DNA of 64,000 bases from Nitrospira sp. ND1 (GTDB lineage: Bacteria > Nitrospirota > Nitrospiria > Nitrospirales > Nitrospiraceae), in NCBI RefSeq assembly GCF_900170025.1, contig NZ_FWEX01000006.1, forward strand, positions 2,007,089 to 2,071,088, given 5' to 3'. Under the pieces are notes generated by a model. It saw only the letters and a program-made list of their open reading frames with translations. It was not told the origin of the DNA and ran no database searches. Positions 1 through 64,000 of this stretch are shown here, one piece after another (the first letter of the stretch is position 1; each line of letters begins with the position of its first letter). A program made the position numbers and the translations under genes.

Positions 1-1
1 G

Positions 2-727
2 GAGCGCATGCGAAACGCTGTGCTGAGCTCAGTGTCCCATGATCTCAGGACGCCGCTTGCCACGATTGTCGGAGCGAGCAGCGCGATACTGAACACGACC
101 CGGCCCCTGTCGATTGAGAGTCAACACGAACTGGTCCGGTCCATCAGCGATGAGGCTGGTCGTCTGGATCGGTTGCTGAAGAACCTTCTCGATATGACCA
201 AATTGGAGGCGGGTGCCATGCAGCTGCGAAAGGAATGGCATGCGCTGGAGGAAGTGGTCGGTACGGCGTTGGCTCGAGTGAAATCGCGCATCGCTACACA
301 TCCGGTGTCGACAACGTTCCCGGACAGTCTCCCTCTGGTGCTCGTGGATGGCGTCTTGATCGAACAAGTGCTGATCAATTTATTGGAAAATGCTGCGAAA
401 TATTCTCCTCCGGCCTCCCCCATCGATGTGACGGCCTCGGTGAAGGAAGGGATGATCGTGACGGAAGTCGCGGATCGAGGGCCCGGTATTCCGCGAGGGG
501 AAGAGCGGAGGATCTTCGAAAAGTTTTATCAACTCCATCCCGATCGGGAAGGTGGCGTCGGGCTGGGACTGACGATTTGCCGAGGGATTATCGAATCCCA
601 TGGCGGGCGCATTTGGGTGGAAGCCCGCTCCGGCGGCGGATCGAGCTTCTGCTTCACGCTTCCGACAGAGCACAATCAGCCGACGGTCGAACCGGAACAG
701 AACGGGCATGACCGCGCAGTCACCTAG
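2..727 (+). CDS. kdpD: KdpD-type sensor histidine kinase, C-terminal part (5' truncated by window edge)
   Basis: This is the catalytic end of a membrane sensor kinase that phosphorylates its partner regulator, probably in response to low potassium or turgor. The frame is open to the window edge, so the N-terminal universal-stress and membrane domains lie outside. Visible parts are the HisKA phospho-acceptor motif SHDLRTPLA about 12 residues in, an N-box (LINLLENAAKYS), a G1 box (DRGPGIP) and a G2 box (GLGLTICRGI). The SVSHDLRTPLATIVGA pattern is typical of KdpD. A response regulator follows 13 bases after the stop. KdpD is the best call; another two-component kinase of the same subfamily is possible. 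Confidence 0.85.
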   Translation, partial: ERMRNAVLSSVSHDLRTPLATIVGASSAILNTTRPLSIESQHELVRSISDEAGRLDRLLKNLLDMTKLEAGAMQLRKEWHALEEVVGTALARVKSRIATHPVSTTFPDSLPLVLVDGVLIEQVLINLLENAAKYSPPASPIDVTASVKEGMIVTEVADRGPGIPRGEERRIFEKFYQLHPDREGGVGLGLTICRGIIESHGGRIWVEARSGGGSSFCFTLPTEHNQPTVEPEQNGHDRAVT

Positions 728-740
728 GATCTGTTTGCAC

Positions 741-1448
741 ATGTCATCGACGCGGAGCCATGACGTGACCGTGCTGCTCATCGAAGATGAGGCGGAGATC
801 AGGCGGTTCCTTCGCTCAACTTTGCCGGCTCATGGCTATCGGCTGTACGAAGCGACCACCGGCGCGGATGGACTGGCGCAGGCCTCCGCTCGCAATCCCG
901 ACATTATTCTGCTCGATCTCGGTCTTCCCGATATGAACGGCACCGCAGTGATTGAGAAAATCCGCGCCTGGTCGAACATGCCGATCATCGTGCTTTCCGC
1001 ACGAGACCAGGAACAGGTCAAGGTGCAAGCCTTCGATCTTGGTGCCGATGACTACGTCACGAAACCGTTTGGCGTGGATGAATTGCTGGCCCGCATGCGC
1101 GCGGCTCTTAGGCATGCGACTCGCCCGGTTGGAGACGGGGTGGACGCGAGCTGTACGTTCGGCGATGTGACCGTCGATTTAGGGCGAAGACAAGTGTTTG
1201 TCTCGGGGGCGGAGATCCACCTCACGCCGATTGAATACAAGTTGCTGACGACGCTCGTGCGGTATGCCGGGAAGGTGGTGACGCATCGTCAGTTGCTCAA
1301 AGAAGTGTGGGGTCCCCTTCATGTAGACGAGGGACACTATTTGCGTGTGTATATGCGTCAATTGAGGAATAAGATCGAAGCCGATCCCGCTCAGCCGCGC
1401 CATTTAGTGACGGAATTGGGTGTCGGATATCGTCTCCGAACAGAATGA
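741..1448 (+). CDS. kdpE: KdpE-type response regulator (OmpR/PhoB family)
   Basis: DNA-binding response regulator of about 235 residues, predicted to activate potassium-uptake genes when phosphorylated by the kinase just upstream. The receiver domain has the acidic pair (IEDEAEIRRFLR), the phospho-acceptor Asp in IILLDLGLPD and the conserved Lys in DDYVTKPFG. A winged-helix OmpR-type domain follows and ends in the usual GVGYRLR signature. I chose ATG 741 because the receiver fold starts there; an in-frame ATG at 708, which would overlap kdpD by 20 bases, is the alternative. The kdpFABC pump is not in the window and would be expected upstream. Confidence 0.85.
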   Translation: MSSTRSHDVTVLLIEDEAEIRRFLRSTLPAHGYRLYEATTGADGLAQASARNPDIILLDLGLPDMNGTAVIEKIRAWSNMPIIVLSARDQEQVKVQAFDLGADDYVTKPFGVDELLARMRAALRHATRPVGDGVDASCTFGDVTVDLGRRQVFVSGAEIHLTPIEYKLLTTLVRYAGKVVTHRQLLKEVWGPLHVDEGHYLRVYMRQLRNKIEADPAQPRHLVTELGVGYRLRTE

Positions 1449-1461
1449 GAGCTCCAACGGA

Positions 1462-1480
1462 CTTTTACAGATTCTTTACG
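1462..1480 (+). promoter_or_regulatory. Possible regulator-binding direct repeat upstream of the porin
   Basis: Two near-copies of a T-rich heptamer (CTTTTACA and TCTTTACG) lie about one helical turn apart in the gap between kdpE and the barrel gene. OmpR-family regulators such as KdpE usually bind direct repeats of this kind. The site is short and could be chance. Confidence 0.25.
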
Positions 1481-1562
1481 CCTCCATGTTCGCTTTTAAT
1501 CCTGTTTTGATGCGACATCACCTAATGTCTATGCCGTGAGAAGGTGGAGCGATGAGTGTCAG

Positions 1563-2789
1563 ATGAAACCTGCTTTGCTGTTGCATAACGATGTCGGCTC
1601 AGCCATGGAGACTGCTCCTGCCGGTTTTTTGCGCCGACTCTGGTGGGTACTTCTCCTCTGTACGTTGGTCGTACCGGCGCATGCCGGTGAAATCAGCATC
1701 GCACCCGATCCGATTCCGGCAACCGGCACTGACCTCTGGCATTACGGGGCCTACCTTGATGTCGGCTACGTCGTGAATCCAAACTTTCCAGAGAATCACC
1801 TCTGGCGGAATCGTGCGACGGCGGCGCGGCACAATGAGTTTGCTCCCAATATGGCCCTGGCCTATGTTCGGAAAGACGCGACTGAATCATCGCGTTGGGG
1901 CATGGAACTCGGTGTGCAAGGCGGCTACGACTCCGAACGCTTTGCGTTTTTACAGGGTGAGCGTGAAGTCGGCGGGGCCGATACGCTTCGGCACATCCAT
2001 CGTGCGAATGTGTCCTATCTGGCTCCGGTCGGGAAGGGGCTCACGATCACCGCCGGGCTTTTTAATAGCCTCATCGGCTACGAATCGCTCTATGCCAAGG
2101 ACAATGTGAACTACACCCGGTCATGGATTGCCGACAACACGCCCTACATGATGTTCGGCGTCAATGCGAAATATCCGGTCACCGACAAGCTGACGGTCGC
2201 GGGGTTTATCGTTAACGGATACTATCACCTGTCGCATCCGAACGACCAACCGAGTTATGGGGGGCAGTGGGCCTACAAAGCGACTCCGCAACTCACCCTG
2301 ACCCAGACGGTCTACGGGGGGCCGGATCAGACCAACACGGCACTGCAATTCTGGCGCTTCTACGCGAATCACATCGTCGAATGGAAAGGGGAGAACCTGA
2401 CATTCGCGGCTTCCTATGATATCGGGACCGAAAACATCGCCGATCGTCCCGGAAATCCCAGGGCATTTGTGATGGGAGGCAATGTGGTCGCGCGATGGCA
2501 TGTGACCGGACCTTGGGCTCTGGCGGTCCGGCCGGAGTTCTATTGGGACCGGAACGGCCGTTGGACCGGTTCGGAGCAATTCGTCAAGGCCGTGACCTCA
2601 ACGATCGAATATCGAATCCCCTACAAGTGGACCAACACGACGCTGCGGCTTGAACATCGATGGGACGAATCGACCGGGGCGGGCGGGGGATTCTTCAGGC
2701 GTGGGGAGATCCAGCCTGGTGTGCTGAGCCTGACGCCGAATCAGCATCTGGTATTGCTGGGCATTCTCTGGACCTTCGACTCTCCGTGA
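1563..2789 (+). CDS. Outer-membrane beta-barrel, porin-2 / OmpL-like
   Basis: Exported protein of about 408 residues. A hydrophobic stretch ending in VVPAHA before Gly looks like a signal peptidase I site. The mature part is rich in alternating aromatic strands (for example WRFYANHIVEWKG and LRLEHRWDES) and ends in LLGILWTFDSP, a barrel-like C-terminus. The pattern resembles the putative beta-barrel porin-2 (OmpL-like) family. It follows kdpDE on the same strand after 114 bases, so it may belong to the same stress response, but it has its own leader. ATG 1605, just before the signal peptide, is an alternative start. The substrate cannot be read from the sequence. Confidence 0.7.
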   Translation: MKPALLLHNDVGSAMETAPAGFLRRLWWVLLLCTLVVPAHAGEISIAPDPIPATGTDLWHYGAYLDVGYVVNPNFPENHLWRNRATAARHNEFAPNMALAYVRKDATESSRWGMELGVQGGYDSERFAFLQGEREVGGADTLRHIHRANVSYLAPVGKGLTITAGLFNSLIGYESLYAKDNVNYTRSWIADNTPYMMFGVNAKYPVTDKLTVAGFIVNGYYHLSHPNDQPSYGGQWAYKATPQLTLTQTVYGGPDQTNTALQFWRFYANHIVEWKGENLTFAASYDIGTENIADRPGNPRAFVMGGNVVARWHVTGPWALAVRPEFYWDRNGRWTGSEQFVKAVTSTIEYRIPYKWTNTTLRLEHRWDESTGAGGGFFRRGEIQPGVLSLTPNQHLVLLGILWTFDSP

Positions 2790-2791
2790 CC

Positions 2792-2909
2792 GGGCACTGA
2801 AAATGGCTTCGGGCTTCGTTCTCGCTTCGCTCAAGCCTTCGACGTACTGCCGGGAACGCCTCAGCCTCTCGCTCACTGCGGCCTCGCCCGACAGCCATGT
2901 TGAGCGCCC
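2792..2909. repeat. Palindromic intergenic repeat, copy A
   Basis: A 118-base element starts 2 bases after the porin stop. Its ends form an imperfect inverted repeat: GGGCACTGAAAATGGC on the left against the complement of GCCATGTTGAGCGCCC on the right, 13 of 16 matching. The core has GTTCTCGCTTCG, then CGACGTAC and CGCCTCAG, then CTGCGGCCTCGC. The same order is found in copy C near 43.4 kb and, on the other strand, in the element near 62.3 kb. No open reading frame fits it. It is probably a REP/MITE-like element that also folds as a 3' stem-loop. Confidence 0.7.
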
Positions 2910-2925
2910 GAGAGACCAAGTTCCG

Positions 2926-2978
2926 CGGCGGGCTTCGGCTTCAACTGCCTCGCGACGATGCGCAGAAAACATCCGGGC
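2926..2978. repeat. Degenerate fragment resembling the right half of repeat B
   Basis: The stretch CGGCGGGCTTCGG...GCCTCGCGACG...ATCCGGGC matches the right part of the element at 38004-38184 in order and spacing, but lacks the TTCATGAAT palindrome. It sits directly after repeat copy A, so this gap looks like a mosaic of repeat pieces. Confidence 0.45.
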
Positions 2979-3007
2979 CACAATCGGAATAAGGAGCGGT
3001 AGAAGTC

Positions 3008-3739
3008 TTACTTCATCGCTCTCTGCTTCTCCCTCAAGAGCCGGAGCATTTCGGCGAGTTCTTTGCTGAACCGTTCAAGTGCCACGTCCTTGGCTTCGGC
3101 CACTGCGGTCCTGTCCTCAAGCGATGGCGCCGGGCCGACGAGGGTCGTTTCCCCTTCCGCTGTTTGCGTGCCGTACAGATAGCCCGTGCGGACATCCCAC
3201 AGGGTCCCTTCCATCATGAACAGCGCGTGGCTTTCGGTGCCGTGGGCGAGGTAGGCGCCGATGCCGGTGGCGTACCAGGCGGCGTGCCCGTTGTTGTACC
3301 GTTCCACGGCGGAGGCCCCATCGATGATCAGAAGCGCATCGGCGTTGTAGCGGGCGGCGGCCAGGCGAATGTCACGGAGTGTGGTCCCTTGGACCGTGGA
3401 GTTGGCGAGGAGGAAACTCTGCTGAAGAATGCCTTCTTCCTGTACCGGCGCGAGCGCCCGTTGCACACGGTCGGCGTCTGTGCTGACCCAGTCCACCCGT
3501 TGCAGCGCCGGGCGGCTTGGAAAATCTTCCTGTTTGAAAAAAACAGCCAGGCGATAGGGCGTCGGCAGGTTCGCCTGCAAGGTCATGGTGGATGCGATAT
3601 CACGATCGGTGACCACCTCGGGATGATCGTGAAACGATTCCTGCAGGAGCTGACGGTTGAGACCGCGGGCTCCGGTGCAGGCGGAGACCGTGACCGACAA
3701 GAGAAGAAGGAGAAGAATGCGCAGAGGAACGGTTCTCAT
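3008..3739 (-). CDS. Predicted outer-membrane lipoprotein
   Basis: Protein of 243 residues with a lipoprotein signal: a leucine-rich core followed by the lipobox VSAC, giving a lipidated Cys at about residue 21. The mature part has a RLAVFF strand, a helix around the YNADALLIID segment and a basic C-terminal helix ending LRLLREKQRAMK. YNADALLIID-type segments are typical of lipoproteins that resemble GNA1162 or the rhombotarget lipoprotein group, but I cannot place it firmly. It is the last gene of a minus-strand group with the dehydrogenase 13 bases upstream. Function unknown. Confidence 0.7.
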   Translation of the reverse strand: MRTVPLRILLLLLLSVTVSACTGARGLNRQLLQESFHDHPEVVTDRDIASTMTLQANLPTPYRLAVFFKQEDFPSRPALQRVDWVSTDADRVQRALAPVQEEGILQQSFLLANSTVQGTTLRDIRLAAARYNADALLIIDGASAVERYNNGHAAWYATGIGAYLAHGTESHALFMMEGTLWDVRTGYLYGTQTAEGETTLVGPAPSLEDRTAVAEAKDVALERFSKELAEMLRLLREKQRAMK

Positions 3740-3752
3740 AGAACTCCCGTGG

Positions 3753-4703
3753 TTACGTTGATGCCGAAGGCCTGACCGGATTGATATGCGACAGATCTTC
3801 CAGTGCCAGCATTAGGGCATGGGTGCCGGATCGGCCATGGCCGAGCGCTTGTACCTTTTCATATAATTGATGCGCGAGTGTGAGTCCGGGCAAGGTGAGC
3901 TGTCGCCGTTGCGCTTCTTCCAACGCAATGCCCATGTCTTTGATGAAATGTTCGACGAAGAACCCCGGGTCAAAATTGCGGGCCAGAATGCGTGGCGCTA
4001 AATTGTCCAGTGTCCAGCAGGCTGCCGCGCCGCCGCGGATCGATTCCAGCATGCGATCTAGCTGCAGCCCCGCCTTGTAGCCATACAGGAGACTCTCGCA
4101 GACGCCGATCATGGTGCCGGCGATGACGATTTGGTTACAGAGTTTGGCATGCTGCCCCGTGCCGGGGCCGCCCTGATGGAGGATTGTCTTGCCGAGGCAT
4201 TGCAGCAGCGGCATGATGGCTTGAACGGCGTTGGTCGTCCCTCCGACCATGATGGAGAGGGTAGCGTTGCGCGCGCCGACATCGCCTCCGGAGACCGGCG
4301 CATCCACGGTGAAGGCCCCGCGTGATTGAGCCGCCTGGGCGATCTCCTGCGCGAGCGACGGTTCGGTGGTGGTCATGTCGATCAGCACCATGCCCGGACG
4401 TGTGCCCGCCAGGATACCCTGCTTGCCGAAGTAGACGTCGCGTACGTCACGGGGGAATCCCACCATCGTCACCACGACCTCTGTCTGCTCAGCCACTGCG
4501 CGCGGCGAATCGGCCCAGGTTGCGCCCTTGGCCAGAATCAGCGATGCCTTGCTGCGATTTCTGGTGTAGAGGGTGAGTCGATACTGGTTGGCTTGGAGAT
4601 GCTGGCACATGGGTGCGCCCATTATGCCGGTACCGATCCAGCCGACGTGTGTCTGTGCGGGAGTCACGAGGCGGGGAGATTGTTCAGGGAGAGGAAGCGC
4701 CAT
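3753..4703 (-). CDS. NAD(P)-dependent beta-hydroxyacid dehydrogenase (3-hydroxyisobutyrate dehydrogenase family)
   Basis: Oxidoreductase of 316 residues that should interconvert a short beta-hydroxyacid and its semialdehyde. The N-terminal Rossmann fold shows GWIGTGIMGAPM, followed by the family segment DAPVSGGDVGA and the catalytic-Lys region GQHAKLCNQ. Length is close to the usual 290-300 residues plus a short N-terminal tail. It lies 3 bases after the OB-like exported protein and 13 bases before the lipoprotein, so all three are probably co-transcribed. Substrate choice within the family (glyoxylate/succinic semialdehyde reductase, tartronate semialdehyde reductase) cannot be decided here. 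Confidence 0.85.
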   Translation of the reverse strand: MALPLPEQSPRLVTPAQTHVGWIGTGIMGAPMCQHLQANQYRLTLYTRNRSKASLILAKGATWADSPRAVAEQTEVVVTMVGFPRDVRDVYFGKQGILAGTRPGMVLIDMTTTEPSLAQEIAQAAQSRGAFTVDAPVSGGDVGARNATLSIMVGGTTNAVQAIMPLLQCLGKTILHQGGPGTGQHAKLCNQIVIAGTMIGVCESLLYGYKAGLQLDRMLESIRGGAAACWTLDNLAPRILARNFDPGFFVEHFIKDMGIALEEAQRRQLTLPGLTLAHQLYEKVQALGHGRSGTHALMLALEDLSHINPVRPSAST

Positions 4704-4706
4704 GAG

Positions 4707-5228
4707 TTATTCCACCAGCGGCATAATCCGGTTCGCGATGGCCTGTACGACGCCCTCCTGATCCATGGCGATCTTTCCGCTCTTGAAGCTCAAGGCATAC
4801 CCTCCATGGCTCGGGGCCTGGACCGTGGCCTCCACTACCACGCGCGCCCCGTCTTCCACGTCAGGGTCTTTCACCATCGGGACGCCGCAGAGTCCCGGGA
4901 CCGCGACCGGGAGCGTGGCCGTGTCATCTTCCAGGTTGAAGAGATAGCCGCCATAACAGGTCGAGCCGGCGGGGATCTCATAGGGATCGAGCGGCTGGAC
5001 GTTGCGGGCTGTCCCTCGCAACGTGATCTGCCGCAAGTGGAACAGCGCGGGATCAGTCAGGATTTCCTGCACGGTGACGGCTTCTTGCGCGGCGACCATG
5101 TCGGTATGGAGGACCAGGAACGCCGTCAGGCCGAAGAGCAGTTTCGCAATAGAGCGATTCAGGATCTGGGAGCCATCGTGGATCATCGAGCGCATTCTAC
5201 CATTCTTTGTCTCGATCATCGCCCTCAT
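4707..5228 (-). CDS. Exported protein of unknown function, OB-fold-like
   Basis: About 173 residues with a signal-anchor-like hydrophobic segment (LLFGLTAFLVLHTDMVAA) and a mature part beginning AQEAVTVQEIL. The text LRQITLRGTARNV and ARVVVEATVQAP suggests a small beta barrel of the OB type often seen in periplasmic proteins, with two Cys (SCYGGYL, GLCGVP) that could form a disulfide. I set the start at 5228 because GGAAAG lies just upstream; in-frame ATGs at 5219, 5195 and 5186 also keep the signal sequence. It is the first gene of a three-gene minus-strand group and is divergent from the peptidase. Confidence 0.6.
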   Translation of the reverse strand: MRAMIETKNGRMRSMIHDGSQILNRSIAKLLFGLTAFLVLHTDMVAAQEAVTVQEILTDPALFHLRQITLRGTARNVQPLDPYEIPAGSTCYGGYLFNLEDDTATLPVAVPGLCGVPMVKDPDVEDGARVVVEATVQAPSHGGYALSFKSGKIAMDQEGVVQAIANRIMPLVE

Positions 5229-5250
5229 AGGCTTTCCGCCTGCGAGTCGA

Positions 5251-5256
5251 TATAAT
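5251..5256 (+). promoter_or_regulatory. Consensus -10 box for the M20 peptidase gene
   Basis: A perfect TATAAT lies 28 bases before the peptidase start, in the divergent gap. No good -35 hexamer is seen at the normal spacing, so either an activator helps or the match is chance. Confidence 0.4.
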
Positions 5257-5283
5257 CGCCGGCGATCACAGGGAGGCACAGCG

Positions 5284-6648
5284 ATGAGCGACTTGCAGCG
5301 CCAGTTAGATACCTACATTAAGGACATTCGCCCGCGCTACGAAGACATGCTCGGGCAGGCAGTGGAAATTCCCTCTATCAGCATGGATCCCCGACATACG
5401 CCGGATGTGCGCCGGATGGCGGAACTGGCGGCGCAATATCTGCGGGCCGCCGGGGCGGAGACGCACATCGTCGAGACCCCGGGCTACCCGGTCGTGTCAG
5501 GCGGATGGACGGTCGATCCGAGCTACCCGACCGTGACCGTCTACAATCACATGGATGTTCAGCCGGCGCAGGAGCCGGAATGGAAACAGGCCCCCTTTGC
5601 GTTTCAAAACGACAACGGTATATACCGGGGACGAGGGGCGACGGACGACAAAGGCCCGGCGTTGGCGGCCTTGTTCGGCGCGCGTTATGCGATCGAGCAG
5701 GGGGTGCCCATCAACGTGCGATTCTTGTGGGAACTGGAAGAGGAAAACGGCAGTCCAAGCTTTGCGGCGGCCATCAAGAATCGTGCGGCGATCCCACGTC
5801 CGGACTCGGTGGTGATTTCGGATACGATCTGGCTGTCGAAGAATCAGCCTGCGATGCCCTATGGACTGCGGGGGCTGCTGGGCGCGCGCCTCCTCCTGCG
5901 TACCGGCTCCAAGGACGCCCATTCGGGCGTGACCGGCGGCGCGGCGCGAAACCCGCTGGCCGAGTTGATGGACATCGTCCATGCCTGCGTGGATGCCAAG
6001 ACCGGTAAGGTGAAGATTCCGGGCTTCTACGAAGATGTGGTCGAGCCGACAAAGGCAGAGATCAAGAGTTTCCTGCAGTCTGGATTTCAAGTGAGCAAGT
6101 TCAAGCAGGCCTATGGATTCAAGACGCTTCGCACCCAGGATCCGGCAGAGGTCATGCGCCGTATTTGGGCCGCGCCGACGTTTGAGGTGCACGGACTCGT
6201 CGGCGGCTACCATGGGCCGGGGGTGAAAACGGTGGTCCCTGGCCATGGGGAGCTGAAGGTCAGCATGCGGCTCGTACCGAATCAGACTCCGGAGAAAGCC
6301 TTTGCGCTGCTCAAGAAACATGTCGCCAAGTTGAATCCGGAGGTGACGGTCGAGCGCGAGGGGATGTTGCATCCGTTCAGAGGCGTGTTTGACGGGCCAT
6401 ACGTCGATGCGGTGAAACGCGCCGTGAAGGCCGGATTCGGAAAAGAACCGGCCTTTATTCGCGAAGGTGGCTCGATCGGCGCGGTGGTGACGATGCAGAA
6501 AGCCTGGAAAGTTCCGATTCTGTTCATGGGCTTGAGCCTGCCTGAGCACGGCTACCATGCGCCGAACGAATATTTCGACTGGGGCCAGGCCTCAGGCGGG
6601 ATGAAGGCGTTTGTGCATTATTTTGCGGAACTGGCCGCGAAGCGCTAA
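5284..6648 (+). CDS. M20 family metallopeptidase (dipeptidase-like)
   Basis: Cytoplasmic zinc exopeptidase of 454 residues, of the M20 group that includes dipeptidases, carnosinases and acetylornithine deacetylases. Visible metal and catalytic segments are YNHMDVQPA (first His and the Asp beside it), GRGATDDKGP (bridging Asp) and the catalytic Glu pair in ELEEENGSP; the C-terminal His lies in PEHGYHAPNE. The dimerisation (lid) domain occupies the middle third. ATG 5284 follows the good ribosome site GGGAGG; longer upstream readings of this frame lack support. No signal peptide. The true substrate is not predictable from these motifs. Confidence 0.88.
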   Translation: MSDLQRQLDTYIKDIRPRYEDMLGQAVEIPSISMDPRHTPDVRRMAELAAQYLRAAGAETHIVETPGYPVVSGGWTVDPSYPTVTVYNHMDVQPAQEPEWKQAPFAFQNDNGIYRGRGATDDKGPALAALFGARYAIEQGVPINVRFLWELEEENGSPSFAAAIKNRAAIPRPDSVVISDTIWLSKNQPAMPYGLRGLLGARLLLRTGSKDAHSGVTGGAARNPLAELMDIVHACVDAKTGKVKIPGFYEDVVEPTKAEIKSFLQSGFQVSKFKQAYGFKTLRTQDPAEVMRRIWAAPTFEVHGLVGGYHGPGVKTVVPGHGELKVSMRLVPNQTPEKAFALLKKHVAKLNPEVTVEREGMLHPFRGVFDGPYVDAVKRAVKAGFGKEPAFIREGGSIGAVVTMQKAWKVPILFMGLSLPEHGYHAPNEYFDWGQASGGMKAFVHYFAELAAKR

Positions 6649-6702
6649 GCGGTATCCTGAGCTGTAGGAGAACGCCTACCAGTCCGGAGGTAATTTAAAA
6701 AC

Positions 6703-6716
6703 ATGACAATTGTCAT
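6703..6716. promoter_or_regulatory. Perfect 14-bp palindrome, candidate operator of nirK
   Basis: ATGACAATTGTCAT is an exact inverted repeat in the only non-coding gap before nirK, 88 bases ahead of its start. A dyad of this size is typical of a dimeric repressor or activator. It lacks the FNR/NNR-type TTGAT half-site, so the regulator is not one I can name. Confidence 0.55.
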
Positions 6717-6804
6717 ATTGGTTTGAACTGACGATTCGGTATCCTGCCTGGGGTTCTGAATGAACCCATACCCATTCACTTTCAACAGGAGGAGCCGCAG
6801 CATT

Positions 6805-7770
6805 ATGACAGTACGTAACATCCGCTTTCGTCAATCTGTGATTCGCACGGTCTTGGGATTGGCCGCAGTCTCGGGCCTGGCCATGCAGCCGGTCGAATCC
6901 GCGTTCGCGAAAGTCGTTGAAGTTTCCATGACCGCCGTAGAAACGAAACTCGTCATCGACGGGGAGGGACATACATATGACGCCTGGACTTTTAACGGTC
7001 AGTTTCCCGGTCCGGTGATTCGTGTGCAGGAAGGTGACGAGGTTGTCTTTTCACTGACGAATCCCGAGACCAACGGTCGCCCCCATTCCATGGATTTTCA
7101 CGCGGCGGAGACCAACTTCCTGGAGCACTACAAGGAAGTGCGTCCCGGCGAGTCGCTGCAATATCGTTTCAAGGCCAAATGGCCGGGCATCTTTGCCTAT
7201 CACTGCGGTGCCTCTCCCATGATTCAGCATATTGCGCGCGGCATGATGGGCGCCATTATCGTCGATCCCAAGGATCCCAAGGCGCTGCCGAAAGCCGATC
7301 GCGAGTATGTGCTGGTGCAGAGCGAACTGTTCAAGGATCCCGACGATGTTGACGGGATGTTCGACCGGAAGTATCAGCATGTGGTGTTTAACGGCTCCGT
7401 CTTCCGGTACGATCCTGTGCACAGCAAGGCGGGAGGCGACTTCCTGGACGCCAAGCCGGGGGAACGGGTCCGGTTCTATTTTGTGAATGCCGGCCCGAAC
7501 AACGTGTCGGCGGTCCATCCGATCGCTGAAATCTGGGATGATGTGTGGGAGAGCGGGAATCCCGCCAACCATACGCGCGGCGTGCAGACGCAGCTGATTC
7601 CGCCGGCGGGCGCGGCGATCCTCGATATGGTGCTGGACAACAACGACGGGGTTTACCCGATCGTCACCCACTCCTTGACCGACGCCCTTCGCGGTGCCAT
7701 TGCCCTGTTGAAGGTGGACAAGGATGCGCGGCAGTTGCCGCTCATGCCGTTTGTCACTCCTGCCAAGTAG
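6805..7770 (+). CDS. nirK: Copper-containing nitrite reductase (NO-forming), NirK
   Basis: Periplasmic enzyme of 321 residues that reduces nitrite to nitric oxide. Two cupredoxin domains are present. Type 1 copper ligands are His94, Cys134, His142 and Met147; type 2 ligands are His99, His133 and His289. The catalytic Asp97 (in PHSMDFHA) and His238 (in AVHPIAEIW) are also in place. A signal peptide ends at ESAFA. The start at 6805 is fixed by AGGAGG 9-10 bases upstream; an earlier in-frame ATG at 6760 has no such site. A GC-rich hairpin follows the stop and a palindrome lies upstream, so the gene is probably a single transcription unit. Confidence 0.93.
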   Translation: MTVRNIRFRQSVIRTVLGLAAVSGLAMQPVESAFAKVVEVSMTAVETKLVIDGEGHTYDAWTFNGQFPGPVIRVQEGDEVVFSLTNPETNGRPHSMDFHAAETNFLEHYKEVRPGESLQYRFKAKWPGIFAYHCGASPMIQHIARGMMGAIIVDPKDPKALPKADREYVLVQSELFKDPDDVDGMFDRKYQHVVFNGSVFRYDPVHSKAGGDFLDAKPGERVRFYFVNAGPNNVSAVHPIAEIWDDVWESGNPANHTRGVQTQLIPPAGAAILDMVLDNNDGVYPIVTHSLTDALRGAIALLKVDKDARQLPLMPFVTPAK

Positions 7771-7780
7771 TGGTGGATTC

Positions 7781-7806
7781 GCCGGGCGGCCTTGCGGCCG
7801 CCCGGC
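7781..7806 (+). terminator. GC-rich hairpin after nirK
   Basis: GCCGGGCGGCC and GGCCGCCCGGC form a perfect 11-bp stem with the loop TTGC, beginning 10 bases after the nirK stop. There is no clear T-run, so it may work as a Rho-independent terminator only in part, or protect the mRNA end. Confidence 0.65.
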
Positions 7807-7963
7807 CTGCCGCTTCATTCGACTCTCCCACTTTCGTGAGCCGCTCTCAGTTTCTGCATTCGCTGACCACAGGTTCTGCCCCCACCCGATTTGAGTGGGT
7901 GCGCATAGAAGGCGAGCCCGTGCCTGGTTGGGACTCATCTCTGAGAGCGTCGGATGCCAGGCG

Positions 7964-9010
7964 CTACGTCAGGGAACTCATATCGATCACGAAGCGATAA
8001 CGCACGTCGCCCCGAACAAGACGGTCGTAGGCGGCATTCACCTGCTGGATGGGAATGACTTCCACATCTGCGCCGAACATGTGTGTGCCGCAAAAGTCGA
8101 GCATCTCTTGAGTCTCCTTGATCCCGCCGATCAACGATCCGACCAGTCGCCGTCGGCGCATGATCAGGGGAAAGGCGCCGAGCTGCGCGGGCTTATCCGG
8201 AACCCCGACCAGAATCATGGTGCCGTCGGTCTTCAGCAGTTCCAGATAGGCATTCAGATCATGGGGCGCTGAGACGGTATCCAGGATGAAGTCGAACCGT
8301 TTGGTGAGTTGGGTCAACGTTTCGGGTTTTGCGGTAGAGTAGTAGGCCTGTGCGCCCAGCCGCTTCGCATCGGCTTGTTTCTTGTCGGAGTGGCTCAGGA
8401 CGGTGACATGCGCGCCGAGCGCCTTGCCGATTTTGACGGCCATGTGCCCGAGGCCGCCTAACCCGACCACAGCGAGCCGATGGTTCTTGCCCACCCCCCA
8501 GTGCCGCAACGGGGAGTAGGTGGTGATGCCGGCGCACAAGAGCGGCGCCGCTTCTTCAGGGCGCAACCGTTTGGGAATCCGCACAATATAACGTTGATCG
8601 ACGACGACCTTGGTGGAGTATCCGCCGTAGGTGGGTGTGACGCCGTCCCGCTCTTTACCGTTATAGGTGAAGGCGAGGTGGCCTTCGCAATATTGCTCCA
8701 GGCCCTTCTTGCATGCCTGGCATGTCCGGCAGGAATCGACGAAGCAGCCGACCCCCACGGTTTGACCGACGGAGAATTGTTTGACGGAGGCCCCGACTTT
8801 TTCCACCGTGCCGACGATTTCATGGCCGGGCACCATCGGAAAGAGTGATCCGCCCCATTCATCCCGCGCCTGGTGCACATCCGAATGGCAAATCCCGCAG
8901 TACTGGATCTTGATCAATACATCCTGTTTGCCCACTTCGCGGCGTGAAAATCTGAACGGCGTGAGCGGGGATTGAGCGTTGAGTGCAGCATACCCGTGGA
9001 CGTCGATCAT
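7964..9010 (-). CDS. Zinc-dependent NAD(P) alcohol dehydrogenase (YahK/cinnamyl-alcohol type)
   Basis: Medium-chain dehydrogenase/reductase of 348 residues, expected to reduce aldehydes to alcohols with NADPH. The catalytic zinc site is seen in CGICHSDVH and PGHEIVG; the structural zinc site uses the four Cys of DSCRTCQACKKGLEQYC. The Rossmann motif is VVGLGGLGHMAVK. This set matches the YahK/AdhC group more than classic ethanol dehydrogenases. It converges with nirK with a 193-base gap, so the two are not co-transcribed. A role in detoxifying aldehydes is likely but not shown. Confidence 0.88.
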   Translation of the reverse strand: MIDVHGYAALNAQSPLTPFRFSRREVGKQDVLIKIQYCGICHSDVHQARDEWGGSLFPMVPGHEIVGTVEKVGASVKQFSVGQTVGVGCFVDSCRTCQACKKGLEQYCEGHLAFTYNGKERDGVTPTYGGYSTKVVVDQRYIVRIPKRLRPEEAAPLLCAGITTYSPLRHWGVGKNHRLAVVGLGGLGHMAVKIGKALGAHVTVLSHSDKKQADAKRLGAQAYYSTAKPETLTQLTKRFDFILDTVSAPHDLNAYLELLKTDGTMILVGVPDKPAQLGAFPLIMRRRRLVGSLIGGIKETQEMLDFCGTHMFGADVEVIPIQQVNAAYDRLVRGDVRYRFVIDMSSLT

Positions 9011-9061
9011 GATGGTCTGCTCCTGAAAAAATGGCGTGTTTGTGCTGTGATGCAGGCGTCG

Positions 9062-9487
9062 CTAAGGCGCTTGGGCCGGTTGATGTGTGTCGGGTTCGAG
9101 GGTGATGCCGAGAGTGGAGGGGTCCTGTTCCCACGCGCCCGGCGCAATCAGTCCGAGCAACGGAAGAAGGAACAATGCGCCCCCGATGACATCGACGATC
9201 CCGGTGCTACTGAGTTTCCGGCCCGTCACTCGGGACTGAGTCTGGTATCCCGTTTTGTGCACTTCGACGGTGAGGTCACCTCTTCGGGGGACCTGATACT
9301 GCAACGGCGTCGTTCCGGCTGCGGTGCCATTGATGAGGACCTGTGCGCCGGGTGGCTCTGAATTGACCATCAGTGGTTGCGTGCTTCCACCGAAAATTGA
9401 GCAGCCGGTCAGGCTGAAATGAGACGCGATCAGGGTTGCGACGATGGCACAACGACTTGCGCTGGCGGTTCTGGCCGTGACGGGCAT
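9062..9487 (-). CDS. PEGA-domain lipoprotein
   Basis: About 141 residues. The signal peptide ends in the lipobox SLTGC, so the protein should be lipid-anchored. A PEGA domain follows: SEPPGAQVLINGTAAGTTP then a V-x-V-x-K-x-GYQTQ strand, the form these small beta modules take in surface lipoproteins. A hydrophobic segment (GGALFLLPLLGLIAPGA) near the C-terminus may insert into a membrane. I chose ATG 9487 since GGAGGAG sits 4-5 bases ahead; the longer reading starts without a ribosome site. A paralogue with the same architecture lies at 47807-48259. Confidence 0.75.
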   Translation of the reverse strand: MPVTARTASASRCAIVATLIASHFSLTGCSIFGGSTQPLMVNSEPPGAQVLINGTAAGTTPLQYQVPRRGDLTVEVHKTGYQTQSRVTGRKLSSTGIVDVIGGALFLLPLLGLIAPGAWEQDPSTLGITLEPDTHQPAQAP

Positions 9488-9565
9488 GGACTCCTCCGTG
9501 GACATGATGATCACCATGGTTAGCACAGCGTATGCGGGCTGACAAGGCGGCGGAGGCTGGAGTGC

Positions 9566-9602
9566 GCGGGGCGGTGGAGTACTTCTGACTCCACCGCCCC
9601 GC
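9566..9602 (-). terminator. Perfect 15-bp stem-loop between two minus-strand genes
   Basis: GCGGGGCGGTGGAGT and ACTCCACCGCCCCGC pair completely around a 7-base loop, 12 bases beyond the stop of the 573-residue protein. Strong enough to end transcription or block 3' decay, although no T-run follows on either strand. Confidence 0.65.
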
Positions 9603-9613
9603 TCCGTGTGTTG

Positions 9614-11335
9614 TCAGGCGTGGGGGGCGGCGGCGGTTGCCAGGATCGGTTGGAACATCGGATCGGCGTCCAGCACGGCTTTGAGCAGTTCCGAGTGCAG
9701 GAAGTACCGCCACACCTCATCCGACTTGCCGGGTACCTCGTCGAACCACCGCTTGGCTTCGGTCAGGTGCTGAAGCATTTTGGCCTTGTCCCCGTAGTTC
9801 GGCAAAAAGATCATGGTGTAGGCCATCGCATATTCGGCCAGAAACTTATCGAGTGGCAGTTCGGCCTGTGCCAGGGCGGCCTCGGCATCGGCATAGGCCC
9901 GAGGCGTCTCCGTATCGTGAAGGATCCGGTTCCAGGACACTTTGTTGATGCGGGACCAGGCCAGCTGGAGCAGGGCCTCGGACTTGGGCGTTCTCCGGTG
10001 CTCTGGAATATCCTTTACCAGGGATTCGAAGGTCTCGACCATGGGGAGCTGGTCGTTGTTCCATCGGTAGGCGATTCCAAGTCGAAACCGGTTGTCGAGT
10101 TGTTCCGGTCTGACCGAAACGAGCGTTTGAAGCGCCGGGATGAGACGATAGAGAAAGTCTGCCGGGGTCGGCTGTGAGAGCCCGCCCATTTCCATCCCGT
10201 TCGAGAGATCCAAGCGGGCTCCCTGCGCATAAATGTTCCAATAAAATTCGTCCACCACAATGCCCAGGGCAGGATCCTTTATGGGCACCTGATGGCTATT
10301 GCGGGCTTCACGCAGCAACACGCTATACAGGTGGCGGGTCAAGACCGTGAGGGCATCCGGCTGCTTCGGGTCGATGAGCAAGACGCGGTTGAGTAAGGCC
10401 ACCCGGTCGCGCAGATCGGGAAAGATGGCGGCGCGTGCCGCAGCGGCTGTCAACGTGCCGGGTTGATCGTTCGGTCCCCACCAGGCCAGGGACTCAGGCA
10501 GTGCGCGGCTTGTTTCGGTGGCAAACGGAATCTTGTCTGCCATCATGCCCGGGGCTTCCGGCTGCGAGGCGACCGGCAGATTGAATACGGCGGTATCGCC
10601 GGGAAATCCATGCTGCTTCAGCCCGGTGAAGACGACCCACTGGGTAGTCACGGATTTCAATGCCAGTCTCGGGCGCTTGATCGTGTTCGTCCACTTGACG
10701 TTGCCGGGGGCATACGTGACCGGCGAGGTCAGGGGATCCTGATACTGCACAGACAGTTGGACCAGCGTCGTTGGAACTCCGAGCACCTTTCCTGCGCGTC
10801 CCAGGCGGAACGAACCGGACGGAATGGTGCGGCTGCCGACGACGGTCACGTGAAGGCCGCTCCCGGGGGGTGAGGTGCCCAGCACGTCGGCCACGAAGGT
10901 CGAGGCCGGCGCCCTCGGGAGATCGTCACCGAAAAACATCAGCGGGCCGGTGCTCGGCCAAATGATATCCATGGCAATGTCCGACCGCTTGAGCATGGGC
11001 GCATAGGCATCGGTCAGGGTTTGCCAGCAGGAATCGTAGGACGTGTCATTGGCCGGCGCGAATTGTTTCACCTTCGCCGGAGAGGCAACGACGTATCGGT
11101 ATTGGCAGGCAAAGTCCAATTGTCCGGCGGTGACGCGATCGCCGTGCGCAAGGGCTTCGGCATATCGGACGGCGGTTTGGACCGCCGGTGGTTGCTTAGC
11201 GGAGGCGGTTGGGCGATGTCCCTTCCCGCCGGTAGCCGGTGCCGACTCGGCTGTCCCGGCCCAGAGACCGAGCGAGAGCGCGAGGGTCACGATGGCAATG
11301 GTCTGTCGTCGATGGAACAGGTTCCCGCGAATCAT
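9614..11335 (-). CDS. Exported protein of unknown function with helical repeats
   Basis: 573 residues with a signal peptide (VTLALSLGLWAG, cleavage near ESA). The N-terminal half, to about residue 250, is mixed alpha/beta with paired Cys (FACQYRY, SYDSCWQ). The C-terminal half is helical and TPR-like, with segments such as ALLNRVLLIDPKQPDALTVL and EALLQLAWSRIN. I recognise no enzyme motif. It lies downstream of the ECF sigma / anti-sigma / cytochrome c genes on the same strand with an 87-base gap and may be part of that envelope response. Function unknown. Confidence 0.65.
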   Translation of the reverse strand: MIRGNLFHRRQTIAIVTLALSLGLWAGTAESAPATGGKGHRPTASAKQPPAVQTAVRYAEALAHGDRVTAGQLDFACQYRYVVASPAKVKQFAPANDTSYDSCWQTLTDAYAPMLKRSDIAMDIIWPSTGPLMFFGDDLPRAPASTFVADVLGTSPPGSGLHVTVVGSRTIPSGSFRLGRAGKVLGVPTTLVQLSVQYQDPLTSPVTYAPGNVKWTNTIKRPRLALKSVTTQWVVFTGLKQHGFPGDTAVFNLPVASQPEAPGMMADKIPFATETSRALPESLAWWGPNDQPGTLTAAAARAAIFPDLRDRVALLNRVLLIDPKQPDALTVLTRHLYSVLLREARNSHQVPIKDPALGIVVDEFYWNIYAQGARLDLSNGMEMGGLSQPTPADFLYRLIPALQTLVSVRPEQLDNRFRLGIAYRWNNDQLPMVETFESLVKDIPEHRRTPKSEALLQLAWSRINKVSWNRILHDTETPRAYADAEAALAQAELPLDKFLAEYAMAYTMIFLPNYGDKAKMLQHLTEAKRWFDEVPGKSDEVWRYFLHSELLKAVLDADPMFQPILATAAAPHA

Positions 11336-11422
11336 GCGAACGACCTCCGGTGGCAGTAAAAGAATGTCACTGTACCACGGGGCTCTTTTCAGGTGAAAGG
11401 GGCGTGCTGGGGCGATGCAAGA

Positions 11423-11800
11423 TTACGGACCCGGTGGAGGGGGAGCGAGTGGCCGGGCAAAGCGGACCAAGGAGCGGATGTATTGGAGGACGGCCTGCTG
11501 ATCCTCGGCGGGCAGCACGTTCTGCCAGGCCGGCATGGCCGTGCGGGGTTTTCCTTGGGCGATCGTGCGGAGCAACTCTTGATCCGTTTTGGCAGAGGTC
11601 GCCGCCGAGATGAGATTGCCCGGTCGAGGGGAGAGAAACGGGGCCTTGACCCCGTCGCCCTTGCCGGTTGTGCCATGGCACTCCATGCAATGCTCACGAT
11701 AGATGGCTTGCCCGTGGTCGAAATTTTCTGAAGGTTGCGCGAGCAGGACGCCGGTTCCACCGCAGGTCAATAGAAGGGCGAGCAGGAGGCGGTCTGACAT
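11423..11800 (-). CDS. Monohaem class I cytochrome c, exported
   Basis: About 125 residues. The signal peptide runs LLLALLLTCGGTGVLLA. The haem site is CMECH (Cys38, Cys41, His42), and Met89 in RTAMPAWQ is the probable sixth ligand. The spacing, with HGTTGKGDG after the haem site and a C-terminal helix AVLQYIRSL, is normal for small electron carriers of the periplasm. It is the third gene after a sigma factor and its zinc anti-sigma factor. An upstream GTG (11908) and ATG (11896) in frame would lengthen the N-terminus without a better signal peptide. The electron partner is unknown. Confidence 0.85.
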   Translation of the reverse strand: MSDRLLLALLLTCGGTGVLLAQPSENFDHGQAIYREHCMECHGTTGKGDGVKAPFLSPRPGNLISAATSAKTDQELLRTIAQGKPRTAMPAWQNVLPAEDQQAVLQYIRSLVRFARPLAPPPPGP

Positions 11801-11915
11801 CGAAGGCAAATATCGTTGCGTCGGGCACAGCCGCTGATCACTCAACGACTCGTCTCTCGCCCCCTCTGCCGGTTGTTCCCCGGCCGGCGTGATCATCGGG
11901 CCAGTCACGATCGGG

Positions 11916-12215
11916 TTACGCCGTTGCCGCAGCCTTCAAAATCTGTCGGCGGAGGTTCGCACGATCGTTCTTGGAGAGTGCCGGGGAAGGACGGTTGCGG
12001 CAGAGCTGCACGGTTTGGCGCAAGGAGTCGAGAAACACTTCGCAATTCGGACAATCGCCGAGGTGGGCGCGAATTTCCTGACAGACGTCACCGGAAAGCT
12101 CGTCATCCAGATAGGCAGACAGCCGTTCGAGCACTTTGACGCAATTTCGTTTTCCGTGACCCTGGTGGAGGGTGGGCTTACGGGTGCCTGGATATGTGCG
12201 TACGCGATCAGCCAT
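11916..12215 (-). CDS. Zinc-finger anti-sigma factor (ZAS / zf-HC2)
   Basis: Small cytoplasmic protein of 99 residues that should hold the ECF sigma factor inactive. The HxxxCxxC motif is HLGDCPNC (His51, Cys55, Cys58) with an additional conserved Cys at 25 (KRNCVKVLERLSAYLDDEL), the classical ZAS layout. No membrane segment is present, so it is of the soluble type that may sense redox or metal changes directly through the zinc site. It starts 29 bases after the sigma gene stop. That a cytochrome c follows fits a redox-linked signal. Confidence 0.85.
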   Translation of the reverse strand: MADRVRTYPGTRKPTLHQGHGKRNCVKVLERLSAYLDDELSGDVCQEIRAHLGDCPNCEVFLDSLRQTVQLCRNRPSPALSKNDRANLRRQILKAAATA

Positions 12216-12244
12216 GGCGGTGCTTCTTCTTAGACTATACCAAA

Positions 12245-12877
12245 CTATCGGTGCCCGGTGGTAATGTCCGGGTGAAATTCTGTCGCCAATCCTTTGCCGC
12301 TGAGTTCCTTGCGGACAAAGAGGCGGGCTCGATGCAGCCTCGATTTGATGGCCCGTTCGTTGAGCCCCAGAATACTCCCCACTTCTTTGGCGCTCAATCC
12401 TTCCATGTCGCGGAGCACCAGCACCATCCGGTATTTGCGCGGCAACTGTGCGATGGCGCGATCGAGTATCTGACGCAGTTCTTTGTTTTCAAGCGCCTCT
12501 TGAGGGCTGAGGCCCTCCATCGGGATCTGCAGGGCAAACTCGCCCTCCGATGTCGGCACGAATTCGGTCAGGGATAACTCGCGCTCCGGCTCGCCTTTGC
12601 GTTTGCGCCGCATACGCTGGCAGGCATGGGAGGCGATGGCGTAGAGCCAGGTCGAGACCTGTGCGTCGCCACGAAATCGGTCGTAGGCGCGATAGGCATT
12701 CAGAAACGTTTCCTGGACCAGATCTTTGGCCGCCTCGGCTTCACCGCACAGGCGATAGGCAAAGCGGTACATCACGTCGACGTGATCACGATACAGCTGA
12801 TCGAATGGAGCGGAGGTGGAGGGGGAGACGCCGCGCCCGTCGGGGATTTCCGGCCGACTGTTCTTCCGTGATGCCAT
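12245..12877 (-). CDS. ECF RNA polymerase sigma factor
   Basis: Sigma-70 family factor of 210 residues. Region 2 is visible as YRDHVDVMYRFAYRLCGE followed by AKDLVQETFLNAYRAYDRF and the -10-contacting STWLYAIASHACQRMRR. Region 4 with its helix-turn-helix is LPRKYRMVLVLRDMEGLSAK then GLNERAIKSRLHRARLFVRK. It heads the operon with the ZAS anti-sigma factor, cytochrome c and possibly the large exported protein downstream, so it probably transcribes its own operon. The Ser/Pro-rich N-terminal tail of about 20 residues precedes region 2. Confidence 0.9.
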   Translation of the reverse strand: MASRKNSRPEIPDGRGVSPSTSAPFDQLYRDHVDVMYRFAYRLCGEAEAAKDLVQETFLNAYRAYDRFRGDAQVSTWLYAIASHACQRMRRKRKGEPERELSLTEFVPTSEGEFALQIPMEGLSPQEALENKELRQILDRAIAQLPRKYRMVLVLRDMEGLSAKEVGSILGLNERAIKSRLHRARLFVRKELSGKGLATEFHPDITTGHR

Positions 12878-12954
12878 ACGCGTCAGGGAGTCTACGGGGG
12901 GCGCCGGGCACTGTCAAGAAGCGGCCCGGATGTCGAGGCGCCGAAAGAGGGGCG

Positions 12955-13965
12955 TCAATTGACCCGTCGGATATCGACGAGTTCACCCTGCTGGTTAAGT
13001 TCGACGGTGATCGGGAGCCCTTCCTTTAGGGTTGCGAGAGCAGCCGGCCGTTGCGTGAGGGGAATGGACTGGGCTCCCTCGGGGCCCTGCATGGTGAGGG
13101 TGTCATGCGCGTCGGAACCGTAGGCCAGCGGCCCGGTGAGGAATCGGCGCGATGGACTTGTAAGACCGTCTTGATACAGATCGATGGCCACATGTCGATC
13201 CTGGATCCACACCGACATCTCCTGCCCGACCTTGGCGTTCCGTACACCGGTCTTTCCGCTGACTGTCACGATGCCCAGGGGGGTTTTCAGGAACACATAG
13301 TTCGACTTCAGTTTCGAGACCGTGCCGTTCAACAAGAGATGCAGCGACGAAGGTGTGCGGGGAACCTGATTGACCTGGAGGTCGAACTGCACATCGTGCA
13401 GACCTTTGATGGTTCCGGTCCCATCGACCTCGATGGTCAATGGTTGGTGATCCTGGCGTCCGGCGATTTTGGTTTCAAATGCGCCGAGTGTGAAGGATTG
13501 TTCGCCATCCGGAGTCCAGAGTGTGAGGGCGTTTTTCTCAGGGGAGGTAAAGTTCGGCATGCCGGTGACATACCGATGGACGAGTTTGTCGACACCCCTC
13601 TCGCGGATGTCGATGACACTGGTCGTACCATGCACCCACAGGGTGATCTTTTGTGAGGTCTTGATATCGCGAAGGGTGGATTTCGAACTCAGGGAGAGTG
13701 GCCCGATCGGGGTTTGCAGAAATACGATGCCGGGTTTCGACCGCCAGATCGCGCCGGAAATCTGAACCGAAGGGGACACAGGCGCGGGAGCTACCGCCGG
13801 TTCAGGGTTGTCTTCCGCGACCGGTTCGTTGGACTCAGCGAGCGGGGGCGGTTCAATGAGGGGTGTGGCGGTGTCCGCCCACGCTGGTTGTGCCAGGATA
13901 AGACAGGCGCCCAACCGGATCGAGAGAAAGAGGAGTCGCTGAGGGGAATTCGTAGAGTAAGCCAT
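12955..13965 (-). CDS. Exported protein with two tandem beta-rich repeats
   Basis: About 336 residues. Signal peptide (LFLSIRLGACLILAQPAWA), then a Pro/Glu-rich linker, then two copies of a unit of roughly 120 residues. Repeat 1 begins ISGAIWRSKPGIVFLQTPIG and repeat 2 begins LNGTVSKLKSNYVFLKTPLG; both continue with a (K)xTLRD/GVRN strand, an LWVHG/VWIQD strand, a (R)RF/YLTG segment and end in LTIEVDGTGTIK / ITVELNQQGELV. The duplication suggests a two-lobed binding or scaffold protein. It is 77 bases upstream of the ECF sigma gene on the same strand. Start ATG 13965 precedes the signal. Function unknown. Confidence 0.65.
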   Translation of the reverse strand: MAYSTNSPQRLLFLSIRLGACLILAQPAWADTATPLIEPPPLAESNEPVAEDNPEPAVAPAPVSPSVQISGAIWRSKPGIVFLQTPIGPLSLSSKSTLRDIKTSQKITLWVHGTTSVIDIRERGVDKLVHRYVTGMPNFTSPEKNALTLWTPDGEQSFTLGAFETKIAGRQDHQPLTIEVDGTGTIKGLHDVQFDLQVNQVPRTPSSLHLLLNGTVSKLKSNYVFLKTPLGIVTVSGKTGVRNAKVGQEMSVWIQDRHVAIDLYQDGLTSPSRRFLTGPLAYGSDAHDTLTMQGPEGAQSIPLTQRPAALATLKEGLPITVELNQQGELVDIRRVN

Positions 13966-14173
13966 AGTGGTTATGAAATCGTCTTGAACGGAATGGTATG
14001 ACGCCGAAAGAGTGGAGGAGAAACCTCCCATAGCTGGAGCGGGCCGGTTCCTGCCTTATCGCGCGTGGCGTACAACGTCTCCTGTGCGAATAACATGCTG
14101 ATCCGCATGAGTCAAGCTGAAAGCCGTTCGAGACTGGCGAATCGCCTGGGCCGTGCATGGCGCAGGCTGAATC

Positions 14174-14569
14174 TTACCAAGGGGAGGGGCTCGACTGGTA
14201 ATGGACTGTCAGGACGACGCGTGACTGCTGGCGTCTGGCTTGGTCTGGAATGCCGAATCCCCGGAGACGCACCGTGCCGCCGCCCCATCGGGCGAGGCGG
14301 GTGATTTCGAATTGGCTCCAGTCTTCTGCCGCGATGTGTTTCTCTAAATTGGCCAGGACGTCATGAAACAGGTCCATCAACGGATGACGGAGTGGCGTGG
14401 TCGCGGGGGCCTGCAGCCGGCGCGGTTCGTTCGTGAAATGGCGCGCGAACTCGTGTGCCCGGTCGTTGGTATGGAGAATGCGACCGTCCATGGAAAGGAC
14501 GATGAGGCCGGTCTCGACCGACGAGGTCGGTGCAGCGGGGGCGGCGAGGTCTGGTTGCCCGATGAACAT
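14174..14569 (-). CDS. Small PAS-domain-like protein
   Basis: 131 residues. The segment TGLIVLSMDGRILHTNDRAHEF is a clear PAS start, and GIPDQARRQQSRVVLTVHY closes a PAS-like beta sheet. No kinase, GGDEF or DNA-binding domain follows; the chain ends shortly after. It may be a stand-alone sensor module or the shortened remains of a LuxR-type PAS regulator. It is flanked by gaps of 208 and 226-247 bases in which I see no missing domain. Ligand and partner unknown. Confidence 0.55.
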   Translation of the reverse strand: MFIGQPDLAAPAAPTSSVETGLIVLSMDGRILHTNDRAHEFARHFTNEPRRLQAPATTPLRHPLMDLFHDVLANLEKHIAAEDWSQFEITRLARWGGGTVRLRGFGIPDQARRQQSRVVLTVHYQSSPSPW

Positions 14570-14795
14570 AGAGATAGGCTCCTCTCTGCTATGGCATGTC
14601 CCTCATGCGGTCAGCGAGGACGGTCGTCGCTGCCATTGAATGCTGAATGGAAAAGCAAGATGCGGGCCATTGCGTTGAGCTGAGAGAAGGGAGGAAATCT
14701 ACGAAATGTTCAAGGAATCGTGAGCGGTGAAACGAAGGGGGCGAAGGAAAATGTCGTCGATTGTGTCGAATGCGTCGCGCTCCGGCAAGGCTGCC

Positions 14796-16190
14796 TCATT
14801 TTTTTCTGGTCAACAGTCGAACGGGCGTGCCGGAGAAATGATATTCCTTCCTGATCTGGTTTTCGAGGAAACGGAGGTAGGCCGGGGTCATATTGTCGGG
14901 ATGTCCCACAAAGAGGGCGAATGCGGGAGGCCGTGTCGCAACTTGCGTCATGAATGCGGATTTGCTCGCTTTGGCCGGCTTTCCTTTTCTGACCGGCAAC
15001 GGATGTTCTTCCAGCAGACCCTGAAAGAATTGATTCAGGGGGCCGGTGGGGACCCGTTTGCAGAATGAGAAATAGACCTGGTCGATCAAGGCGAACAAGC
15101 CGCGCAGAAAATCCTGCTCCAGCGCCGAAATGAACAGCACCGGTGCCCAGGCGAGGAACGGGAAGCGACGTTCAAGATCTTGTTTGTAGGCCTCGCGCGC
15201 GTGCACGTCGTCGGTCTTGAGATCCCACTTGTTGACGATGAGAATGCAGGCGCGTCCTTGCTTGAGGACGAGGCCCGCAATTTTAGTGTCCTGCTCGGTG
15301 ACGCCTTCTTCCGCATCCAGCAGCAACACGGCGATGTCTGATCGGCCGATGGCGCGCAGGGATCGGGCGACGCTGTAGCCCTCGATGCCTCGTTCCACAC
15401 GACCACGGCGGCGGATGCCGGCCGTATCGGTCAGCACGTACTGCCGGTCTTTGAATGTCGCGACCGAGTCGACGGGATCACGCGTCGTGCCCGGCACATC
15501 GCTGACGACGACGCGCGCTTCGCCGAGGACTGAGTTGACCAAGGTGGATTTGCCGACATTCGGACGTCCGACGATGGCGATGCGGGGCGTGTCGCTCGTG
15601 GCTTCTTCGTCGAGGGGCTCGGCCATGTGCGAGAAGAGATCGTCCAGCAACTCGGCGACGCCGATGCCATGTTCGGCCGACAGGGGATACAGCTGCTCCT
15701 GCCCGAGGCGATAGAAATCGGCGACCAGCGGATCGGCCTTCGGGGTATCGATTTTGTTGATCACGTAGTAGACGGGTTTATCGGAGCCGCGCAGGGTTTG
15801 TACGACTTCTTCGTCGGCCGGCGTCAGGCCTGAGCGGGCATCCAGAACCAGGACCAGGATATCCGCCTCGGCGATGGCGAGTTGGGATTGTTGCCGGATC
15901 AGGGACAACATGCCGTCGCTGGCTGTGGGGTCCAGCCCTCCCGTATCCACCAGGCGGAAGCGGCGATTGCGATAGGTCGAATCGGCGTAGTTGCGATCCC
16001 TCGTCACACCCGGCACATCGTCCACGATGGCCGCCCGCGTGCCGAGAATACGGTTGAACAGCGTCGATTTCCCGACATTGGGCCGCCCGATGAGGGCGAT
16101 AATGGGCAACCGGCCGCCCTCAAGGGTGAAGAGCGGGGCCACAGGACCGCGCGTTTGTTTGGTGCGTGACATGGTGCGCGACGGTAGCAT
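14796..16190 (-). CDS. der: Ribosome assembly GTPase Der (EngA)
   Basis: Essential double GTPase for 50S subunit maturation, about 464 residues. Two tandem G domains each show a Walker A (GRPNVGKSTLFNRI and GRPNVGKSTLVNSV), DxxG (DTGGL; DTAGI) and NKxD (NKID; NKWD) motifs, followed by the KH-like C-terminal domain ending GTPVRLLTRKK. Length matches the family. I prefer ATG 16190, with GGTGA upstream, over ATG 16172 or GTG 16208. It is divergent from the YrfG-like phosphatase, 60 bases apart. Confidence 0.95.
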   Translation of the reverse strand: MLPSRTMSRTKQTRGPVAPLFTLEGGRLPIIALIGRPNVGKSTLFNRILGTRAAIVDDVPGVTRDRNYADSTYRNRRFRLVDTGGLDPTASDGMLSLIRQQSQLAIAEADILVLVLDARSGLTPADEEVVQTLRGSDKPVYYVINKIDTPKADPLVADFYRLGQEQLYPLSAEHGIGVAELLDDLFSHMAEPLDEEATSDTPRIAIVGRPNVGKSTLVNSVLGEARVVVSDVPGTTRDPVDSVATFKDRQYVLTDTAGIRRRGRVERGIEGYSVARSLRAIGRSDIAVLLLDAEEGVTEQDTKIAGLVLKQGRACILIVNKWDLKTDDVHAREAYKQDLERRFPFLAWAPVLFISALEQDFLRGLFALIDQVYFSFCKRVPTGPLNQFFQGLLEEHPLPVRKGKPAKASKSAFMTQVATRPPAFALFVGHPDNMTPAYLRFLENQIRKEYHFSGTPVRLLTRKK

Positions 16191-16250
16191 AGAGATTTCA
16201 CCGAACACAATGACTCGTCTTGCCGCGTCGGTCTCCGGTATACTGCCAGG

Positions 16251-16937
16251 ATGCTGTCACATCGCTCAGAGGCCCCCCATCAGTCCGTCGATTGGAGTCG
16301 GATCGACGATGTGTTGCTCGACATGGACGGCACGTTACTCGACCGTCATTTCGACAACTTTTTTTTCGAGGAAGAACTGCCGAGGCGGTATGCGGCGAAG
16401 CATGCGCTGACCTTCGAGGCCGCCCGGGATCGCTTGATGGCCATGTATCGTTCCGTCGAAGGGGAATTGGCCTGGACGGATTTACATTATTGGTCGGAGC
16501 GGGTAGACATCGATGTGGTGGCGATGCATCGCGAACTCGACCACATGATCGGGTTTCTTCCCGATGCCGAGGAGTTTCTCTCATCCTTGCGTCGATTGGG
16601 GAAGCGCGTGACGATCCTGACGAACGCGCATCGGGCAGGAGTGGATGTGAAAACCGCCAAGACGGGGCTGGATCGGCATGTCGATCGTATCGTGGATGCC
16701 TTCGAGGTGGGGTGGCTCAAGATGCGATCGGAGTATTGGCCGACCTGCCGGCAATTGGTCGGATTCGATCCTGCGCGGGCGCTCTACATCGATGACGATG
16801 AGCAATGTCTGGCTGCGGCGGAAGATTTCGGGATCGGCCGGATTTTTCACCGCTCCAGGTCGAGTTCTCAGGCTTCCGCCGTTCCTTCCGCGCGGTTTAC
16901 CTCCATCGAACATTTCCACGCGATCCTGCCCGGCTAA
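16251..16937 (+). CDS. HAD-superfamily nucleotidase, YrfG-like
   Basis: 228-residue phosphatase. Motif I is LLDMDGTLLD (Asp24 nucleophile, Asp26), motif II is ILTNAH, motif IV is YIDDDEQC. The early segment FDNFFFEEELPRRYAAK and the WTDLHYWSE segment match the E. coli GMP/IMP nucleotidase YrfG closely in order and wording, so dephosphorylation of purine nucleoside monophosphates is a reasonable expectation. Cytoplasmic, no signal. It converges on the hybrid kinase gene with a 46-base gap. Confidence 0.85.
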   Translation: MLSHRSEAPHQSVDWSRIDDVLLDMDGTLLDRHFDNFFFEEELPRRYAAKHALTFEAARDRLMAMYRSVEGELAWTDLHYWSERVDIDVVAMHRELDHMIGFLPDAEEFLSSLRRLGKRVTILTNAHRAGVDVKTAKTGLDRHVDRIVDAFEVGWLKMRSEYWPTCRQLVGFDPARALYIDDDEQCLAAAEDFGIGRIFHRSRSSSQASAVPSARFTSIEHFHAILPG

Positions 16938-16983
16938 GCCGTTTGTCGCGCATCCGGTTTTTTTGCACAATCCATCACGTGTC

Positions 16984-19900
16984 CTATTTGGCGGGATCGA
17001 GCAATTCCCGGAGCTTCTGCGCCAATTCAGTGGGGAGGAAGGGCTTCTGGATGAAGCCGGTGCCCGGTTCCGTGAGAAATGTCGGTAACACGCTCCCCTC
17101 GGCATATCCCGACATAAAGAGCACTCGTAACTCGGGCCATTGCCGACGCAGGTGCTCGGCCAAGGCCGGTCCTGTCATCTGCGGCATGACGACGTCCGTG
17201 AGCAGAATATGAATGGGGGTGCGGGCGGCGGCGACGAGGCGGAGCGCTTCCTGGCCGCTGGAGGCTTCCAGCAGGGTGTAGCCGTAATCGGACAGGGCCT
17301 GGGTGAGCAGCAACCGGACGGCATGCTGATCTTCGACCAGCAGGATGGTTTCCAGCCCGCAGTGTGGACGGGATGGAAGTGTCGGCGTGGCCGCAAGCGG
17401 CGGCGCCTCCACCAGTGGAAAGTAGAGGTCGAAGGTTGACCCCGCGCCGGGTGTGCTGTCGGCAAAGATGAACCCCTGGCTTTGTTTGACGATGCCGTAG
17501 ACCGTGGCCAATCCGAGTCCGGTTCCTTTGCCTTCTTCTTTGGTGGTGAAGAAGGGTTCGAAAATATGAGACAGGGTCGTGCGGTCCATGCCCTGCCCGG
17601 AGTCGCGGATCGACAGGTGCGCATAGGCTCCCGGGAGTAATGCGGGATGGGGCACGGGGCTGTCCGGTGTAATCAGCAGGGCCTGCGTCGCCATCGTGAG
17701 TGTGCCGCCTGTAGGCATGGCATCTTTGGCGTTCACGGCCAGATTCAGTACCACTTGATCGATCTGTCCTCTGTCGGCGCGAATGGTACAGGGCCGCGAG
17801 TCAAGATTTCTGGTCAGGTTGATGTCTTCGCCGATCAACCGTTCGATCATGGAGCTGATCGACGAAAGCGCCTCGTTGAGGTCAAAGACCTGGAACGTCA
17901 ACACTTGGCGCCGGCTGAAGGCCAGGAGTTGCCTGGTCAAGGCCGCCGCCCGCTGGCCGGCGGTCAGGATCTCCGTCAGCGAACGACGAAGCGGATCCTC
18001 GGCCCGCACCTGGTCCAACACGAGCGTGGCGCACCCGTTGATGACGGTGAGCAGGTTGTTGAAATCGTGGGCCACGCCGCCGGCCAAGCGGCCGATCCCT
18101 TCCATCTTGTGGGCCTGCCGGAGTTGATCTTCGAGTTGTTTGTGCTTCGTGATATCGACGAAGAATCCGATGGAGCCGACCGCCTGGCCGGTCGGACTCT
18201 GAAGTAGGCTGCCCCACATGTTCACATCCACCAGGGCTCCGTCCTTTTTCTGGCGGCACAGTTCCAGATTGCGCGGCGCGGCGCCGCTCATCACCGCCGT
18301 CCACAAGTCTTCCGACACCTTTTCCTGTCCGGGAGGCACATAAGGGAGCTCCTTGCCCAGCACCTCGTCTTTGGTCCAGCCGAAGAGGGCGGTGGCGGCG
18401 GCGTTCCAGGTGGTGACGAGGCCCGCTTGGTCCAATTCGATCATCGCCAGGGGGGACTCTTCGATGATGGTCTGAAGATGGGCGGTCGTCCGGCGCAACT
18501 CTCCGGTGCGTTCACGGACATGTTGCTCCAGCGCCTCTTGGGCTTGACGACGGTCCGACGCCTCCAGGGTCAGGGTCGCCATGGCGGCCAGGGAGGCCGC
18601 GAACGTCTGTTCCTCTGTGGTCCAGACTCTGGCCGGACCGATGTGTTCGAGGCATAACACGCCGACTACGCGACCATGCCTGCGGATCGGGGCGTCCAAC
18701 ATGGCCACGATGCCAAGCGGGGTAAGGTACGACGGAGTCAATTCCTTCGTGCGGGGATCGGTCTGCGCGTCATGGGCCGCGAGCGAGTAGGGTTCGGTTT
18801 CGAGCGCATGCAGGTAGGCCGGGTATTCACCGGTCGAGAGCGTGGTTCCCTGTAGATGGTGTTTGGGGGTGGCTTCGAACAGATCCTGCAGGATCAATGC
18901 GGACTGATTCTCGCCAAAGAGCCAGATGCCGGCTCGTTCGACGGCAAACGTGCTCACCGCATATTCGGTAATGACCGGGAAGGCTTGCTGCGGGTGTCCG
19001 CTGTGGATGGCCGGATCTTCCGCCAATTCATGCAGCACGGCTTGTTGTGTTTCTAATTTCCCCAAGCGCAGCCGTTCGGCTTCTTCGCGTTGTTTCCGGT
19101 CCGTGATGTCTTCCGATATCCCCAATAGATAGCGCGGCATGCCGGCCTGGTCGTAGAGGGGAAGTTTCTTGGTGTGGAGCCACCGGAGGCCATGATCCTT
19201 GGTCTGGATCGGTTCGGCCGGAATGTCCATCATCGTGCCGCCGGTCAGGACCTCGCGGTCTCTGGCGGTAAAGAATTCCGCCTGCTCAAGCGGGAAGAAA
19301 TCAAGATCGTTCTTTCCCAGCAGCGCCTCTCGCGGCAGGCCGATCAGGTCTTCGCCCGCTTTATTGAACTGGACGAAGCGCAATTCTTGAGCGTCTTTTA
19401 AGAAGACCATGTGGGGAATGTGCTCGACGATGGACTCCAGGAGTTGGCGCGTCTGGGTCAGGGCATCTTCGATGCCTTTCTGTTCGGTCACGTTTTCGCA
19501 CACGATGATGATATCGAACTGTCCGTCGGAGTTACGCACGGCTCGGGCGGCTTCTCGCACCCAGAGCAGGCTCCCGTCCTTGCGCATCTTCCGGAAATTC
19601 CAGCGGAGGACTTCTCCCGGCCGGCGGAGAGAGTCGGCAAAATGCTTGTCCATGCTGCCGTGGTCATCCGGGTGAACGATTCGCGCTACCGGTTGACCGA
19701 TCAGCTCGTCGGCCTCGTAGCCCAATTCGGCGGCGGTGGTGGTATTGACCGTCAGCAAGGTGCCCCGGGCGTCGACGGTCAGCAACATTTCAGGGCTGCT
19801 CTCGAACAGCGCGCGGTATCGCTCCTGGCTGACGCGTAACGCTTCTTCGGTCTGTTTCCGGATGGAAATATCGCGTACCACGGCCTGGAACCCGATGACC

Positions 19901-20928
19901 TCCTGGTCGCGTTGCAGTAGTTGCACATTCTGTCCGACCCACAGGGTCTGTTGCGTGTGGGTGATCAGGGGGAATTCACAATAGGTGCTGGCCGTCTTCC
20001 GGAGAAATTGCCGGAGATAGAAACGTTCGGTCGGGCGGCGGTGATCGGGATGAACGAAATCCAGCGCACGATGGCCGAGCATCTCCGTCTCGTGATATCC
20101 CAGGAGCCGGATGACCGCGGGATTGATGAACGTGAAACGGCCGCTCCGGTCTGTCCGATAGATGATGTCCTGGGCATACTCCATGATAAAGCGATGGTGT
20201 TCGGTCTTGACGGTGAGGAGCAGTTCCATCTGCTCCCCTTCCTGCAGTTGCCCGGTCAGTTGATCCACCAGTTGGGCGTTGTGATATTTCAGCCGGAGGG
20301 TTTCCAGAACGGTGTTGGACGTCCGGTACGCCGTGTAGACCATGAGCAGCGAGAAGAGCATGGTGCAGATCGCCATCGGCAGGGCTTGCTCATGGTCGAG
20401 AGCGAAGAGTCGCAGGATGAGGGGTGTCAACATCGGAAGAGAGAACGACAGAAAGGCGTCGAAGCGAGCGGCTAGGGTGGACGCGGCGCCGGCTGTTATG
20501 CCTGCGAGCACGAAGGCCAGAAAAACCTGGTGGGCCGGTGAGGATTCCGGAAACAGCAACAGGGCTGAGGCGCCCCAGCCGAGCCCCGCGAGTGTCGTGC
20601 CGACCAGAAACGCCCGGTCCCAGCGTTCGATATTGACGAGCCCCGGCTTGTTGGCCCTGAACGATCGGGCGAGCCCGTATCGGCCTGCCGAGAGGATCAG
20701 ATGGTACACCAGCCAGACGAGCAGCCGGTCGTGCGGGACGACATGCCAATTGACCGCGATCAGGGCGAGTGCGCAGCCGAGTCCGGCCACCAGTGCGGCC
20801 GGCATCGCCTCATAAAGAAGCGTCACCCGTTGCAAGGCGATGCTGCTGTCCCGCGCTGAATCTATGGGTTTGAATAGTGGAGAGGTCGACGGAGGCTCTC
20901 TGTCGGGAAACGACTGCGAGGAGGACAT
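16984..20928 (-). CDS. Multi-PAS hybrid sensor histidine kinase with C-terminal receiver
   Basis: About 1314 residues. The first 210 hold several membrane helices (MASE-like, without a large periplasmic loop). Then come PAS domains near 245-360, 373-490, 497-620 and 818-930, with a GAF domain at about 633-790. HisKA with the phospho-acceptor motif VAHDFNNLL is near residue 953, HATPase_c near 1026-1170 (GKGTGLGLATVYGI), and a receiver near 1194-1310 with phospho-Asp in LLTDVVMPQM. The HDFNNLL form belongs to the HisKA group whose kinases often pass phosphate to a receiver on the same chain. ATG 20928 follows GGGAG; the ATG at 20952 is less likely. No response-regulator partner is adjacent. 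Confidence 0.9.
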   Translation of the reverse strand: MSSSQSFPDREPPSTSPLFKPIDSARDSSIALQRVTLLYEAMPAALVAGLGCALALIAVNWHVVPHDRLLVWLVYHLILSAGRYGLARSFRANKPGLVNIERWDRAFLVGTTLAGLGWGASALLLFPESSPAHQVFLAFVLAGITAGAASTLAARFDAFLSFSLPMLTPLILRLFALDHEQALPMAICTMLFSLLMVYTAYRTSNTVLETLRLKYHNAQLVDQLTGQLQEGEQMELLLTVKTEHHRFIMEYAQDIIYRTDRSGRFTFINPAVIRLLGYHETEMLGHRALDFVHPDHRRPTERFYLRQFLRKTASTYCEFPLITHTQQTLWVGQNVQLLQRDQEVIGFQAVVRDISIRKQTEEALRVSQERYRALFESSPEMLLTVDARGTLLTVNTTTAAELGYEADELIGQPVARIVHPDDHGSMDKHFADSLRRPGEVLRWNFRKMRKDGSLLWVREAARAVRNSDGQFDIIIVCENVTEQKGIEDALTQTRQLLESIVEHIPHMVFLKDAQELRFVQFNKAGEDLIGLPREALLGKNDLDFFPLEQAEFFTARDREVLTGGTMMDIPAEPIQTKDHGLRWLHTKKLPLYDQAGMPRYLLGISEDITDRKQREEAERLRLGKLETQQAVLHELAEDPAIHSGHPQQAFPVITEYAVSTFAVERAGIWLFGENQSALILQDLFEATPKHHLQGTTLSTGEYPAYLHALETEPYSLAAHDAQTDPRTKELTPSYLTPLGIVAMLDAPIRRHGRVVGVLCLEHIGPARVWTTEEQTFAASLAAMATLTLEASDRRQAQEALEQHVRERTGELRRTTAHLQTIIEESPLAMIELDQAGLVTTWNAAATALFGWTKDEVLGKELPYVPPGQEKVSEDLWTAVMSGAAPRNLELCRQKKDGALVDVNMWGSLLQSPTGQAVGSIGFFVDITKHKQLEDQLRQAHKMEGIGRLAGGVAHDFNNLLTVINGCATLVLDQVRAEDPLRRSLTEILTAGQRAAALTRQLLAFSRRQVLTFQVFDLNEALSSISSMIERLIGEDINLTRNLDSRPCTIRADRGQIDQVVLNLAVNAKDAMPTGGTLTMATQALLITPDSPVPHPALLPGAYAHLSIRDSGQGMDRTTLSHIFEPFFTTKEEGKGTGLGLATVYGIVKQSQGFIFADSTPGAGSTFDLYFPLVEAPPLAATPTLPSRPHCGLETILLVEDQHAVRLLLTQALSDYGYTLLEASSGQEALRLVAAARTPIHILLTDVVMPQMTGPALAEHLRRQWPELRVLFMSGYAEGSVLPTFLTEPGTGFIQKPFLPTELAQKLRELLDPAK

Positions 20929-21087
20929 CCGGGTCACTCCCGTCTGTTGCATGGACCAATGCGAGGATCGTGCATTATACGGTGCAGTCTACAAAATTGC
21001 CGATAGGGATACAATTTTCCTGTTTCATGTCGTCACTGCTTCGGCTGGTTCCGAACGCGGTGCGAGGCCAAGGTCGTGACGAGTGTG

Positions 21088-21744
21088 TTAGGTGTCGAGG
21101 CTGGAATGCAGGGACGATTGTCCGTTGACGCGGGCGGTGCCGCGATACATTTCCCCGCCGACTCTCGGAACGCCGGGGAGACAATAACGATCAAGTTGTT
21201 CCAGTCGGAGACCTGCGTCGAGTACCAGTCGATCAATGCGGCGATTGAGATTGCAGCCGCAGGCCAGGCCGTGTTGCAGCGGGTTGAGTCGATCCTGCCA
21301 CCGGGCGATGAGGGGATCGTCGCTGCGGCCATGCTCCAGGAACAGGAAGTGGCCATCCGGCTTCAGCACCCGGCGAATGTCGCGTAGCGCCCTCGCCGGA
21401 TCCGGAATCGTGCAGAGGGTGAAGGTGCTGACCGCGTAGTCGAAGCTGGCATCGTCATAGGGCAATCGTTCGGCACTGACATGCTGAATGTGAACGGGGA
21501 ACGAAGCCTGTGCCACCCGTACGGCGACTCGATCGGGCAAGAGCGGGGCGGGATCGACGGTGTGCAGAGCAGTCACGGTCGTGGGGTAGTGCGGCAGGTT
21601 CAGTCCGGTTCCGAACCCGATTTCCAGGACGACTCCATGTACCGGCGTCAGCAGGAGCCGGCGTTCGGTCTGAAACCGTTCGCCCCGGAGCACCCAGTCC
21701 ATGAGTCGCGGAAAGATGTAGGTAGCGTACATCGGCGTTGGCAA
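21088..21744 (-). CDS. SAM-dependent methyltransferase, class I
   Basis: 218 residues. Motif I is VLEIGFGTGLNLPHYP, motif II TVDPAPL, motif III SAERLPYDDASFDYAVSTFT and post-III VLKPDGHFLFLEHG. This matches the small Methyltransf_11/UbiE-like group that includes thiopurine- and phospholipid-methylating enzymes. The PTPMYATYIFPRLMDWVLRG N-terminus resembles phosphatidylethanolamine methyltransferases, but lipid specificity is only a guess. It lies between the hybrid kinase and leuS, divergent from leuS. Confidence 0.82.
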   Translation of the reverse strand: MPTPMYATYIFPRLMDWVLRGERFQTERRLLLTPVHGVVLEIGFGTGLNLPHYPTTVTALHTVDPAPLLPDRVAVRVAQASFPVHIQHVSAERLPYDDASFDYAVSTFTLCTIPDPARALRDIRRVLKPDGHFLFLEHGRSDDPLIARWQDRLNPLQHGLACGCNLNRRIDRLVLDAGLRLEQLDRYCLPGVPRVGGEMYRGTARVNGQSSLHSSLDT

Positions 21745-21958
21745 AAGTCTGTGAGGTCGTGCGCGGTCGATCTTCGGCGATTGGTTGTCCCGGCATTTGA
21801 ACAGGACTTGATTCCGGGATCAAGGGAGGGGGGATCCTTCGCGGTCGACTCGGTCCCTGTTTGTGCCGCCTCGTCCTTGTCGCTCCGTGCGGCGTGTGCT
21901 AGAGTCGTCCGTTCTTTCATTCAACAGGACTGGTTGCCCTGCGTATGACGATACCACA

Positions 21959-24394
21959 ATGAGCAAGACGTACGATCATCAGGCCCTCGAATCGAAGTGG
22001 CAGACCTATTGGGAGACGCATCGCCCGTTTCGGGCGGTGGACGATCATTCCAAGCCCAAGTTCTATTGCCTCGATATGTTCCCATACCCGTCCGGGTCGG
22101 GTCTGCACGTCGGGCACTTGGAAGGGTATACCGCTACGGATATCGTATCCCGCTATAAACGGATGCGCGGCTTCAACGTGTTGCACCCCATGGGGTGGGA
22201 TGCGTTCGGGTTGCCCGCGGAACAGTATGCGGTGAAAACCGGCGTGCATCCTGCCATCACCACTGCGCAGAACATTGCGACCTTTAAACGGCAAATGAAG
22301 CGCGTCGGGCTCTCCTACGATTGGGAACGCGAGCTCAGCACGACCGACCAGGACTACTATCGTTGGACCCAGTGGATCTTTCTGAAGCTGTTCGAACGGG
22401 GCCTTGCCTACGTGGCGGAAGTGCCGGTGAACTGGTGTCCTGCCTTGGGGACCGTGCTGGCCAACGAAGAAATCGTGGACGGCAAAAGCGAGGTCGGCGG
22501 GTTCGACGTCATTCGAAAGCCGATGCGGCAGTGGGTCTTGAAGATCACCGCCTATGCGGAGCGATTGCTGGAGGACCTGACCCTGGTCGAATGGCCGACC
22601 AGCACGCTCGAGATGCAGAAGAATTGGATCGGCCGGTCGATCGGCGCGGAAGTCGATTTTCCCTTGGCCGACAAGACGGGCAATTTGCGCGTGTTTACGA
22701 CCCGCCCCGACACGCTCTTCGGTGCGACCTATATGGTATTGGCGCCGGAACATCCGCTCGTCGACATGGTGACGACGCCGGAGCAGCGTGCGCAGGTGAC
22801 GGCCTACCGCGATGCGGCGTCCCGCAAGAGCGATCTACAACGTCAGGAACTAGACAAGGTTAAGACCGGTGTCTTTGCCGGCGGGTATGCCGTCAATCCG
22901 GTGAACCAGAAGCGCCTGCCGATCTGGATCGCCGACTATGTGCTCATGAGTTACGGCACCGGCGCGATTATGGCGGTGCCGGCACATGACGAGCGTGACT
23001 GGGCCTTCGCGACGCAATACCACCTGCCGATCCGAGAGGTGATTGAGGGTGGGGAGGTCGATAAGGCGGCGTTCGTCGAGACGGATCGGGGACGTGTCAT
23101 CAACTCGACCACGCCCGATGGATCCTGCTCTCTCGATGGACTATTGCCCAGCGAAGCGATTCCAAAAATGACCGCCTGGCTCGAAACTCAGGGCAGGGGT
23201 AAGAAGACGATCAATTACAAACTCCGTGACTGGCTCTTTGCCCGGCAGCGTTATTGGGGCGAGCCCTTTCCGATTGTATGGGTCGACGGCGAGCCCCGTC
23301 CCTTGCCCGAGGAGCAATTGCCGCTCCCATTGCCTGAGACCAAGAATTTCAAACCCTCCGGCAGCGGCGAAAGCCCCTTGGCGAATCTCCACGACTGGCT
23401 GGAGACGTCGGATCCTGTCACCGGCAAACCGGCGCGACGGGAGACGAATACCATGCCGCAGTGGGCCGGGTCCTGCTGGTATTACTTGCGGTTCATCGAT
23501 CCGAAGAATGCCATGCAGATGGTCGATCCGGCGAAGGAGCGCTACTGGATGCCGGTGGATCTCTACATCGGCGGCAGCGAACATGCGGTGCTGCACCTAT
23601 TGTATAGCCGGTTCTGGCACAAGGTCTTGTTCGATGCCGGGGTGGTCAGCACGCCGGAACCGTTCAAGAAGCTGGTGCACCAGGGCATTGTGTTGGGCGA
23701 AGACAATCAGAAGATGTCCAAGTCGCGCGGCAATGTGGTGAACCCGGACGAGATGATCGACCAGTTCGGGGCCGACGCGGTGCGGCTCTATGAAATGTTC
23801 ATGGGTCCGCTCGAATCGATGAAGCCCTGGAGTACCCGCGGCGTGGAGGGGATCACACGCTTTCTCGATCGGGTCTGGCGGCTGATGGTCGGCGACGAGG
23901 GCTCGTTGAGCCAGGCAGTCACGGATGCCGAGCCGGCGCCTGAACAGCTGCGGCTGCTCCATTACACCATTAAGAAAGTCACCGACGATATCGACGCCTT
24001 ACGCTTCAATACGGCGATCGCGCAGATGATGGTGTTCACGAACGAGATGACGAAACTGGAGCAGCGGCCGCGCCGCCTGCTGGAACCGTTTGTGTTGTTG
24101 CTCTTGCCGTTTGCGCCGCATCTGAGTGAGGAGTTGTGGGAACGTCTCGGTCAACAACCGAGCGCCGGCCAGCAGCCATGGCCGCAGTTCGATCCCGCGT
24201 TGGTGGTCAGCGACCGGCTGACGATCCCGATTCAGGTGAACGGAAAGCTCCGGGGAAAACTCGAGGTCGATGCCGGGGCTTCACGCGAGCAGTTGGAGCC
24301 TCTGGCTAAGAAAGAAGTGGCTGAATGGCTGCAGGGGAAAGAGCCGAAGAAGGTCATTTACGTCGAGAAGAAATTGATCAACTTCGTGGTGTGA
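21959..24394 (+). CDS. leuS: Leucyl-tRNA synthetase
   Basis: 811 residues, class I aminoacyl-tRNA synthetase for leucine. The ATP-binding signature appears as HVGH (residues 50-53) in the conserved [19 protein letters not shown] context and KMSKS at 585-589. The CP1 editing domain has [19 protein letters not shown] and [19 protein letters not shown]. The start ATG 21959 gives the standard N-terminus; upstream extension of the frame is not supported. First gene of leuS-lptE-holA; lptE begins 4 bases after the stop. Confidence 0.97.
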
Positions 24395-24398
24395 TGCC

Positions 24399-25088
24399 GT
24401 GCGCCAGCCTGAACGTTACAGGAACAACGCAGCACGTGTCGGCCCGGAGCCTCCTGGCCGCGTGGCGTGGCTGATTATTTTCTTTGTGTTGAGTGTCTCG
24501 CTCCCCGGCTGCGGCTATCAGTTTCGTGTGCAGGGCGCCGGTCCCACCGTCGGCGGCGCGCCGGAGACAGCGACGACGCGGCCGCACGCGCCACGCCTGG
24601 CCATCCTTCCTATTGCCAACAGTACCTACGAGCCGAACTTCGAGGTCAAGCTCGCCAATTACCTGCGTCGGGAGTTCTCGGCTGGAGCCGGGGCGGAAAT
24701 CGTGGGCCCTTCGGCCGGGGCCGATCTCTATCTGTCCGGACAGATCATGCAGATCACGCTGCCGACCTTGAGTTTCGACCAGACCACGACATTTGAGAGC
24801 CGGGTGGAAATGCTCGTGAGCGTGAGGATCGAAGAGGCCAAAACGAAAAAGGTCGTCTGGTACCAGGTTGCGAAGGGAACCTCTGAGTTTTTTCTGACCC
24901 AGGATCTGCAATTCAATCGGGTGCTGCAAAATCGGGCGTTGGAGCAAGCAGGCCGGTTCGTCGCGGAAGACCTGGCCTCACGATTCCTGCTCTTTCTGGA
25001 TACGGGCGAGTTGGACAAGGCACTGAAGCGTCCGGTGAAAGCTGAGGTCGCTCCGGCCGGCGGGACACCGCCTTATGGGGCCCGATAA
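24399..25088 (+). CDS. lptE: LPS-assembly lipoprotein LptE
   Basis: About 229 residues, GTG start 4 bases after leuS. A hydrophobic stretch ends in the lipobox LPGC, followed by GYQFR, the common LptE opening. The rest fits the LptE alpha/beta fold: LAILPIANSTYEPNFE, LANYLRREFS and AADLYLSGQIMQI. LptE plugs LptD in the outer membrane and inserts lipopolysaccharide. The position between leuS and holA is conserved in many Gram-negative bacteria and supports the call more than the weakly conserved sequence does. Confidence 0.88.
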   Translation: MRQPERYRNNAARVGPEPPGRVAWLIIFFVLSVSLPGCGYQFRVQGAGPTVGGAPETATTRPHAPRLAILPIANSTYEPNFEVKLANYLRREFSAGAGAEIVGPSAGADLYLSGQIMQITLPTLSFDQTTTFESRVEMLVSVRIEEAKTKKVVWYQVAKGTSEFFLTQDLQFNRVLQNRALEQAGRFVAEDLASRFLLFLDTGELDKALKRPVKAEVAPAGGTPPYGAR

Positions 25089-25108
25089 TTGATGGAGAGT
25101 TTCTGCGG

Positions 25109-26218
25109 ATGAGCGCTTCAGTGATGAGTCTGGAATTGCCCCAATCCCTCGCGCGCAGCGGGGTGATGCCGCTGTATGCCGTGGTCGGCGAAGAAGACTA
25201 TCTCCGGGACCAGTCCGTGGCCGCGTTGCGCGCCGCAGCTTTGGGCCCGGCGGCGGATACCGGATTCAATTACGATATTTTTCACGGCGACGACTGCTCG
25301 GTTGAGGATGTGTTGGCCTGCGCGGCCGAAATTCCGGTGTTCGCCGAACGCCGCGTGGTGGTCTATAAGTCGGTGGAAAAACTCCCGGCCCGAGAAGGGG
25401 AAAAACTCCTCTCCTATTTCGCCGCTCCGAATGACACAACGACGTTGATCGTGGTGGGTGTCAAGATGGATGGACGGATGAAATGGACCCAAGCCTTGAC
25501 GAAAGGGGCGGTGACGGTCAATTGCGCCCCGCTGCGCGATGCGCAGCTGTCGGCGTGGATTCGCCAGGAAGCGGCGGCGCTGGGTGTGCGCATCCACGAG
25601 GAGGCGACGCAATTGCTCAAGGAGGTGGGGAACGAGTCGCTCTACGCGGTGAAGCGGGAGTTAGAGAAGCTCGCCGCCTATGTGCCGCCAGACCGAACCG
25701 TGCAATCGGCGGATGTCGAGGCGTTGAGAGGGACGGAGTCCGGTGCATCCGTCTTCGACCTCATGAGCGCCATCGGTGCGCACGATCATGGATGGGCGTT
25801 ACGGATCCTTGCGCGAAATCTTGAGAATGGAGAGGCTCCGCTCCGGATTCTCGGTGCCTTGGTCTGGCAATACCGACGGCTGTGGAAAATGAAAGAGCAG
25901 CTCAAAGCAGGCGGTCGGGAAGGGGAAGCGGCCAGGACGTTACGGATGGACCCATCCCGGGTGCGCGGGTTTCTGGCGCAATTCTCAGACGTGCAACTGA
26001 CGCACACGTTTCGCTGGTTCTTGGAAACCGACTCGAAGCTCAAAGGCGGGAGTGGAAGCGCCCCTGTTCGGGTGATGGAAGATCTCTTGTTCCGACTCTG
26101 TGGCCAGCCGTCGAAATCAGCATCATCCGCAGCGCGGGTGCAGCCGGCACCACCGGTCCCGCGCCCGTCGGGTTCGAGACCGGTGTCGAATGTCAGAACC
26201 GTTACGCGGAAGCGGTGA
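25109..26218 (+). CDS. holA: DNA polymerase III delta subunit
   Basis: 369 residues; clamp-loader subunit that opens the beta ring. Order of segments: PLYAVVGEEDYLRDQSV near the N-terminus, AEIPVFAERRVVVYK, LIVVGVKMDGRMK, a helical lid with GNESLYAVKRELEKLAAY, and a C-terminal collar domain with LRILGALVWQYRRLWKMKE and PVRVMEDLLFRLCG. The Pro/Ser-rich tail of about 40 residues is not part of the fold. Start ATG 25109 lies 20 bases after lptE. The 3' end overlaps the rpsT coding sequence by 17 bases on the opposite strand. Confidence 0.92.
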   Translation: MSASVMSLELPQSLARSGVMPLYAVVGEEDYLRDQSVAALRAAALGPAADTGFNYDIFHGDDCSVEDVLACAAEIPVFAERRVVVYKSVEKLPAREGEKLLSYFAAPNDTTTLIVVGVKMDGRMKWTQALTKGAVTVNCAPLRDAQLSAWIRQEAAALGVRIHEEATQLLKEVGNESLYAVKRELEKLAAYVPPDRTVQSADVEALRGTESGASVFDLMSAIGAHDHGWALRILARNLENGEAPLRILGALVWQYRRLWKMKEQLKAGGREGEAARTLRMDPSRVRGFLAQFSDVQLTHTFRWFLETDSKLKGGSGSAPVRVMEDLLFRLCGQPSKSASSAARVQPAPPVPRPSGSRPVSNVRTVTRKR

Positions 26219-26477
26219 TTGCGTTCACACGCACGGTGAGCCGGGAGACTCGGCGCGAGGCCGTGTTGGGCTTCAAGACACCTTTGGTGACCGCTTTGCT
26301 CAACGCTGAAGTGGCTTCCCGCAGGGTGGCCTTGGCTTCATCCGGCTTCTTGGCCGTGATCGCATCCTGAACCTTGCGGAGGATGCTCCGGACCGAGCTG
26401 ATGGTGGAGCGGTTGCGCAAACGACGCTTCTCAGATTGACGGGCACGGCGAATCGTGGATTTGTGGACAACAGGCAT
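26202..26477 (-). CDS. rpsT: 30S ribosomal protein S20
   Basis: 91 residues, highly basic, with the S20 opening (MPVVHKSTIRRARQSEKRR) and helical body up to RRVSRLTVRVNAITASA. Binds 16S rRNA early in 30S assembly. The ribosome site TAGGAG lies ahead of the start. Its last 17 bases overlap the end of holA (convergent), and its leader is shared with the divergent pyrF gene 113 bases away. Confidence 0.95.
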   Translation of the reverse strand: MPVVHKSTIRRARQSEKRRLRNRSTISSVRSILRKVQDAITAKKPDEAKATLREATSALSKAVTKGVLKPNTASRRVSRLTVRVNAITASA

Positions 26478-26590
26478 ACGGATTCTCCTACGTTCAAAGC
26501 TTGAGCTTGTAGCATAGGATGAGAAGAGAGGTCAAGGACACTGAAAGGAGTCAGCCGAGCCCAGAGGCAACCCGGGGTAACGGCGTACAC

Positions 26591-27310
26591 ATGATGACAC
26601 GGATTGATGCACGAGATCGGTTGATTGTCGCGCTGGATGTTCCCTCCGCGGCGGAAGCGGATGCGCTGGTGGCTCGCATGGGAGACCAGGTGCGATTTGT
26701 GAAAGTCGGCCTGGAGTTGTACACGGTGGCGGGGCCGGACATTGTCCGGAAGCTGGTGGACCGTGGGAAGCGGGTATTCCTTGATCTCAAGTTCCTCGAT
26801 ATTGAAGAAACCGTCCGGCGTGCGACGGCCCGGGTCGCCGCGATGGGTGCCACCTTTCTGACCGTCCATGCGAATCGAAAAGCGTTGATTGCGGCGGTGC
26901 AGGGACGGGGATCGTCCGATCTCAAACTGCTGGCGGTGACGGTGCTGACCAATTTCGACGGGGAAGATTTGCGGGAAATGGGCATTCAGCGAAGCGTGCA
27001 GGATTTGGTGACGGCGCGGGCCATGCTCGCGGCCGAAGTGGGCTGCGACGGCGTGGTGGCGTCGGGAGAAGAGCCGCAGGCGATTCGTGCCAAGGTGGGA
27101 CCGGATCTGGTTATCGTGACCCCCGGGGTCAGGCCGGCAGGAAAAGGGACGGATGATCATGCGCGGGTGACGACGCCGACCCAGACCATTGCAGCCGGGG
27201 CCGACTATCTGGTGATCGGTCGTCCTATTCGCGATGCTCAGGATCCTCCTGCCGCCACGGCGGCCATCCTGGAAGAAATGCAAGCGGCCTTCGATCGCCG
27301 GGGGCGTTGA
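26591..27310 (+). CDS. pyrF: Orotidine-5'-phosphate decarboxylase
   Basis: 239 residues, converts OMP to UMP in the last step of de novo pyrimidine synthesis. The catalytic D-x-K-x-x-D array is visible in FLDLKFLDIEETV (Asp65, Lys67, Asp70), after VALDVPS near the N-terminus; the phosphate loop is VTPGVRPAGKG and the closing segment YLVIGRPIRDAQDP. I use ATG 26591 (next codon also ATG); the open frame runs back to 26519, but that region does not look like part of the enzyme. Stands alone. Confidence 0.95.
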   Translation: MMTRIDARDRLIVALDVPSAAEADALVARMGDQVRFVKVGLELYTVAGPDIVRKLVDRGKRVFLDLKFLDIEETVRRATARVAAMGATFLTVHANRKALIAAVQGRGSSDLKLLAVTVLTNFDGEDLREMGIQRSVQDLVTARAMLAAEVGCDGVVASGEEPQAIRAKVGPDLVIVTPGVRPAGKGTDDHARVTTPTQTIAAGADYLVIGRPIRDAQDPPAATAAILEEMQAAFDRRGR

Positions 27311-27477
27311 CGGTCAAGTCCCAAGTTGATTTCGTCCATGCGACCGGGGATACAGAATGCGTCGCGACTTCGCCCGGCCATTCTACGCAGCAAAAGCTGA
27401 GTCAGGGTGAGGTCTCGGGGCGGTTGCGACTGTTCTTCGGGGTTTGTTAAGATGCGCGTTCCTCGTTAACCTGGTGT

Positions 27478-27555
27478 GGTGGGTGTAGCTCAGCTGGTTA
27501 GAGCGCCGGATTGTGGATCCGGAGGTCGCGGGTTCGAAACCCGTCACTCACCCCA
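27478..27555 (+). tRNA. tRNA-His (anticodon GTG)
   Basis: Full cloverleaf. The acceptor stem GTGGGTG (27479-27485) pairs with CACTCAC (27545-27551) with one G-U pair. G at 27478 and C73 at 27552 form the extra G-1:C73 pair that marks tRNA-His. The anticodon loop reads TTGTGGA. The CCA end is encoded at 27553-27555. Confidence 0.97.
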
Positions 27556-27592
27556 ACGTCTGCGGATACGGATCACTCGAGCGGGTAGCCAA

Positions 27593-27967
27593 ATGACCGG
27601 TGGCAACAAACAGGTCGCTCCATTGGCCCCGCGCTCCTCGCCGGCTCCGGTCGCCACGACATTTCAGTTGCGGTCCTTTCGTCGTTTTTCCATTCAGTGT
27701 TCTGTGTATTACTCCAGCGATGCGCTCCAGGGAACCGGCGTCGCCTGGAACCTCTCCCTCAATGGGTGGCGTATCGACGGGACACATCCGGTCGAGCCCG
27801 GAACGGTCGTGACCCTCTGCGTGTTTCTTCCCGACCAGCATCCCACCGTGTTTATAGACCGCGCAGTCGTGCGGTGGTCGCGTGGGCAGGAATTCGGGAT
27901 TGAGGTGAATGAGATCAAGGCCGATGAGCATGCTCGCCTCGAACAGTTCGTCACGGCCTTAGTCTGA
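27593..27967 (+). CDS. PilZ-domain protein, copy 1
   Basis: 124 residues, the first of three PilZ-like paralogues in a row. The c-di-GMP-binding signature appears as RSFRRFSIQCSV and, 30 residues on, NLSLNGWRIDG, matching RxxxR and (D/N)xSxxG. The strand VTLCVFLPDQHPTVFI and WSRGQEFGIEVNEI complete the barrel. There is no attached output domain, so it would act as an adaptor that changes partner binding when c-di-GMP is bound. Start ATG 27593 lies 38 bases after the tRNA; the upstream open frame runs through the tRNA and is not coding. Confidence 0.85.
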   Translation: MTGGNKQVAPLAPRSSPAPVATTFQLRSFRRFSIQCSVYYSSDALQGTGVAWNLSLNGWRIDGTHPVEPGTVVTLCVFLPDQHPTVFIDRAVVRWSRGQEFGIEVNEIKADEHARLEQFVTALV

Positions 27968-28130
27968 CCGCTGCCCTTCTCCATTTATCTTTTTCCGATC
28001 TATGAGATTGCGAAGCGGGACTGCCTGCCCTGACGAGAAACTGAATATTCTTGGCCATCCCCAGCGAGTTGAGTAGACTGAGTCGTCGCGAGGCTGAGAC
28101 GGCATCGAGCCCTCTCCCTCGCCGGAAATC

Positions 28131-28475
28131 ATGGCTAAGTCACAGACATCTCGTTCCCATTCCCGTGTGCCCGTCAGCTGCTTCCTCTATTATCTCGGGG
28201 AGGGCCTGGTCGGAACCGGCAAGGTGTGCGATCTTTCGGTCAAGGGCTGGCGGATCGACGGGGATAAGCCGGTCACGGTCGGCATGAAACTCACGTTGCG
28301 CGTCTTTTTGCCTGACCAGCCGAAGGCGATTGATGTAGATGGGGTGACGGTTCAGTGGGTGCAAGGCCGTGTCTTTGGGCTTGAAACCGTCAGGATGAGC
28401 GCTACCGCCCAAGCACGCATTCACAAATTTGTGGAGTCAGTGCTCAAGGAGTCGGGATCTTCACGAGTTGCGTGA
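28131..28475 (+). CDS. PilZ-domain protein, copy 2
   Basis: 114 residues. Signature residues are RSHSRVPVSCFLYYLG and DLSVKGWRIDGDKP. It shares YY-x-G, GWRIDG, LTLRVFLPDQ and WVQGRVFGLE with copy 1 and is clearly a tandem duplicate. It lies 163 bases after copy 1. The RxxxR and DxSxxG residues are present, so c-di-GMP binding is likely. Role and partner not known. Confidence 0.85.
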   Translation: MAKSQTSRSHSRVPVSCFLYYLGEGLVGTGKVCDLSVKGWRIDGDKPVTVGMKLTLRVFLPDQPKAIDVDGVTVQWVQGRVFGLETVRMSATAQARIHKFVESVLKESGSSRVA

Positions 28476-28699
28476 CTCCTTAATCGTTTATCGGTTATTC
28501 GGCTCTCCGACCTAGTCTGGGTCCGGTTCGCAGCAACAGCTCTCGTTTCCGTTCCCTCTTCCTTCCGTTTCGCCGGCGATACTACGAACCTCTCTGAGCA
28601 GGATAAAAACGATCGGGCCGGAGCGCCCCCACCTTTCGGGGACTATCAGGCTATTCGTTGTTTTTCATATTCTGCCGAGGCGTTTGCTTGGAGGAATGG

Positions 28700-29065
28700 A
28701 TGGAACAACAGAATCGCCCGCGTTTTATCGTCGAGTGTACCGGATCACGCTCCGAAGATGGTTTGTTGGTGTGGAACGGCCGGATGCTCGATCTCTCGAT
28801 TCCGGGATGGTCACGGACTGGACTCAAAGGATTGCAAGCGGGAGACTTACTCCAACTGCATTTGCATATTCCGGGGCAGCCCAGGCCCCTCTCGGTGAGG
28901 CTGGCGACGATCCGCTGGGCCAGCGAGTCGAAGCTGGGGGTCGATCCCATTCTTATGGATGCCGATGACCAACTCCGTTTGAACGACTTCGTCAGCGCCC
29001 ATGACACCACTCCTCCGTTCAGTACGGATCGGAAAGAACAGATCGTCATTTCCGACGCCGGATAG
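28700..29065 (+). CDS. PilZ-like protein, copy 3 (diverged)
   Basis: 121 residues, weaker match than the other two. The DLSIPGW segment keeps the second half of the motif, and LLQLHLHIPGQPRPLSV followed by IRWASESKLGVD matches the LTLRVFLPDQ and WVQGRVFGLE strands of the other copies. The first motif is reduced to NRPRFIVECTG, where only part of RxxxR remains, so nucleotide binding may be lost. The start at ATG 28700 is fixed by GGAGGA just upstream. It follows copy 2 after 224 bases. Confidence 0.7.
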   Translation: MEQQNRPRFIVECTGSRSEDGLLVWNGRMLDLSIPGWSRTGLKGLQAGDLLQLHLHIPGQPRPLSVRLATIRWASESKLGVDPILMDADDQLRLNDFVSAHDTTPPFSTDRKEQIVISDAG

Positions 29066-29364
29066 CCGATTCGAATGTTCCTCCGCTTGTCCTCGCTCTT
29101 CTTCCTTACCTGCCGGCTCGTGATTCTGCGTACATGCGCCTTGTGTCATCGAGGTCTGCCGCCTATCGGGCTGCTGTGTTGGTGAAATGTGTGAGCGAGA
29201 TGCGGAAGGTGGTCAAGCGGCGTGGCGGCAGGATTGCTTGACATCATCGGGCAAGATGGTGTCTCTTAGCGAAGACACGTTGTTACACACACCAGCCTTT
29301 CGCCGGTCCAGCTCGGTCATGTCATAGATGGTTTGCCAGGGCGGAGGCGTGCGAGACTTGACGT

Positions 29365-30666
29365 ATGACGCCTGGCCCCCAACTTCCCGATGCGACCCAT
29401 ACCACCCCACTGACGCCCGAAACGGAGGCGCAGGTCGACCAATTCGCCCATACGGATATTTTGGTCGGGATTCCCAGCTTCAACAATGTCGAAACCATCG
29501 GGCATGTCGTCAAGGCGGTGAGCGCCGGCCTGGCCAAGTATTTTCCGGAAGCCCGCGCCGTATTGGTGAATTCGGACGGCGGCTCGACCGACGGGACGCA
29601 GCAGGTGGTTTCGCAGGCCGTCGTCGATCTCAAGACCCTCTTCATCGGCGATCAGCAGAGCTCGCTCCACAAGATCATCACGCCGTATCACGGCATTCCC
29701 GGTAAGGGGAGCGCCTTTCGCACGATTTTTGAAATTGCGCGTCGCTTGAAAGCCAAGGCCTGTGCCGTCGTGGACTCGGATCTGCGGAGCATCACCCCGG
29801 AATGGATTGAGTTGCTGGTGAGCCCGGTGTTTGAGCAGGGGTTCGACTACGTCGCGCCCTATTATCTGCGGCACAAGTATGACGGGACTATCACCAACAG
29901 CATTGTGTATCCGCTGACGCGAACCCTCTATGGTCATCGTATCAGACAGCCCATCGGCGGCGATTTCGGTTTTTCCGGCCAGTTGGCCCAGCACTATCTC
30001 GACAAGCATGTGTGGGAATCGGAAGTGGCCAAGTTCGGCATCGACATCTGGATGACGACGGAAGCGATCGCCAGCGGAGCGCGCGTCTGTCAAAGCTTTC
30101 TGGGCGCGAAGATCCACAACCCCAAAGATCCGGCGGCGGACCTGTCGGCGATGTTGGTGCAGGTGCTGGGCGCCGTGTTCGCGCTGATGGAAGATCACTA
30201 TGCGGTGTGGGGCAAGACGGATGGCTCGAATGCCGTACCGTTGTTCGGGTTTCAATACGAGGTCGGGGTCGAGCCGGTCAACGTCAATGTCGATCGGATG
30301 ATCAGCACCTTTCGGCAGGGCCTGAGTGATCTGGGGACGATTTGGGATCAGATTCTCGCTCCCGGCACCAGACAGAGTCTGAGGCCGTTGGGAACCTGTT
30401 CGGCGCAAGACTTTCGTATTGCCGACAATCTGTGGGCACGGGTCGTGTATGACGCCGCCGTGGCCTACCGCAATCGCGTGTTGCCGCGCGACCATGTCTT
30501 GAAGGCCTTCACTCCCCTGTACCTGGGGCGAACCGCTTCGTTTGTGTTGGATACCCAGGGGCTCACATCGAGCGAGGCCGAGGGCCGCATCGAAGCCTTG
30601 TGCCAGGCGTTTGAAAAGGATAAGTCCTATCTGGTGGCGCGCTGGAATGAGCCACATGCAGGGTAA
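29365..30666 (+). CDS. GT81-like glycosyltransferase, probable glucosyl(phospho)glycerate synthase
   Basis: 433 residues, GT-A fold. It begins ILVGIPSFNNVETIGHVV, then SDGGSTDGT, a DxD-like AVVDSDLRS, a YPLTRTLYG segment, the RQPIGGDFGFSG segment and FGIDIWMTTEAI. This order (DSDL, RPL-like, QPLGGE-like, GxDI) is the one seen in GT81 glucosyl-3-phosphoglycerate synthases. About 100 residues at the C-terminus form an extra helical part. The phosphatase gene at 31761-32591 is of the mannosyl-/glucosyl-3-phosphoglycerate phosphatase type, so the pair would make a negatively charged compatible solute. Donor and acceptor sugars are an inference. Confidence 0.75.
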   Translation: MTPGPQLPDATHTTPLTPETEAQVDQFAHTDILVGIPSFNNVETIGHVVKAVSAGLAKYFPEARAVLVNSDGGSTDGTQQVVSQAVVDLKTLFIGDQQSSLHKIITPYHGIPGKGSAFRTIFEIARRLKAKACAVVDSDLRSITPEWIELLVSPVFEQGFDYVAPYYLRHKYDGTITNSIVYPLTRTLYGHRIRQPIGGDFGFSGQLAQHYLDKHVWESEVAKFGIDIWMTTEAIASGARVCQSFLGAKIHNPKDPAADLSAMLVQVLGAVFALMEDHYAVWGKTDGSNAVPLFGFQYEVGVEPVNVNVDRMISTFRQGLSDLGTIWDQILAPGTRQSLRPLGTCSAQDFRIADNLWARVVYDAAVAYRNRVLPRDHVLKAFTPLYLGRTASFVLDTQGLTSSEAEGRIEALCQAFEKDKSYLVARWNEPHAG

Positions 30667-30723
30667 TGCGCGCAACTCGATCCATCTGAAGGCAGGCTGC
30701 AGTAGAGGCCGGAGGAGGGAAGT

Positions 30724-31431
30724 ATGAAAGAATTTTTTGAGAAGGGGCTACTCGATCCCCTGGAGTTGATGGCGCGGCAGGTGCTTGCGGTGTTACCGAG
30801 CCTGTTGGCGATGTCGATCATTTTCTTCGCGGGATTGGTGGTCGCGTGGACCGCCAGTCAGGCGCTGGAGCGGTTGCTGCGGGTGGTCGGGCTGGATCGA
30901 TTGTTCGATCGACTGGGAGTGACGGGCGCATTGCTGCGCGGAGGGGTCAAAACCGATCCGTCACGTCTGGTGGGGCAAGCGGCCTATTGGTTGGTTATGA
31001 TTTTCGCGACCGTCGCCGCCTTGGGTGCGCTCAATCTCCAGCCGATCAACGATTTCGCCAAGTCGTTCCTGGCGTATGTGCCGCATCTCGTGACGGCGGG
31101 TCTCATTCTCGTCGCCGGTTGGTTATTATCCAACTTTGTGTCCCAGGCGGTTCTGATCGCCGCCGTCAATGCAGGGTTGCCTCCGGCGCGACTGGTGGCG
31201 ACCTGCTCGCGATGGGGGATTCAACTGTTGGCGGTCGCCATGGCGCTTGAGCAACTCGGGATCGCCCAGAATATCGTGGTGGTGGGATTCGGCATTACAC
31301 TCGGTGGGCTCGTCATGGCCGGGGCGATTGCATTCGGCCTGGGCGCCAAGGATTTGGCCAAAGACTATCTTGAGCGCGGGCTTTCGATCCGCACGCGGGA
31401 CGGGGCGCCTGATGACTTGCGCCATCTCTAG
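30724..31431 (+). CDS. Short MscS-like membrane protein (conserved-TM-helix repeats, no beta domain)
   Basis: 235 residues with about five membrane helices (for example LLAMSIIFFAGLVVAWTA, LVTAGLILVAGWLLSNFV, VVVGFGITLGGLVMAGAIAFGLG). The GLGAKDLAKDYLERG end is the typical TM3 end of mechanosensitive channel-like proteins, but the cytoplasmic beta and vestibule domains expected next are absent; the chain stops 20 residues later. Such short forms occur as a separate Pfam family (conserved TM helix). A good ribosome site (GGAGGAGGGA) precedes ATG 30724. It is 57 bases after the glycosyltransferase, so a role in solute release under osmotic downshock is likely. Confidence 0.75.
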   Translation: MKEFFEKGLLDPLELMARQVLAVLPSLLAMSIIFFAGLVVAWTASQALERLLRVVGLDRLFDRLGVTGALLRGGVKTDPSRLVGQAAYWLVMIFATVAALGALNLQPINDFAKSFLAYVPHLVTAGLILVAGWLLSNFVSQAVLIAAVNAGLPPARLVATCSRWGIQLLAVAMALEQLGIAQNIVVVGFGITLGGLVMAGAIAFGLGAKDLAKDYLERGLSIRTRDGAPDDLRHL

Positions 31432-31477
31432 GCAACCGCTGTTTCGACACCTAACATATAGCTGGTAAGGATCTAGC

Positions 31478-31699
31478 GTGACCGATAAAATTTCAGATGT
31501 CGATGCTGAGGCCAAGGCGCGGCGCTGGCTGGGCGGCGAAGCGGCCGTGCCCCGTTACCCGCACCGGCGCCAGAGCCCGTTCGTGTTCAACCGCTCGCTT
31601 GTGGGCCTTGTGGCGTTTGCGGTCGGACTAGGGTTTGCCGGTGGGCTTCTGGCAGGTCTCCAGTGTCGGCGTCGTCCTCCTGTCTCTGCGAAGGAGTAA
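31478..31699 (+). CDS. Small single-pass membrane protein
   Basis: 73 residues, GTG start at 31478. One hydrophobic helix (SLVGLVAFAVGLGFAGGLLAGL) near residues 40-61, preceded by a charged, basic N-terminal part and followed by a short basic tail. It is 46 bases after the MscS-like gene on the same strand, so it may be a partner of that channel. The start lacks a strong ribosome site and there is no recognisable family, so the call is moderate. Confidence 0.5.
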   Translation: MTDKISDVDAEAKARRWLGGEAAVPRYPHRRQSPFVFNRSLVGLVAFAVGLGFAGGLLAGLQCRRRPPVSAKE

Positions 31700-31760
31700 C
31701 CATGAGTCGACCATTGCAGCGTTGGTGCCGGGTGGTTCGGGAGTGCCGATCCGCTGATCG

Positions 31761-32591
31761 TCAAAGGGTCGGCAACAGATCCATGAGGCTTCGGTTCCAT
31801 CCGACAGGCCCCACCCCTTCGGCGCGGGTGAGGTGGGGAAACTGCACGTCCGAATCGTAGGAACCGTCCGGCTTCCGGACGAGGATGGGGTAGGTCACTG
31901 CTTCCAGCATGGGAAGGTCGTTCAGACTATCCCCAATGCCCACGGTGATCAGGGCGCGTCCTTCCTGCTGTGCGCGCCGCTCGTACCAGGCAATGAGTCG
32001 CCGGCTCGCAACCCCTTTATCGTTTCCTCCCATCAAATGATAGAACCGGCCTCCTCGGGTCCAGCGCAAGCCGCGTGTTGCCGCCGCTGCTGACAAGCGG
32101 TTCCAGACCATCCCATTCGATTCCACAACAACCGGCTCATCGTATTCCCGTTGGGTGGCCAGCAGAGTCTCCGCAGGAGACAGCCCCGTGAGGTCTGACA
32201 CCTCTTCGAGAGAGAGATCCCCGAACCCTCGCAAGCGACAGCCCAGATCCCCCCCGATTTCTTTCAGGGCCGTCCTGAGCCGGACATAGGGGGTGCCGAT
32301 TTCGACCACCTCGTAGTCCCCGCGGGGTGCGGCCTGCTCCAAAGGAAATGGGAAATAGCCCATGGGGATGAACAACGCTCCGCCGTTTTCGACGATAAAG
32401 GGATGGCGATTGTCCAGGCGAAGTCGCAGCGGCTCCATTTCCGATCGGGTCTTGCTCGAAACCAGGATAAGCGTTGCACCCAGGGTCTGAATGGCAGAGA
32501 GGGCGCCCGTGGCTGCCTCGTAGGAATAGGTGGTGGCGTCGAGCAGGGTTCCGTCGAGGTCCGTAAGGATGAGGATGTGGGCCTTGGTCAA
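31761..32591 (-). CDS. Mannosyl/glucosyl-3-phosphoglycerate phosphatase family (HAD)
   Basis: About 276 residues. The Cof-like HAD fold has motif I ILTDLDGTLLD (Asp11, Asp13), motif II VSSKTRSEM, then the ENGGALFIP segment and motif III/IV VGIGDSLNDLPML. The KT-RSEM, ENGGALFIP and HLMGGNDKG segments are typical of the mannosyl-3-phosphoglycerate phosphatase group. I chose TTG 32591 because AAGGAGG lies 5 bases before it; the ATG at 32639 has no such site. It converges on the glycosyltransferase-channel genes and likely removes the phosphate from the sugar-phosphoglycerate they make. Confidence 0.85.
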   Translation of the reverse strand: MTKAHILILTDLDGTLLDATTYSYEAATGALSAIQTLGATLILVSSKTRSEMEPLRLRLDNRHPFIVENGGALFIPMGYFPFPLEQAAPRGDYEVVEIGTPYVRLRTALKEIGGDLGCRLRGFGDLSLEEVSDLTGLSPAETLLATQREYDEPVVVESNGMVWNRLSAAAATRGLRWTRGGRFYHLMGGNDKGVASRRLIAWYERRAQQEGRALITVGIGDSLNDLPMLEAVTYPILVRKPDGSYDSDVQFPHLTRAEGVGPVGWNRSLMDLLPTL

Positions 32592-33000
32592 GGAGTCCTC
32601 CTTGATCACAGTATACGAACCCCCGGAGATGGATAACACATCATTCTCGGACAGTCAGTGCTCCCGTCTGCCGACGGTGGCGACTTCCAGACTGTGTGTC
32701 AGAACCGGCACAGGAGAATTCCTAATCAAGATCGTGCCCGGTAATGCCGAAAAGGATAGACACATGGCTGTGTCGGAGAGCTGGGTGACGTTATCCAGGT
32801 AAACGGCAGGCATTCCACGGTCATCACCGCATCATGGCTCAGAAGAGGACCATGTAGTGGCCAAGGCACTTCCCTTGCTTTCCCCCGAATGGTGCAGTTG
32901 TTCAAGGCGGTGGATTGCCCGGTTGGGATAGTCCCTGCTGGCATTCTAGTCATGGAGTCATGCGGCGCGAGAAATGTCTGTAACTTTATAGGTTTATACA
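32592..33000. other. Intergenic region, 409 bases
   Basis: No convincing gene. A 75-codon open stretch on the minus strand (32726-32953) has no ribosome site and no protein-like features. The right end is AT-rich (near 32980-33000) and probably holds the promoter of the large repeat protein. Confidence 0.5.
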
Positions 33001-36000
33001 GTGCGATCTGATAAGAAATCTCCTCTCAAGTCAGACAAAAAAGTCCCTCCGAAGGTCCAGAAAAAGGGGAGCATCGGCTTTAACAAAAAGTCGGCGCTTC
33101 TCGAAGATGCCATTACACAAATGAACGCCGGCAAGTACGGCCGGGCGTCCTCCGCGTTGAAAGACCTGCTCGCGCTTGACCCGCTCAACGCGGAAGCCCG
33201 GCGCCTCTTCGCCACTCTCCATCTGCGGCTCGGCAGTCTCATGAGCGCCAGGACGGCGTTCGAATCGCTGGCTCGGGAAGCGATGGAGCGGCAGGACTAT
33301 TGGTTGGCGGAGTCGCTCTTGCGGGAATATCTGACGGCGGGACCCCGCTATGTTCCTTTCCTGGAGATGCTGGGCCGTGTCTACGAGGAAAAGGGCGACG
33401 TCATGGCGGCGGTGGCTGAGTACGGCAAGGCGGTGGAGGTGTTGCTGGAAGATCCGGACACCGACCATCCGAACCGGGCCAGCGATCTCTTTGTGCGGAT
33501 TCGTTCCCTGGCCCCGGGAAGTCCGGTGGCCTTTCGTTTCGCGGCCATGTTCGACACGGTAACCGGGCAGGTCCTGCAGGTTACTCCCCAGCCTCCTGTG
33601 GTCGATTCTATCAACGAGACCGCTCACGCCCCGGCACTGATCGAGACTCCCCCTGTTACAGACTCTGCGGTGGTCATGCCTTGGGAGCAAATGGAGACGG
33701 CCTCCAGTGATGTCCCACGCCAACAGGAGATTCAGGTCTCGGCGGTCGAGCAGTCCCCTGAGGTGATTGCTTTCACCACCACCTCCTCGACGCTGGAGGC
33801 GGTGACAGAAGATCTGCTGCAGGCCAAGCCAGAGGAGTCACTGTCGGTTACGCTGCCCGTCGATTCGCCACAGGAGTCGGAGGTTCAACCTCAATCTGAG
33901 TCTTCAGTTTCAGCCGTTACCTCGGCGGTGGAGTCGGTGCAGGCTGCCGGTGAAAGTGATCCTCCTGTCTTAGAGGTCGATCCTGCTTCGATAGAGTCGG
34001 CCGAAATAGCTTCTGCATCGGTTGCCGAGGTGTTCACCCCCACGATGGACGCGTCGGCGAAAACCGGTCCCGACTCGGTCGCTACACTGTCGGCACACTC
34101 CGCGCCGATGCCCTGGGACCAAGTGGAAGAGGCCGCTGGGATCATTCCTCCGCAGCCAGAGGGACCGGCGGCGACGCCGGCGGACATTGCTCCTCCCCCT
34201 TCGGGAGAGGTGGGCCTCACGCCATCAGTGGCCGAGTCGCCAGCTCCGTCGATTGAGGTCCTCACGCAGTCCAGTGGGCACCCGATTGCCACAGCACCGG
34301 CGAGCCCTGCCCCCATGCCTTGGGACCAGATCGAAGAGGTTGCGGTCGTAATCCCCTCGCCACCGTCGAGTCCGGAACCGGTCATTGTTGACGCCGAGTC
34401 GTTGCCGCCAACGCAGAGCGAGGTCTCAACGCTGCCGCTGGCCGAATTAGCTCCATTCCAACCTGTCGAACCTGAACCGCCGGCTGCCGCCGCTCCGATG
34501 CCGTTCGAAGAGATGGACCTTGAGGCACCAGTGTCTGAGCCCATCGCGCCGACGATCGAAGTGCTCACGCAGGTCAGTAGCCATCCTATTGCCCAAGCGC
34601 CGACAAGTCCTGCGCCGATGCCCTGGGATCAGATCGAAGAAGCAGCGGGTGCTGTGGATCCGCGCACTGAGACCCTGATGGAGCCTGGAACGGACGAGGT
34701 TGAGAAGGCGATCGAGTCTCCTGCGCCAAACCAGGCGGCCGAGGTCAGTCAGGCCGCGGAGTCGGTTTCTTCATCGCGTCCTTCGGAACTCACCTCATCG
34801 GGACTCTCATGGGAGGAAATTCTTGCGGCTGTGGCGGCCATGCAAACGTCTCCTGCGCCCGCTCAGACGCTTTCGGATGGTGAGCAGAAGCCTGCGTCCG
34901 ATGCTGCGGTACAGGAGCAGACGGCTGGCGCTCTCACGGCTCCGCCAGCTCCTCCAGAGGAAGAGTCACCCTTGTTCGAGGCGACGGTCCCGGACATTCC
35001 GGCTGATCAGGCCGGTGCAGCCACAACCTTGTCGGCGCCCATGCCATGGGAACAGATTGAAGTGGACGATGTCACGATTCCGCGCCAGGAGCCTGAGCCA
35101 GAATTTGGCCCGGCCTTTGCCGAGGGTGTCGTGGCAGTACAGGACTCCACGGTGGCGTGGCCTGCAGCGCCAGACGTGACTGAGGCAACGGTTGCTGGAG
35201 AGGCTTGTTTGGCTGAGACCGTCGCTGATCGCCCTGTGGAGCCTATTGCCACAGTGACCGCTGAATTGCGGATTCTCTCCCCGGATGCTCCGACCAAGGC
35301 GCCTGAGGATTCTATTCGTATTCCAGTCGAGCCCTACAAGGCGGTCGAGGTGCCGACTCCGGACACCGTGCCTGAAGCTGAACAACCGGCCGAATCCACG
35401 ATCGATCGAGCGGTGGAAGCTCCGTTGCGTCTGGCCGACAGTGAGTCGGTTGTCGCCACGAGTTTAGAGGAACCACCTCCTGCTTCAGTCGAACCGGTGA
35501 CGGAGTTTGCCATTGCCGTCAACACCGACGTGACGCCGATGGAACCGGAGCAGGTCACCGTCGAAGAGCCTCAGGCACCGGTCGGCGAGGCGGTTGCGGA
35601 ACTGCCGTCGGAGCCAGTCCTGCCGGTGGAGCAGCCCGCGGAGATTCTCCGCGCACAGGAGGTCAGAGTCGAGCTTGCGCCGGAGGCGCTCGCGGAGAGT
35701 CGTGTTCCTGCCGCCACGCCTTCCCTAGCGGACGAGAAGCCGGTTGCGGGAGCCGAGCCGGTTGCACCGGATGCCCCCTTGTCGCCGGTTGTTCTGGGGG
35801 TGACACCTCAAGCAGAGCCGGAGATGGCGTTGACCGATCAGGAGCCATCCTCTCCATCAGCGGCTGAGGCTCGTGAAGTTGACACGGTTCCCATAAGCGA
35901 ATCCATTGTTCCTCCGGTGGAGGCATCGCTCAATCCGGTCGCGCCGTCTCCCGAAGCAGCCTCACTTCCGCCGAGTCCTCTGCCGATCATTGTCGCAACG

Positions 36001-37902
36001 GAGGAACCGGTTTTGCCTCCGGTCGAGCCAACGCAAGCGGCGGTCGTCTCTCCATCGCCAGAACTCGTGGAGGCACCTGCTGAGTCTGTGGCTCCTTCGG
36101 AGGAGCAGGCGCCGCCTCCAACGGCTCAGGTGGTTTCTCCGCCCGACGCGGGTGAGGGGTTGCGGATTCTGTGGGATGACACGTCGTCTAAGCCGACTCC
36201 GAGCGCCTCAACCGGGAACATGCTGACACGCTGGCTCAAGAAGCCCGCAGAACCCGTTCTGGCTGAAGTTGCTGAAGCCACTCCCCCAGCGACCATTCCC
36301 GATGAAGCCCCGACTCTTGTTCCCGCCTTGTCTGTCGAGCAACAGGAGCCCGCCGTTGTGGCGGTGGAACGCCCGCACGACGAACAGGAAACTGTGGCGC
36401 CTATGCCCGTGGACGCGCCCGTTGCTCGCCCCAAGCCGAGTCAGCCTGTCGGCGCCGGCGCGTGGACTCGAATGGGCGAGCTGGTGGCCTCTCTGGTTGG
36501 AGCCGGGGTGTCGACGACCCAATCGTTAGTCGTCATGGTCTTGGCGCTGGTCGGGCTCACGCTGGTACTGATCGGCGGAGCGGTCGGTGTGGTCGCACTG
36601 ACATGGCTGGTCCTGGAGGAGCAGCCCAGCGCGGCCTATCGCACCATGACGTCGGTACCGCAACGTACATTGCAGGATTCCAGCAAGAACGGATATGTCC
36701 TTCTCCTTGGATTCGGTGCAGCGGCGTCTCAGGATCCTGTGCAGGCCGGGATGGACCGGCGCGTTGAGGGGGCCGATCGTGCCTATGCCCACGCTTGCCT
36801 GACCGGTGAGGGAGTATCATCCGGCGGGGATCAGGGGGCTTCGGCGGAGTTGGCGGGCAAGTGGATGAAGACTGCCGATCCGGCGGCGCAGATGCGCGCG
36901 GAGGCGACGGGTGTGAAGGGATGGGCATCCCGGGCCGAGGTCAGCATGGGCCGATACCGGCAGTGGTTGACGAAGCCCTTTGAAGACTGGGGCTATGGAC
37001 AATCGATCACCCCGAACTGTGGTCTGATTCTCCATGCCCATCGACTCTATATCGCCGAGGGGTTTGCGCAGGATGTCGAGGCCGGGGTCACACGACTTGA
37101 GACCGATCTGACGGCCTGGCGGACGGTGTTGGGGCAGGCCAAGACGCTGCCGGTAAAAATGCTGGCCAGTGCTGCGATGAATGATGACATTGTGGTCATG
37201 AGCGGACTCTTGCTCCGGCCTGAACTTGACGACCGGTTCGTCAGCCGATTGGCCAAACTCGCCCGGCCGCTTGAACAGGCAGAGCAGTCGGTCCGTTGGC
37301 CGATGCAGAGTCAGTTCGTGCTGGCCACCAAGACGCTGGACGAAGCGGTGAGCGAGGACCGGTCCGATGCCCGACCGTTCTACGGCTCCGTCGCGGCCGC
37401 GTTGCCGTTGCCGAAGCAGCGCCGGTTCAACGCCTATGCGCAATATTATGAAGCCGCGGGCAAGGCTGCTGCAGAGGGGCGGTACACCGATTTGCCGAAA
37501 CAGTCTCAGTTCGTGCACGCGCCCCCGTATGGGCTCGGGGACATCGTGATGAATCCCATTGAAAGCCTCGTCGGGGTGGATCCCCTTCCGACATGGGAGA
37601 CCTACGCAGGTCGAGTGCTGGAAACGGATGCGCGCTTACGGCTGGCATCCCTGCAGGCCTGGTTACGCCGGACACCACCGGAACAGGACCTGCTCACCAG
37701 AATTGCCAAGGCGGGGCAAGGCGTCTACGACCCCTTCACCGGTTTCCCCATGCTGGTGAATATGAAGAAGGGCGTTCTCTATAGTGTCGGCCAGGACTTG
37801 AAGGACAATGAAGCACAGGATCGGTTCGACCTGGTGGCGCCAATTCCCTCGGTCGCATGGGCCGGTGGAAAGCGGCCTGCAGACGCCGATAAATCCAAGT
37901 AA
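33001..37902 (+). CDS. Large TPR / disordered / membrane protein with repeated MPW(D/E)Q motif
   Basis: 1633 residues, GTG start. A stop lies four codons upstream and no ATG precedes the TPR part, so this start is forced. Residues 1-30 are very basic. TPR-like helices cover about 30-200. Residues 205-1165 are low complexity (Pro, Glu, Ala, Val) and contain a motif MPW-D/E-Q-I/V/M-E at 226, 370, 439, 540 and 681, with weaker copies at 500 (MPFEEM) and 603 (SWEEI). One membrane helix lies near 1175-1207, followed by a folded C-terminal part of about 420 residues that should be outside the cytoplasm. It resembles FimV-like organisers in layout, not in sequence. Function unknown. Confidence 0.8.
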   Translation: MRSDKKSPLKSDKKVPPKVQKKGSIGFNKKSALLEDAITQMNAGKYGRASSALKDLLALDPLNAEARRLFATLHLRLGSLMSARTAFESLAREAMERQDYWLAESLLREYLTAGPRYVPFLEMLGRVYEEKGDVMAAVAEYGKAVEVLLEDPDTDHPNRASDLFVRIRSLAPGSPVAFRFAAMFDTVTGQVLQVTPQPPVVDSINETAHAPALIETPPVTDSAVVMPWEQMETASSDVPRQQEIQVSAVEQSPEVIAFTTTSSTLEAVTEDLLQAKPEESLSVTLPVDSPQESEVQPQSESSVSAVTSAVESVQAAGESDPPVLEVDPASIESAEIASASVAEVFTPTMDASAKTGPDSVATLSAHSAPMPWDQVEEAAGIIPPQPEGPAATPADIAPPPSGEVGLTPSVAESPAPSIEVLTQSSGHPIATAPASPAPMPWDQIEEVAVVIPSPPSSPEPVIVDAESLPPTQSEVSTLPLAELAPFQPVEPEPPAAAAPMPFEEMDLEAPVSEPIAPTIEVLTQVSSHPIAQAPTSPAPMPWDQIEEAAGAVDPRTETLMEPGTDEVEKAIESPAPNQAAEVSQAAESVSSSRPSELTSSGLSWEEILAAVAAMQTSPAPAQTLSDGEQKPASDAAVQEQTAGALTAPPAPPEEESPLFEATVPDIPADQAGAATTLSAPMPWEQIEVDDVTIPRQEPEPEFGPAFAEGVVAVQDSTVAWPAAPDVTEATVAGEACLAETVADRPVEPIATVTAELRILSPDAPTKAPEDSIRIPVEPYKAVEVPTPDTVPEAEQPAESTIDRAVEAPLRLADSESVVATSLEEPPPASVEPVTEFAIAVNTDVTPMEPEQVTVEEPQAPVGEAVAELPSEPVLPVEQPAEILRAQEVRVELAPEALAESRVPAATPSLADEKPVAGAEPVAPDAPLSPVVLGVTPQAEPEMALTDQEPSSPSAAEAREVDTVPISESIVPPVEASLNPVAPSPEAASLPPSPLPIIVATEEPVLPPVEPTQAAVVSPSPELVEAPAESVAPSEEQAPPPTAQVVSPPDAGEGLRILWDDTSSKPTPSASTGNMLTRWLKKPAEPVLAEVAEATPPATIPDEAPTLVPALSVEQQEPAVVAVERPHDEQETVAPMPVDAPVARPKPSQPVGAGAWTRMGELVASLVGAGVSTTQSLVVMVLALVGLTLVLIGGAVGVVALTWLVLEEQPSAAYRTMTSVPQRTLQDSSKNGYVLLLGFGAAASQDPVQAGMDRRVEGADRAYAHACLTGEGVSSGGDQGASAELAGKWMKTADPAAQMRAEATGVKGWASRAEVSMGRYRQWLTKPFEDWGYGQSITPNCGLILHAHRLYIAEGFAQDVEAGVTRLETDLTAWRTVLGQAKTLPVKMLASAAMNDDIVVMSGLLLRPELDDRFVSRLAKLARPLEQAEQSVRWPMQSQFVLATKTLDEAVSEDRSDARPFYGSVAAALPLPKQRRFNAYAQYYEAAGKAAAEGRYTDLPKQSQFVHAPPYGLGDIVMNPIESLVGVDPLPTWETYAGRVLETDARLRLASLQAWLRRTPPEQDLLTRIAKAGQGVYDPFTGFPMLVNMKKGVLYSVGQDLKDNEAQDRFDLVAPIPSVAWAGGKRPADADKSK

Positions 37903-38463
37903 CCCGATCCCTTCAACCACATTCTGGACTGCTGCTGACCCTCCCTCCCACCTTCCCTTTTTCTGCCCGGTCAACCGGAAGCATCCTGGTGCGTTGTCCT
38001 CTCCTAGCCCGGACTATTCATGAATACCTGCTCCGGCGTCCGATCCTCTCGCCCGGCGAGGGTTTTCTCGTTCGGCCTCCTCGACGGACTGCGAGTACGC
38101 CTGCGTCGGCCTCACGTGCGAGCAGCCTCGGCGGGCTTCCGTCTCGAACGCCTCGCGACGGCATTCATGAATAATCCGGGCTAGTCGGTTTGGATGCGGT
38201 TTTCCAAAAGGGGGAGAGGGTGTGACTATCCACAGACGAGAAGAGGGGATGGTCGGCGATGCCATGGTGCATTGCCTGCCTTTCCTTGATTTCACGGTCG
38301 TTCGGGTCGAGAATCGAACCGACCTCAGATTCCCCGGGGCCACCCGTATCTGCGTTCGTAGAAGTGCTCAATATGGGACTTGCCCGCAGCAGGCGGTCCT
38401 CGTGTCGGCAGGTATTGGAGATTGCGGTCTGGCAGGTTGCCGCGTGGAAGTGGATAGGCGGGA
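37903..38463. other. Intergenic region, 561 bases, mostly a repeat element
   Basis: The stretch holds repeat element B (38004-38184). To its right, 38185-38463 has open frames with no ribosome site or protein features; I would expect the promoter of the sigma cassette at its right end. I see no gene. Confidence 0.5.
38004..38184. repeat. Palindromic intergenic repeat, element B with 22-bp inverted ends
   Basis: The left end CTAGCCCGGACTATTCATGAAT and the complement of the right end ATTCATGAATAATCCGGGCTAG match at 21 of 22 positions, and the inner ten bases ATTCATGAAT are themselves a palindrome. The 137-base interior has the TTCTCG-TTCG, CTCGACG, GTACGCCTGCG and CGGCCTC order found in copies A and C. 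No transposase or reading frame is inside. Confidence 0.7.
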
Positions 38464-39081
38464 ATGAACGGCTGTCATTCCCAGATTGCCGTCGATGGAC
38501 AGCCAGGCAGTCTGTGCCTGGGTGAGAGGGTGGGATCACTGGATCGAACCCAGGCATTGGATCGGTTCCTGGCAGGGATTGAGCGGCGCGCATTCCGCAT
38601 GGCACATATTGCCACGGGGAATAAGGATGAGGCGCTCGATCTGGTGCAGGATGCCATGTTGAAGCTGGCGCACAAGTACGGCGAACGGGCCGAGGAGGAG
38701 TGGGGCCCGCTGTTCCACTGTATTCTGCAGAGCCGCATCCGCGACTGGTACCGCCGCGAGAGGGTGCGCAACCGCCTGCGGGAATTTTTCCGCAGCCCTC
38801 ACGATGAGGAGGAGGGGGAGGATCCCCTGGGGCAAATTGCCGATTCGACCGCCGTGGCGCCGGATGAGGACGTGCAGCGTAAACGTGCTTGTGCGGAACT
38901 GGATGTGGCGTTGCGAGCCCTTCCGCTGCGACAGCAGCAGGCGTTTCTGTTACGCATTTGGGAAGAACTGGATGTCGCGCAAACGGCTCAAGCTATGGGC
39001 TGTTCGCAAGGCAGTGTCAAAACGCATTTGTTCCGGGCGTTGCAGGTGTTGCGAACGCGATTGGGAGCGCATTGGCCATGA
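38464..39081 (+). CDS. ECF sigma factor heading a DUF3619/DUF3106 cassette
   Basis: About 205 residues. Region 2 is DRFLAGIERRAFRMAHIATGN followed by DEALDLVQDAMLKLAHKY and ILQSRIRDWYRRERVR; region 4 is ALPLRQQQAFLLRIWEEL then MGCSQGSVKTHLFRALQVLRTRL. An acidic linker (DEEEGEDPLGQ) separates them. ATG 38464 is used; the first 20 residues do not look conserved, and a GTG at 38530 is an alternative. Its stop overlaps the next gene by 4 bases (ATGA), so it is translated with its probable regulator. Target promoters unknown. Confidence 0.88.
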   Translation: MNGCHSQIAVDGQPGSLCLGERVGSLDRTQALDRFLAGIERRAFRMAHIATGNKDEALDLVQDAMLKLAHKYGERAEEEWGPLFHCILQSRIRDWYRRERVRNRLREFFRSPHDEEEGEDPLGQIADSTAVAPDEDVQRKRACAELDVALRALPLRQQQAFLLRIWEELDVAQTAQAMGCSQGSVKTHLFRALQVLRTRLGAHWP

Positions 39082-39437
39082 ACGAACGATCGGATGAACA
39101 ACGGGATCCGCTCGCGGTTGCGGCGAAACACCTCCTCGATCGCAGTGTGCAGGATCTCGATCAGAAGACAGTGCTGTCGGTGCAGCGGGCCAGACTGGCT
39201 GCGCTGGACGCGGCTTCGCGGCGCCGGCAACCTTGGCTTCGGTGGGCCGGGGGTGTGGCGCTGGCATCGATGGCCACGCTGATGGTCACCATCTGGCTGT
39301 GGCAATCCAACGGAGCGAATCACTCCCACCTCCTGCTCGAAGATCTCGAACTGATGCAATCCCCTGAAAATATCGAATTGTCGGAAGATCTCGAATTTTA
39401 CAACTGGCTGGCCGATGGCACCGCCACGACCGGCTAG
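39078..39437 (+). CDS. Single-pass membrane protein, DUF3619-like probable anti-sigma factor
   Basis: 119 residues, start overlapping the sigma stop. An N-terminal cytoplasmic part of about 50 residues (including LLDRSVQDLDQKTVLSVQ), one membrane helix (GGVALASMATLMVTIWLW) and an acidic outer tail (LLEDLELMQSPENIELSEDL). The segment LDQKTVLSVQRARLAAL is characteristic of DUF3619 proteins that sit next to RpoE-like sigma factors in betaproteobacteria. Its place and topology make an anti-sigma role likely; this is not proved by sequence. Confidence 0.7.
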   Translation: MNERSDEQRDPLAVAAKHLLDRSVQDLDQKTVLSVQRARLAALDAASRRRQPWLRWAGGVALASMATLMVTIWLWQSNGANHSHLLLEDLELMQSPENIELSEDLEFYNWLADGTATTG

Positions 39438-39741
39438 TCCTTGGCTGTGGCTCGGTCTGTGTCTGTGTGCCTCACTGGCCCAGGCAGCTCCGGAGCCGGC
39501 GCCGCGACCGGAAGAGGTCGATGTCGATGTTCTCGACTTTCTGGGATCCTGGCAGAACGACTCCGGCCGCTGGGTGGATCCATTCCAAATTGGTGAGGAT
39601 CTTCCCAGAGACGAACGTCCGACTTCGAAGGACGATACGAGAGACCCAGCGACAAGTCCTCGAAGACCGTCGAAGGGCGGCGAGCAGAAGCGTAATTTGA
39701 ACGTGCCACCTGATCCGATGAGGATGCAGACCGGACCATGA
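39415..39741 (+). CDS. Small exported protein of unknown function
   Basis: 108 residues. The signal peptide is LWLGLCLCASLAQA, then a Pro/Asp/Glu-rich mature part with no fold I can recognise, apart from the DVLDFLGSW segment near residue 40. Its start lies inside the end of the previous gene (23-base overlap) and its end overlaps the next start by 4 bases, so it is tightly embedded in the operon. In related sigma/DUF3619 operons a small secreted gene of this kind (often DUF3379 or DUF4880-like) fills this slot. Confidence 0.55.
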   Translation: MAPPRPASPWLWLGLCLCASLAQAAPEPAPRPEEVDVDVLDFLGSWQNDSGRWVDPFQIGEDLPRDERPTSKDDTRDPATSPRRPSKGGEQKRNLNVPPDPMRMQTGP

Positions 39742-40244
39742 GAGCGTTGCTGGTGTGTGTAATCGTGCTGGCATGCGGCGTGGCCTCTGCCGGGGCGCAG
39801 GGCGATTCGGCGGGCGTGCCGTGGAGCCAGTTGAGCCCCGGCGAGCAGCAACTACTGCAACGGTTCAGTGACAACTGGGATCAGCTGCCCCCGCGTAAAC
39901 AACAACGGTTGCGTAACGGGGCGCAGCAGTGGGGGACGATGACGCCGGAAGAGCGTCAGGAAGCCAAGCAACGGTTCAAACAATGGCGGACGCTTCCGCC
40001 GGAGCAGCAGCAACAGCTACGCGAGCGGTATCAGCAGTTCCGCCAGCTTCCCCCTGAGCAACGCGAGTCGGTGCGCGATGCCCGGCGGTGGTTCAGGTCC
40101 CTCCCACCCGAACAGCGGAAAGAACTGCGGGAAAAATTCAAACACATGTCACCGGAGGAACGGCGCGCGTACCGGCGTGAACTTCGTCGTCAGTATGGCG
40201 GGAATGTCGGTGGGCAGGCCCCCGGCGGATCGTCGGCGCCGTAA
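39738..40244 (+). CDS. Exported DUF3106-like protein with QQ-rich helical repeats
   Basis: 168 residues. A signal peptide ends at GAQG. The rest is a run of five or so related helices with the pattern L-(S/P)-P-(G/E)-(E/Q)-QQ-x-L-(L/R)-x-(R/E)-(F/Y): for example LSPGEQQLLQRF, LPPRKQQRLRNG, LPPEQQQQLRERY and LPPEQRKELREKF. This is the form of DUF3106 proteins, which sit next to sigma and DUF3619 genes in other bacteria. A periplasmic chaperone-like or sensing role is a guess. Confidence 0.75.
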   Translation: MRALLVCVIVLACGVASAGAQGDSAGVPWSQLSPGEQQLLQRFSDNWDQLPPRKQQRLRNGAQQWGTMTPEERQEAKQRFKQWRTLPPEQQQQLRERYQQFRQLPPEQRESVRDARRWFRSLPPEQRKELREKFKHMSPEERRAYRRELRRQYGGNVGGQAPGGSSAP

Positions 40245-40294
40245 CGGTTGAGGTGTTTCGCTCGGACTCCCTGGGGGACGCTCTTCATGAGGAC

Positions 40295-41269
40295 CTAGCG
40301 GGGAGTAGATTCAGGGGCTGAATCCGGGGGATTTGTCCGGTTGTCCTTCACATAGACGCTGCCGGGCCGGCTCTTGGCGACCTTCTTCAATTCCGAGGCA
40401 ATCTTACTGACATCTCCCGGGTGGGAGATGTCGCGATGTTCGTTCGTCACCAGGGCGATGGACAAACTCATAATGGGAAATCGTTCGTGGTTGCCGCGGC
40501 GGTCGACGGAGTCGATGAACCCTGCCTGTCGATCTTCCGGATCGTAGAAATCCGGAATGACCAGGTCGAACCGCTTGATGAGAGTCTGGCAAATCGCATC
40601 GATGGCGGAGGGAGCGCTCATGAACACAAAGTCGTCTCCACCCACATGCCCGACGAATCCGTCGGTACCGGTCAGTTCGCTGACCACGGTCGTGAGGATT
40701 CGGCAGGTGACTACCAGGACTTCGTCGCCGCGGGCATAGCCATACCGGTCGTTGAACGATTTGAAGTTGTCGATATCCAGATAGGCCAAGGCGAAGGGTG
40801 CCCGGCTTTCGATGCGCGCGGTCGTTTCATGGAGAATCGTGCTGTTGCCGGGGAGTCTGGTGAGGGGATTGGCGTCCAGCGAGCGTTCAAGCCGGCTCAG
40901 GCAGAGGCGCACCCGTTGCGGCACTTCGTCGGGACGGTAGGGCACGGCGATATAGTCGTCCACCCCGAGCGTCGCCCAATCCAAATCGTTGACCCGGATA
41001 TCACGCACCAGGATGATCAGGGGCAACCGTCCCAGGAAGGGGTCGGCGCGCAAGTCCCGGGCTAACGTGTCTGCCGAGCGGCCGTTGGTGCCTTCGGCGG
41101 CGAGCACGAGACAGGGCGGATCATGCACCAGTTCGTGCATCGCCAGGCGGCCCGCATCCGCTGCCACCACCGTAAATCCAGACCGGTTCAGCCCGGTCGT
41201 TAACCGCTCGATTTCAAGCGGATCGCTGTGCAGCAACAAAATGCGCCGATTCGATGGAGACCCGCTCAT
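40295..41269 (-). CDS. GGDDF (diguanylate cyclase-type) protein with a degenerate receiver
   Basis: 324 residues. Residues 7-120 look like a CheY-like receiver (RILLLHSDPLEIERLTTGL), but the phospho-acceptor Asp position reads CLVLAAEG and the Lys position reads DDYIAVPYRP, so it cannot be phosphorylated in the normal way. From 130 on is a GGDEF domain: NPLTRLPGN, YLDIDNFKSFNDRYGYARGD and signature GGDDF at 210-214; no RxxD inhibition site precedes it. It may make c-di-GMP or serve as a receptor. Start ATG 41269 overlaps the HDOD stop by 4 bases; the open frame upstream is not coding. Confidence 0.85.
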   Translation of the reverse strand: MSGSPSNRRILLLHSDPLEIERLTTGLNRSGFTVVAADAGRLAMHELVHDPPCLVLAAEGTNGRSADTLARDLRADPFLGRLPLIILVRDIRVNDLDWATLGVDDYIAVPYRPDEVPQRVRLCLSRLERSLDANPLTRLPGNSTILHETTARIESRAPFALAYLDIDNFKSFNDRYGYARGDEVLVVTCRILTTVVSELTGTDGFVGHVGGDDFVFMSAPSAIDAICQTLIKRFDLVIPDFYDPEDRQAGFIDSVDRRGNHERFPIMSLSIALVTNEHRDISHPGDVSKIASELKKVAKSRPGSVYVKDNRTNPPDSAPESTPR

Positions 41270-42102
41270 AAGTAGTCGTCGATGGTCTGGAACTCTTCCG
41301 TCGCCTGGGTAAGGCAGTGGGCGAGGCTCTGCGCATCCAGGCCCACCAGATCCCAGGCTTGCCGGGACAGCGGCGGGACCAGGTTGTCGCCGGGATTGCC
41401 GCAGGCCAGACCCTTCACCAATACATCGGCGACGTGCACGATGGCAGTTTGGAGCTTCGCGTCCTGAGCAGCCGCAGGAGTGTGGTGGTGGAGAATGGGC
41501 TCGCGAAGGCTGGTCGGAAGGTGCCAGGCGCTCGCGAGCCAGCCTCCGACATCGGCATGGGTCACCTCGAACAATTCCTGCTCCACGTCCATCAGGGGCT
41601 GGGACGTGTTGCGGGTCACGGCGGTGATCCGTTGGCCGACATCGGGCCATTTGACGTACAGCACGACTTTGCCGATGTCGTGCAAGAGCCCGGCGACAAA
41701 CACTTCCTCGGGATTTTTCATGGCCGCCTTGGTGCCCAGAATGTGTGCGGTCATCGCGACTCCCAGTGAGTGTCGCCAGAGTTCGTTCATGCCGGCGTTC
41801 CGCATCATGTCGAAGGCAGTCGCGCAAAGCGTGAGGCCCTTCACCACGTTCAAGCCCAGGACCACTACGGCGTGGGCGACCGACGCAATACGCGAAGGAA
41901 ATCCATAAAATGGCGAATTGGCAAGCCGCAAAACTTTGGCGGACAGCACTTGGTCTTTTTCGATTAGAGTTCCGATCTCTTCCGCCGATACGTTGGGGCG
42001 GCCGATCATGGAGGCCAGTTTCTGGACGACATGCGGGAGGGTCGGTAACTCACCGACTTGCTCGATTCGTCGGTGGAGATCAATTTTCCTTGAAGGATTC
42101 AT
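41266..42102 (-). CDS. HDOD-domain signalling protein
   Basis: 278 residues. The HDOD fold is seen in LPTLPHVVQKLASMI, IEKDQVLSAKVLRLANSPFYG, HAVVVLGLNVVKGLTL and VAGLLHDIGKVVLY. Most HDOD proteins lack enzyme activity and act as partners in c-di-GMP pathways, chemotaxis or stress responses. Start ATG 42102 overlaps the upstream gene's stop by 4 bases, and its stop overlaps the GGDDF protein, so three genes are translationally coupled. Confidence 0.88.
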   Translation of the reverse strand: MNPSRKIDLHRRIEQVGELPTLPHVVQKLASMIGRPNVSAEEIGTLIEKDQVLSAKVLRLANSPFYGFPSRIASVAHAVVVLGLNVVKGLTLCATAFDMMRNAGMNELWRHSLGVAMTAHILGTKAAMKNPEEVFVAGLLHDIGKVVLYVKWPDVGQRITAVTRNTSQPLMDVEQELFEVTHADVGGWLASAWHLPTSLREPILHHHTPAAAQDAKLQTAIVHVADVLVKGLACGNPGDNLVPPLSRQAWDLVGLDAQSLAHCLTQATEEFQTIDDYL

Positions 42103-42434
42103 GCCGATGGCGTCGCCTCCGGATTGTCGCTGATTCCATGCGTGGTTCGAAGGTGGAGACGAATTGCCTCGCGCAGTAGACATTGAATCGGATCCTGGGC
42201 CACCAGTCGAAAGCGGTGGTCGAGCTCGGCTTCCAGCTCGTCGAGCGTCTTGCCGCTCGCGTCACCCGCCTCCCCCTCCACATAGACGGACGTCAGGCCG
42301 AGGCGCTGCAATCGGGAGAGGGTCGCTTCATCCAACTCGGCGCCGACAGGAAGCACCACCAACCCTGCATTGTTGGTGACAGGTTTGGCGAGAATCATGC
42401 CCGTTGTGAGTTCTTCGATGACGACGCGCTTCAT
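42099..42434 (-). CDS. Small protein upstream of HDOD, possible HD-GYP N-terminal-like module
   Basis: 111 residues. It begins MKRVVIEELTTGMILAKPV and goes on with AGLVVLPVGAELDEATLSRLQRLG, a pattern found at the N-terminus of many HD-GYP and related phosphodiesterases. The last 40 residues hold a helical segment (LDHRFRLVAQDPIQCLLREAI). As a separate chain it could be a binding partner of the HDOD protein it overlaps by 4 bases. First gene of a three-gene operon. The domain similarity is my reading and not firm. Confidence 0.6.
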   Translation of the reverse strand: MKRVVIEELTTGMILAKPVTNNAGLVVLPVGAELDEATLSRLQRLGLTSVYVEGEAGDASGKTLDELEAELDHRFRLVAQDPIQCLLREAIRLHLRTTHGISDNPEATPSA

Positions 42435-42692
42435 GGGTGCGCTCGCGTGTGTTCGATACGTTCACCTGGGAGGTCAGTCACAATGGCATTCCCTGTGGGG
42501 ACGATTCGCCCCTCCGGACATGAGGGCGTCCGTGTGGTCTCTATCGGAGTAAACTCCACCGATCTTGAGGGGGCCGAAGGGGCTGGGTGACCGGCGGCTC
42601 ACTGGAAGTCCGGCACGACTTGACAGGATGGGGGACATTCCACAGAATCGGGTGATTTGTCAGAGGCTGTGGTTTCAAGAAGGGAGTGCGAG

Positions 42693-43376
42693 ATGAAGAG
42701 CGAGATTTTGTATCCCGGGGCCTTTCCGATGGTGCGTGTGTATCTGAACGAAGGCGAGACGGTGAAGGCCGAATCCGGCGCCATGGTAGCGGCCTCGCCG
42801 ACGATCGATATCGAAAGCAAGATGGAAGGCGGTTTTCTGGGCGCGTTATCGCGGAAGATGCTGAGCGGCGAGAAATTTTTTTTCCAGACGCTGCGCGCCA
42901 GCCGCGGAGCGGGAGAAGTGCTCCTGGCCCCGACGGTGCCCGGCGAAATTGTATTGCTGGATCTCGATGGCGTGAATGAATACATGGTGCAGAAGGATGG
43001 GTTTCTGGCCGGCGCGGAAGGAGTGAAGATCGAAAGCAAGATGCAAAGTCTCACGCGCGGCTTGCTGGGCGGAGAAGGGTTTTTTATCCTGAAGATCGGC
43101 GGGACCGGTCAGCTGATCCTGAACAGCTTCGGGGCGATCCACAAAATTGAGCTGAAGCCGAACGAAGAGTACATCGTCGATAACAGCCATCTTGTCGCCT
43201 GGACTTCCACCACCACGTACAATATCGAAAAGGCTTCCTCCGGCTGGATTGCCAGCCTGACGTCGGGTGAAGGACTGGTGTGCCGGTTCCGTGGTCCCGG
43301 CGTGGTCTACATTCAAAGCCGCAATCCCGGAAGCTTCGGGAATTGGATCAGACAATTCATCCCCGTCTCTGAGTAG
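42693..43376 (+). CDS. AIM24/TIGR00266 family protein
   Basis: 227 residues with a right-handed beta structure built of short repeats: VYLNEGETVKAESGAMVAAS, GGFLGALSRKMLSGEKFFFQ and GLLGGEGFFILKIGG. This matches the bacterial AIM24-like family; mitochondrial AIM24 supports inner-membrane organisation, while the bacterial role is unknown. AAGGGAG precedes ATG 42693. It is followed 10 bases after the stop by repeat element C. Confidence 0.85.
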   Translation: MKSEILYPGAFPMVRVYLNEGETVKAESGAMVAASPTIDIESKMEGGFLGALSRKMLSGEKFFFQTLRASRGAGEVLLAPTVPGEIVLLDLDGVNEYMVQKDGFLAGAEGVKIESKMQSLTRGLLGGEGFFILKIGGTGQLILNSFGAIHKIELKPNEEYIVDNSHLVAWTSTTTYNIEKASSGWIASLTSGEGLVCRFRGPGVVYIQSRNPGSFGNWIRQFIPVSE

Positions 43377-43386
43377 CGGCCGACTG

Positions 43387-43510
43387 GCGGGCGCTGAAAA
43401 CGCCTGCCAACTTTGTTCTCGGTTCGAAAAAATCCTCAACGTACCCCAGAGGGTACGCCTCCGGTTTTTTCTCGCCTGCGGCCGCGTTGGCCGCCGTTTT
43501 GAACGCCCGC
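43387..43510. repeat. Palindromic intergenic repeat, copy C
   Basis: The 124-base element begins 10 bases after the AIM24 stop. Ends GCGGGCGCTGAAAACGCCTG and the complement of GGCCGCCGTTTTGAACGCCC match at most positions. The centre has a GTACCC-CAGA-GGGTAC hairpin followed by CCTCCGGTTTTTT, which may also end transcription. It shares end sequences and the GTTCTCG-TTCG and CCTC(A)ACGTAC core with copy A (2792-2909). Confidence 0.72.
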
Positions 43511-43550
43511 TTCACAGACACGATTTTTTCATGAGGAAAGTCCAAGTCCG

Positions 43551-44684
43551 ATGAACCCTACTCCCAACGCGCTTTGTTTCGGTGATGGCCTGCCGGGAGC
43601 GGGTGCGCCTTGCTATGGTACGGTGTCGGCGGATGGCCTGACCATTGCTCCGGTCGGGCACTCTTTGCTTGTCGAAGAGGCCATCGCGTTCACGGCCATG
43701 TCCGTTGAGGCCGGGGGCCTGGATCATGATCAGCTGGTGGTGTCGTGGGGAGTCGGCGCATCGGTCCGGACGCTGTATCTCAAGGATCCGGCATTGATCA
43801 TCGCGTTTCGTCGTGCCGCTCCCTCTGCGTTGATGGCGCATCTTGAGCGGGCAGCCGAGCAGGTTCGTCGCGCGCGCCACAGCCATCGTGTCTTGTGGGG
43901 CAGCGCCGTGGGGGTGGTGGTCGGACTGGGGTTGATGGTGTGGTTCGGGTCGGATCTGATCGTCGAATGGGCGGTCGCCCGCATACCGGTTCAGTGGGAA
44001 CAGAAGCTCGGCGAAACGGTTTACCAGGATTTCTTGTCCAAAGAAACGGTGCTCAAGGAAGGCCCGGCTGTCAGTGCGGTCCAGGAAATGACTCAGCGCA
44101 TGACGGCCAAGATTCCCAACAACCCCTACACGTTCCAGGTGTCGGTGGTCCAGAGCCCGATGGTGAACGCGTTTGCGTTGCCGGGGGGGTATGTGGTGGT
44201 GTTCACCGGCTTGATGAAGAAGGCGGAGAGCGGCGAAGAAGTGGCCGGGGTATTGAGTCATGAGTTGAACCACGTGTTGCAGCGGCATGGGATGGAACGC
44301 CTCGTGAAGATGATGGGGTTAGCCGCGGTGGTGAGTATTCTCGTCGGAGATCAGCAAGGCCTGATCGGTCTGGCTAGGCAACTGGGCTTGGAGTTGGCCA
44401 CGTTGAAGTTCGGCCGCGAGCAGGAGACGGAAGCGGATGTCACCGGCATTCGCCTCTTGTCTGATGCGCGAATCGCCCCGGACGGCATGATCCGGTTTTT
44501 TGAACGTCTCTCGGAAAAAGACAAAGAACGTGTGGAGCTCTTCTCCTCTCACCCCATGAGCGCGGCCCGTGCCGGGCGGTTGAAAGCGGAGCTGGCCGCA
44601 TTGCCCAAGCAGACCCCCGAGCCGTTCACCTTCGAGTGGAAAGGCGTTCAGGATTCACTGGGCGCGTCCGAACCAAAAAAATAA
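43551..44684 (+). CDS. M48 family zinc metalloprotease, membrane-anchored
   Basis: 377 residues. The zinc site is HELNH (His237, Glu238, His241) with Glu294 in TEADVTG as the third ligand. Residues about 112-132 (LWGSAVGVVVGLGLMVWFG) form one membrane helix; the first 90 residues, a beta-rich part, lie before it, and the catalytic part lies after it. This layout (N-terminal Zn-independent domain, TM, M48) is that of bacterial membrane proteins that degrade or process envelope proteins. The start lies 41 bases after repeat C. Confidence 0.87.
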   Translation: MNPTPNALCFGDGLPGAGAPCYGTVSADGLTIAPVGHSLLVEEAIAFTAMSVEAGGLDHDQLVVSWGVGASVRTLYLKDPALIIAFRRAAPSALMAHLERAAEQVRRARHSHRVLWGSAVGVVVGLGLMVWFGSDLIVEWAVARIPVQWEQKLGETVYQDFLSKETVLKEGPAVSAVQEMTQRMTAKIPNNPYTFQVSVVQSPMVNAFALPGGYVVVFTGLMKKAESGEEVAGVLSHELNHVLQRHGMERLVKMMGLAAVVSILVGDQQGLIGLARQLGLELATLKFGREQETEADVTGIRLLSDARIAPDGMIRFFERLSEKDKERVELFSSHPMSAARAGRLKAELAALPKQTPEPFTFEWKGVQDSLGASEPKK

Positions 44685-44698
44685 TCGCGGAGCTGCGG

Positions 44699-45184
44699 AT
44701 GCGGATCGGAGTGGTTTCGGATACGCATGGACTGTTCGATCGGGCGTTACTCCGTCACTTTTCCGGGGTCGACCATATCCTCCATGCCGGGGATATCGGC
44801 AAGCGTGGTGTCATCGAGCAGCTGACACAGATTGCTCCGGTCACAGCCGTATCCGGCAACGTGGATGGGTTCGAGGCGAGCGGGTTTCCGGTGGAGCAGG
44901 TGCTCGATCTGGCGGGATATCGGGTTGCCCTCTATCACCGGCTGTATGAAGGGGGGCGACTCACCCGCGACGGGACTGGATTCTTGACGCGGACACATCC
45001 GGCGATTTGTGTCTACGGACATACCCACCAACCGAAGGTGGAATGGCAGGAGGGAGTATTGTTGTTCAATCCCGGGTCCGCCGGACCGAAACGGTTTCAC
45101 TTGCCGCGTGCAGTGGGCCTGCTCGTGCTCGATTCCGGGACTATCGACGCGCGGCACATTGTGCTGGCCGATCGGGCGGAGTGA
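44699..45184 (+). CDS. YfcE/MJ0936-type metallophosphoesterase
   Basis: 161 residues. Metal-binding segments are VVSDTHGLFD (Asp8, His10), HAGDIGKRG, GNVDGFEASG, LYHRLYEG (a position usually HG) and YGHTHQP. It matches the small bacterial phosphodiesterases that act on phosphodiester model substrates and 2',3'-cyclic nucleotides. Position 79 in the usual GH motif reads YHR, a mild change. The gene begins 14 bases after the protease; likely co-transcribed. Confidence 0.85.
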   Translation: MRIGVVSDTHGLFDRALLRHFSGVDHILHAGDIGKRGVIEQLTQIAPVTAVSGNVDGFEASGFPVEQVLDLAGYRVALYHRLYEGGRLTRDGTGFLTRTHPAICVYGHTHQPKVEWQEGVLLFNPGSAGPKRFHLPRAVGLLVLDSGTIDARHIVLADRAE

Positions 45185-45237
45185 GGTGGCCAGTCCGCGT
45201 GCAGGATTTTTTGCTCTACATGGTGGGGAGCGTTGGC

Positions 45238-45243
45238 TATAAT
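45238..45243 (+). promoter_or_regulatory. Perfect -10 box upstream of the DUF3015 gene
   Basis: TATAAT lies 62 bases ahead of the DUF3015 start. The best -35 match, TTGCTC at 45211, gives a spacing of 21, longer than normal, so expression may need an activator. Confidence 0.45.
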
Positions 45244-45305
45244 GAGCAGGTCATTCATGGGGACCATCGGGCGGAGTCATTCACTTGTGTAAAGGAGGAG
45301 GACTT

Positions 45306-45815
45306 ATGCTGAGACAATTGATCGTTGCGTTGGGTGTGGTGGCGGTGGCGTCCCAGGCCGGGTTGGCCATGGCAGCGAATCCTGATACCGGACCAGGTTG
45401 CGGTCTCGGGAAGCTGGCGTGGGCAGACTATAAGAATCAGAAGAACATTGCGCCGCAGGTCATGATGGCCACGACCAACGGCACATTCGGCAGCGGCACC
45501 TTCGGGATCAGCTCCGGGACGTCCGGGTGCACGAACGATGGGCAGGTCATGGCGGATCAGAAGACCACCATGTTTGCACTCTTGAACTTTGAGAATTTGA
45601 CGCAGGAGATGGCGCAGGGCAAGGGTGAGCATTTGGCCTCCCTGGCGTCGCTCATGGGGATTCCGGATGAACAGCATCCGGCGTTTTTCGCGTTAACCCA
45701 GGAACGCTACACGGCGCTCGTGCAGGACGGTGAAACCTCGTCGGTGGCGTTGGTGAAGACGCTGAATGACGCGGTGTCGAAGAGCCCTGTCCTCGCTCAA
45801 GCCGTCAGCCGCTAA
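45306..45815 (+). CDS. Exported DUF3015 protein
   Basis: 169 residues. A strong ribosome site (AAAGGAGGAGG) and a clean signal peptide (LIVALGVVAVASQAGLAMA) are present. The mature part begins ANPDTGPGCGLGKLAWADY and holds the TTNGTFGSGTFGISSGTSGC segment that defines DUF3015, then a helical part with LASLMGIPDEQHPAFF. It overlaps the next gene by one base (TAATG). The pair with the DUF4105 protein occurs in many Gram-negatives, which suggests a shared envelope role. Confidence 0.88.
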   Translation: MLRQLIVALGVVAVASQAGLAMAANPDTGPGCGLGKLAWADYKNQKNIAPQVMMATTNGTFGSGTFGISSGTSGCTNDGQVMADQKTTMFALLNFENLTQEMAQGKGEHLASLASLMGIPDEQHPAFFALTQERYTALVQDGETSSVALVKTLNDAVSKSPVLAQAVSR

Positions 45816-47773
45816 TGATGCCAGGGCTCCGGTCATCGGCCGGAGCCCTGTTCGCCTTTCTGCTTCCCATCGTGCCCATCCTGTTTCCTTTGGTAGTCAT
45901 TTTTTTGCTCGCGACTTCTGTCTCGGCGGAAGATCCGCCCACGCCTTATTTGACGCAACTCCTTCAACAGGCCCGCCAGGCGAGATTGGCGGATGCGCGC
46001 GAATGGCATCTCCTGTTGCACTATCGTGCCAATTTGTTCGGCGGTTACACGAGTGAGCAGGACGACCCCGGGTTCTTTCTCGCGCCGGAGGGGAAAACCG
46101 ATCCCCAGGCGGAACTTGATGCGACGCTGAGACAGTTTTTTTCGCCGGAGCTGGTCGGTCGCTCCAAGCAGCCGGCTCAGTGTGCGTTTGTCGCGCGGTA
46201 TGCCTGGCTGGGGGAGCAACTGCGGTTCGACCCGATTCAGCTCCCACCCATGCCGTGCGAACGGTTCGAACGATGGATCGAGGAGTTTCATGCTCGATCC
46301 GTCACGCTCGTGTTCCCGTCGGCCTTCATGAACAATCCGGCTTCCATGTTCGGCCACACCTTCTTGCGCATCGATCAAGAAGGACAAACGGCTCAGACTC
46401 GTTTGCTGGCCTATACGATCAACTTTGCGGCCGACGTCCCTCCGGATGAAGGTCTCGCCTATCCGGTGCGCGGCATTTTCGGCGGCTACCGGGGGCAGTT
46501 CTCTACCGTCCCCTATTACCTGAAGGTGCAGGAATATCGGGACATCGAAAATCGCGATATCTGGGAGTATCGACTGAATCTTCACGATCGGCAGATCCGC
46601 CGGCTCCTCATGCACGCCTGGGAACTTGGGAACGCGTCGTTTGACTATTTTTTCTTCAAGGAAAATTGTTCGTACCACCTGTTGTCGTTGCTGGAGTATG
46701 CGGATCCCTCGCTGCACCTCATCGAACGGTTCCGTTTCTGGACTATTCCGGCCGACACGGTTCGAGCGCTTGCCGCCGAGGCGAGCCTCGTACAAGAAAT
46801 TGCTTTTCGCCCGTCCCGTGTGACGCTCATTCGTCGTAAACGAGAACACTTGACGGACTCGGAGCATAGGCTGGTGAAGCGATTGGTGGGCGATGCGTCG
46901 GCCGCTCAATCGGAGGCTGTTCGGAGTCTGCCGCTCTCCCGCCAGGCGTTCGTGCTGGATGTCGCGTCCGACTATGTGCGGTACAAGGCTGAGCGCGACG
47001 AGGCGCAGGCGGCGACGGCTCGAGATCACAACCGGCAGATCCTGACCGCACGGAGTCTCTTGCGAATTCCGTCAGAGGATCTCTCGATTGCTCCCTTCGC
47101 CATGCAGCCGGAGCTGGGGCACAAGACATCGCGCGCAAGTCTGGGGGCAGGTTGGCGCAATGACGACAGCTACGAAGAGGTTGGTGTGCGGATGGCGTAT
47201 CACGATCTGCTGGATCCGGAACCCGGCTATACCCCGGATGCGCAGATCGAAGTGGGCTCGATCAGTGTGCGCCATTACAATCGAGCGGACCAGACAAGAA
47301 TCGAACGGGCCACCCTGCTGAACGTGCTGTCGCTTTCGCCGATCGATAGTCTGTTTCATGCGCCGTCGTGGAAATTAAATATTGGCATGCAGACAATCAG
47401 CCATCGCGAATGCCAGTTGTGCAGTAACTGGAATTTCAACGGCGGGATCGGGGCGGCCGCGGAAACACATATGCTCCGCCGCGAAGTATGGTTTGCGTTT
47501 GCCGAGGTGGAGGGGAATTACAGTCGAGCCTATGAGGAGAGGCATCGGGTCGGCGGCGGAGCGTCTGTCGGCTTTTATGCCGATCTGGCCGAGCGGTGGC
47601 GGCTGCTGGCTTCGACCAGCTACTTGCGGTATGCGTTGGGTGAAAGGACCGACGATGTGCGCTGGTCGGTGGGCCAGCGGTATACGCTCGCGCAGAATTG
47701 GGCGCTTCGCCTGGAGTACAGTCACCGCGATCACGACAATGATGTACTGTTCACCGTGCAGGCATTTTTTTAG
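45815..47773 (+). CDS. Lnb-type DUF4105 membrane-associated protein with C-terminal barrel
   Basis: 652 residues. After a hydrophobic N-terminus comes an Lnb-N/DUF4105 domain with the conserved FPSAFMNNPASMFGHTFLRID segment and, near residue 285, FFKENCSYHLLSLLEY; His and Cys here match the NlpC/P60-like papain-fold acyltransferase site proposed for Lnb lipoprotein acyltransferases. After residue 440, aromatic beta strands (SYEEVGVRMAYHDLL, WALRLEYSHRDHDNDV) and terminal Phe-Phe suggest an outer-membrane barrel. Lipoprotein acylation is known for the family; here it is an inference. Confidence 0.82.
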   Translation: MMPGLRSSAGALFAFLLPIVPILFPLVVIFLLATSVSAEDPPTPYLTQLLQQARQARLADAREWHLLLHYRANLFGGYTSEQDDPGFFLAPEGKTDPQAELDATLRQFFSPELVGRSKQPAQCAFVARYAWLGEQLRFDPIQLPPMPCERFERWIEEFHARSVTLVFPSAFMNNPASMFGHTFLRIDQEGQTAQTRLLAYTINFAADVPPDEGLAYPVRGIFGGYRGQFSTVPYYLKVQEYRDIENRDIWEYRLNLHDRQIRRLLMHAWELGNASFDYFFFKENCSYHLLSLLEYADPSLHLIERFRFWTIPADTVRALAAEASLVQEIAFRPSRVTLIRRKREHLTDSEHRLVKRLVGDASAAQSEAVRSLPLSRQAFVLDVASDYVRYKAERDEAQAATARDHNRQILTARSLLRIPSEDLSIAPFAMQPELGHKTSRASLGAGWRNDDSYEEVGVRMAYHDLLDPEPGYTPDAQIEVGSISVRHYNRADQTRIERATLLNVLSLSPIDSLFHAPSWKLNIGMQTISHRECQLCSNWNFNGGIGAAAETHMLRREVWFAFAEVEGNYSRAYEERHRVGGGASVGFYADLAERWRLLASTSYLRYALGERTDDVRWSVGQRYTLAQNWALRLEYSHRDHDNDVLFTVQAFF

Positions 47774-47806
47774 CTTGCCTGCACGGCGGACTGGAAATTT
47801 CGGAGA

Positions 47807-48259
47807 TTACGGAATGGGCGGGGACTGGGTCAGGCTGGAGAGAGGAGGCGCTGCGGATGTGGCCACGCCTTCGATTGGCTTAAGCGTGACGGCCACCGCG
47901 TCGGGTTCGATCGTATACCCGCCACCGCTCAAGACATCAACCAGAATTCCGACCAATCCCCCTAGAATCACATTTCCCGCTACCCACCAGGAAAGGTGGC
48001 TTTCGACTCTCGACTGATTCTCCTCGAATCCTTCTTTGGTCAGCACCACCGCATGGTCCTTTTTGCGCTCGACCTTGGTGGCTAGGGGCGTGACGCCTCG
48101 TTCCGTCCCATCGATGACGACTTTCGCGCCGGCCGGTTCCGAGGAAACGTTGAGTTCTTCGTTGCCACCCAGGTGAACGATCGTGGCGCAGCCGGACACG
48201 ACGCTGCTCAAAGCAAGGAGGAAAGTGGTCAGGATTGCTCGAATGGTCATTACGCGCAT
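47807..48259 (-). CDS. PEGA-domain lipoprotein, second copy
   Basis: 150 residues. Lipobox SVVSGC, then NVSSEPAGAKVVIDGTERGVTP (shown only in part here as the PEGA core), KDHAVVLTKEGF and a hydrophobic stretch (VAGNVILGGLVGILVDVLSGGG). It is a paralogue of the protein at 9062-9487, with the same order of lipobox, PEGA and membrane-inserting segment. GAGGA precedes the start at 48259. Convergent with the DUF4105 gene (33 bases between stops). Role unknown. Confidence 0.8.
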   Translation of the reverse strand: MRVMTIRAILTTFLLALSSVVSGCATIVHLGGNEELNVSSEPAGAKVVIDGTERGVTPLATKVERKKDHAVVLTKEGFEENQSRVESHLSWWVAGNVILGGLVGILVDVLSGGGYTIEPDAVAVTLKPIEGVATSAAPPLSSLTQSPPIP

Positions 48260-48532
48260 GGTACGTCCTCAGGCTGTGTTGATGGTCGCCAGATCGTGTG
48301 TTTTGGCCGGTAAGCTCCTGGTCCAAAGAAAATTCTAGCAGGTGTTCGTCAGAGGTCAACGCAGCCGAATGGCTTGAAGTGTGGGTTTTCGATGGGCGGA
48401 AATACTCCGGGCTCGTGGATGATTGGAAAAACGAACGTGCCTCCGTACGGTCGGCTCTTCTACATCGCCTGACACCTCGAACGCACATCGTTGCGCTGAG
48501 TTTCGGTCTCAGCCTGTTGAGTCACCCCATCA

Positions 48533-48556
48533 ACGGCCCCTTCTCAGTGGGGCCGT
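48533..48556. terminator. Stem-loop ahead of the TRL-like promoter
   Basis: ACGGCCCC and GGGGCCGT pair perfectly around an 8-base loop. It may stop read-through into the strong promoter downstream; there is no T-run. Confidence 0.4.
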
Positions 48557-48616
48557 AAGGCCCTAGGGTTTGTACGGCCCTGTTCGACGGCTCTTGCGCG
48601 TGAACCGGCTTTGCGA

Positions 48617-48645
48617 TTGACAAGCCCGGAGAGGTTACCTATACT
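48617..48645 (+). promoter_or_regulatory. Near-consensus sigma-70 promoter
   Basis: TTGACA (48617-48622), a 17-base spacer and TATACT (48640-48645). This is the best promoter in the window: exact -35, five of six at -10, ideal spacing. The start would be near 48652, giving a leader of about 54 bases with a GAGGGAGGA ribosome site. Confidence 0.8.
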
Positions 48646-48705
48646 CCCGCCACGTAGAGCCCCAACTTGGTGGGCGCCATCAACTAACCTCGAGAGGGAG
48701 GACTT

Positions 48706-49032
48706 ATGAAGAAGGTGACCGTCTTGTTTTCTCTGAGCCTGATCAGCGCAGCGTATCTCAGCCTCACGGGCTGTCAGATCGTGGCGTCTCCGATGGCGGG
48801 TGGAATCTACAATGAAACGAAGTACGGCGATGTGGCCACGACCCACAACAGCGCCACGAAGGAAGGTAAGGCCTGCGGTACCTCGATTCTGGGCTGGGTA
48901 GCAACGGGTGATGCCAGCGTCTCGGCGGCGAAAGCGGCCGGCGGAATCACCACGGTGGCTTCCGTTGATCACTCGGCGAAGAACATTCTCGGCATCCTTG
49001 GCGAATGGTGCACGATCGTTAAGGGCAGCTGA
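48706..49032 (+). CDS. TRL-like small lipoprotein
   Basis: 108 residues. Signal with lipobox SLTGC, then a short domain opening with GGIYNETKYGDVATTHN and containing the KEGKACGTSILGWVATGDAS and ILGILGEWCTIVKG pieces, all features of the TRL-like family (small lipoproteins found near tRNA-like or stress genes in other bacteria). It is likely to be very highly expressed: strong promoter, strong ribosome site and its own terminator. Function unknown. Confidence 0.85.
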   Translation: MKKVTVLFSLSLISAAYLSLTGCQIVASPMAGGIYNETKYGDVATTHNSATKEGKACGTSILGWVATGDASVSAAKAAGGITTVASVDHSAKNILGILGEWCTIVKGS

Positions 49033-49054
49033 TCCGGTTTGTTATCCCTCTGAG

Positions 49055-49093
49055 AAAGGGTCTTCGGGATACTCTCCCGGAGACCCTTTTTTT
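49055..49093 (+). terminator. Rho-independent terminator of the TRL-like gene
   Basis: AAAGGGTCT-TCGGG pairs with CCCGG-AGACCCTTT, and a run of seven Ts closes the stem on the plus strand. Located 22 bases after the stop. Confidence 0.88.
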
Positions 49094-49137
49094 CTTTCTT
49101 CGTTCAGTGGCCTCCTACATGGTACGGTACGACGTGT

Positions 49138-49770
49138 ATGTGGCTTCCCATCTTCCTGTGTTTTCTCTTAGGTTCCCTCTGGCATCCGCTCGCAGCCGGC
49201 AGCGCGGAATTCGGCCAAATCGATCTGGGCGGGTATTTGCTGGGGAGTTGGCCGAGGGACCAGACCCTCTTCAACCAGGGCGATACGGTGCCGGCTTCAG
49301 TGCAGCATGGCTTCGGCGCGGGGTTGAAAATCGGCCTCTTTCCCCATGCCACGCGCCGGATGCTCGGAATCGAGATTGATTCCTACGGGCATGGCGGCGC
49401 ACTTTCCTTCCCGAATACAGCGAACGGACAGAACAACGGGACCGGACGCTCAAGCTTGCTGGTGTTGAATACGATGGTCAACCTGGTGCTCCGGTATCCG
49501 GGTGAGGTGGTGACACCGTATATCGGAATCGGTGGCGGCTGGTCGCATGGGACTTTGCTCAATCCCAATATCATCGGACGGGTCGACAAGGATTTCGAGT
49601 CCGCGCGCGCATTCGGTCATCAGTATCTGGCGGGGGCTCAGGTCATGGTGAGTCCGAAGGTCTATGTCTTCGGAGAGTATCGTTACTTCTCTGCCAACTA
49701 CCATTGGGACGGCCTCGCGGTAGATTTTCACGTTCATTATGGAGTGGTCGGGGTTGGGCTGCGGTTCTAA
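49138..49770 (+). CDS. Exported OmpW/OmpA-like outer-membrane barrel
   Basis: 210 residues. Signal peptide (FLCFLLGSLWHPLAAGSA) and a mature part with eight or so likely strands: GQIDLGGYLLGSW, GFGAGLKIGLFP, LLVLNTMVNLVLRYPG, VTPYIGIGGGWSHG, VYVFGEYRYFSANYHW and VHYGVVGVGLRF with a terminal Phe. This is an eight-stranded barrel of the OmpA/OmpW type. The gene is followed after 6 bases by the hydrolase gene. Ligand not known. Confidence 0.8.
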   Translation: MWLPIFLCFLLGSLWHPLAAGSAEFGQIDLGGYLLGSWPRDQTLFNQGDTVPASVQHGFGAGLKIGLFPHATRRMLGIEIDSYGHGGALSFPNTANGQNNGTGRSSLLVLNTMVNLVLRYPGEVVTPYIGIGGGWSHGTLLNPNIIGRVDKDFESARAFGHQYLAGAQVMVSPKVYVFGEYRYFSANYHWDGLAVDFHVHYGVVGVGLRF

Positions 49771-49776
49771 GCTGCC

Positions 49777-50538
49777 ATGAGTCTGCTCGATCAATTCTTT
49801 GTCTATCATCCGGAGCCGTGGAAAGAGGGCGATTGGTCCGCCGCCGGCGGCGTGCCGTTGGAGGATGTCTGGTTTCAGGCTGCCGATGGGACGAAACTGT
49901 TCGGTTGGTATGCGGAGCAGTCTGCTGCTTCTCCGTTCCTGCTGTGGTGTCACGGCAATGCCGGCAATATGGTCCATCGGTTGGACAATCTCCGTGCCCT
50001 ATATCGGTTGGGGCTCTCGGTGTTTCTCTTCGATTATCGAGGATATGGGAGGAGCCAGGGGCGGCCGTCGGAAAACGGGCTGTATCAGGATGCGATCGGG
50101 GCCTATGACTATCTCACGCGCGTTCGTCGAATCAGGCCGGAACGTCTGGTGATTGTCGGTCGCTCGCTGGGAGGCGCGGTGGCCGGGGAACTGGCGACGC
50201 AGCGGCCTGCCATGGGGCTGTTGCTGGAGTCCTGCTTCCCTTCGATCGAGGCCGTGGCCCGCCATCATTATATGGGTTTGCCGCTGCACTGGCTGCTGGG
50301 AGCCTCGTTTCGATTAGAGGATCGGCTCCCACATCTGTCATTGCCCAAGCTGTTCGTGCACGGAGATCGTGACGACATTATCCCGATCGAATTGGGCCAA
50401 CGGGCCTTTGCCGCCGCGAAAGCGCCGAAGGAGTTCTACATCGTGCGCGGGGCCGATCACAACGATGTGCCGTCGGTCGGCGGGCGGGCCTATTTTGCCA
50501 AACTGTCCGCCTTCATTGCCGCTGCGCTCGGTCGCTGA
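49777..50538 (+). CDS. Alpha/beta hydrolase (BEM46/ABHD-like)
   Basis: 253 residues, no signal peptide. Oxyanion-hole segment CHGNAGNMVHR, nucleophile elbow GRSLGG, Asp in VHGDRDDIIP and the terminal His in ADHNDVP. This is the BEM46-type serine hydrolase group with membrane-bound or soluble esterases of mostly unknown substrate. The gene is 6 bases after the barrel; they are probably co-transcribed. Confidence 0.85.
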   Translation: MSLLDQFFVYHPEPWKEGDWSAAGGVPLEDVWFQAADGTKLFGWYAEQSAASPFLLWCHGNAGNMVHRLDNLRALYRLGLSVFLFDYRGYGRSQGRPSENGLYQDAIGAYDYLTRVRRIRPERLVIVGRSLGGAVAGELATQRPAMGLLLESCFPSIEAVARHHYMGLPLHWLLGASFRLEDRLPHLSLPKLFVHGDRDDIIPIELGQRAFAAAKAPKEFYIVRGADHNDVPSVGGRAYFAKLSAFIAAALGR

Positions 50539-50761
50539 GGTGGTGAGAGGCGCTCCGCACCTTCTGCGTTTTTTCTGGTCAGCATGGACTCGCTTGGTAA
50601 GATGCGATGGAGCGATCGCGTGTTCGGCCGTGAGGTCGGCATGAGGCCTCGTCATCATCTGGCAGCTGTCCGTATATTCTGCTAGAGTGCGTCCGCTTGC
50701 CGCACTGGATAGGTGCGGCGGTTCAGTCGAATCGGGCATGATGGGCTCTCGGTGAGGAGGC

Positions 50762-51742
50762 ATGGTGCATCGGATAGGGGTGAACGCAAGAAGGTTCGTG
50801 AGGGTGGTGTGTGCAGGCGCGGTCTTGACGGTGGTGGGATGTGCCGGCGGGCCGTCTCAAACCGCGTTGAATACAAGTGCCGGGGTGGACCCCGTTGCAC
50901 GGGCGGAGTCTCGAGGCCAGGGGGTGAAGACAGTTCAGGTCGCTGTGGCCCCAGCCGTCTCGTCCAATGTGATTTTGGTAGCGAATAAGAACGCTCCGCC
51001 TGCGGCTACGGAACCGACTGTCGAACCGGCCGAAGATCCGTTTTACGATCCGTTTGCCAAAAGCGACGAGCCTGCGGGGGGGGAAGAATATGACCCGTGG
51101 GAGCCGCTCAATACGAAAGTGTTCGAATTCAACAGGCAAGTGGACCGCTGGGTCCTCAAGCCGGCTGCGCAGGGGTATAACGCGGTGGTGCCGAACCCGG
51201 TGCAGATCGGGATCAGTAACCTGTTCTATAACATCCGCTTTCCGTCCCGGCTGATCAACAATCTCGCCCAGGGCAAATTATCCGGTGCCGGCACCGAGGT
51301 CGGCCGGTTCCTGCTGAACAGCACCTTCGGATTAGGTGGGCTGGTCGATGTCGCGAAGTATATGGACATCACGACGCCTGAAGAAGATACCGGGCAGACA
51401 TTGGGGTATTACGGCATGAAGCCCGGGCCCTACGTGGTGCTGCCGTTTCTGCCTCCGTTTACCCTGCGGGATCTCATCGGGTATGTCGGAGATATCGCCC
51501 TGAACCCGATCAACTGGATGGTGTTCCCTATTATCGAGGTGAACGGTATTCCTTCCTTGGTCGCCCATCACAATCGGACGACCTCGTCCATCGCACAGAT
51601 CGGCGGCCGGGTCGAAGAAATTCTGAACGATCGCTCGTTGAATCTGGAGAAGTTTCAGGGGGTAGAGGAAGCGACCCTTGATCTGTATACGGCAGTGAAG
51701 AACGCCTACATTCAGAAACGGCGAAACGCGATCAGGGAATAA
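50762..51742 (+). CDS. mlaA: MlaA-type phospholipid transport lipoprotein
   Basis: 326 residues. A lipobox VVGC, then a long disordered Pro/Ala/Glu-rich linker, then the MlaA domain from EEYDPWEPLNTKVFEFNRQVD through GISNLFYNIRFPSRLINNL, STFGLGGLVDVA and GYYGMKPGPYVVLPFLPP. MlaA removes phospholipid from the outer leaflet of the outer membrane with the Mla transporter. The linker is longer than in E. coli. Other mla genes are not in the window, as often in this group. It stands alone, converging on kbl. Confidence 0.92.
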   Translation: MVHRIGVNARRFVRVVCAGAVLTVVGCAGGPSQTALNTSAGVDPVARAESRGQGVKTVQVAVAPAVSSNVILVANKNAPPAATEPTVEPAEDPFYDPFAKSDEPAGGEEYDPWEPLNTKVFEFNRQVDRWVLKPAAQGYNAVVPNPVQIGISNLFYNIRFPSRLINNLAQGKLSGAGTEVGRFLLNSTFGLGGLVDVAKYMDITTPEEDTGQTLGYYGMKPGPYVVLPFLPPFTLRDLIGYVGDIALNPINWMVFPIIEVNGIPSLVAHHNRTTSSIAQIGGRVEEILNDRSLNLEKFQGVEEATLDLYTAVKNAYIQKRRNAIRE

Positions 51743-51745
51743 CGG

Positions 51746-52936
51746 TTATTCAATCACCCTGAGGTCGCGACCCACCTTCGCGAAGGCGGCGACAGCCCGC
51801 TCAAGTTGCGGGCGGGTGTGGGCTGCAGACAGCTGCAGGCGAATGCGAGCCTGTCCTTTCGGTACGACCGGATAGCTGAATCCCACCACGTAGATCCCTT
51901 CCTGTAGCAGGCGGTCGGCCATCTGTGTCGCTATCGTTGCTTCCCCCAGCATGACCGGAATAATGGGATGGGTGCCGGGCATGAGGGTGAAGCCGAGAGC
52001 GGTCAGCTGCCCCCGGAGCCAGCGGGCCTGCTCCATCAAGGTATGGCGCAGGTCGTCGCCTCGTTCCACCAACTCAATGGCCTTCAGTGCCGCTGCGGCG
52101 ATGACTGGGGGCAAGCTATTCGAAAAGAGATAGGGCCGTGAGCGTTGTCGTAACAGCTCGATCAGTTCTTGCCTGCCGGTGGTAAATCCTCCGGTTGCCC
52201 CGCCCAGCGCCTTGCCAAGGGTGCTCGTGACGAGGTCGATCCGCCCGGCGACTCCGAAATGATCCGGAGTGCCGCGCCCGCCTTTCCCCAACACTCCGGT
52301 GGCATGACTGTCGTCGACGACCACGGCGGCATCGTATCGATCGGCCAGCTCCACAATGCGGTCCAGCTTCGCCAGATCGCCGTCCATTGAAAACACCCCG
52401 TCGGTCACGATCATGCGCACGCGGCTCGATGCCGATTCCCCCAGTCGTGTTTCCAACTCGGCCATGTCGGCATGGGCATAGCGCAGACGGGCGGCTTTGC
52501 AGAGCCGAATGCCGTCGATCAGGCTCGCGTGGTTCAAGGCATCGCTGATGATGGTATCCCGCTCGTCCAGCAGGGTTTCGAACAGTCCGCCGTTGGCGTC
52601 GAAGCAGGAGCTATAGAGGATGGTGTCTTCAGTGCCGAAGAAGGTGCTGATCGCCGCTTCGAGGGTTTTGTGCAGTCGTTGCGTTCCGCAGATGAATCGC
52701 ACGGACGCCATGCCATACCCGAATTCTCTGAGTCCGTCGGCGGCCGCTTGCCTCACATCCGGATGATTCGCCAACCCGAGGTAATTGTTCGCGCAGAGAT
52801 TGACGACGTCCCCCTGTGCCACCTGAATCTCGGTGCTCTGCGGGCTCAGGATCTGCCGTTCGGTCTTGTAGAGACCGGCGGCACGGATCTCTGCCAGTTG
52901 TTGTTCGGCGGCTTTTTTGAGCGAGGTGTAGGCCAT
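51746..52936 (-). CDS. kbl: Glycine C-acetyltransferase (2-amino-3-ketobutyrate CoA ligase)
   Basis: 396 residues, PLP enzyme that splits 2-amino-3-oxobutyrate with CoA into glycine and acetyl-CoA. The NYLGLANHP opening, VVDDSHATG and the PLP-Lys in STLGKALGG are in place, with [12 protein letters not shown] after it. Length is standard (398 in E. coli). The N-terminus begins close to the Shine-Dalgarno-free gap; start ATG 52936. It is 66 bases downstream of tdh, as in many bacteria, so threonine is broken down to glycine and acetyl-CoA by the pair. Confidence 0.94.
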
Positions 52937-53002
52937 CTTCCTCGTGAGAGGTGAAACGTCAGGTGTGAACAGGAAGCCGCAGCCTCCTCACTCATGAGTG
53001 AC

Positions 53003-54037
53003 CTATGGAAACAGGACTACTTTGCCGCATTGGCCGGATTTGATCAATTCAAATCCTTGGGCAAAGTCTTTGAGGGGGAAGGTATGGGTGAGGACGGGGC
53101 GGATATTGAGGCCGGCTTTGAAGAGGCCGGCCAGGCGATACCAGGTGCTGAACAGGCGACGACCGGTAATCCCATGGACACGGATGCCTTTGAAGATGAC
53201 CTCGTTGGCGAGGTCGCAGGTGACGGGGCCGGTGGGAATGCCGAACAGTGTGACGCGGCCGCCGTTTTTCACCGAGCGGAAGGCGTGGTGCAAGGCCGTG
53301 GGATGTCCGGACATTTCCAACGACGCATCGACGCCTTCTCCCCTCGTGATGTCGAGAATCGCTGCGGCAATGGCCTCCGGGCCGTCGGTCTTGGCGTTGA
53401 ATACGTGATCGACGCCCACTTGTTTGGCCAGGCTCAGGCGGTAATCACTGACGTCGGTGGCGATAATGGTAGCGGCTCCTGCGGTGCGGGCGACGGCCGC
53501 CGCGAACAGGCCGGTCGGGCCGCAGCCGGTGATCAGAACGGTGTGGCCGGTCAAGTCTTCCACGAGGGCCGCATCGACGGCATTGCCCAAAGGTTCTTGT
53601 AGGCAAGCCAGCTCCGGCGGAATGTCCGGAGACGTCTTCCAAAGCACGGTTTCAGGGAGCACGACGTAGTCGGCAAACGAGCCATCCAGATCGACGCCGA
53701 GAATCCGGTAGTTCTTGCACACGTGGGCCTGGCCCGTGCGGCATTGAAAGCAGGCGCCGCAGGTCAGGTGCGATTCGGCTGCGACATAGTCGCCGACGCG
53801 CACGAGCGTGACATCCGCCCCGACGGCCACTACCTCGCCGCACATTTCATGTCCGATTGTCCTGGGAGGATGAATGCGGCTGTGAGCCCAGGCATCCCAG
53901 TTATAGATGTGGGCATCGGTTCCACACAGCGACGTGGCTTTGACCCGGATGACGGCCTCAGATGGGCCGGGTGTGGGATCTGGGCGATTAGTATAGGTCA
54001 GCCCCGGTTGAGCGTCGGTCTTCACGAGTGCGCGCAT
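53003..54037 (-). CDS. tdh: L-threonine 3-dehydrogenase
   Basis: 344 residues, zinc medium-chain dehydrogenase that oxidises threonine to 2-amino-3-oxobutyrate. Catalytic zinc residues lie in SLCGTDAHIYNWD and GHEMCGEV; the structural zinc Cys are in CGACFQCRTGQAHVC. The GCGPTGLFA Rossmann motif and the ITGRRLFSTW segment are typical of Tdh. First gene of the tdh-kbl pair. The TNRPDPTPGP tail of the N-terminus is longer by a few residues than usual. Confidence 0.93.
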   Translation of the reverse strand: MRALVKTDAQPGLTYTNRPDPTPGPSEAVIRVKATSLCGTDAHIYNWDAWAHSRIHPPRTIGHEMCGEVVAVGADVTLVRVGDYVAAESHLTCGACFQCRTGQAHVCKNYRILGVDLDGSFADYVVLPETVLWKTSPDIPPELACLQEPLGNAVDAALVEDLTGHTVLITGCGPTGLFAAAVARTAGAATIIATDVSDYRLSLAKQVGVDHVFNAKTDGPEAIAAAILDITRGEGVDASLEMSGHPTALHHAFRSVKNGGRVTLFGIPTGPVTCDLANEVIFKGIRVHGITGRRLFSTWYRLAGLFKAGLNIRPVLTHTFPLKDFAQGFELIKSGQCGKVVLFP

Positions 54038-54199
54038 GGGCTCATTATAACAAGACGGTGGGAAATGCCTAGCCGAAGCGAGAACTTGCCCGGCCAGGTT
54101 AGTTTAGGCGGTTTCCTGCCTGAATGTGAGCATGCCGTTCGTCCGAATGGCGGGGGCAAAATACGGGTTGAACTGGGTAGGGCTCCTGGGTAGGATGCG

Positions 54200-55225
54200 A
54201 TGATGCGATACACGTTCGGCAGGGTTCCGGGCCCGGCTCTCGGCGGATTTTGGCTCGTACTAGGCCTTCTGATCATGGCTGCCCAGGCCGCAGCCGGTGC
54301 CTCTCCTGCCTCGACGCCGACGCCCGCGAAGCGGTGGGCGCAATTCGAACTGGTCAGCACGGAGCCGGATGGATCCGTCCAGGTCGGCAAGGACGTCGTG
54401 CTCGGCATCACCCTTGGCGGGGTGCCCGCAGGAACCGAGTCCGTCATGGCGATCATCGAGTCTCCCGGCTTTCAGAGTCAGACGGTATCGTTGAGCGAAG
54501 ACGCCGCTCCCGCGGTCTTTCAGGGCACAGCGATTCTGGAGCCCAATTCCATATTGAAGAGCCGGACCACCGTGCATCCGAAGGCCGTGCGGATTCGGGT
54601 GTCGTTCGCTCGCGCAAAAATCACGGGGCTCGAAGAGTTTCTCAAGCGTGATGTCTATGTCACGCTCGGCGACCGGCCGGTCGAAGAAGCCGAAGCCGAG
54701 GTGGTTCCCGGGCCGCCTGCCGAGAGCCCTGAAGCCGATGCCGAGGCCGTACAAAAGGCGACGGAACAGGTGATGGCGGTGAACGCGACCATCGCCGAGG
54801 AAGATCTCTTGCCCCTACCGCCTCCAGGAGAATCCAAAGCCTATTGGAAACAAGTGAGCGATTTAATCAGCCGGAACTGGAGCCGGCAGATACGCTCGAT
54901 ACGCCGGGCTCCCAGCAGCGAGACGGTGCGTGTGCATTTCAAGATGTATGCAAGCGGTGTGGCGCAGTTGATTCAGTTGGAGAAAGGCTCGGGAGCGCGG
55001 GATGTCAACGACGCCGGGTTGCAAACGATCATCCACGCCCATCCGTTCCCTCCGATACCGCCGGATATCAACAGCGATGTCGTCGATGTGCATGTGCGCA
55101 TGCGAACGGGGGCGAAAGTCGCGACCCGCGACGTGCAGATGACGGTCGAGAAAAAACCGTCCAAGCCTGTCGTGCCCCCATCACCGAAGGAAGGCACCGC
55201 CGCAAGCGGTCCTGCAAAGGAGTAG
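54200..55225 (+). CDS. Exported TonB-like C-terminal-domain protein
   Basis: 341 residues. A signal-anchor (ALGGFWLVLGLLIMAAQAAA) is followed by a beta domain (residues 45-165), a Pro/Glu-rich linker and a TonB-C-like domain (from YWKQVSDLISRNWSRQ to VVDVHVRMR). The latter resembles the periplasmic end of TonB/TolA energy transducers, with the motif ...VHFKMYASGVAQLIQLEKGSG. The Pro/Lys linker typical of TonB is partly present. It may be a TonB2 variant or a periplasmic scaffold. It is 2 bases ahead of the YceI gene. Confidence 0.7.
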   Translation: MMRYTFGRVPGPALGGFWLVLGLLIMAAQAAAGASPASTPTPAKRWAQFELVSTEPDGSVQVGKDVVLGITLGGVPAGTESVMAIIESPGFQSQTVSLSEDAAPAVFQGTAILEPNSILKSRTTVHPKAVRIRVSFARAKITGLEEFLKRDVYVTLGDRPVEEAEAEVVPGPPAESPEADAEAVQKATEQVMAVNATIAEEDLLPLPPPGESKAYWKQVSDLISRNWSRQIRSIRRAPSSETVRVHFKMYASGVAQLIQLEKGSGARDVNDAGLQTIIHAHPFPPIPPDINSDVVDVHVRMRTGAKVATRDVQMTVEKKPSKPVVPPSPKEGTAASGPAKE

Positions 55226-55227
55226 TT

Positions 55228-55839
55228 ATGACGAATCGGATCGGTCGTGCGATGGCCATGTGGAGTATTGGTGCAACGGTACTGTTCGGCGCGACGCTCG
55301 GGCATGCCGAGACGGCGCGATACGATGTGGATCTGGATCATTCGATCGTGGAGTTCAAGGTCGCCCATATGGTGATTTCAAAAACCACCGGGCATTTCAA
55401 AGACTACACGGGATTTATCGAAATGGACCCCGATGCCGGGACGGTCAAGGCGCTCGAAGCGACGATCAAGTCGGCCTCGGTGACGACCAACCATGAAAAG
55501 CGCGACGCGCATCTGCGCAATCCCGATTTCTTCGATGTCGAGAAGTATCCGACGATCACGTACAAAATGAAGAGCCACAAAAAGACGGGCGACGGCTATA
55601 CCGCCGTCGGTGATCTGACTCTGCATGGCGTGACCAAAGAGGTCACGCTCACAGGCAATTTCAACGGGGTGACCAAGGATCCGTGGGGGAATACCCGGGC
55701 CGGATTTACGGCCGAAGGCAAAGTGAACCGGAAAGACTTCGGCATGGTGTGGAACAAAGCCCTCGATAGCGGAGGGCTGGTAGTTGGAGACGAGGTCTTT
55801 ATCAAGCTGGACATCGAGTGTATTAAGGCCAAGTCGTAA
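55228..55839 (+). CDS. YceI family periplasmic lipid-binding protein
   Basis: 203 residues. Signal peptide (VLFGATLGHAETA) then the YceI fold: YDVDLDHSIVEFKVAHMVIS, VTTNHEKRDAHLRNPDFFDVEKYP, VGDLTLHGVTKEVTL and FTAEGKVNRKDFGM. YceI proteins bind polyprenyl quinones or long amphipathic lipids in the periplasm. AAGGAG precedes ATG 55228, two bases after the TonB-like stop, so they are co-transcribed. The YceI plus TonB-like neighbour suggests a quinone-related envelope task. Confidence 0.92.
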   Translation: MTNRIGRAMAMWSIGATVLFGATLGHAETARYDVDLDHSIVEFKVAHMVISKTTGHFKDYTGFIEMDPDAGTVKALEATIKSASVTTNHEKRDAHLRNPDFFDVEKYPTITYKMKSHKKTGDGYTAVGDLTLHGVTKEVTLTGNFNGVTKDPWGNTRAGFTAEGKVNRKDFGMVWNKALDSGGLVVGDEVFIKLDIECIKAKS

Positions 55840-56152
55840 GTCGAACACCCCCTCTCTCAGAGGCCGCACGCCTGCCCGGTCACCATGCCGGGCAGGCCGA
55901 TCCAGCCGCGGCGCATGCAGCGAGGTCTCTCTGAATCAGCGCTGCGGGCCGCCCTTCCGTGATACCGGTTGTTACCGACACAGCAGCTGGTTGAGGCGCA
56001 GGGAGGATGTCCACGGGCATCTGGTTCTCTTGTTGGGCTGGTCCTGTGCCTGCCTCAGTGGCGGCTCGGGGCTGTATGCCGATGGGTGGTGTGGGTGATG
56101 GATCAGCAAGGGTACTAAGGGTAATTCGGAGGCCGAGAGTAGGAGCATCGTC
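55840..56152. other. Intergenic region, 313 bases
   Basis: After the hairpin at 55870-55897 there is no gene in either direction that I can support; a long minus-strand open frame (up to 56764) is a shadow of the next gene. The right end must hold the leader of the exported protein at 56153. Confidence 0.5.
55870..55897. terminator. Hairpin after the YceI gene
   Basis: GCCTGCCCGG and CCGGGCAGGC form a 10-bp perfect stem around an 8-base loop, 31 bases after the YceI stop. No T-run. Confidence 0.5.
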
Positions 56153-56803
56153 ATGTGTCGCAAGCGGGCTGGAAAAATCGGACCTGGCATCGGTAGGATA
56201 CGCGGGATGTGGGTGGGCAGGCTGGTGACATTGCTGGCGATGCTCTGGAGCCTGGCCGCCGCGGAGGTCGGGGCGCTGGAGTTTACGGCCGATCAGATCA
56301 CCAAGATCAATGGTCGAACCCAGAAGTCCAACATCTTCTATCGTGACAACATGTGGCGGATCGAACATCACACGATGGGGCCCGTCAACATCAGCATCGT
56401 GCGCAAAGATAAGAAGGTGGTCTGGCTCCTGTTGTCGCGTATGAAGCACTTCAAGACCGTGCCGTATCAGGCGGAGCAGGATCTGAAAGTGTCGGAGCGG
56501 CTGGAGGGGGAGGTGTCGCGCGAAGAGATCGGGACGGAAACGCGCGAGGGGCATCCGACCACGCTCTATGAAGTGACGGTGAAGGAAGGCGAGCGGACGG
56601 AGGTCTACTATCAATGGCTCGCGACCGATATCCACTTTCCGATGAAACTGGCCAAGAAAGACGGGAGCTGGATTGTCGAGTACCAGCACGTCAAATTCAG
56701 GCCTCTGATCGATTATCTGTTTCAGTTGCCGCTCAATTTCGAGCCATTGGAAGAGTTCGATCACCAGCCGGCTGCCGCAGACTCCAGTCAGCAGCCGATG
56801 TAA
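56153..56803 (+). CDS. Exported LolA-like / DUF4412-type protein
   Basis: 216 residues. Signal core (LVTLLAMLWSLAAAEVGA), then beta strands in the order EFTADQITKINGRTQKS, NIFYRDNMWRIEHHT, VSIVRKDKKVVWLLLS, and YQWLATDIHFPMKL. The outer-membrane-lipid carrier LolA and DUF4412 proteins share this half-barrel. Start at 56153 has AGGAG ahead; ATG 56207 directly before the signal core is an alternative. It is the first of three genes on the plus strand with small gaps. Function not known. Confidence 0.65.
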   Translation: MCRKRAGKIGPGIGRIRGMWVGRLVTLLAMLWSLAAAEVGALEFTADQITKINGRTQKSNIFYRDNMWRIEHHTMGPVNISIVRKDKKVVWLLLSRMKHFKTVPYQAEQDLKVSERLEGEVSREEIGTETREGHPTTLYEVTVKEGERTEVYYQWLATDIHFPMKLAKKDGSWIVEYQHVKFRPLIDYLFQLPLNFEPLEEFDHQPAAADSSQQPM

Positions 56804-56833
56804 GCGATGATCGGTAAATAAAGGAGCAGCATT

Positions 56834-57760
56834 GTGCGTAAGGCTGGAATGACTGTATGGGCTCTGGGTGTCGCGGTATTAGGAATGACTGGTTCCCTTT
56901 ATGCGCTGGATGTTGCCGATGTCGTTCGTGAATGGACGCCGGAAGGCAAGAAGCTGGCGATGGAGCGCGCCAAGTTGCCGGCGCATGACGAGATGATCCG
57001 TATCCCGGCGGGCGAGTTCCTCATGGGGAGCGATAGAAAAGTCGACAAGAATTCTTACCTGGCCGAATTTCCTCAGCGGAAGATCTATCTCGATGCCTAT
57101 GAGATCGACAAGTATGAAGTCACCACGGTGCAGTTCTTGAAGTTTGTCCTGGCGTCGAACCGCGACCCCCTCATCGATTGGCAGTACGACGGCGGGAATT
57201 TTCAGGAGACGATGGTCAGTCACCCGGTCATGCACGTGTCCTGGTTCGACGCAGAGGCGTACTGCAAGTGGGCGGGGAAACGGTTGCCGACCGAGGCGGA
57301 ATGGGAAAAGGCCGCGCGCGGTGAAGATGGGCGCATTTATCCCTGGGGCAATCAGATGGCCGGACTCTCTAGGGCGAATTTTGGCCGTACGGGCCTGTCA
57401 GGACCGGTGCGAGACCGCCCCGAGCGGCTGTTGCTCTATCCGCCGATCATTTCTGTCGACAAGTACGACAATGCCGCCAGCCCCTATGGCGTGTTTCAGA
57501 TGGCGGGAAATGTGGCCGAGTGGGTCGCAGACTGGTACGACCCGAAATACTACACCACCGGACCGGATAAGAATCCAAAAGGTCCGGAGACCGGCAGCCA
57601 ACGGAGCTTTCGCGGTGGTGGCTGGATCGATAGCACCCCCAGTGTGCGTGTCGCGCAGCGCAATGGCACGGATCCCAATACCAAAATGAATTGGATGGGG
57701 TTCCGCTGTGCAAGGGACGTGAACGAAGCGACCTCAGGGCAGCCGACCGAAGCGAAGTAG
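56834..57760 (+). CDS. Exported SUMF1-fold protein (FGE-like), copy 1
   Basis: 308 residues, GTG start with AAGGAG ahead. Signal peptide, then a formylglycine-generating-enzyme fold from MIRIPAGEFLMGSD, with YEIDKYEVTTVQFLKFV, WFDAEAYCKWAGKRLPTEAEWE, GVFQMAGNVAEWVADWYD and GFRCARDV at the end. The catalytic Cys pair of true FGE (in the segment here reading RGGGWIDSTPSVRVA) is missing, so it cannot modify sulfatases in the normal way. A binding or chaperone role is more likely. Confidence 0.85.
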   Translation: MRKAGMTVWALGVAVLGMTGSLYALDVADVVREWTPEGKKLAMERAKLPAHDEMIRIPAGEFLMGSDRKVDKNSYLAEFPQRKIYLDAYEIDKYEVTTVQFLKFVLASNRDPLIDWQYDGGNFQETMVSHPVMHVSWFDAEAYCKWAGKRLPTEAEWEKAARGEDGRIYPWGNQMAGLSRANFGRTGLSGPVRDRPERLLLYPPIISVDKYDNAASPYGVFQMAGNVAEWVADWYDPKYYTTGPDKNPKGPETGSQRSFRGGGWIDSTPSVRVAQRNGTDPNTKMNWMGFRCARDVNEATSGQPTEAK

Positions 57761-57766
57761 TCGGAG

Positions 57767-58291
57767 GTGCCTCACCTGGCAATTCCCACACAGCGAAGGA
57801 CCAATCAGCTCGTCTCAGGCCTGATGAGCCTTGTTCTGCTGCTGGCAGCCTGTCAGATTGAGGATCTCAACATCGAGATTGTGAATGAGGACGGATCAGT
57901 TCTATTCATCGTTCACGAAAACGATGCACCGGATCCCGCACCTCTAAGCCGGTTCGGAGTCGTCTCTCACTACTCCGGCGCGAGATGGGAGGTTTCGACC
58001 TACGAAGAGTCATCGCTGTACAGGATGCAAGACGGCAAGAAGCTGCTCAAACCGCTGGATGAGTTGCCCGAGATCAAGGCTCTCGCAGCGGGAGCGATTC
58101 GGTTCGGCGAGGTGCCGCGCGGGTTTTTCATCCAGGGCTCCTCAGGCAATCACCTCGTCGCGTTGGAGGAAGGCAGAGTCTACGAAGCCTATGCCAACCG
58201 AGGCGCACACCGAGGGCACATATCATTCACGATTGAGCATGGAGTAGCCGTCAAGCTTCCTCCCGTCACGAGCCCGCTTTCCTCGCCATAA
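57767..58291 (+). CDS. Lipoprotein of unknown function
   Basis: 174 residues, GTG start 6 bases after the SUMF1-fold gene. Hydrophobic core and lipobox LLAAC. The mature part has the strand-rich wording IVNEDGSVLFIVHEN, YEESSLYRMQDGKKLL and GEVPRGFFIQGSSG. No family recognised. It overlaps the 3' end of the convergent hemD by 26 bases. It probably works with the SUMF1-fold gene upstream. Confidence 0.65.
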   Translation: MPHLAIPTQRRTNQLVSGLMSLVLLLAACQIEDLNIEIVNEDGSVLFIVHENDAPDPAPLSRFGVVSHYSGARWEVSTYEESSLYRMQDGKKLLKPLDELPEIKALAAGAIRFGEVPRGFFIQGSSGNHLVALEEGRVYEAYANRGAHRGHISFTIEHGVAVKLPPVTSPLSSP

Positions 58292-59108
58292 GCGAGTGGG
58301 CCGTCTCGCTGCATTCTTTCACCAGAATCCCCATCTTTCCGTGTGAGGGCTCGAAGTCTACGGTTAGGCCGTGGCTGCGTATGCGTTCGCTGGCTGTGGG
58401 GCCGATTGATGCGATGACCGGTTGCCGGCAGATTGTTTTGAACTGCGTGGTCGTTCCTTCCTGCTCGACGACCAGCATCACGTGATCGATCTGTGCGGCG
58501 TTGGTCACCAGCATCACCTGCACCTGCCCGGCCAGAATCTGCTTGATGACCTGTTTGAGTGGAGCCGTGTCTTCCGGGAGCGCCCAGCGGTAGACGGGGA
58601 CTGAAACCACATTGGCCCCGCGCTGCTTCAACGCTTCCACCAAGTCGCGGTTCGGTACCCCGTATTCTTGCACCGCCACGCGTAACCCTTTGACCGGCCG
58701 GTGGGCGTCCAATGTGGAGACGACATCCATCCAGGTGTCGGGCTCCGGGACCGTCAACGTCGGTTGGAATCCCAGAGCTTTGAGTGCGGCCACCGGTTTG
58801 GGGCCGCGCGCAATGAGCACCGTCTCTTTTAAAGCATTCTTGATCGTGTCTTTGGCGTGACGGCTGTGCAGGATTTCGAAGAGGGTGGTCGTGCCGGCCC
58901 CGGTCAGCAGGACCAGCACGTCGAGGCCTTCAGTCAGCAGCAGCTCGCCGAATTGCAGCGCGGCAGAGTTGTCTTCCAACGGAATTTCCCGCAAGGCCGG
59001 CGCCACCAGCGGCTTGCCGCCGTGGCGCTCGATCAGCCGCGTCATTTCCGCCGCCATGCGCGATTCAAATGCGGCGACGGTCAACCCGTTAAACCCTGCA
59101 CCGGCCAT
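58266..59108 (-). CDS. hemD: Uroporphyrinogen-III synthase
   Basis: 280 residues, closes hydroxymethylbilane to uroporphyrinogen III in haem and sirohaem synthesis. It shows the two-lobed HemD layout: GLTVAAFESRMAAEMTRLIE near the start, VLLTGAGTTTLFEIL in lobe 1, RVAVQEYGVPNRDLVEALK, then VMLVTNAAQIDHVMLVV and IASIGPTASERIRSHGLTVD in lobe 2. HemD is poorly conserved, so this is judged by order and fold. ATG 59108 follows GGAG. No other hem genes are nearby. Confidence 0.88.
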   Translation of the reverse strand: MAGAGFNGLTVAAFESRMAAEMTRLIERHGGKPLVAPALREIPLEDNSAALQFGELLLTEGLDVLVLLTGAGTTTLFEILHSRHAKDTIKNALKETVLIARGPKPVAALKALGFQPTLTVPEPDTWMDVVSTLDAHRPVKGLRVAVQEYGVPNRDLVEALKQRGANVVSVPVYRWALPEDTAPLKQVIKQILAGQVQVMLVTNAAQIDHVMLVVEQEGTTTQFKTICRQPVIASIGPTASERIRSHGLTVDFEPSHGKMGILVKECSETAHSLMARKAGS

Positions 59109-59149
59109 CGTACTCCGTGATTCAACCACCGGTTACCATGCCGACTGAG

Positions 59150-59986
59150 TTACCTGGCGTCCATCGCACATCGAAACCCGGTTGATTCGTTTCGAATGGT
59201 CGGATCGCTGTCCACACGGGTAAAGATACGAACCGTGGGAGTCTCATTCTGCCACCCGGCGCCTCGAATGACCCGCTTCTCGCCGCTGGCCGGTCCCGGG
59301 GGATTCTTGTCGGGGCTCTTTTCGTAGTACTTCGCATCGTACCAGTCGTTGACCCATTCCCAGACATTGCCGGCCATGTCATAGACACCGTAAGGACTCT
59401 TTCCGCTCTCGTAGCTGCCCACCGGCATAAGCGTTTTTTCGCCGATCCACTTCTGGTTGAAGTTGAGGTGTTTGTCGGTCGGTTCCACATTGCCCCAGGG
59501 GAAGCGCCAGTCGTTGTTGCCCTTGGCGGCCTTCTCCCATTCGGCCTCCCGCGGCAATCGCCTGCCGGCCCACTTGCAGTAGGCATCGGCATCGGCCCAA
59601 TCGACGTTGATCACCGGACGGTCGGCCAGGGATGCGGGAATGCCGATCCCTTCCCAGAGGTTACGGGTCGGGTTCTTGGGATTCTGCGGAACACGGTGGT
59701 TCGTGGCCTTCACGAATTCCAGGTAGCGTCCGTTCGTCACTTCATATTTGTCGATATAGAAATCGGTGATCTCGATGACGTGGCGGGGGTATTCATCGCG
59801 TCCGCCGTCGCGGTCTCCGGTCGGCACGCCCATCGGGTACGAGCCTGCCGGAATCAGGACCAACGGCGCGCCATCCTTTCCTGTGATCTCTTTGGGGAGC
59901 GCCGCCTGTTGCGCTGCGAATGCGTGCGAACTCACATTCAGTCCGATGAGCGCCACCACTATTGCGAGGACGGATCGTGCCACCAT
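59150..59986 (-). CDS. Exported SUMF1-fold protein (FGE-like), copy 2
   Basis: 278 residues. Signal peptide (LAIVVALIGLNVSSHAFA), then the FGE-like domain: LVLIPAGSYPMGVPTGDRDGG, FYIDKYEVTNGRYLEFV, WADADAYCKWAGRRLPREAEWE, YDMAGNVWEWVNDWYDAKYY and GFRCAMDAR. The Cys pair of true formylglycine enzymes is again absent (GAGWQNETPTVRI). It is a paralogue of the copy at 56834-57760, with hemD between the two. AAGGAG lies before the start. It transcribes toward hemD with a 41-base gap and may share its mRNA. Confidence 0.87.
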   Translation of the reverse strand: MVARSVLAIVVALIGLNVSSHAFAAQQAALPKEITGKDGAPLVLIPAGSYPMGVPTGDRDGGRDEYPRHVIEITDFYIDKYEVTNGRYLEFVKATNHRVPQNPKNPTRNLWEGIGIPASLADRPVINVDWADADAYCKWAGRRLPREAEWEKAAKGNNDWRFPWGNVEPTDKHLNFNQKWIGEKTLMPVGSYESGKSPYGVYDMAGNVWEWVNDWYDAKYYEKSPDKNPPGPASGEKRVIRGAGWQNETPTVRIFTRVDSDPTIRNESTGFRCAMDAR

Positions 59987-60159
59987 AGCTCAACACTCCT
60001 TTGGTTCGAAAAAGACGATGGCAGATCGTACCACAGCGGCGAAGAATTCAGACACGGCTTGGGCAGAGAATGTGCGCACTCGGGGTGGGCCGATGCAGGA
60101 GAATGAGGATTGACGAGGTGACAGGCCCCCACCTACTATACGGCCAAGGAGATTCCGAC

Positions 60160-60591
60160 GTGCCGACCCATCGAGGCTTGCGACATCTGGCCCTTCGTGT
60201 GACCGATCTTGCCCGGTCGCGCGCCTTCTATGAGCGGTTCCTGGCCATGAAAGTGGTGTGGGAACCCGATCCGGACAATGTGTATTTCAGTTCGGGGTCC
60301 GACAACCTGGCCCTGCATCAGATCGCGCCTGCCGAGCTGGCTCAGTACCAGCCGTTGCGTGGACAGTTGCTCGATCATGTCGGTGTGATCATGGACAGCC
60401 CGGCGCATGTAGATGACCTGTTCCGGGACGTCCAACAGGATGGGGCACGCTACGGGGCCACCGTCGCCAAGCCACCCAAGCAACATCGCGACGGCAGCTA
60501 CTCCTTCTACTTTACTGATCCGGACGGGAATGTCATTCAGGCGTTATACGAACCGACGATCAGCAGGATGGAATTCTTGCCTCCCGCCTGA
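60160..60591 (+). CDS. VOC (glyoxalase-fold) protein
   Basis: 143 residues. GTG start at 60160 with AAGGAG 8 bases before it; upstream readings of the frame lack such a site. The fold starts GLRHLALRVTDLARSRAFYERFL and carries the second half-repeat LLDHVGVIMD, FTDPDGNVIQALYEP; His of RHLAL, His of LDHVG and Glu of ALYEP are probable metal ligands. The family includes lyases, dioxygenases and isomerases; no specific activity can be read. Five bases ahead of the metallo-hydrolase gene. Confidence 0.85.
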   Translation: MPTHRGLRHLALRVTDLARSRAFYERFLAMKVVWEPDPDNVYFSSGSDNLALHQIAPAELAQYQPLRGQLLDHVGVIMDSPAHVDDLFRDVQQDGARYGATVAKPPKQHRDGSYSFYFTDPDGNVIQALYEPTISRMEFLPPA

Positions 60592-60596
60592 CCACC

Positions 60597-62219
60597 ATGG
60601 GTATTTGGGATACATTGCCGCGCGATCAGTATGTCGGGTTGGCCCCCTGGGTGTGGGTGCAGCTTGAGAGTAATCAGCCGCCGGGGCCATTCCCCTTCAT
60701 CGGCGGTGTGGCCCCGGAGGTGGTGGCGAGTTTGCACGAAGCCCACAGCCTCTTTCTTGCCTGTGTGGAAACCGCCATCAGCGATGTGTTCTCCCGTCGC
60801 GCGACACTCGGCGACCCACAGACCAGGGTACGGCTGGAAGACGCCTATGCCGAGCTGGTCAATTCCCGACAACAGCTGAGTCAGCACATTACGGCCCGGC
60901 GTCAGCCGGATGGGCAGTTTCACTGGTCGCATCCCTTCGATGCGACGAAATCCGCGACCGTGGTCAACAGCGGCCTGCGAATCTTCAATGCCGTGAAACG
61001 TCAGGCGATTCCTGTGCCGTTTGAGCGTCCTATGGGACCGGTGGTCGGAAAACTGCTGGGGATGTTGGATGGCACGCAGCAGGCCGGGGCGATTCAGACG
61101 ATCGTGGCGACGGCCGGACGGGACGGTGAACGGCTGTTGACCAAGTTGGTGGAGCTGTTGGTTCAATACGAATGCCTCACGCCGACGAAGCACGCCTCGA
61201 TTCGAGACCAGTGGTTGGCCAATACCCAAGATCGGGACATGATTCATCTGGGCCATGCCGCGTTGATGTATCGACAGCAGGACCGGTTCCTGTTGTTTGA
61301 CCCCTGGCTGTTGCCCTGGTTCGCGGAGTCGAATGTGCCGAGCCTCTGGGGCTCGATGTTGCCGAAACCGGCCGCGATCTTTTTGACCCATGACCACGAT
61401 GACCACGTGGATCCCCGGACCCTGCTGCATGTGCCGAAAGACGTGCCGATCGTGATTCCCAGCCGGCGCAATAGGAAGAAGTTTTTCTACGACTACCTGC
61501 CGCTGCTTCGGGAGCTGGGATTTACTCACATCGTCGAACTGGCGCACGGGGAGACTTGGAACTTCGACGGCGGCGCCGTGGTCTCCGTCCCGTTTTACGG
61601 CGAAGATCCCTGCGATTTGGAGATGCCGAGAAACTGTTACCTTGTGACCGATCGCGGGCAAAACGTGCTGGTGCATGCGGACAGCGGTCCGACCAACAGC
61701 GGCCGGTCGGCCATCAAGGAAGAGGTGATTCAGCAGCTCGTCCAGAAATATGGTCCTATCTCGTTGGTTCTGGCTTCTCAACAACAGCTGCAGGAAATCC
61801 GTAGTTATGCCGCCCATGCGCCCCTCTCCCACCCTGGTCTTTGGCTCGAAGTCGGGGAGAACGGGTACCTCACGAACGGGTATCTGGACGAGCTCTGTGC
61901 CGTCGCCCAAGCGAAGCTGTTTGTGTCCTATGCCACCGGCGGTGCCGACTGGTATCCCGATCACTTGTCGTTTATGTTCAGCCAGCGCAATCCGGCACGC
62001 ACGGCACTTCTCACGGCGAACTGGGAGCAGCCGGAAAAATTGAAAGATCTTCTCGGAGTGCGAGGGTGCGGGTATCATCGCGCTCATGCGTTGGATTTGT
62101 TCCGGAGCAGCGGTGACGGGACGGTGCAGGTGTCATCCGCGGCCGAGGCCCTGGCGCCCTTGTCGCTCTATCGACTGGATCACGGGGATCCGGCGTTCAT
62201 GAAGCGTGGCGGACGATAA
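60597..62219 (+). CDS. Metallo-beta-lactamase-fold hydrolase with long N-terminal domain
   Basis: 540 residues. Residues 1-210 are a mostly helical domain of unknown type that ends near ERLLTKLVELLVQYECLTP. The MBL part begins about 215 and has the metal motif THDHDDH (His265, His267, Asp269, His270) plus Asp362 in VHADSGP. Two metals, iron or zinc, are expected. The C-terminal FVSYATGGADWYPDH and GVRGCGYHRAH segments are not common in the family. It could act on a lipid or nucleotide substrate; I cannot tell. Translated 5 bases after the VOC gene. Confidence 0.78.
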   Translation: MGIWDTLPRDQYVGLAPWVWVQLESNQPPGPFPFIGGVAPEVVASLHEAHSLFLACVETAISDVFSRRATLGDPQTRVRLEDAYAELVNSRQQLSQHITARRQPDGQFHWSHPFDATKSATVVNSGLRIFNAVKRQAIPVPFERPMGPVVGKLLGMLDGTQQAGAIQTIVATAGRDGERLLTKLVELLVQYECLTPTKHASIRDQWLANTQDRDMIHLGHAALMYRQQDRFLLFDPWLLPWFAESNVPSLWGSMLPKPAAIFLTHDHDDHVDPRTLLHVPKDVPIVIPSRRNRKKFFYDYLPLLRELGFTHIVELAHGETWNFDGGAVVSVPFYGEDPCDLEMPRNCYLVTDRGQNVLVHADSGPTNSGRSAIKEEVIQQLVQKYGPISLVLASQQQLQEIRSYAAHAPLSHPGLWLEVGENGYLTNGYLDELCAVAQAKLFVSYATGGADWYPDHLSFMFSQRNPARTALLTANWEQPEKLKDLLGVRGCGYHRAHALDLFRSSGDGTVQVSSAAEALAPLSLYRLDHGDPAFMKRGGR

Positions 62220-62227
62220 TCGGTGAG

Positions 62228-62463
62228 CAGGCTGTTCAGAAAGGTCGTCCAGCAAGGCCACAGCAAGCGAAGAGGCGAATCGTGCTCATTCTTACCCGCC
62301 CACCCCGAGCCTGCCGAGACAGGCTCTATGCACGTGGCCGTATGGTGAGCTTCTGAGGTTCACGACGCGCTGAATACAGCGCGTCACGTTTGTGAACGCC
62401 GTCGAGACGGTGAGGCGGCAGTGTCTTGCGAGAACGATGCCGGCGAGCTTTTTCAACAGCCTG
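62228..62463. repeat. Palindromic intergenic repeat, element D (MITE-like)
   Basis: 236 bases. The left end CAGGCTGTTCAGAAAG and the complement of the right end CTTTTTCAACAGCCTG differ at only two of 16 positions. Inside is a hairpin, GACGCGCTG-AATA-CAGCGCGTC (62364-62385), nested in GTTCAC/GTGAAC. On the minus strand it carries the GTTCTCGC, CCTCACCGT and CGCCTCTTCGCTTGCTGTGGCC words of copies A and C. No transposase. Confidence 0.78.
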
Positions 62464-62484
62464 TTAGGAAAGGAAGGGAGCGAT

Positions 62485-63507
62485 ATGGGGTCTGGGAAAG
62501 GATTAGTGCTCGTCACCGGCGCCGCCGGATTTATCGGGTCTCATGTGAGCCGGCGATTGCTCGATCGCGGTGACACTGTGCTCGGTCTGGACAATCTGAA
62601 TGATTACTACGACGTGCGCCTCAAAGAAGCGCGGCTCGCGCGCCTGAGTTCTCATCCCCAATTTCAATTCGTCAAACTGGATCTGTCCGATCGTGCGGGT
62701 ATGGCGGCGCTCTTCGAACAGCATCCCATTCGGCGCGTGGTGCATCTGGCGGCGCAAGCCGGTGTCCGCTATTCACTGGTCAATCCGCATGCCTACACTG
62801 CGAGTAACATCGACGGGTTCTTGAACATTCTCGAAGGCTGTCGGCATCACAAGGCCGAGCACTTGGTCTATGCCTCCACGAGTTCGGTGTACGGCGGCCA
62901 CACGAAGATGCCGTTCTCAGTGCACGACAATGTCGATCATCCCGTGTCGCTCTACGCCGCGACCAAGAAGGCGAACGAGCTCATGGCGCATTGTTATGCG
63001 CACCTGTATCGCTTCCCGATTACGGGATTACGGTTCTTTACTGTCTACGGGCCCTGGGGCCGTCCGGATATGGCATTGTTTCTCTTTACGAAGGCGATTC
63101 TGGAAGGAAAGCCCATCGACGTGTTCAACCACGGGAAGATGCAGCGTGACTTTACCTATGTCGACGATATCGCCGAAGGAGTGTTGCGTACGCTCGATCG
63201 GCCCGCTCAAGCCGACCCGGCCTGGGCGAGTGACAACCCCGACCCCGGCAGCAGCTCCGCACCCTATCGGCTGTACAACATCGGCAATCACCAGCCGGTC
63301 GAGCTGTTGCGATTTATCGAGGTGCTGGAACAGACGCTGGGCATGAAGGCCCAAAAGAACTTCCTCCCTCTCCAGGCCGGCGATGTGCCTGCGACCTATG
63401 CCGATGTCGCGGATCTCATGCGTGATACGGGCTTCAAGCCCGCGACCTCTATCGAGACCGGCATCGCCCGCTTTGTGGAATGGTATCGGGCGTATTACAA
63501 GGTGTGA
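62485..63507 (+). CDS. UDP-glucuronate 4-epimerase-type NAD-dependent epimerase
   Basis: 340 residues, short-chain dehydrogenase fold. NAD site [16 protein letters not shown], the [19 protein letters not shown] segment, [13 protein letters not shown], the Ser-Tyr-Lys triad ([18 protein letters not shown]) and [13 protein letters not shown]. The NDYYDVRLK and [10 protein letters not shown] words are typical of UDP-glucuronate/galacturonate epimerases used for LPS and capsule sugars. ATG 62485 follows AAGGAAGGGAG; the ATG at 62392 lies inside repeat D and is rejected. Confidence 0.9.
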
Positions 63508-63985
63508 TGGCATGTGGAGCGCGTGTTCCTGCAGCGTCTCTCCCGGGGGGTGGCTGAGAAGCTCGTCAAGCCACTCGGTCACCTCCGCACCCACCTGGTC
63601 GCGTAGTGCGATAAAAATCAGCAGAGTTGCTCGAACCCGTGCAAGCGTTCGGTGATGTCCCCGCAGAGGGGATGTGCGACGACGGGTGCAATGGCCCTGA
63701 ATTGCTTGATCGTGTGAACGTGATGTTCCAGGGTTCCCCGCCAGTGCCGGATCGTCCTTTGTCCTTGCAGTTCTGCGACGCGGTTCCATTCTGCTGTCGG
63801 TAAGCGCAGTCAAACCGTCCCGGCAAATTAAGATGAGTCGCGTGGCGCGGCGTCTCGAGTCGTTGCGAGCCGACTTGTCTGGGATGCTGAGTCGGTACTT
63901 GTTGCAGCTGGGAGTATGGAGTAAATTAGGGAAGGTCTGATTTATTCCTCGCGCGTGATGTGCTACGGGTAGCGCAACACCGATC
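63508..63985. other. Intergenic region, about 478 bases with a possible gene remnant
   Basis: No intact gene. On the minus strand a protein-like frame without a start codon (63618-63809) and a second, offset one (about 63519-63622) suggest a decayed gene, listed separately. The plus-strand right end should hold the promoter of the next gene. Confidence 0.45.
63519..63809 (-). pseudogene. Possible frameshifted remnant of a small gene
   Basis: Reading 63809 to 63618, the frame is open after an in-frame stop and gives a plausible helical text (PTAEWNRVAELQGQRTIRHW and HTIKQFRAIAPVVAHPLCGD) but has no ATG, GTG or TTG near its start. It stops at TGA, and the neighbouring frame continues at once with LIFIALRDQVGAEVTEWLDEL and a run to 63519. 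The two pieces together look like one ancestral protein broken by a frameshift and loss of its start. I do not recognise the family. Confidence 0.3.
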
Positions 63986-63991
63986 AGGAGG
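63986..63991 (+). promoter_or_regulatory. Ribosome site of the next gene, cut by the window edge
   Basis: AGGAGG is followed, 7 bases later, by AT at the last two positions (63999-64000), which is very likely the start of an ATG for a plus-strand gene beyond the window. Confidence 0.55.
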
Positions 63992-64000
63992 CGCCCCCAT

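Follow-up and report, generated by a model that had tools for sequence, protein, structure and literature searches.

The bacterium Nitrospira sp. ND1 encodes an uncharacterised membrane-anchored scaffold protein that carries five copies of the short tryptophan motif MPW[DE]Q in a long disordered arm. The motif is, as judged from codon comparisons, under purifying selection and most likely docks a folded partner, for which a separate client protein is our tentative first choice. The scaffold gene is located in the window, i.e. the whole stretch of 64,000 nucleotides that was analysed, and is read on the plus strand (33001..37902, GTG start, 1633 amino acids), as are all features of the protein described below.

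Species of the genus Nitrospira perform much of the world's nitrite oxidation. To our knowledge, little is known about the organisation of their cells. The protein is a membrane scaffold specific to the family, and its candidate docking motif is precisely defined. Its orthologues, which possess between zero and five copies, represent a natural series for valency tuning in a disordered scaffold. A literature search by motif and by Nitrospira together with TPR or disorder found no mention of MPWDQ or of the scaffold protein in the papers covered.

Architecture of the scaffold protein

The sequence was compared with 79 long forms from distinct Nitrospiraceae species, of which 25 belong to the genus and 54 are others. 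Left out were G010, whose N-terminus is truncated at a contig end, G017, which is spread over two contigs, G306, which occupies the same place on the contig as L104 and has a truncated N-terminus, and L112, which is broken; their visible parts contain 3, 3, 2 and 1 strict copies of the motif, respectively. The start of the coding sequence is supported by a matching R.DKK-type start in those orthologues that have an intact N-terminus. A basic tail of 28 residues (33001..33084; pI 10.6 for residues 1-32) is followed by the TPR head at residues 29-190 (33085..33570). The head was recognised by the Pfam models TPR_16 (36.1 bits, cut-off 32.7) and TPR_19 (29 bits, cut-off 25), and an AF2 model of the N-terminal part, which covered residues 1-460, contains blocks with pLDDT values of 91-97 within residues 31-180. 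On average, the head is 95% identical in 16 genomes of the genus. Taken alone, it is weakly acidic (pI 5.48, net charge -3), as are nearly all other heads: 77 of 78 have a pI below 7 (G041, with a cut N-terminus, was left out), with a mean of 5.33 vs 4.65 for 17 paralogue TPRs.

The Pro/Ala/Glu-rich arm extends over residues 191-1164 (33571..36492) and has a pI of 4.05, with 17% D+E and 16% P. Up to residue 460, where the AF2 model ends, its disorder is borne out by low pLDDT values for most of residues 195-453. Among the 79 orthologues, the stretch between the head and the C-terminal domain has a mean length of 839 residues and a mean net charge of -98. A Kyte-Doolittle scan of the window protein revealed a single hydrophobic segment, the membrane segment at residues 1165-1207 (36493..36621), and no hydrophobic signal sequence ahead of the TPR head. 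The same scan yielded one hydrophobic segment in 66 of the 79 long forms, two in 12 and three in one. The TPR head, the disorder and the single hydrophobic segment had already been proposed in the preliminary description of this DNA, and all of them are supported, the disorder for residues 1-460. Since no hydrophobic signal precedes the head, the head and the arm should be cytoplasmic.

The preliminary description had also called for a structure prediction of the C-terminal domain (residues 1213-1633; 36637..37899). The AF2 model is mostly helical (mean pLDDT 81.6, pTM 0.84), with short strands near the end of the domain (YDPFTG.PML...LYSVG.D). Two of its cysteines, Cys1266 (36796..36798) and Cys1340 (37018..37020), are invariant among the 79 long forms and absent from all seven short or domain-only forms. 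This all-or-none pattern suggests a disulfide between them and hence that the domain is probably periplasmic. Among the families listed by the fold search, there was no confident match (best Foldseek E value 0.99; VIA, Z 7.1, rmsd 4.3 over 167); likewise, there was no Pfam match for the domain at E values up to 1, and the best match among PDB sequences had an E value of 0.33.

Distribution, short forms and a TPR paralogue

The C-terminal domain is encoded by 27 of the 29 genus genomes. The remaining two, G024 and G002 (97% and 89% complete), have neither the domain nor the coding word of the motif. In the phylum, the domain profile matched 77 of 295 sampled genomes and 13 of 135 genera, and 75 of the 77 genomes belong to the same family. 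The 29 loci with names all come from Nitrospira or other Nitrospirota, among them Ca. Nitrospira defluvii FP929003.

Nitrospirota also possess short forms of 466-615 amino acids. The seven short or domain-only frames that were read (L113 and L143-L148, the latter from G102, G172, G160, G261, G272 and G148) have a homologous C-terminal domain with 33-38% identity to that of the window, which is located behind one hydrophobic segment in all seven, as in the window protein. However, they lack the TPR head, the arm, MPW[DE]Q and both conserved cysteines. Several genomes encode long and short forms together, and five genomes of the family (G102, G172, G244, G261, G314) contain a short open frame only (471-537 amino acids). 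Because these five show the C-terminal-domain-only form alone, the distribution suggests that the TPR/arm part is a later addition.

The same genome encodes a TPR paralogue of 639 amino acids (L002, 910-2829, minus strand), whose TPR region (residues 237-391) shares about 38% identity with the head. It has no motif, and the conservation of its TPR equals that of the head (0.95 each, 16 genomes). The paralogue is a possible partner or competitor of the scaffold. Its match to SgmX is far below the cut-off (118 bits vs 1800).

Resemblance to the HubP/FimV hubs

HubP/FimV proteins have a TPR domain and a periplasmic domain, together with a long acidic region in the cytoplasm and a single membrane segment; the acidic region of HubP is largely unstructured and has imperfect repeats, and the TPR domain of these hubs is assumed to bind clients (PMC12918733). 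The window protein has the same part list, with TPR, acidic arm, membrane segment and a putative periplasmic domain, and it also places an acidic, unstructured region (pI 4.05; presumably on the cytoplasmic side) beside a single membrane segment. However, the order is reversed, since its TPR is near the N-terminus and the putative periplasmic domain is C-terminal, and its repeats are the tryptophan motif. A Pfam scan of the whole protein (E up to 0.01) returned TPR models only and no LysM-like domain, the N-terminus being formed by the basic tail and the TPR. An NCBIfam scan (E up to 0.1) gave no FimV model that would indicate a C-terminal FimV TPR domain; the TPR is N-terminal. TIGR03504 (FimV) had no match in the genome of the window and a below-cut-off match in one of 14 control genomes, while TIGR03505 (FimV) matched none of the control genomes and is hence uninformative. 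These two models thus give no grounds for calling FimV absent from the genome. Because of the reversed order and since no LysM or FimV domain was detected, the window protein is not classed as a member of HubP/FimV. By analogy, it may work like these hubs.

A tryptophan motif retained in the arm

A sequence scan located MPWEQ at residue 226, close to the TPR (copy 1, 33676..33690), MPWDQ at residues 370 (copy 2, 34108..34122), 439 (copy 3, 34315..34329) and 540 (copy 4, 34618..34632), and MPWEQ at residue 681 (copy 5, 35041..35055). These are exactly the positions given in the preliminary description, and the number of copies is far above chance: when residues 191-1180 were shuffled 20,000 times, MPW[DE]Q occurred 0.00025 times on average and at most once. 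As also described before, a weaker form is present at residue 500 (MPFEE, 34498..34512); according to the orthologue alignment, it is poorly conserved. The coding word ATGCCNTGGGANCAR has five matches in the 4.45-Mb genome, all of them within the window gene. In 29 genomes of the genus, it has 115 matches, of which 110 are located in the scaffold gene and five elsewhere. The two genomes of the genus that have no scaffold gene contain none. A reversed control word has two matches in the 29 genomes.

The motif is also retained in orthologues. The loose form [MLV]PW[DE][QHDEKRP] occurs in 77 of the 79 long forms (197 copies vs 1.0 expected from shuffles) and the strict form in 63 (156 copies vs 0.01 expected); L134 (from G308) and L136 (from G118) have no copy at all. 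A homologue search had been proposed to see whether the motif is kept while the linkers vary, and this is what was found: the motif is retained even in lineages whose C-terminal domain has diverged to about 50% identity and whose linkers can no longer be recognised. From 143 sites, a wider consensus [AV]-P-M-P-W-[DE]-Q-[VI]-[EQ]-[ED]-x4-[IV]-P was derived, the core of which is already demanded by the collection pattern. Over these sites, M is present in 94%, W in 99% and D/E in 100%, in a set gathered by a pattern that already requires [MLVA]P[WF][DE]. A copy close to the TPR ([MLVA]PW[DENQ]) is located 29-61 residues past the head in 62 of 79 orthologues, and sequences akin to it, for example MSWEQ or PPWEQ, occur in several of the other 17. 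Distal copies were found in 76 of the 79.

The share of synonymous changes among differing codon pairs was determined in 24 orthologues of the genus. For copy 5 (residues 679-687), which is better conserved than the two other copies in the test, 86% of the differing codon pairs are synonymous, vs 18% and 20% in its flanks (640-677 and 700-740) and 14-15% in two other stretches of the arm. By comparison, the share is 93% in the TPR head (residues 33-150) and 61% in the C-terminal domain. The test, which covered copies 1, 4 and 5, gave lower values for copies 1 and 4 (47% and 57%), perhaps because orthologues without an aligned copy were counted as changed. The retention in 77 of 79 orthologues and the codons of copy 5 thus bear out the earlier view of a conserved short linear motif.

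Repeats of this kind could arise by low-complexity drift, as slippage by-products in Pro/Ala/Glu-rich coding sequence. Indeed, blocks have been duplicated at a spacing of about 70 residues in some lineages, for instance in G014, where two of them have 83% DNA identity. However, the excess over the shuffles in the orthologues and the strongly synonymous substitution at copy 5, which is absent from its flanks, rule out drift and leave it virtually no chance of being correct, and all five copies in the window differ in their codons, forming five different 15-mers. The blocks around copies 3 and 4 (IEVLTQ...HPIA...PAPMPWDQIEE, residues 415-455 and 516-556) exist as previously described, but the recent duplication that they were taken to indicate does not agree with their sequences: they share 85 of 123 nucleotides (69%), and 13 of 28 identical residues are encoded by different codons. 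Both blocks have counterparts in five close relatives (G008, G015, G019, G022, G023), and therefore the duplication is not recent. As the DNA comparison indicates, block duplication recurs in the genus, with more similar blocks in G014, and the 439/540 pair is old.

Two further islands in the arm were detected by alignment and by the codon test. The motif SGLSWEEILAAVAAMQT (residues 600-616; 34798..34848) is located about 80 residues ahead of copy 5 and has a synonymous share of 70%. It contains GLSWEEI at 601-607, and thus the sequence at residue 603 that had been regarded as a weaker MPW[DE]Q form belongs to a separate motif, which is conserved in its own right and occurs as a GLSWEEI-type motif in 43 of 79 long forms. 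The second island, LRILWDD...TGNMLTRWLKKP (also LRILWDD...TRWLKKP), covers residues 1054-1083 (36160..36249), with a synonymous share of 50% for residues 1054-1085. Both islands are probably separate binding motifs.

The number of copies per protein varies widely: among the 79 long forms, there are none in 2, one in 11, two in 32, three in 5, four in 16 and five in 13. Given the orthologues with one, two or no copies, the multivalency suggested in the preliminary description is lineage-specific (0-5 copies) and inessential to the family. The copy numbers also bear on the idea that the motifs are weak aromatic stickers, which would condense the acidic arm without a folded receptor. Trp-centred copies spaced on a charged, disordered arm would suit such a function, and so would the variable copy number and linkers. 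However, it is not only the Trp that is retained but the order and identity of about ten residues, and 43 of 79 orthologues have just one or two copies. We therefore regard stickers as quite improbable.

A separate client or the own head as possible receptor

We propose that the basic tail and the TPR head lie in the cytoplasm and are followed by the long acidic arm, by a single membrane segment and by a C-terminal domain that is helical and periplasmic. The sequence [AV]PMPW[DE]Q[VI][EQ][ED] would be a peptide dedicated to docking and anchored by its Trp, through which the arm recruits a folded client in the cytoplasm. The number of copies (0-5) would set the avidity, and another, putative partner would be bound by the TPR head. 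That the protein is a membrane hub whose motif docks a separate client is the reading that we favour, with a little less than even confidence; the topology and the cellular role are predictions. It is in line with the retention of the motif in 77 of 79 orthologues, the conservation of about ten ordered positions, the codons of copy 5, the coding word that is nearly exclusive to the gene and the HubP/FimV-like layout. Moreover, the equal conservation of the motif-less paralogue TPR favours a receptor other than the head, and AF2 did not confidently dock the motif on the head. No client protein was found, however, and a motif confined to a single protein does not point to any shared receptor. 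Furthermore, if the head was uninvolved, one would expect neither the nearly fixed spacing between the head and the proximal copy nor the altered heads of the two motif-less orthologues.

These last observations point to the protein's own TPR head as receptor, a possibility that is almost as likely and comes second by a narrow margin, because the head alone is not basic. The proximal copy would dock in cis and close the head, while distal copies would dock on neighbouring molecules or be displaced by clients, so that the scaffold would form clusters of adjustable valency, like the TPRs of kinesin light chain (KLC) with their W-acidic and cis LFP motifs. The near exclusivity of the coding word to the scaffold gene agrees with this, as does a candidate peptide groove, tentatively placed around TPR helix 3 (residues 63-79; 33187..33237), in which 16 of 17 positions are invariant (97% or more) in 78 heads, with the head-specific R67 and R76. 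Six positions (K45, R48, K54, R67, R76, R97) are basic in the heads and not in the motif-less paralogue. However, other head-specific positions are acidic (E35, E140, D151), T72 is Arg in the paralogue, and the head is not basic overall. An earlier notion of a "basic TPR head" attracting the acidic motif was rejected, as the pI of 9.24 for residues 1-190 is due to the basic tail, and so was TPR conservation as evidence of motif binding, given the equally conserved paralogue.

Among 78 heads, those of the motif-less L134 and L136 have the most changes at the 93 conserved positions (27 and 8, vs a mean of 1.1 and a maximum of 6 in the others). However, this evidence consists of two proteins, of which L134 has diverged throughout and L136 exceeds the others by little, since the motif-bearing L130, L141 and L177 each show 6 head changes. 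In the C-terminal domain, L134 and L136 come first and ninth over 126 conserved positions (29 and 6, vs a mean of 2.8 and a maximum of 20 in the others). In the AF2 model of residues 1-460, which gives no confident docking, residues 225-231 and 370-376 form three-residue helical turns with pLDDT values of about 50 (block means 51 and 50), and residues 398, 442 and the chain end also reach 50.

W-acidic peptides have the consensus [LM]-x-W-[DE]-x, which the motif core M-x-W-[DE] of the window protein resembles. The concave TPR face of KLC is reported to bind tryptophan-acidic peptides, which displace a cis LFP motif (PMC6224480). As described there, KLC has, within one chain, TPRs and an acidic linker that carries a hydrophobic docking motif, and the window protein shares this arrangement with its candidate motif. 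However, KLC is a eukaryotic motor adaptor, whereas the window motif has a Pro before the Trp and is present in several copies in the same chain; in addition, the window head is not basic and motif binding there is putative. KLC TPRs are found at ranks 11 and 13 of the structural matches to the head (6f9i, Z 12.4, rmsd 6.3 over 165), but they are outranked by LGN/Pins TPRs (6hc2 first, Z 14.7, rmsd 6.4 over 172), and TPRs match one another widely. It is conceivable, though rather unlikely, that Nitrospiraceae evolved their own hub as a mirror image of HubP/FimV, in which the head binds Trp-acidic peptides that recur along the acidic arm of the same protein and valency and auto-inhibition are set by gain and loss of five-residue motifs. 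If true, this would be a bacterial parallel to the TPR/W-acidic/LFP switching of kinesin light chain.

Genomic context

Where enough sequence is available, the locus order in the genus is GT2, MscS-like gene, HAD phosphatase, scaffold gene, ECF sigma factor, putative anti-sigma gene, DUF3106, GGDEF, HDOD, AIM24 and M48; the putative anti-sigma gene, which has no Pfam match, is named by its position. Among 24 other long-form loci (L103-L112, L129-L142), AIM24 is located downstream in 21, and L103, L106, L107, L109, L111 and L137 have the GGDEF and HDOD genes upstream instead. Synteny gave no clear functional lead. In the window, the ECF sigma factor, the putative anti-sigma protein and DUF3106 are directly downstream of the scaffold gene (38464-40244), and their synteny is preserved within the genus and in some of the other lineages. 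On the other side, positions 29365-32639 contain together a GT2 gene (weak match to glucosyl-3-phosphoglycerate synthase, below the cut-off), an MscS-type helix protein and a HAD protein of the mannosyl-3-phosphoglycerate phosphatase family, which likely represent a compatible-solute and osmotic-response cluster.
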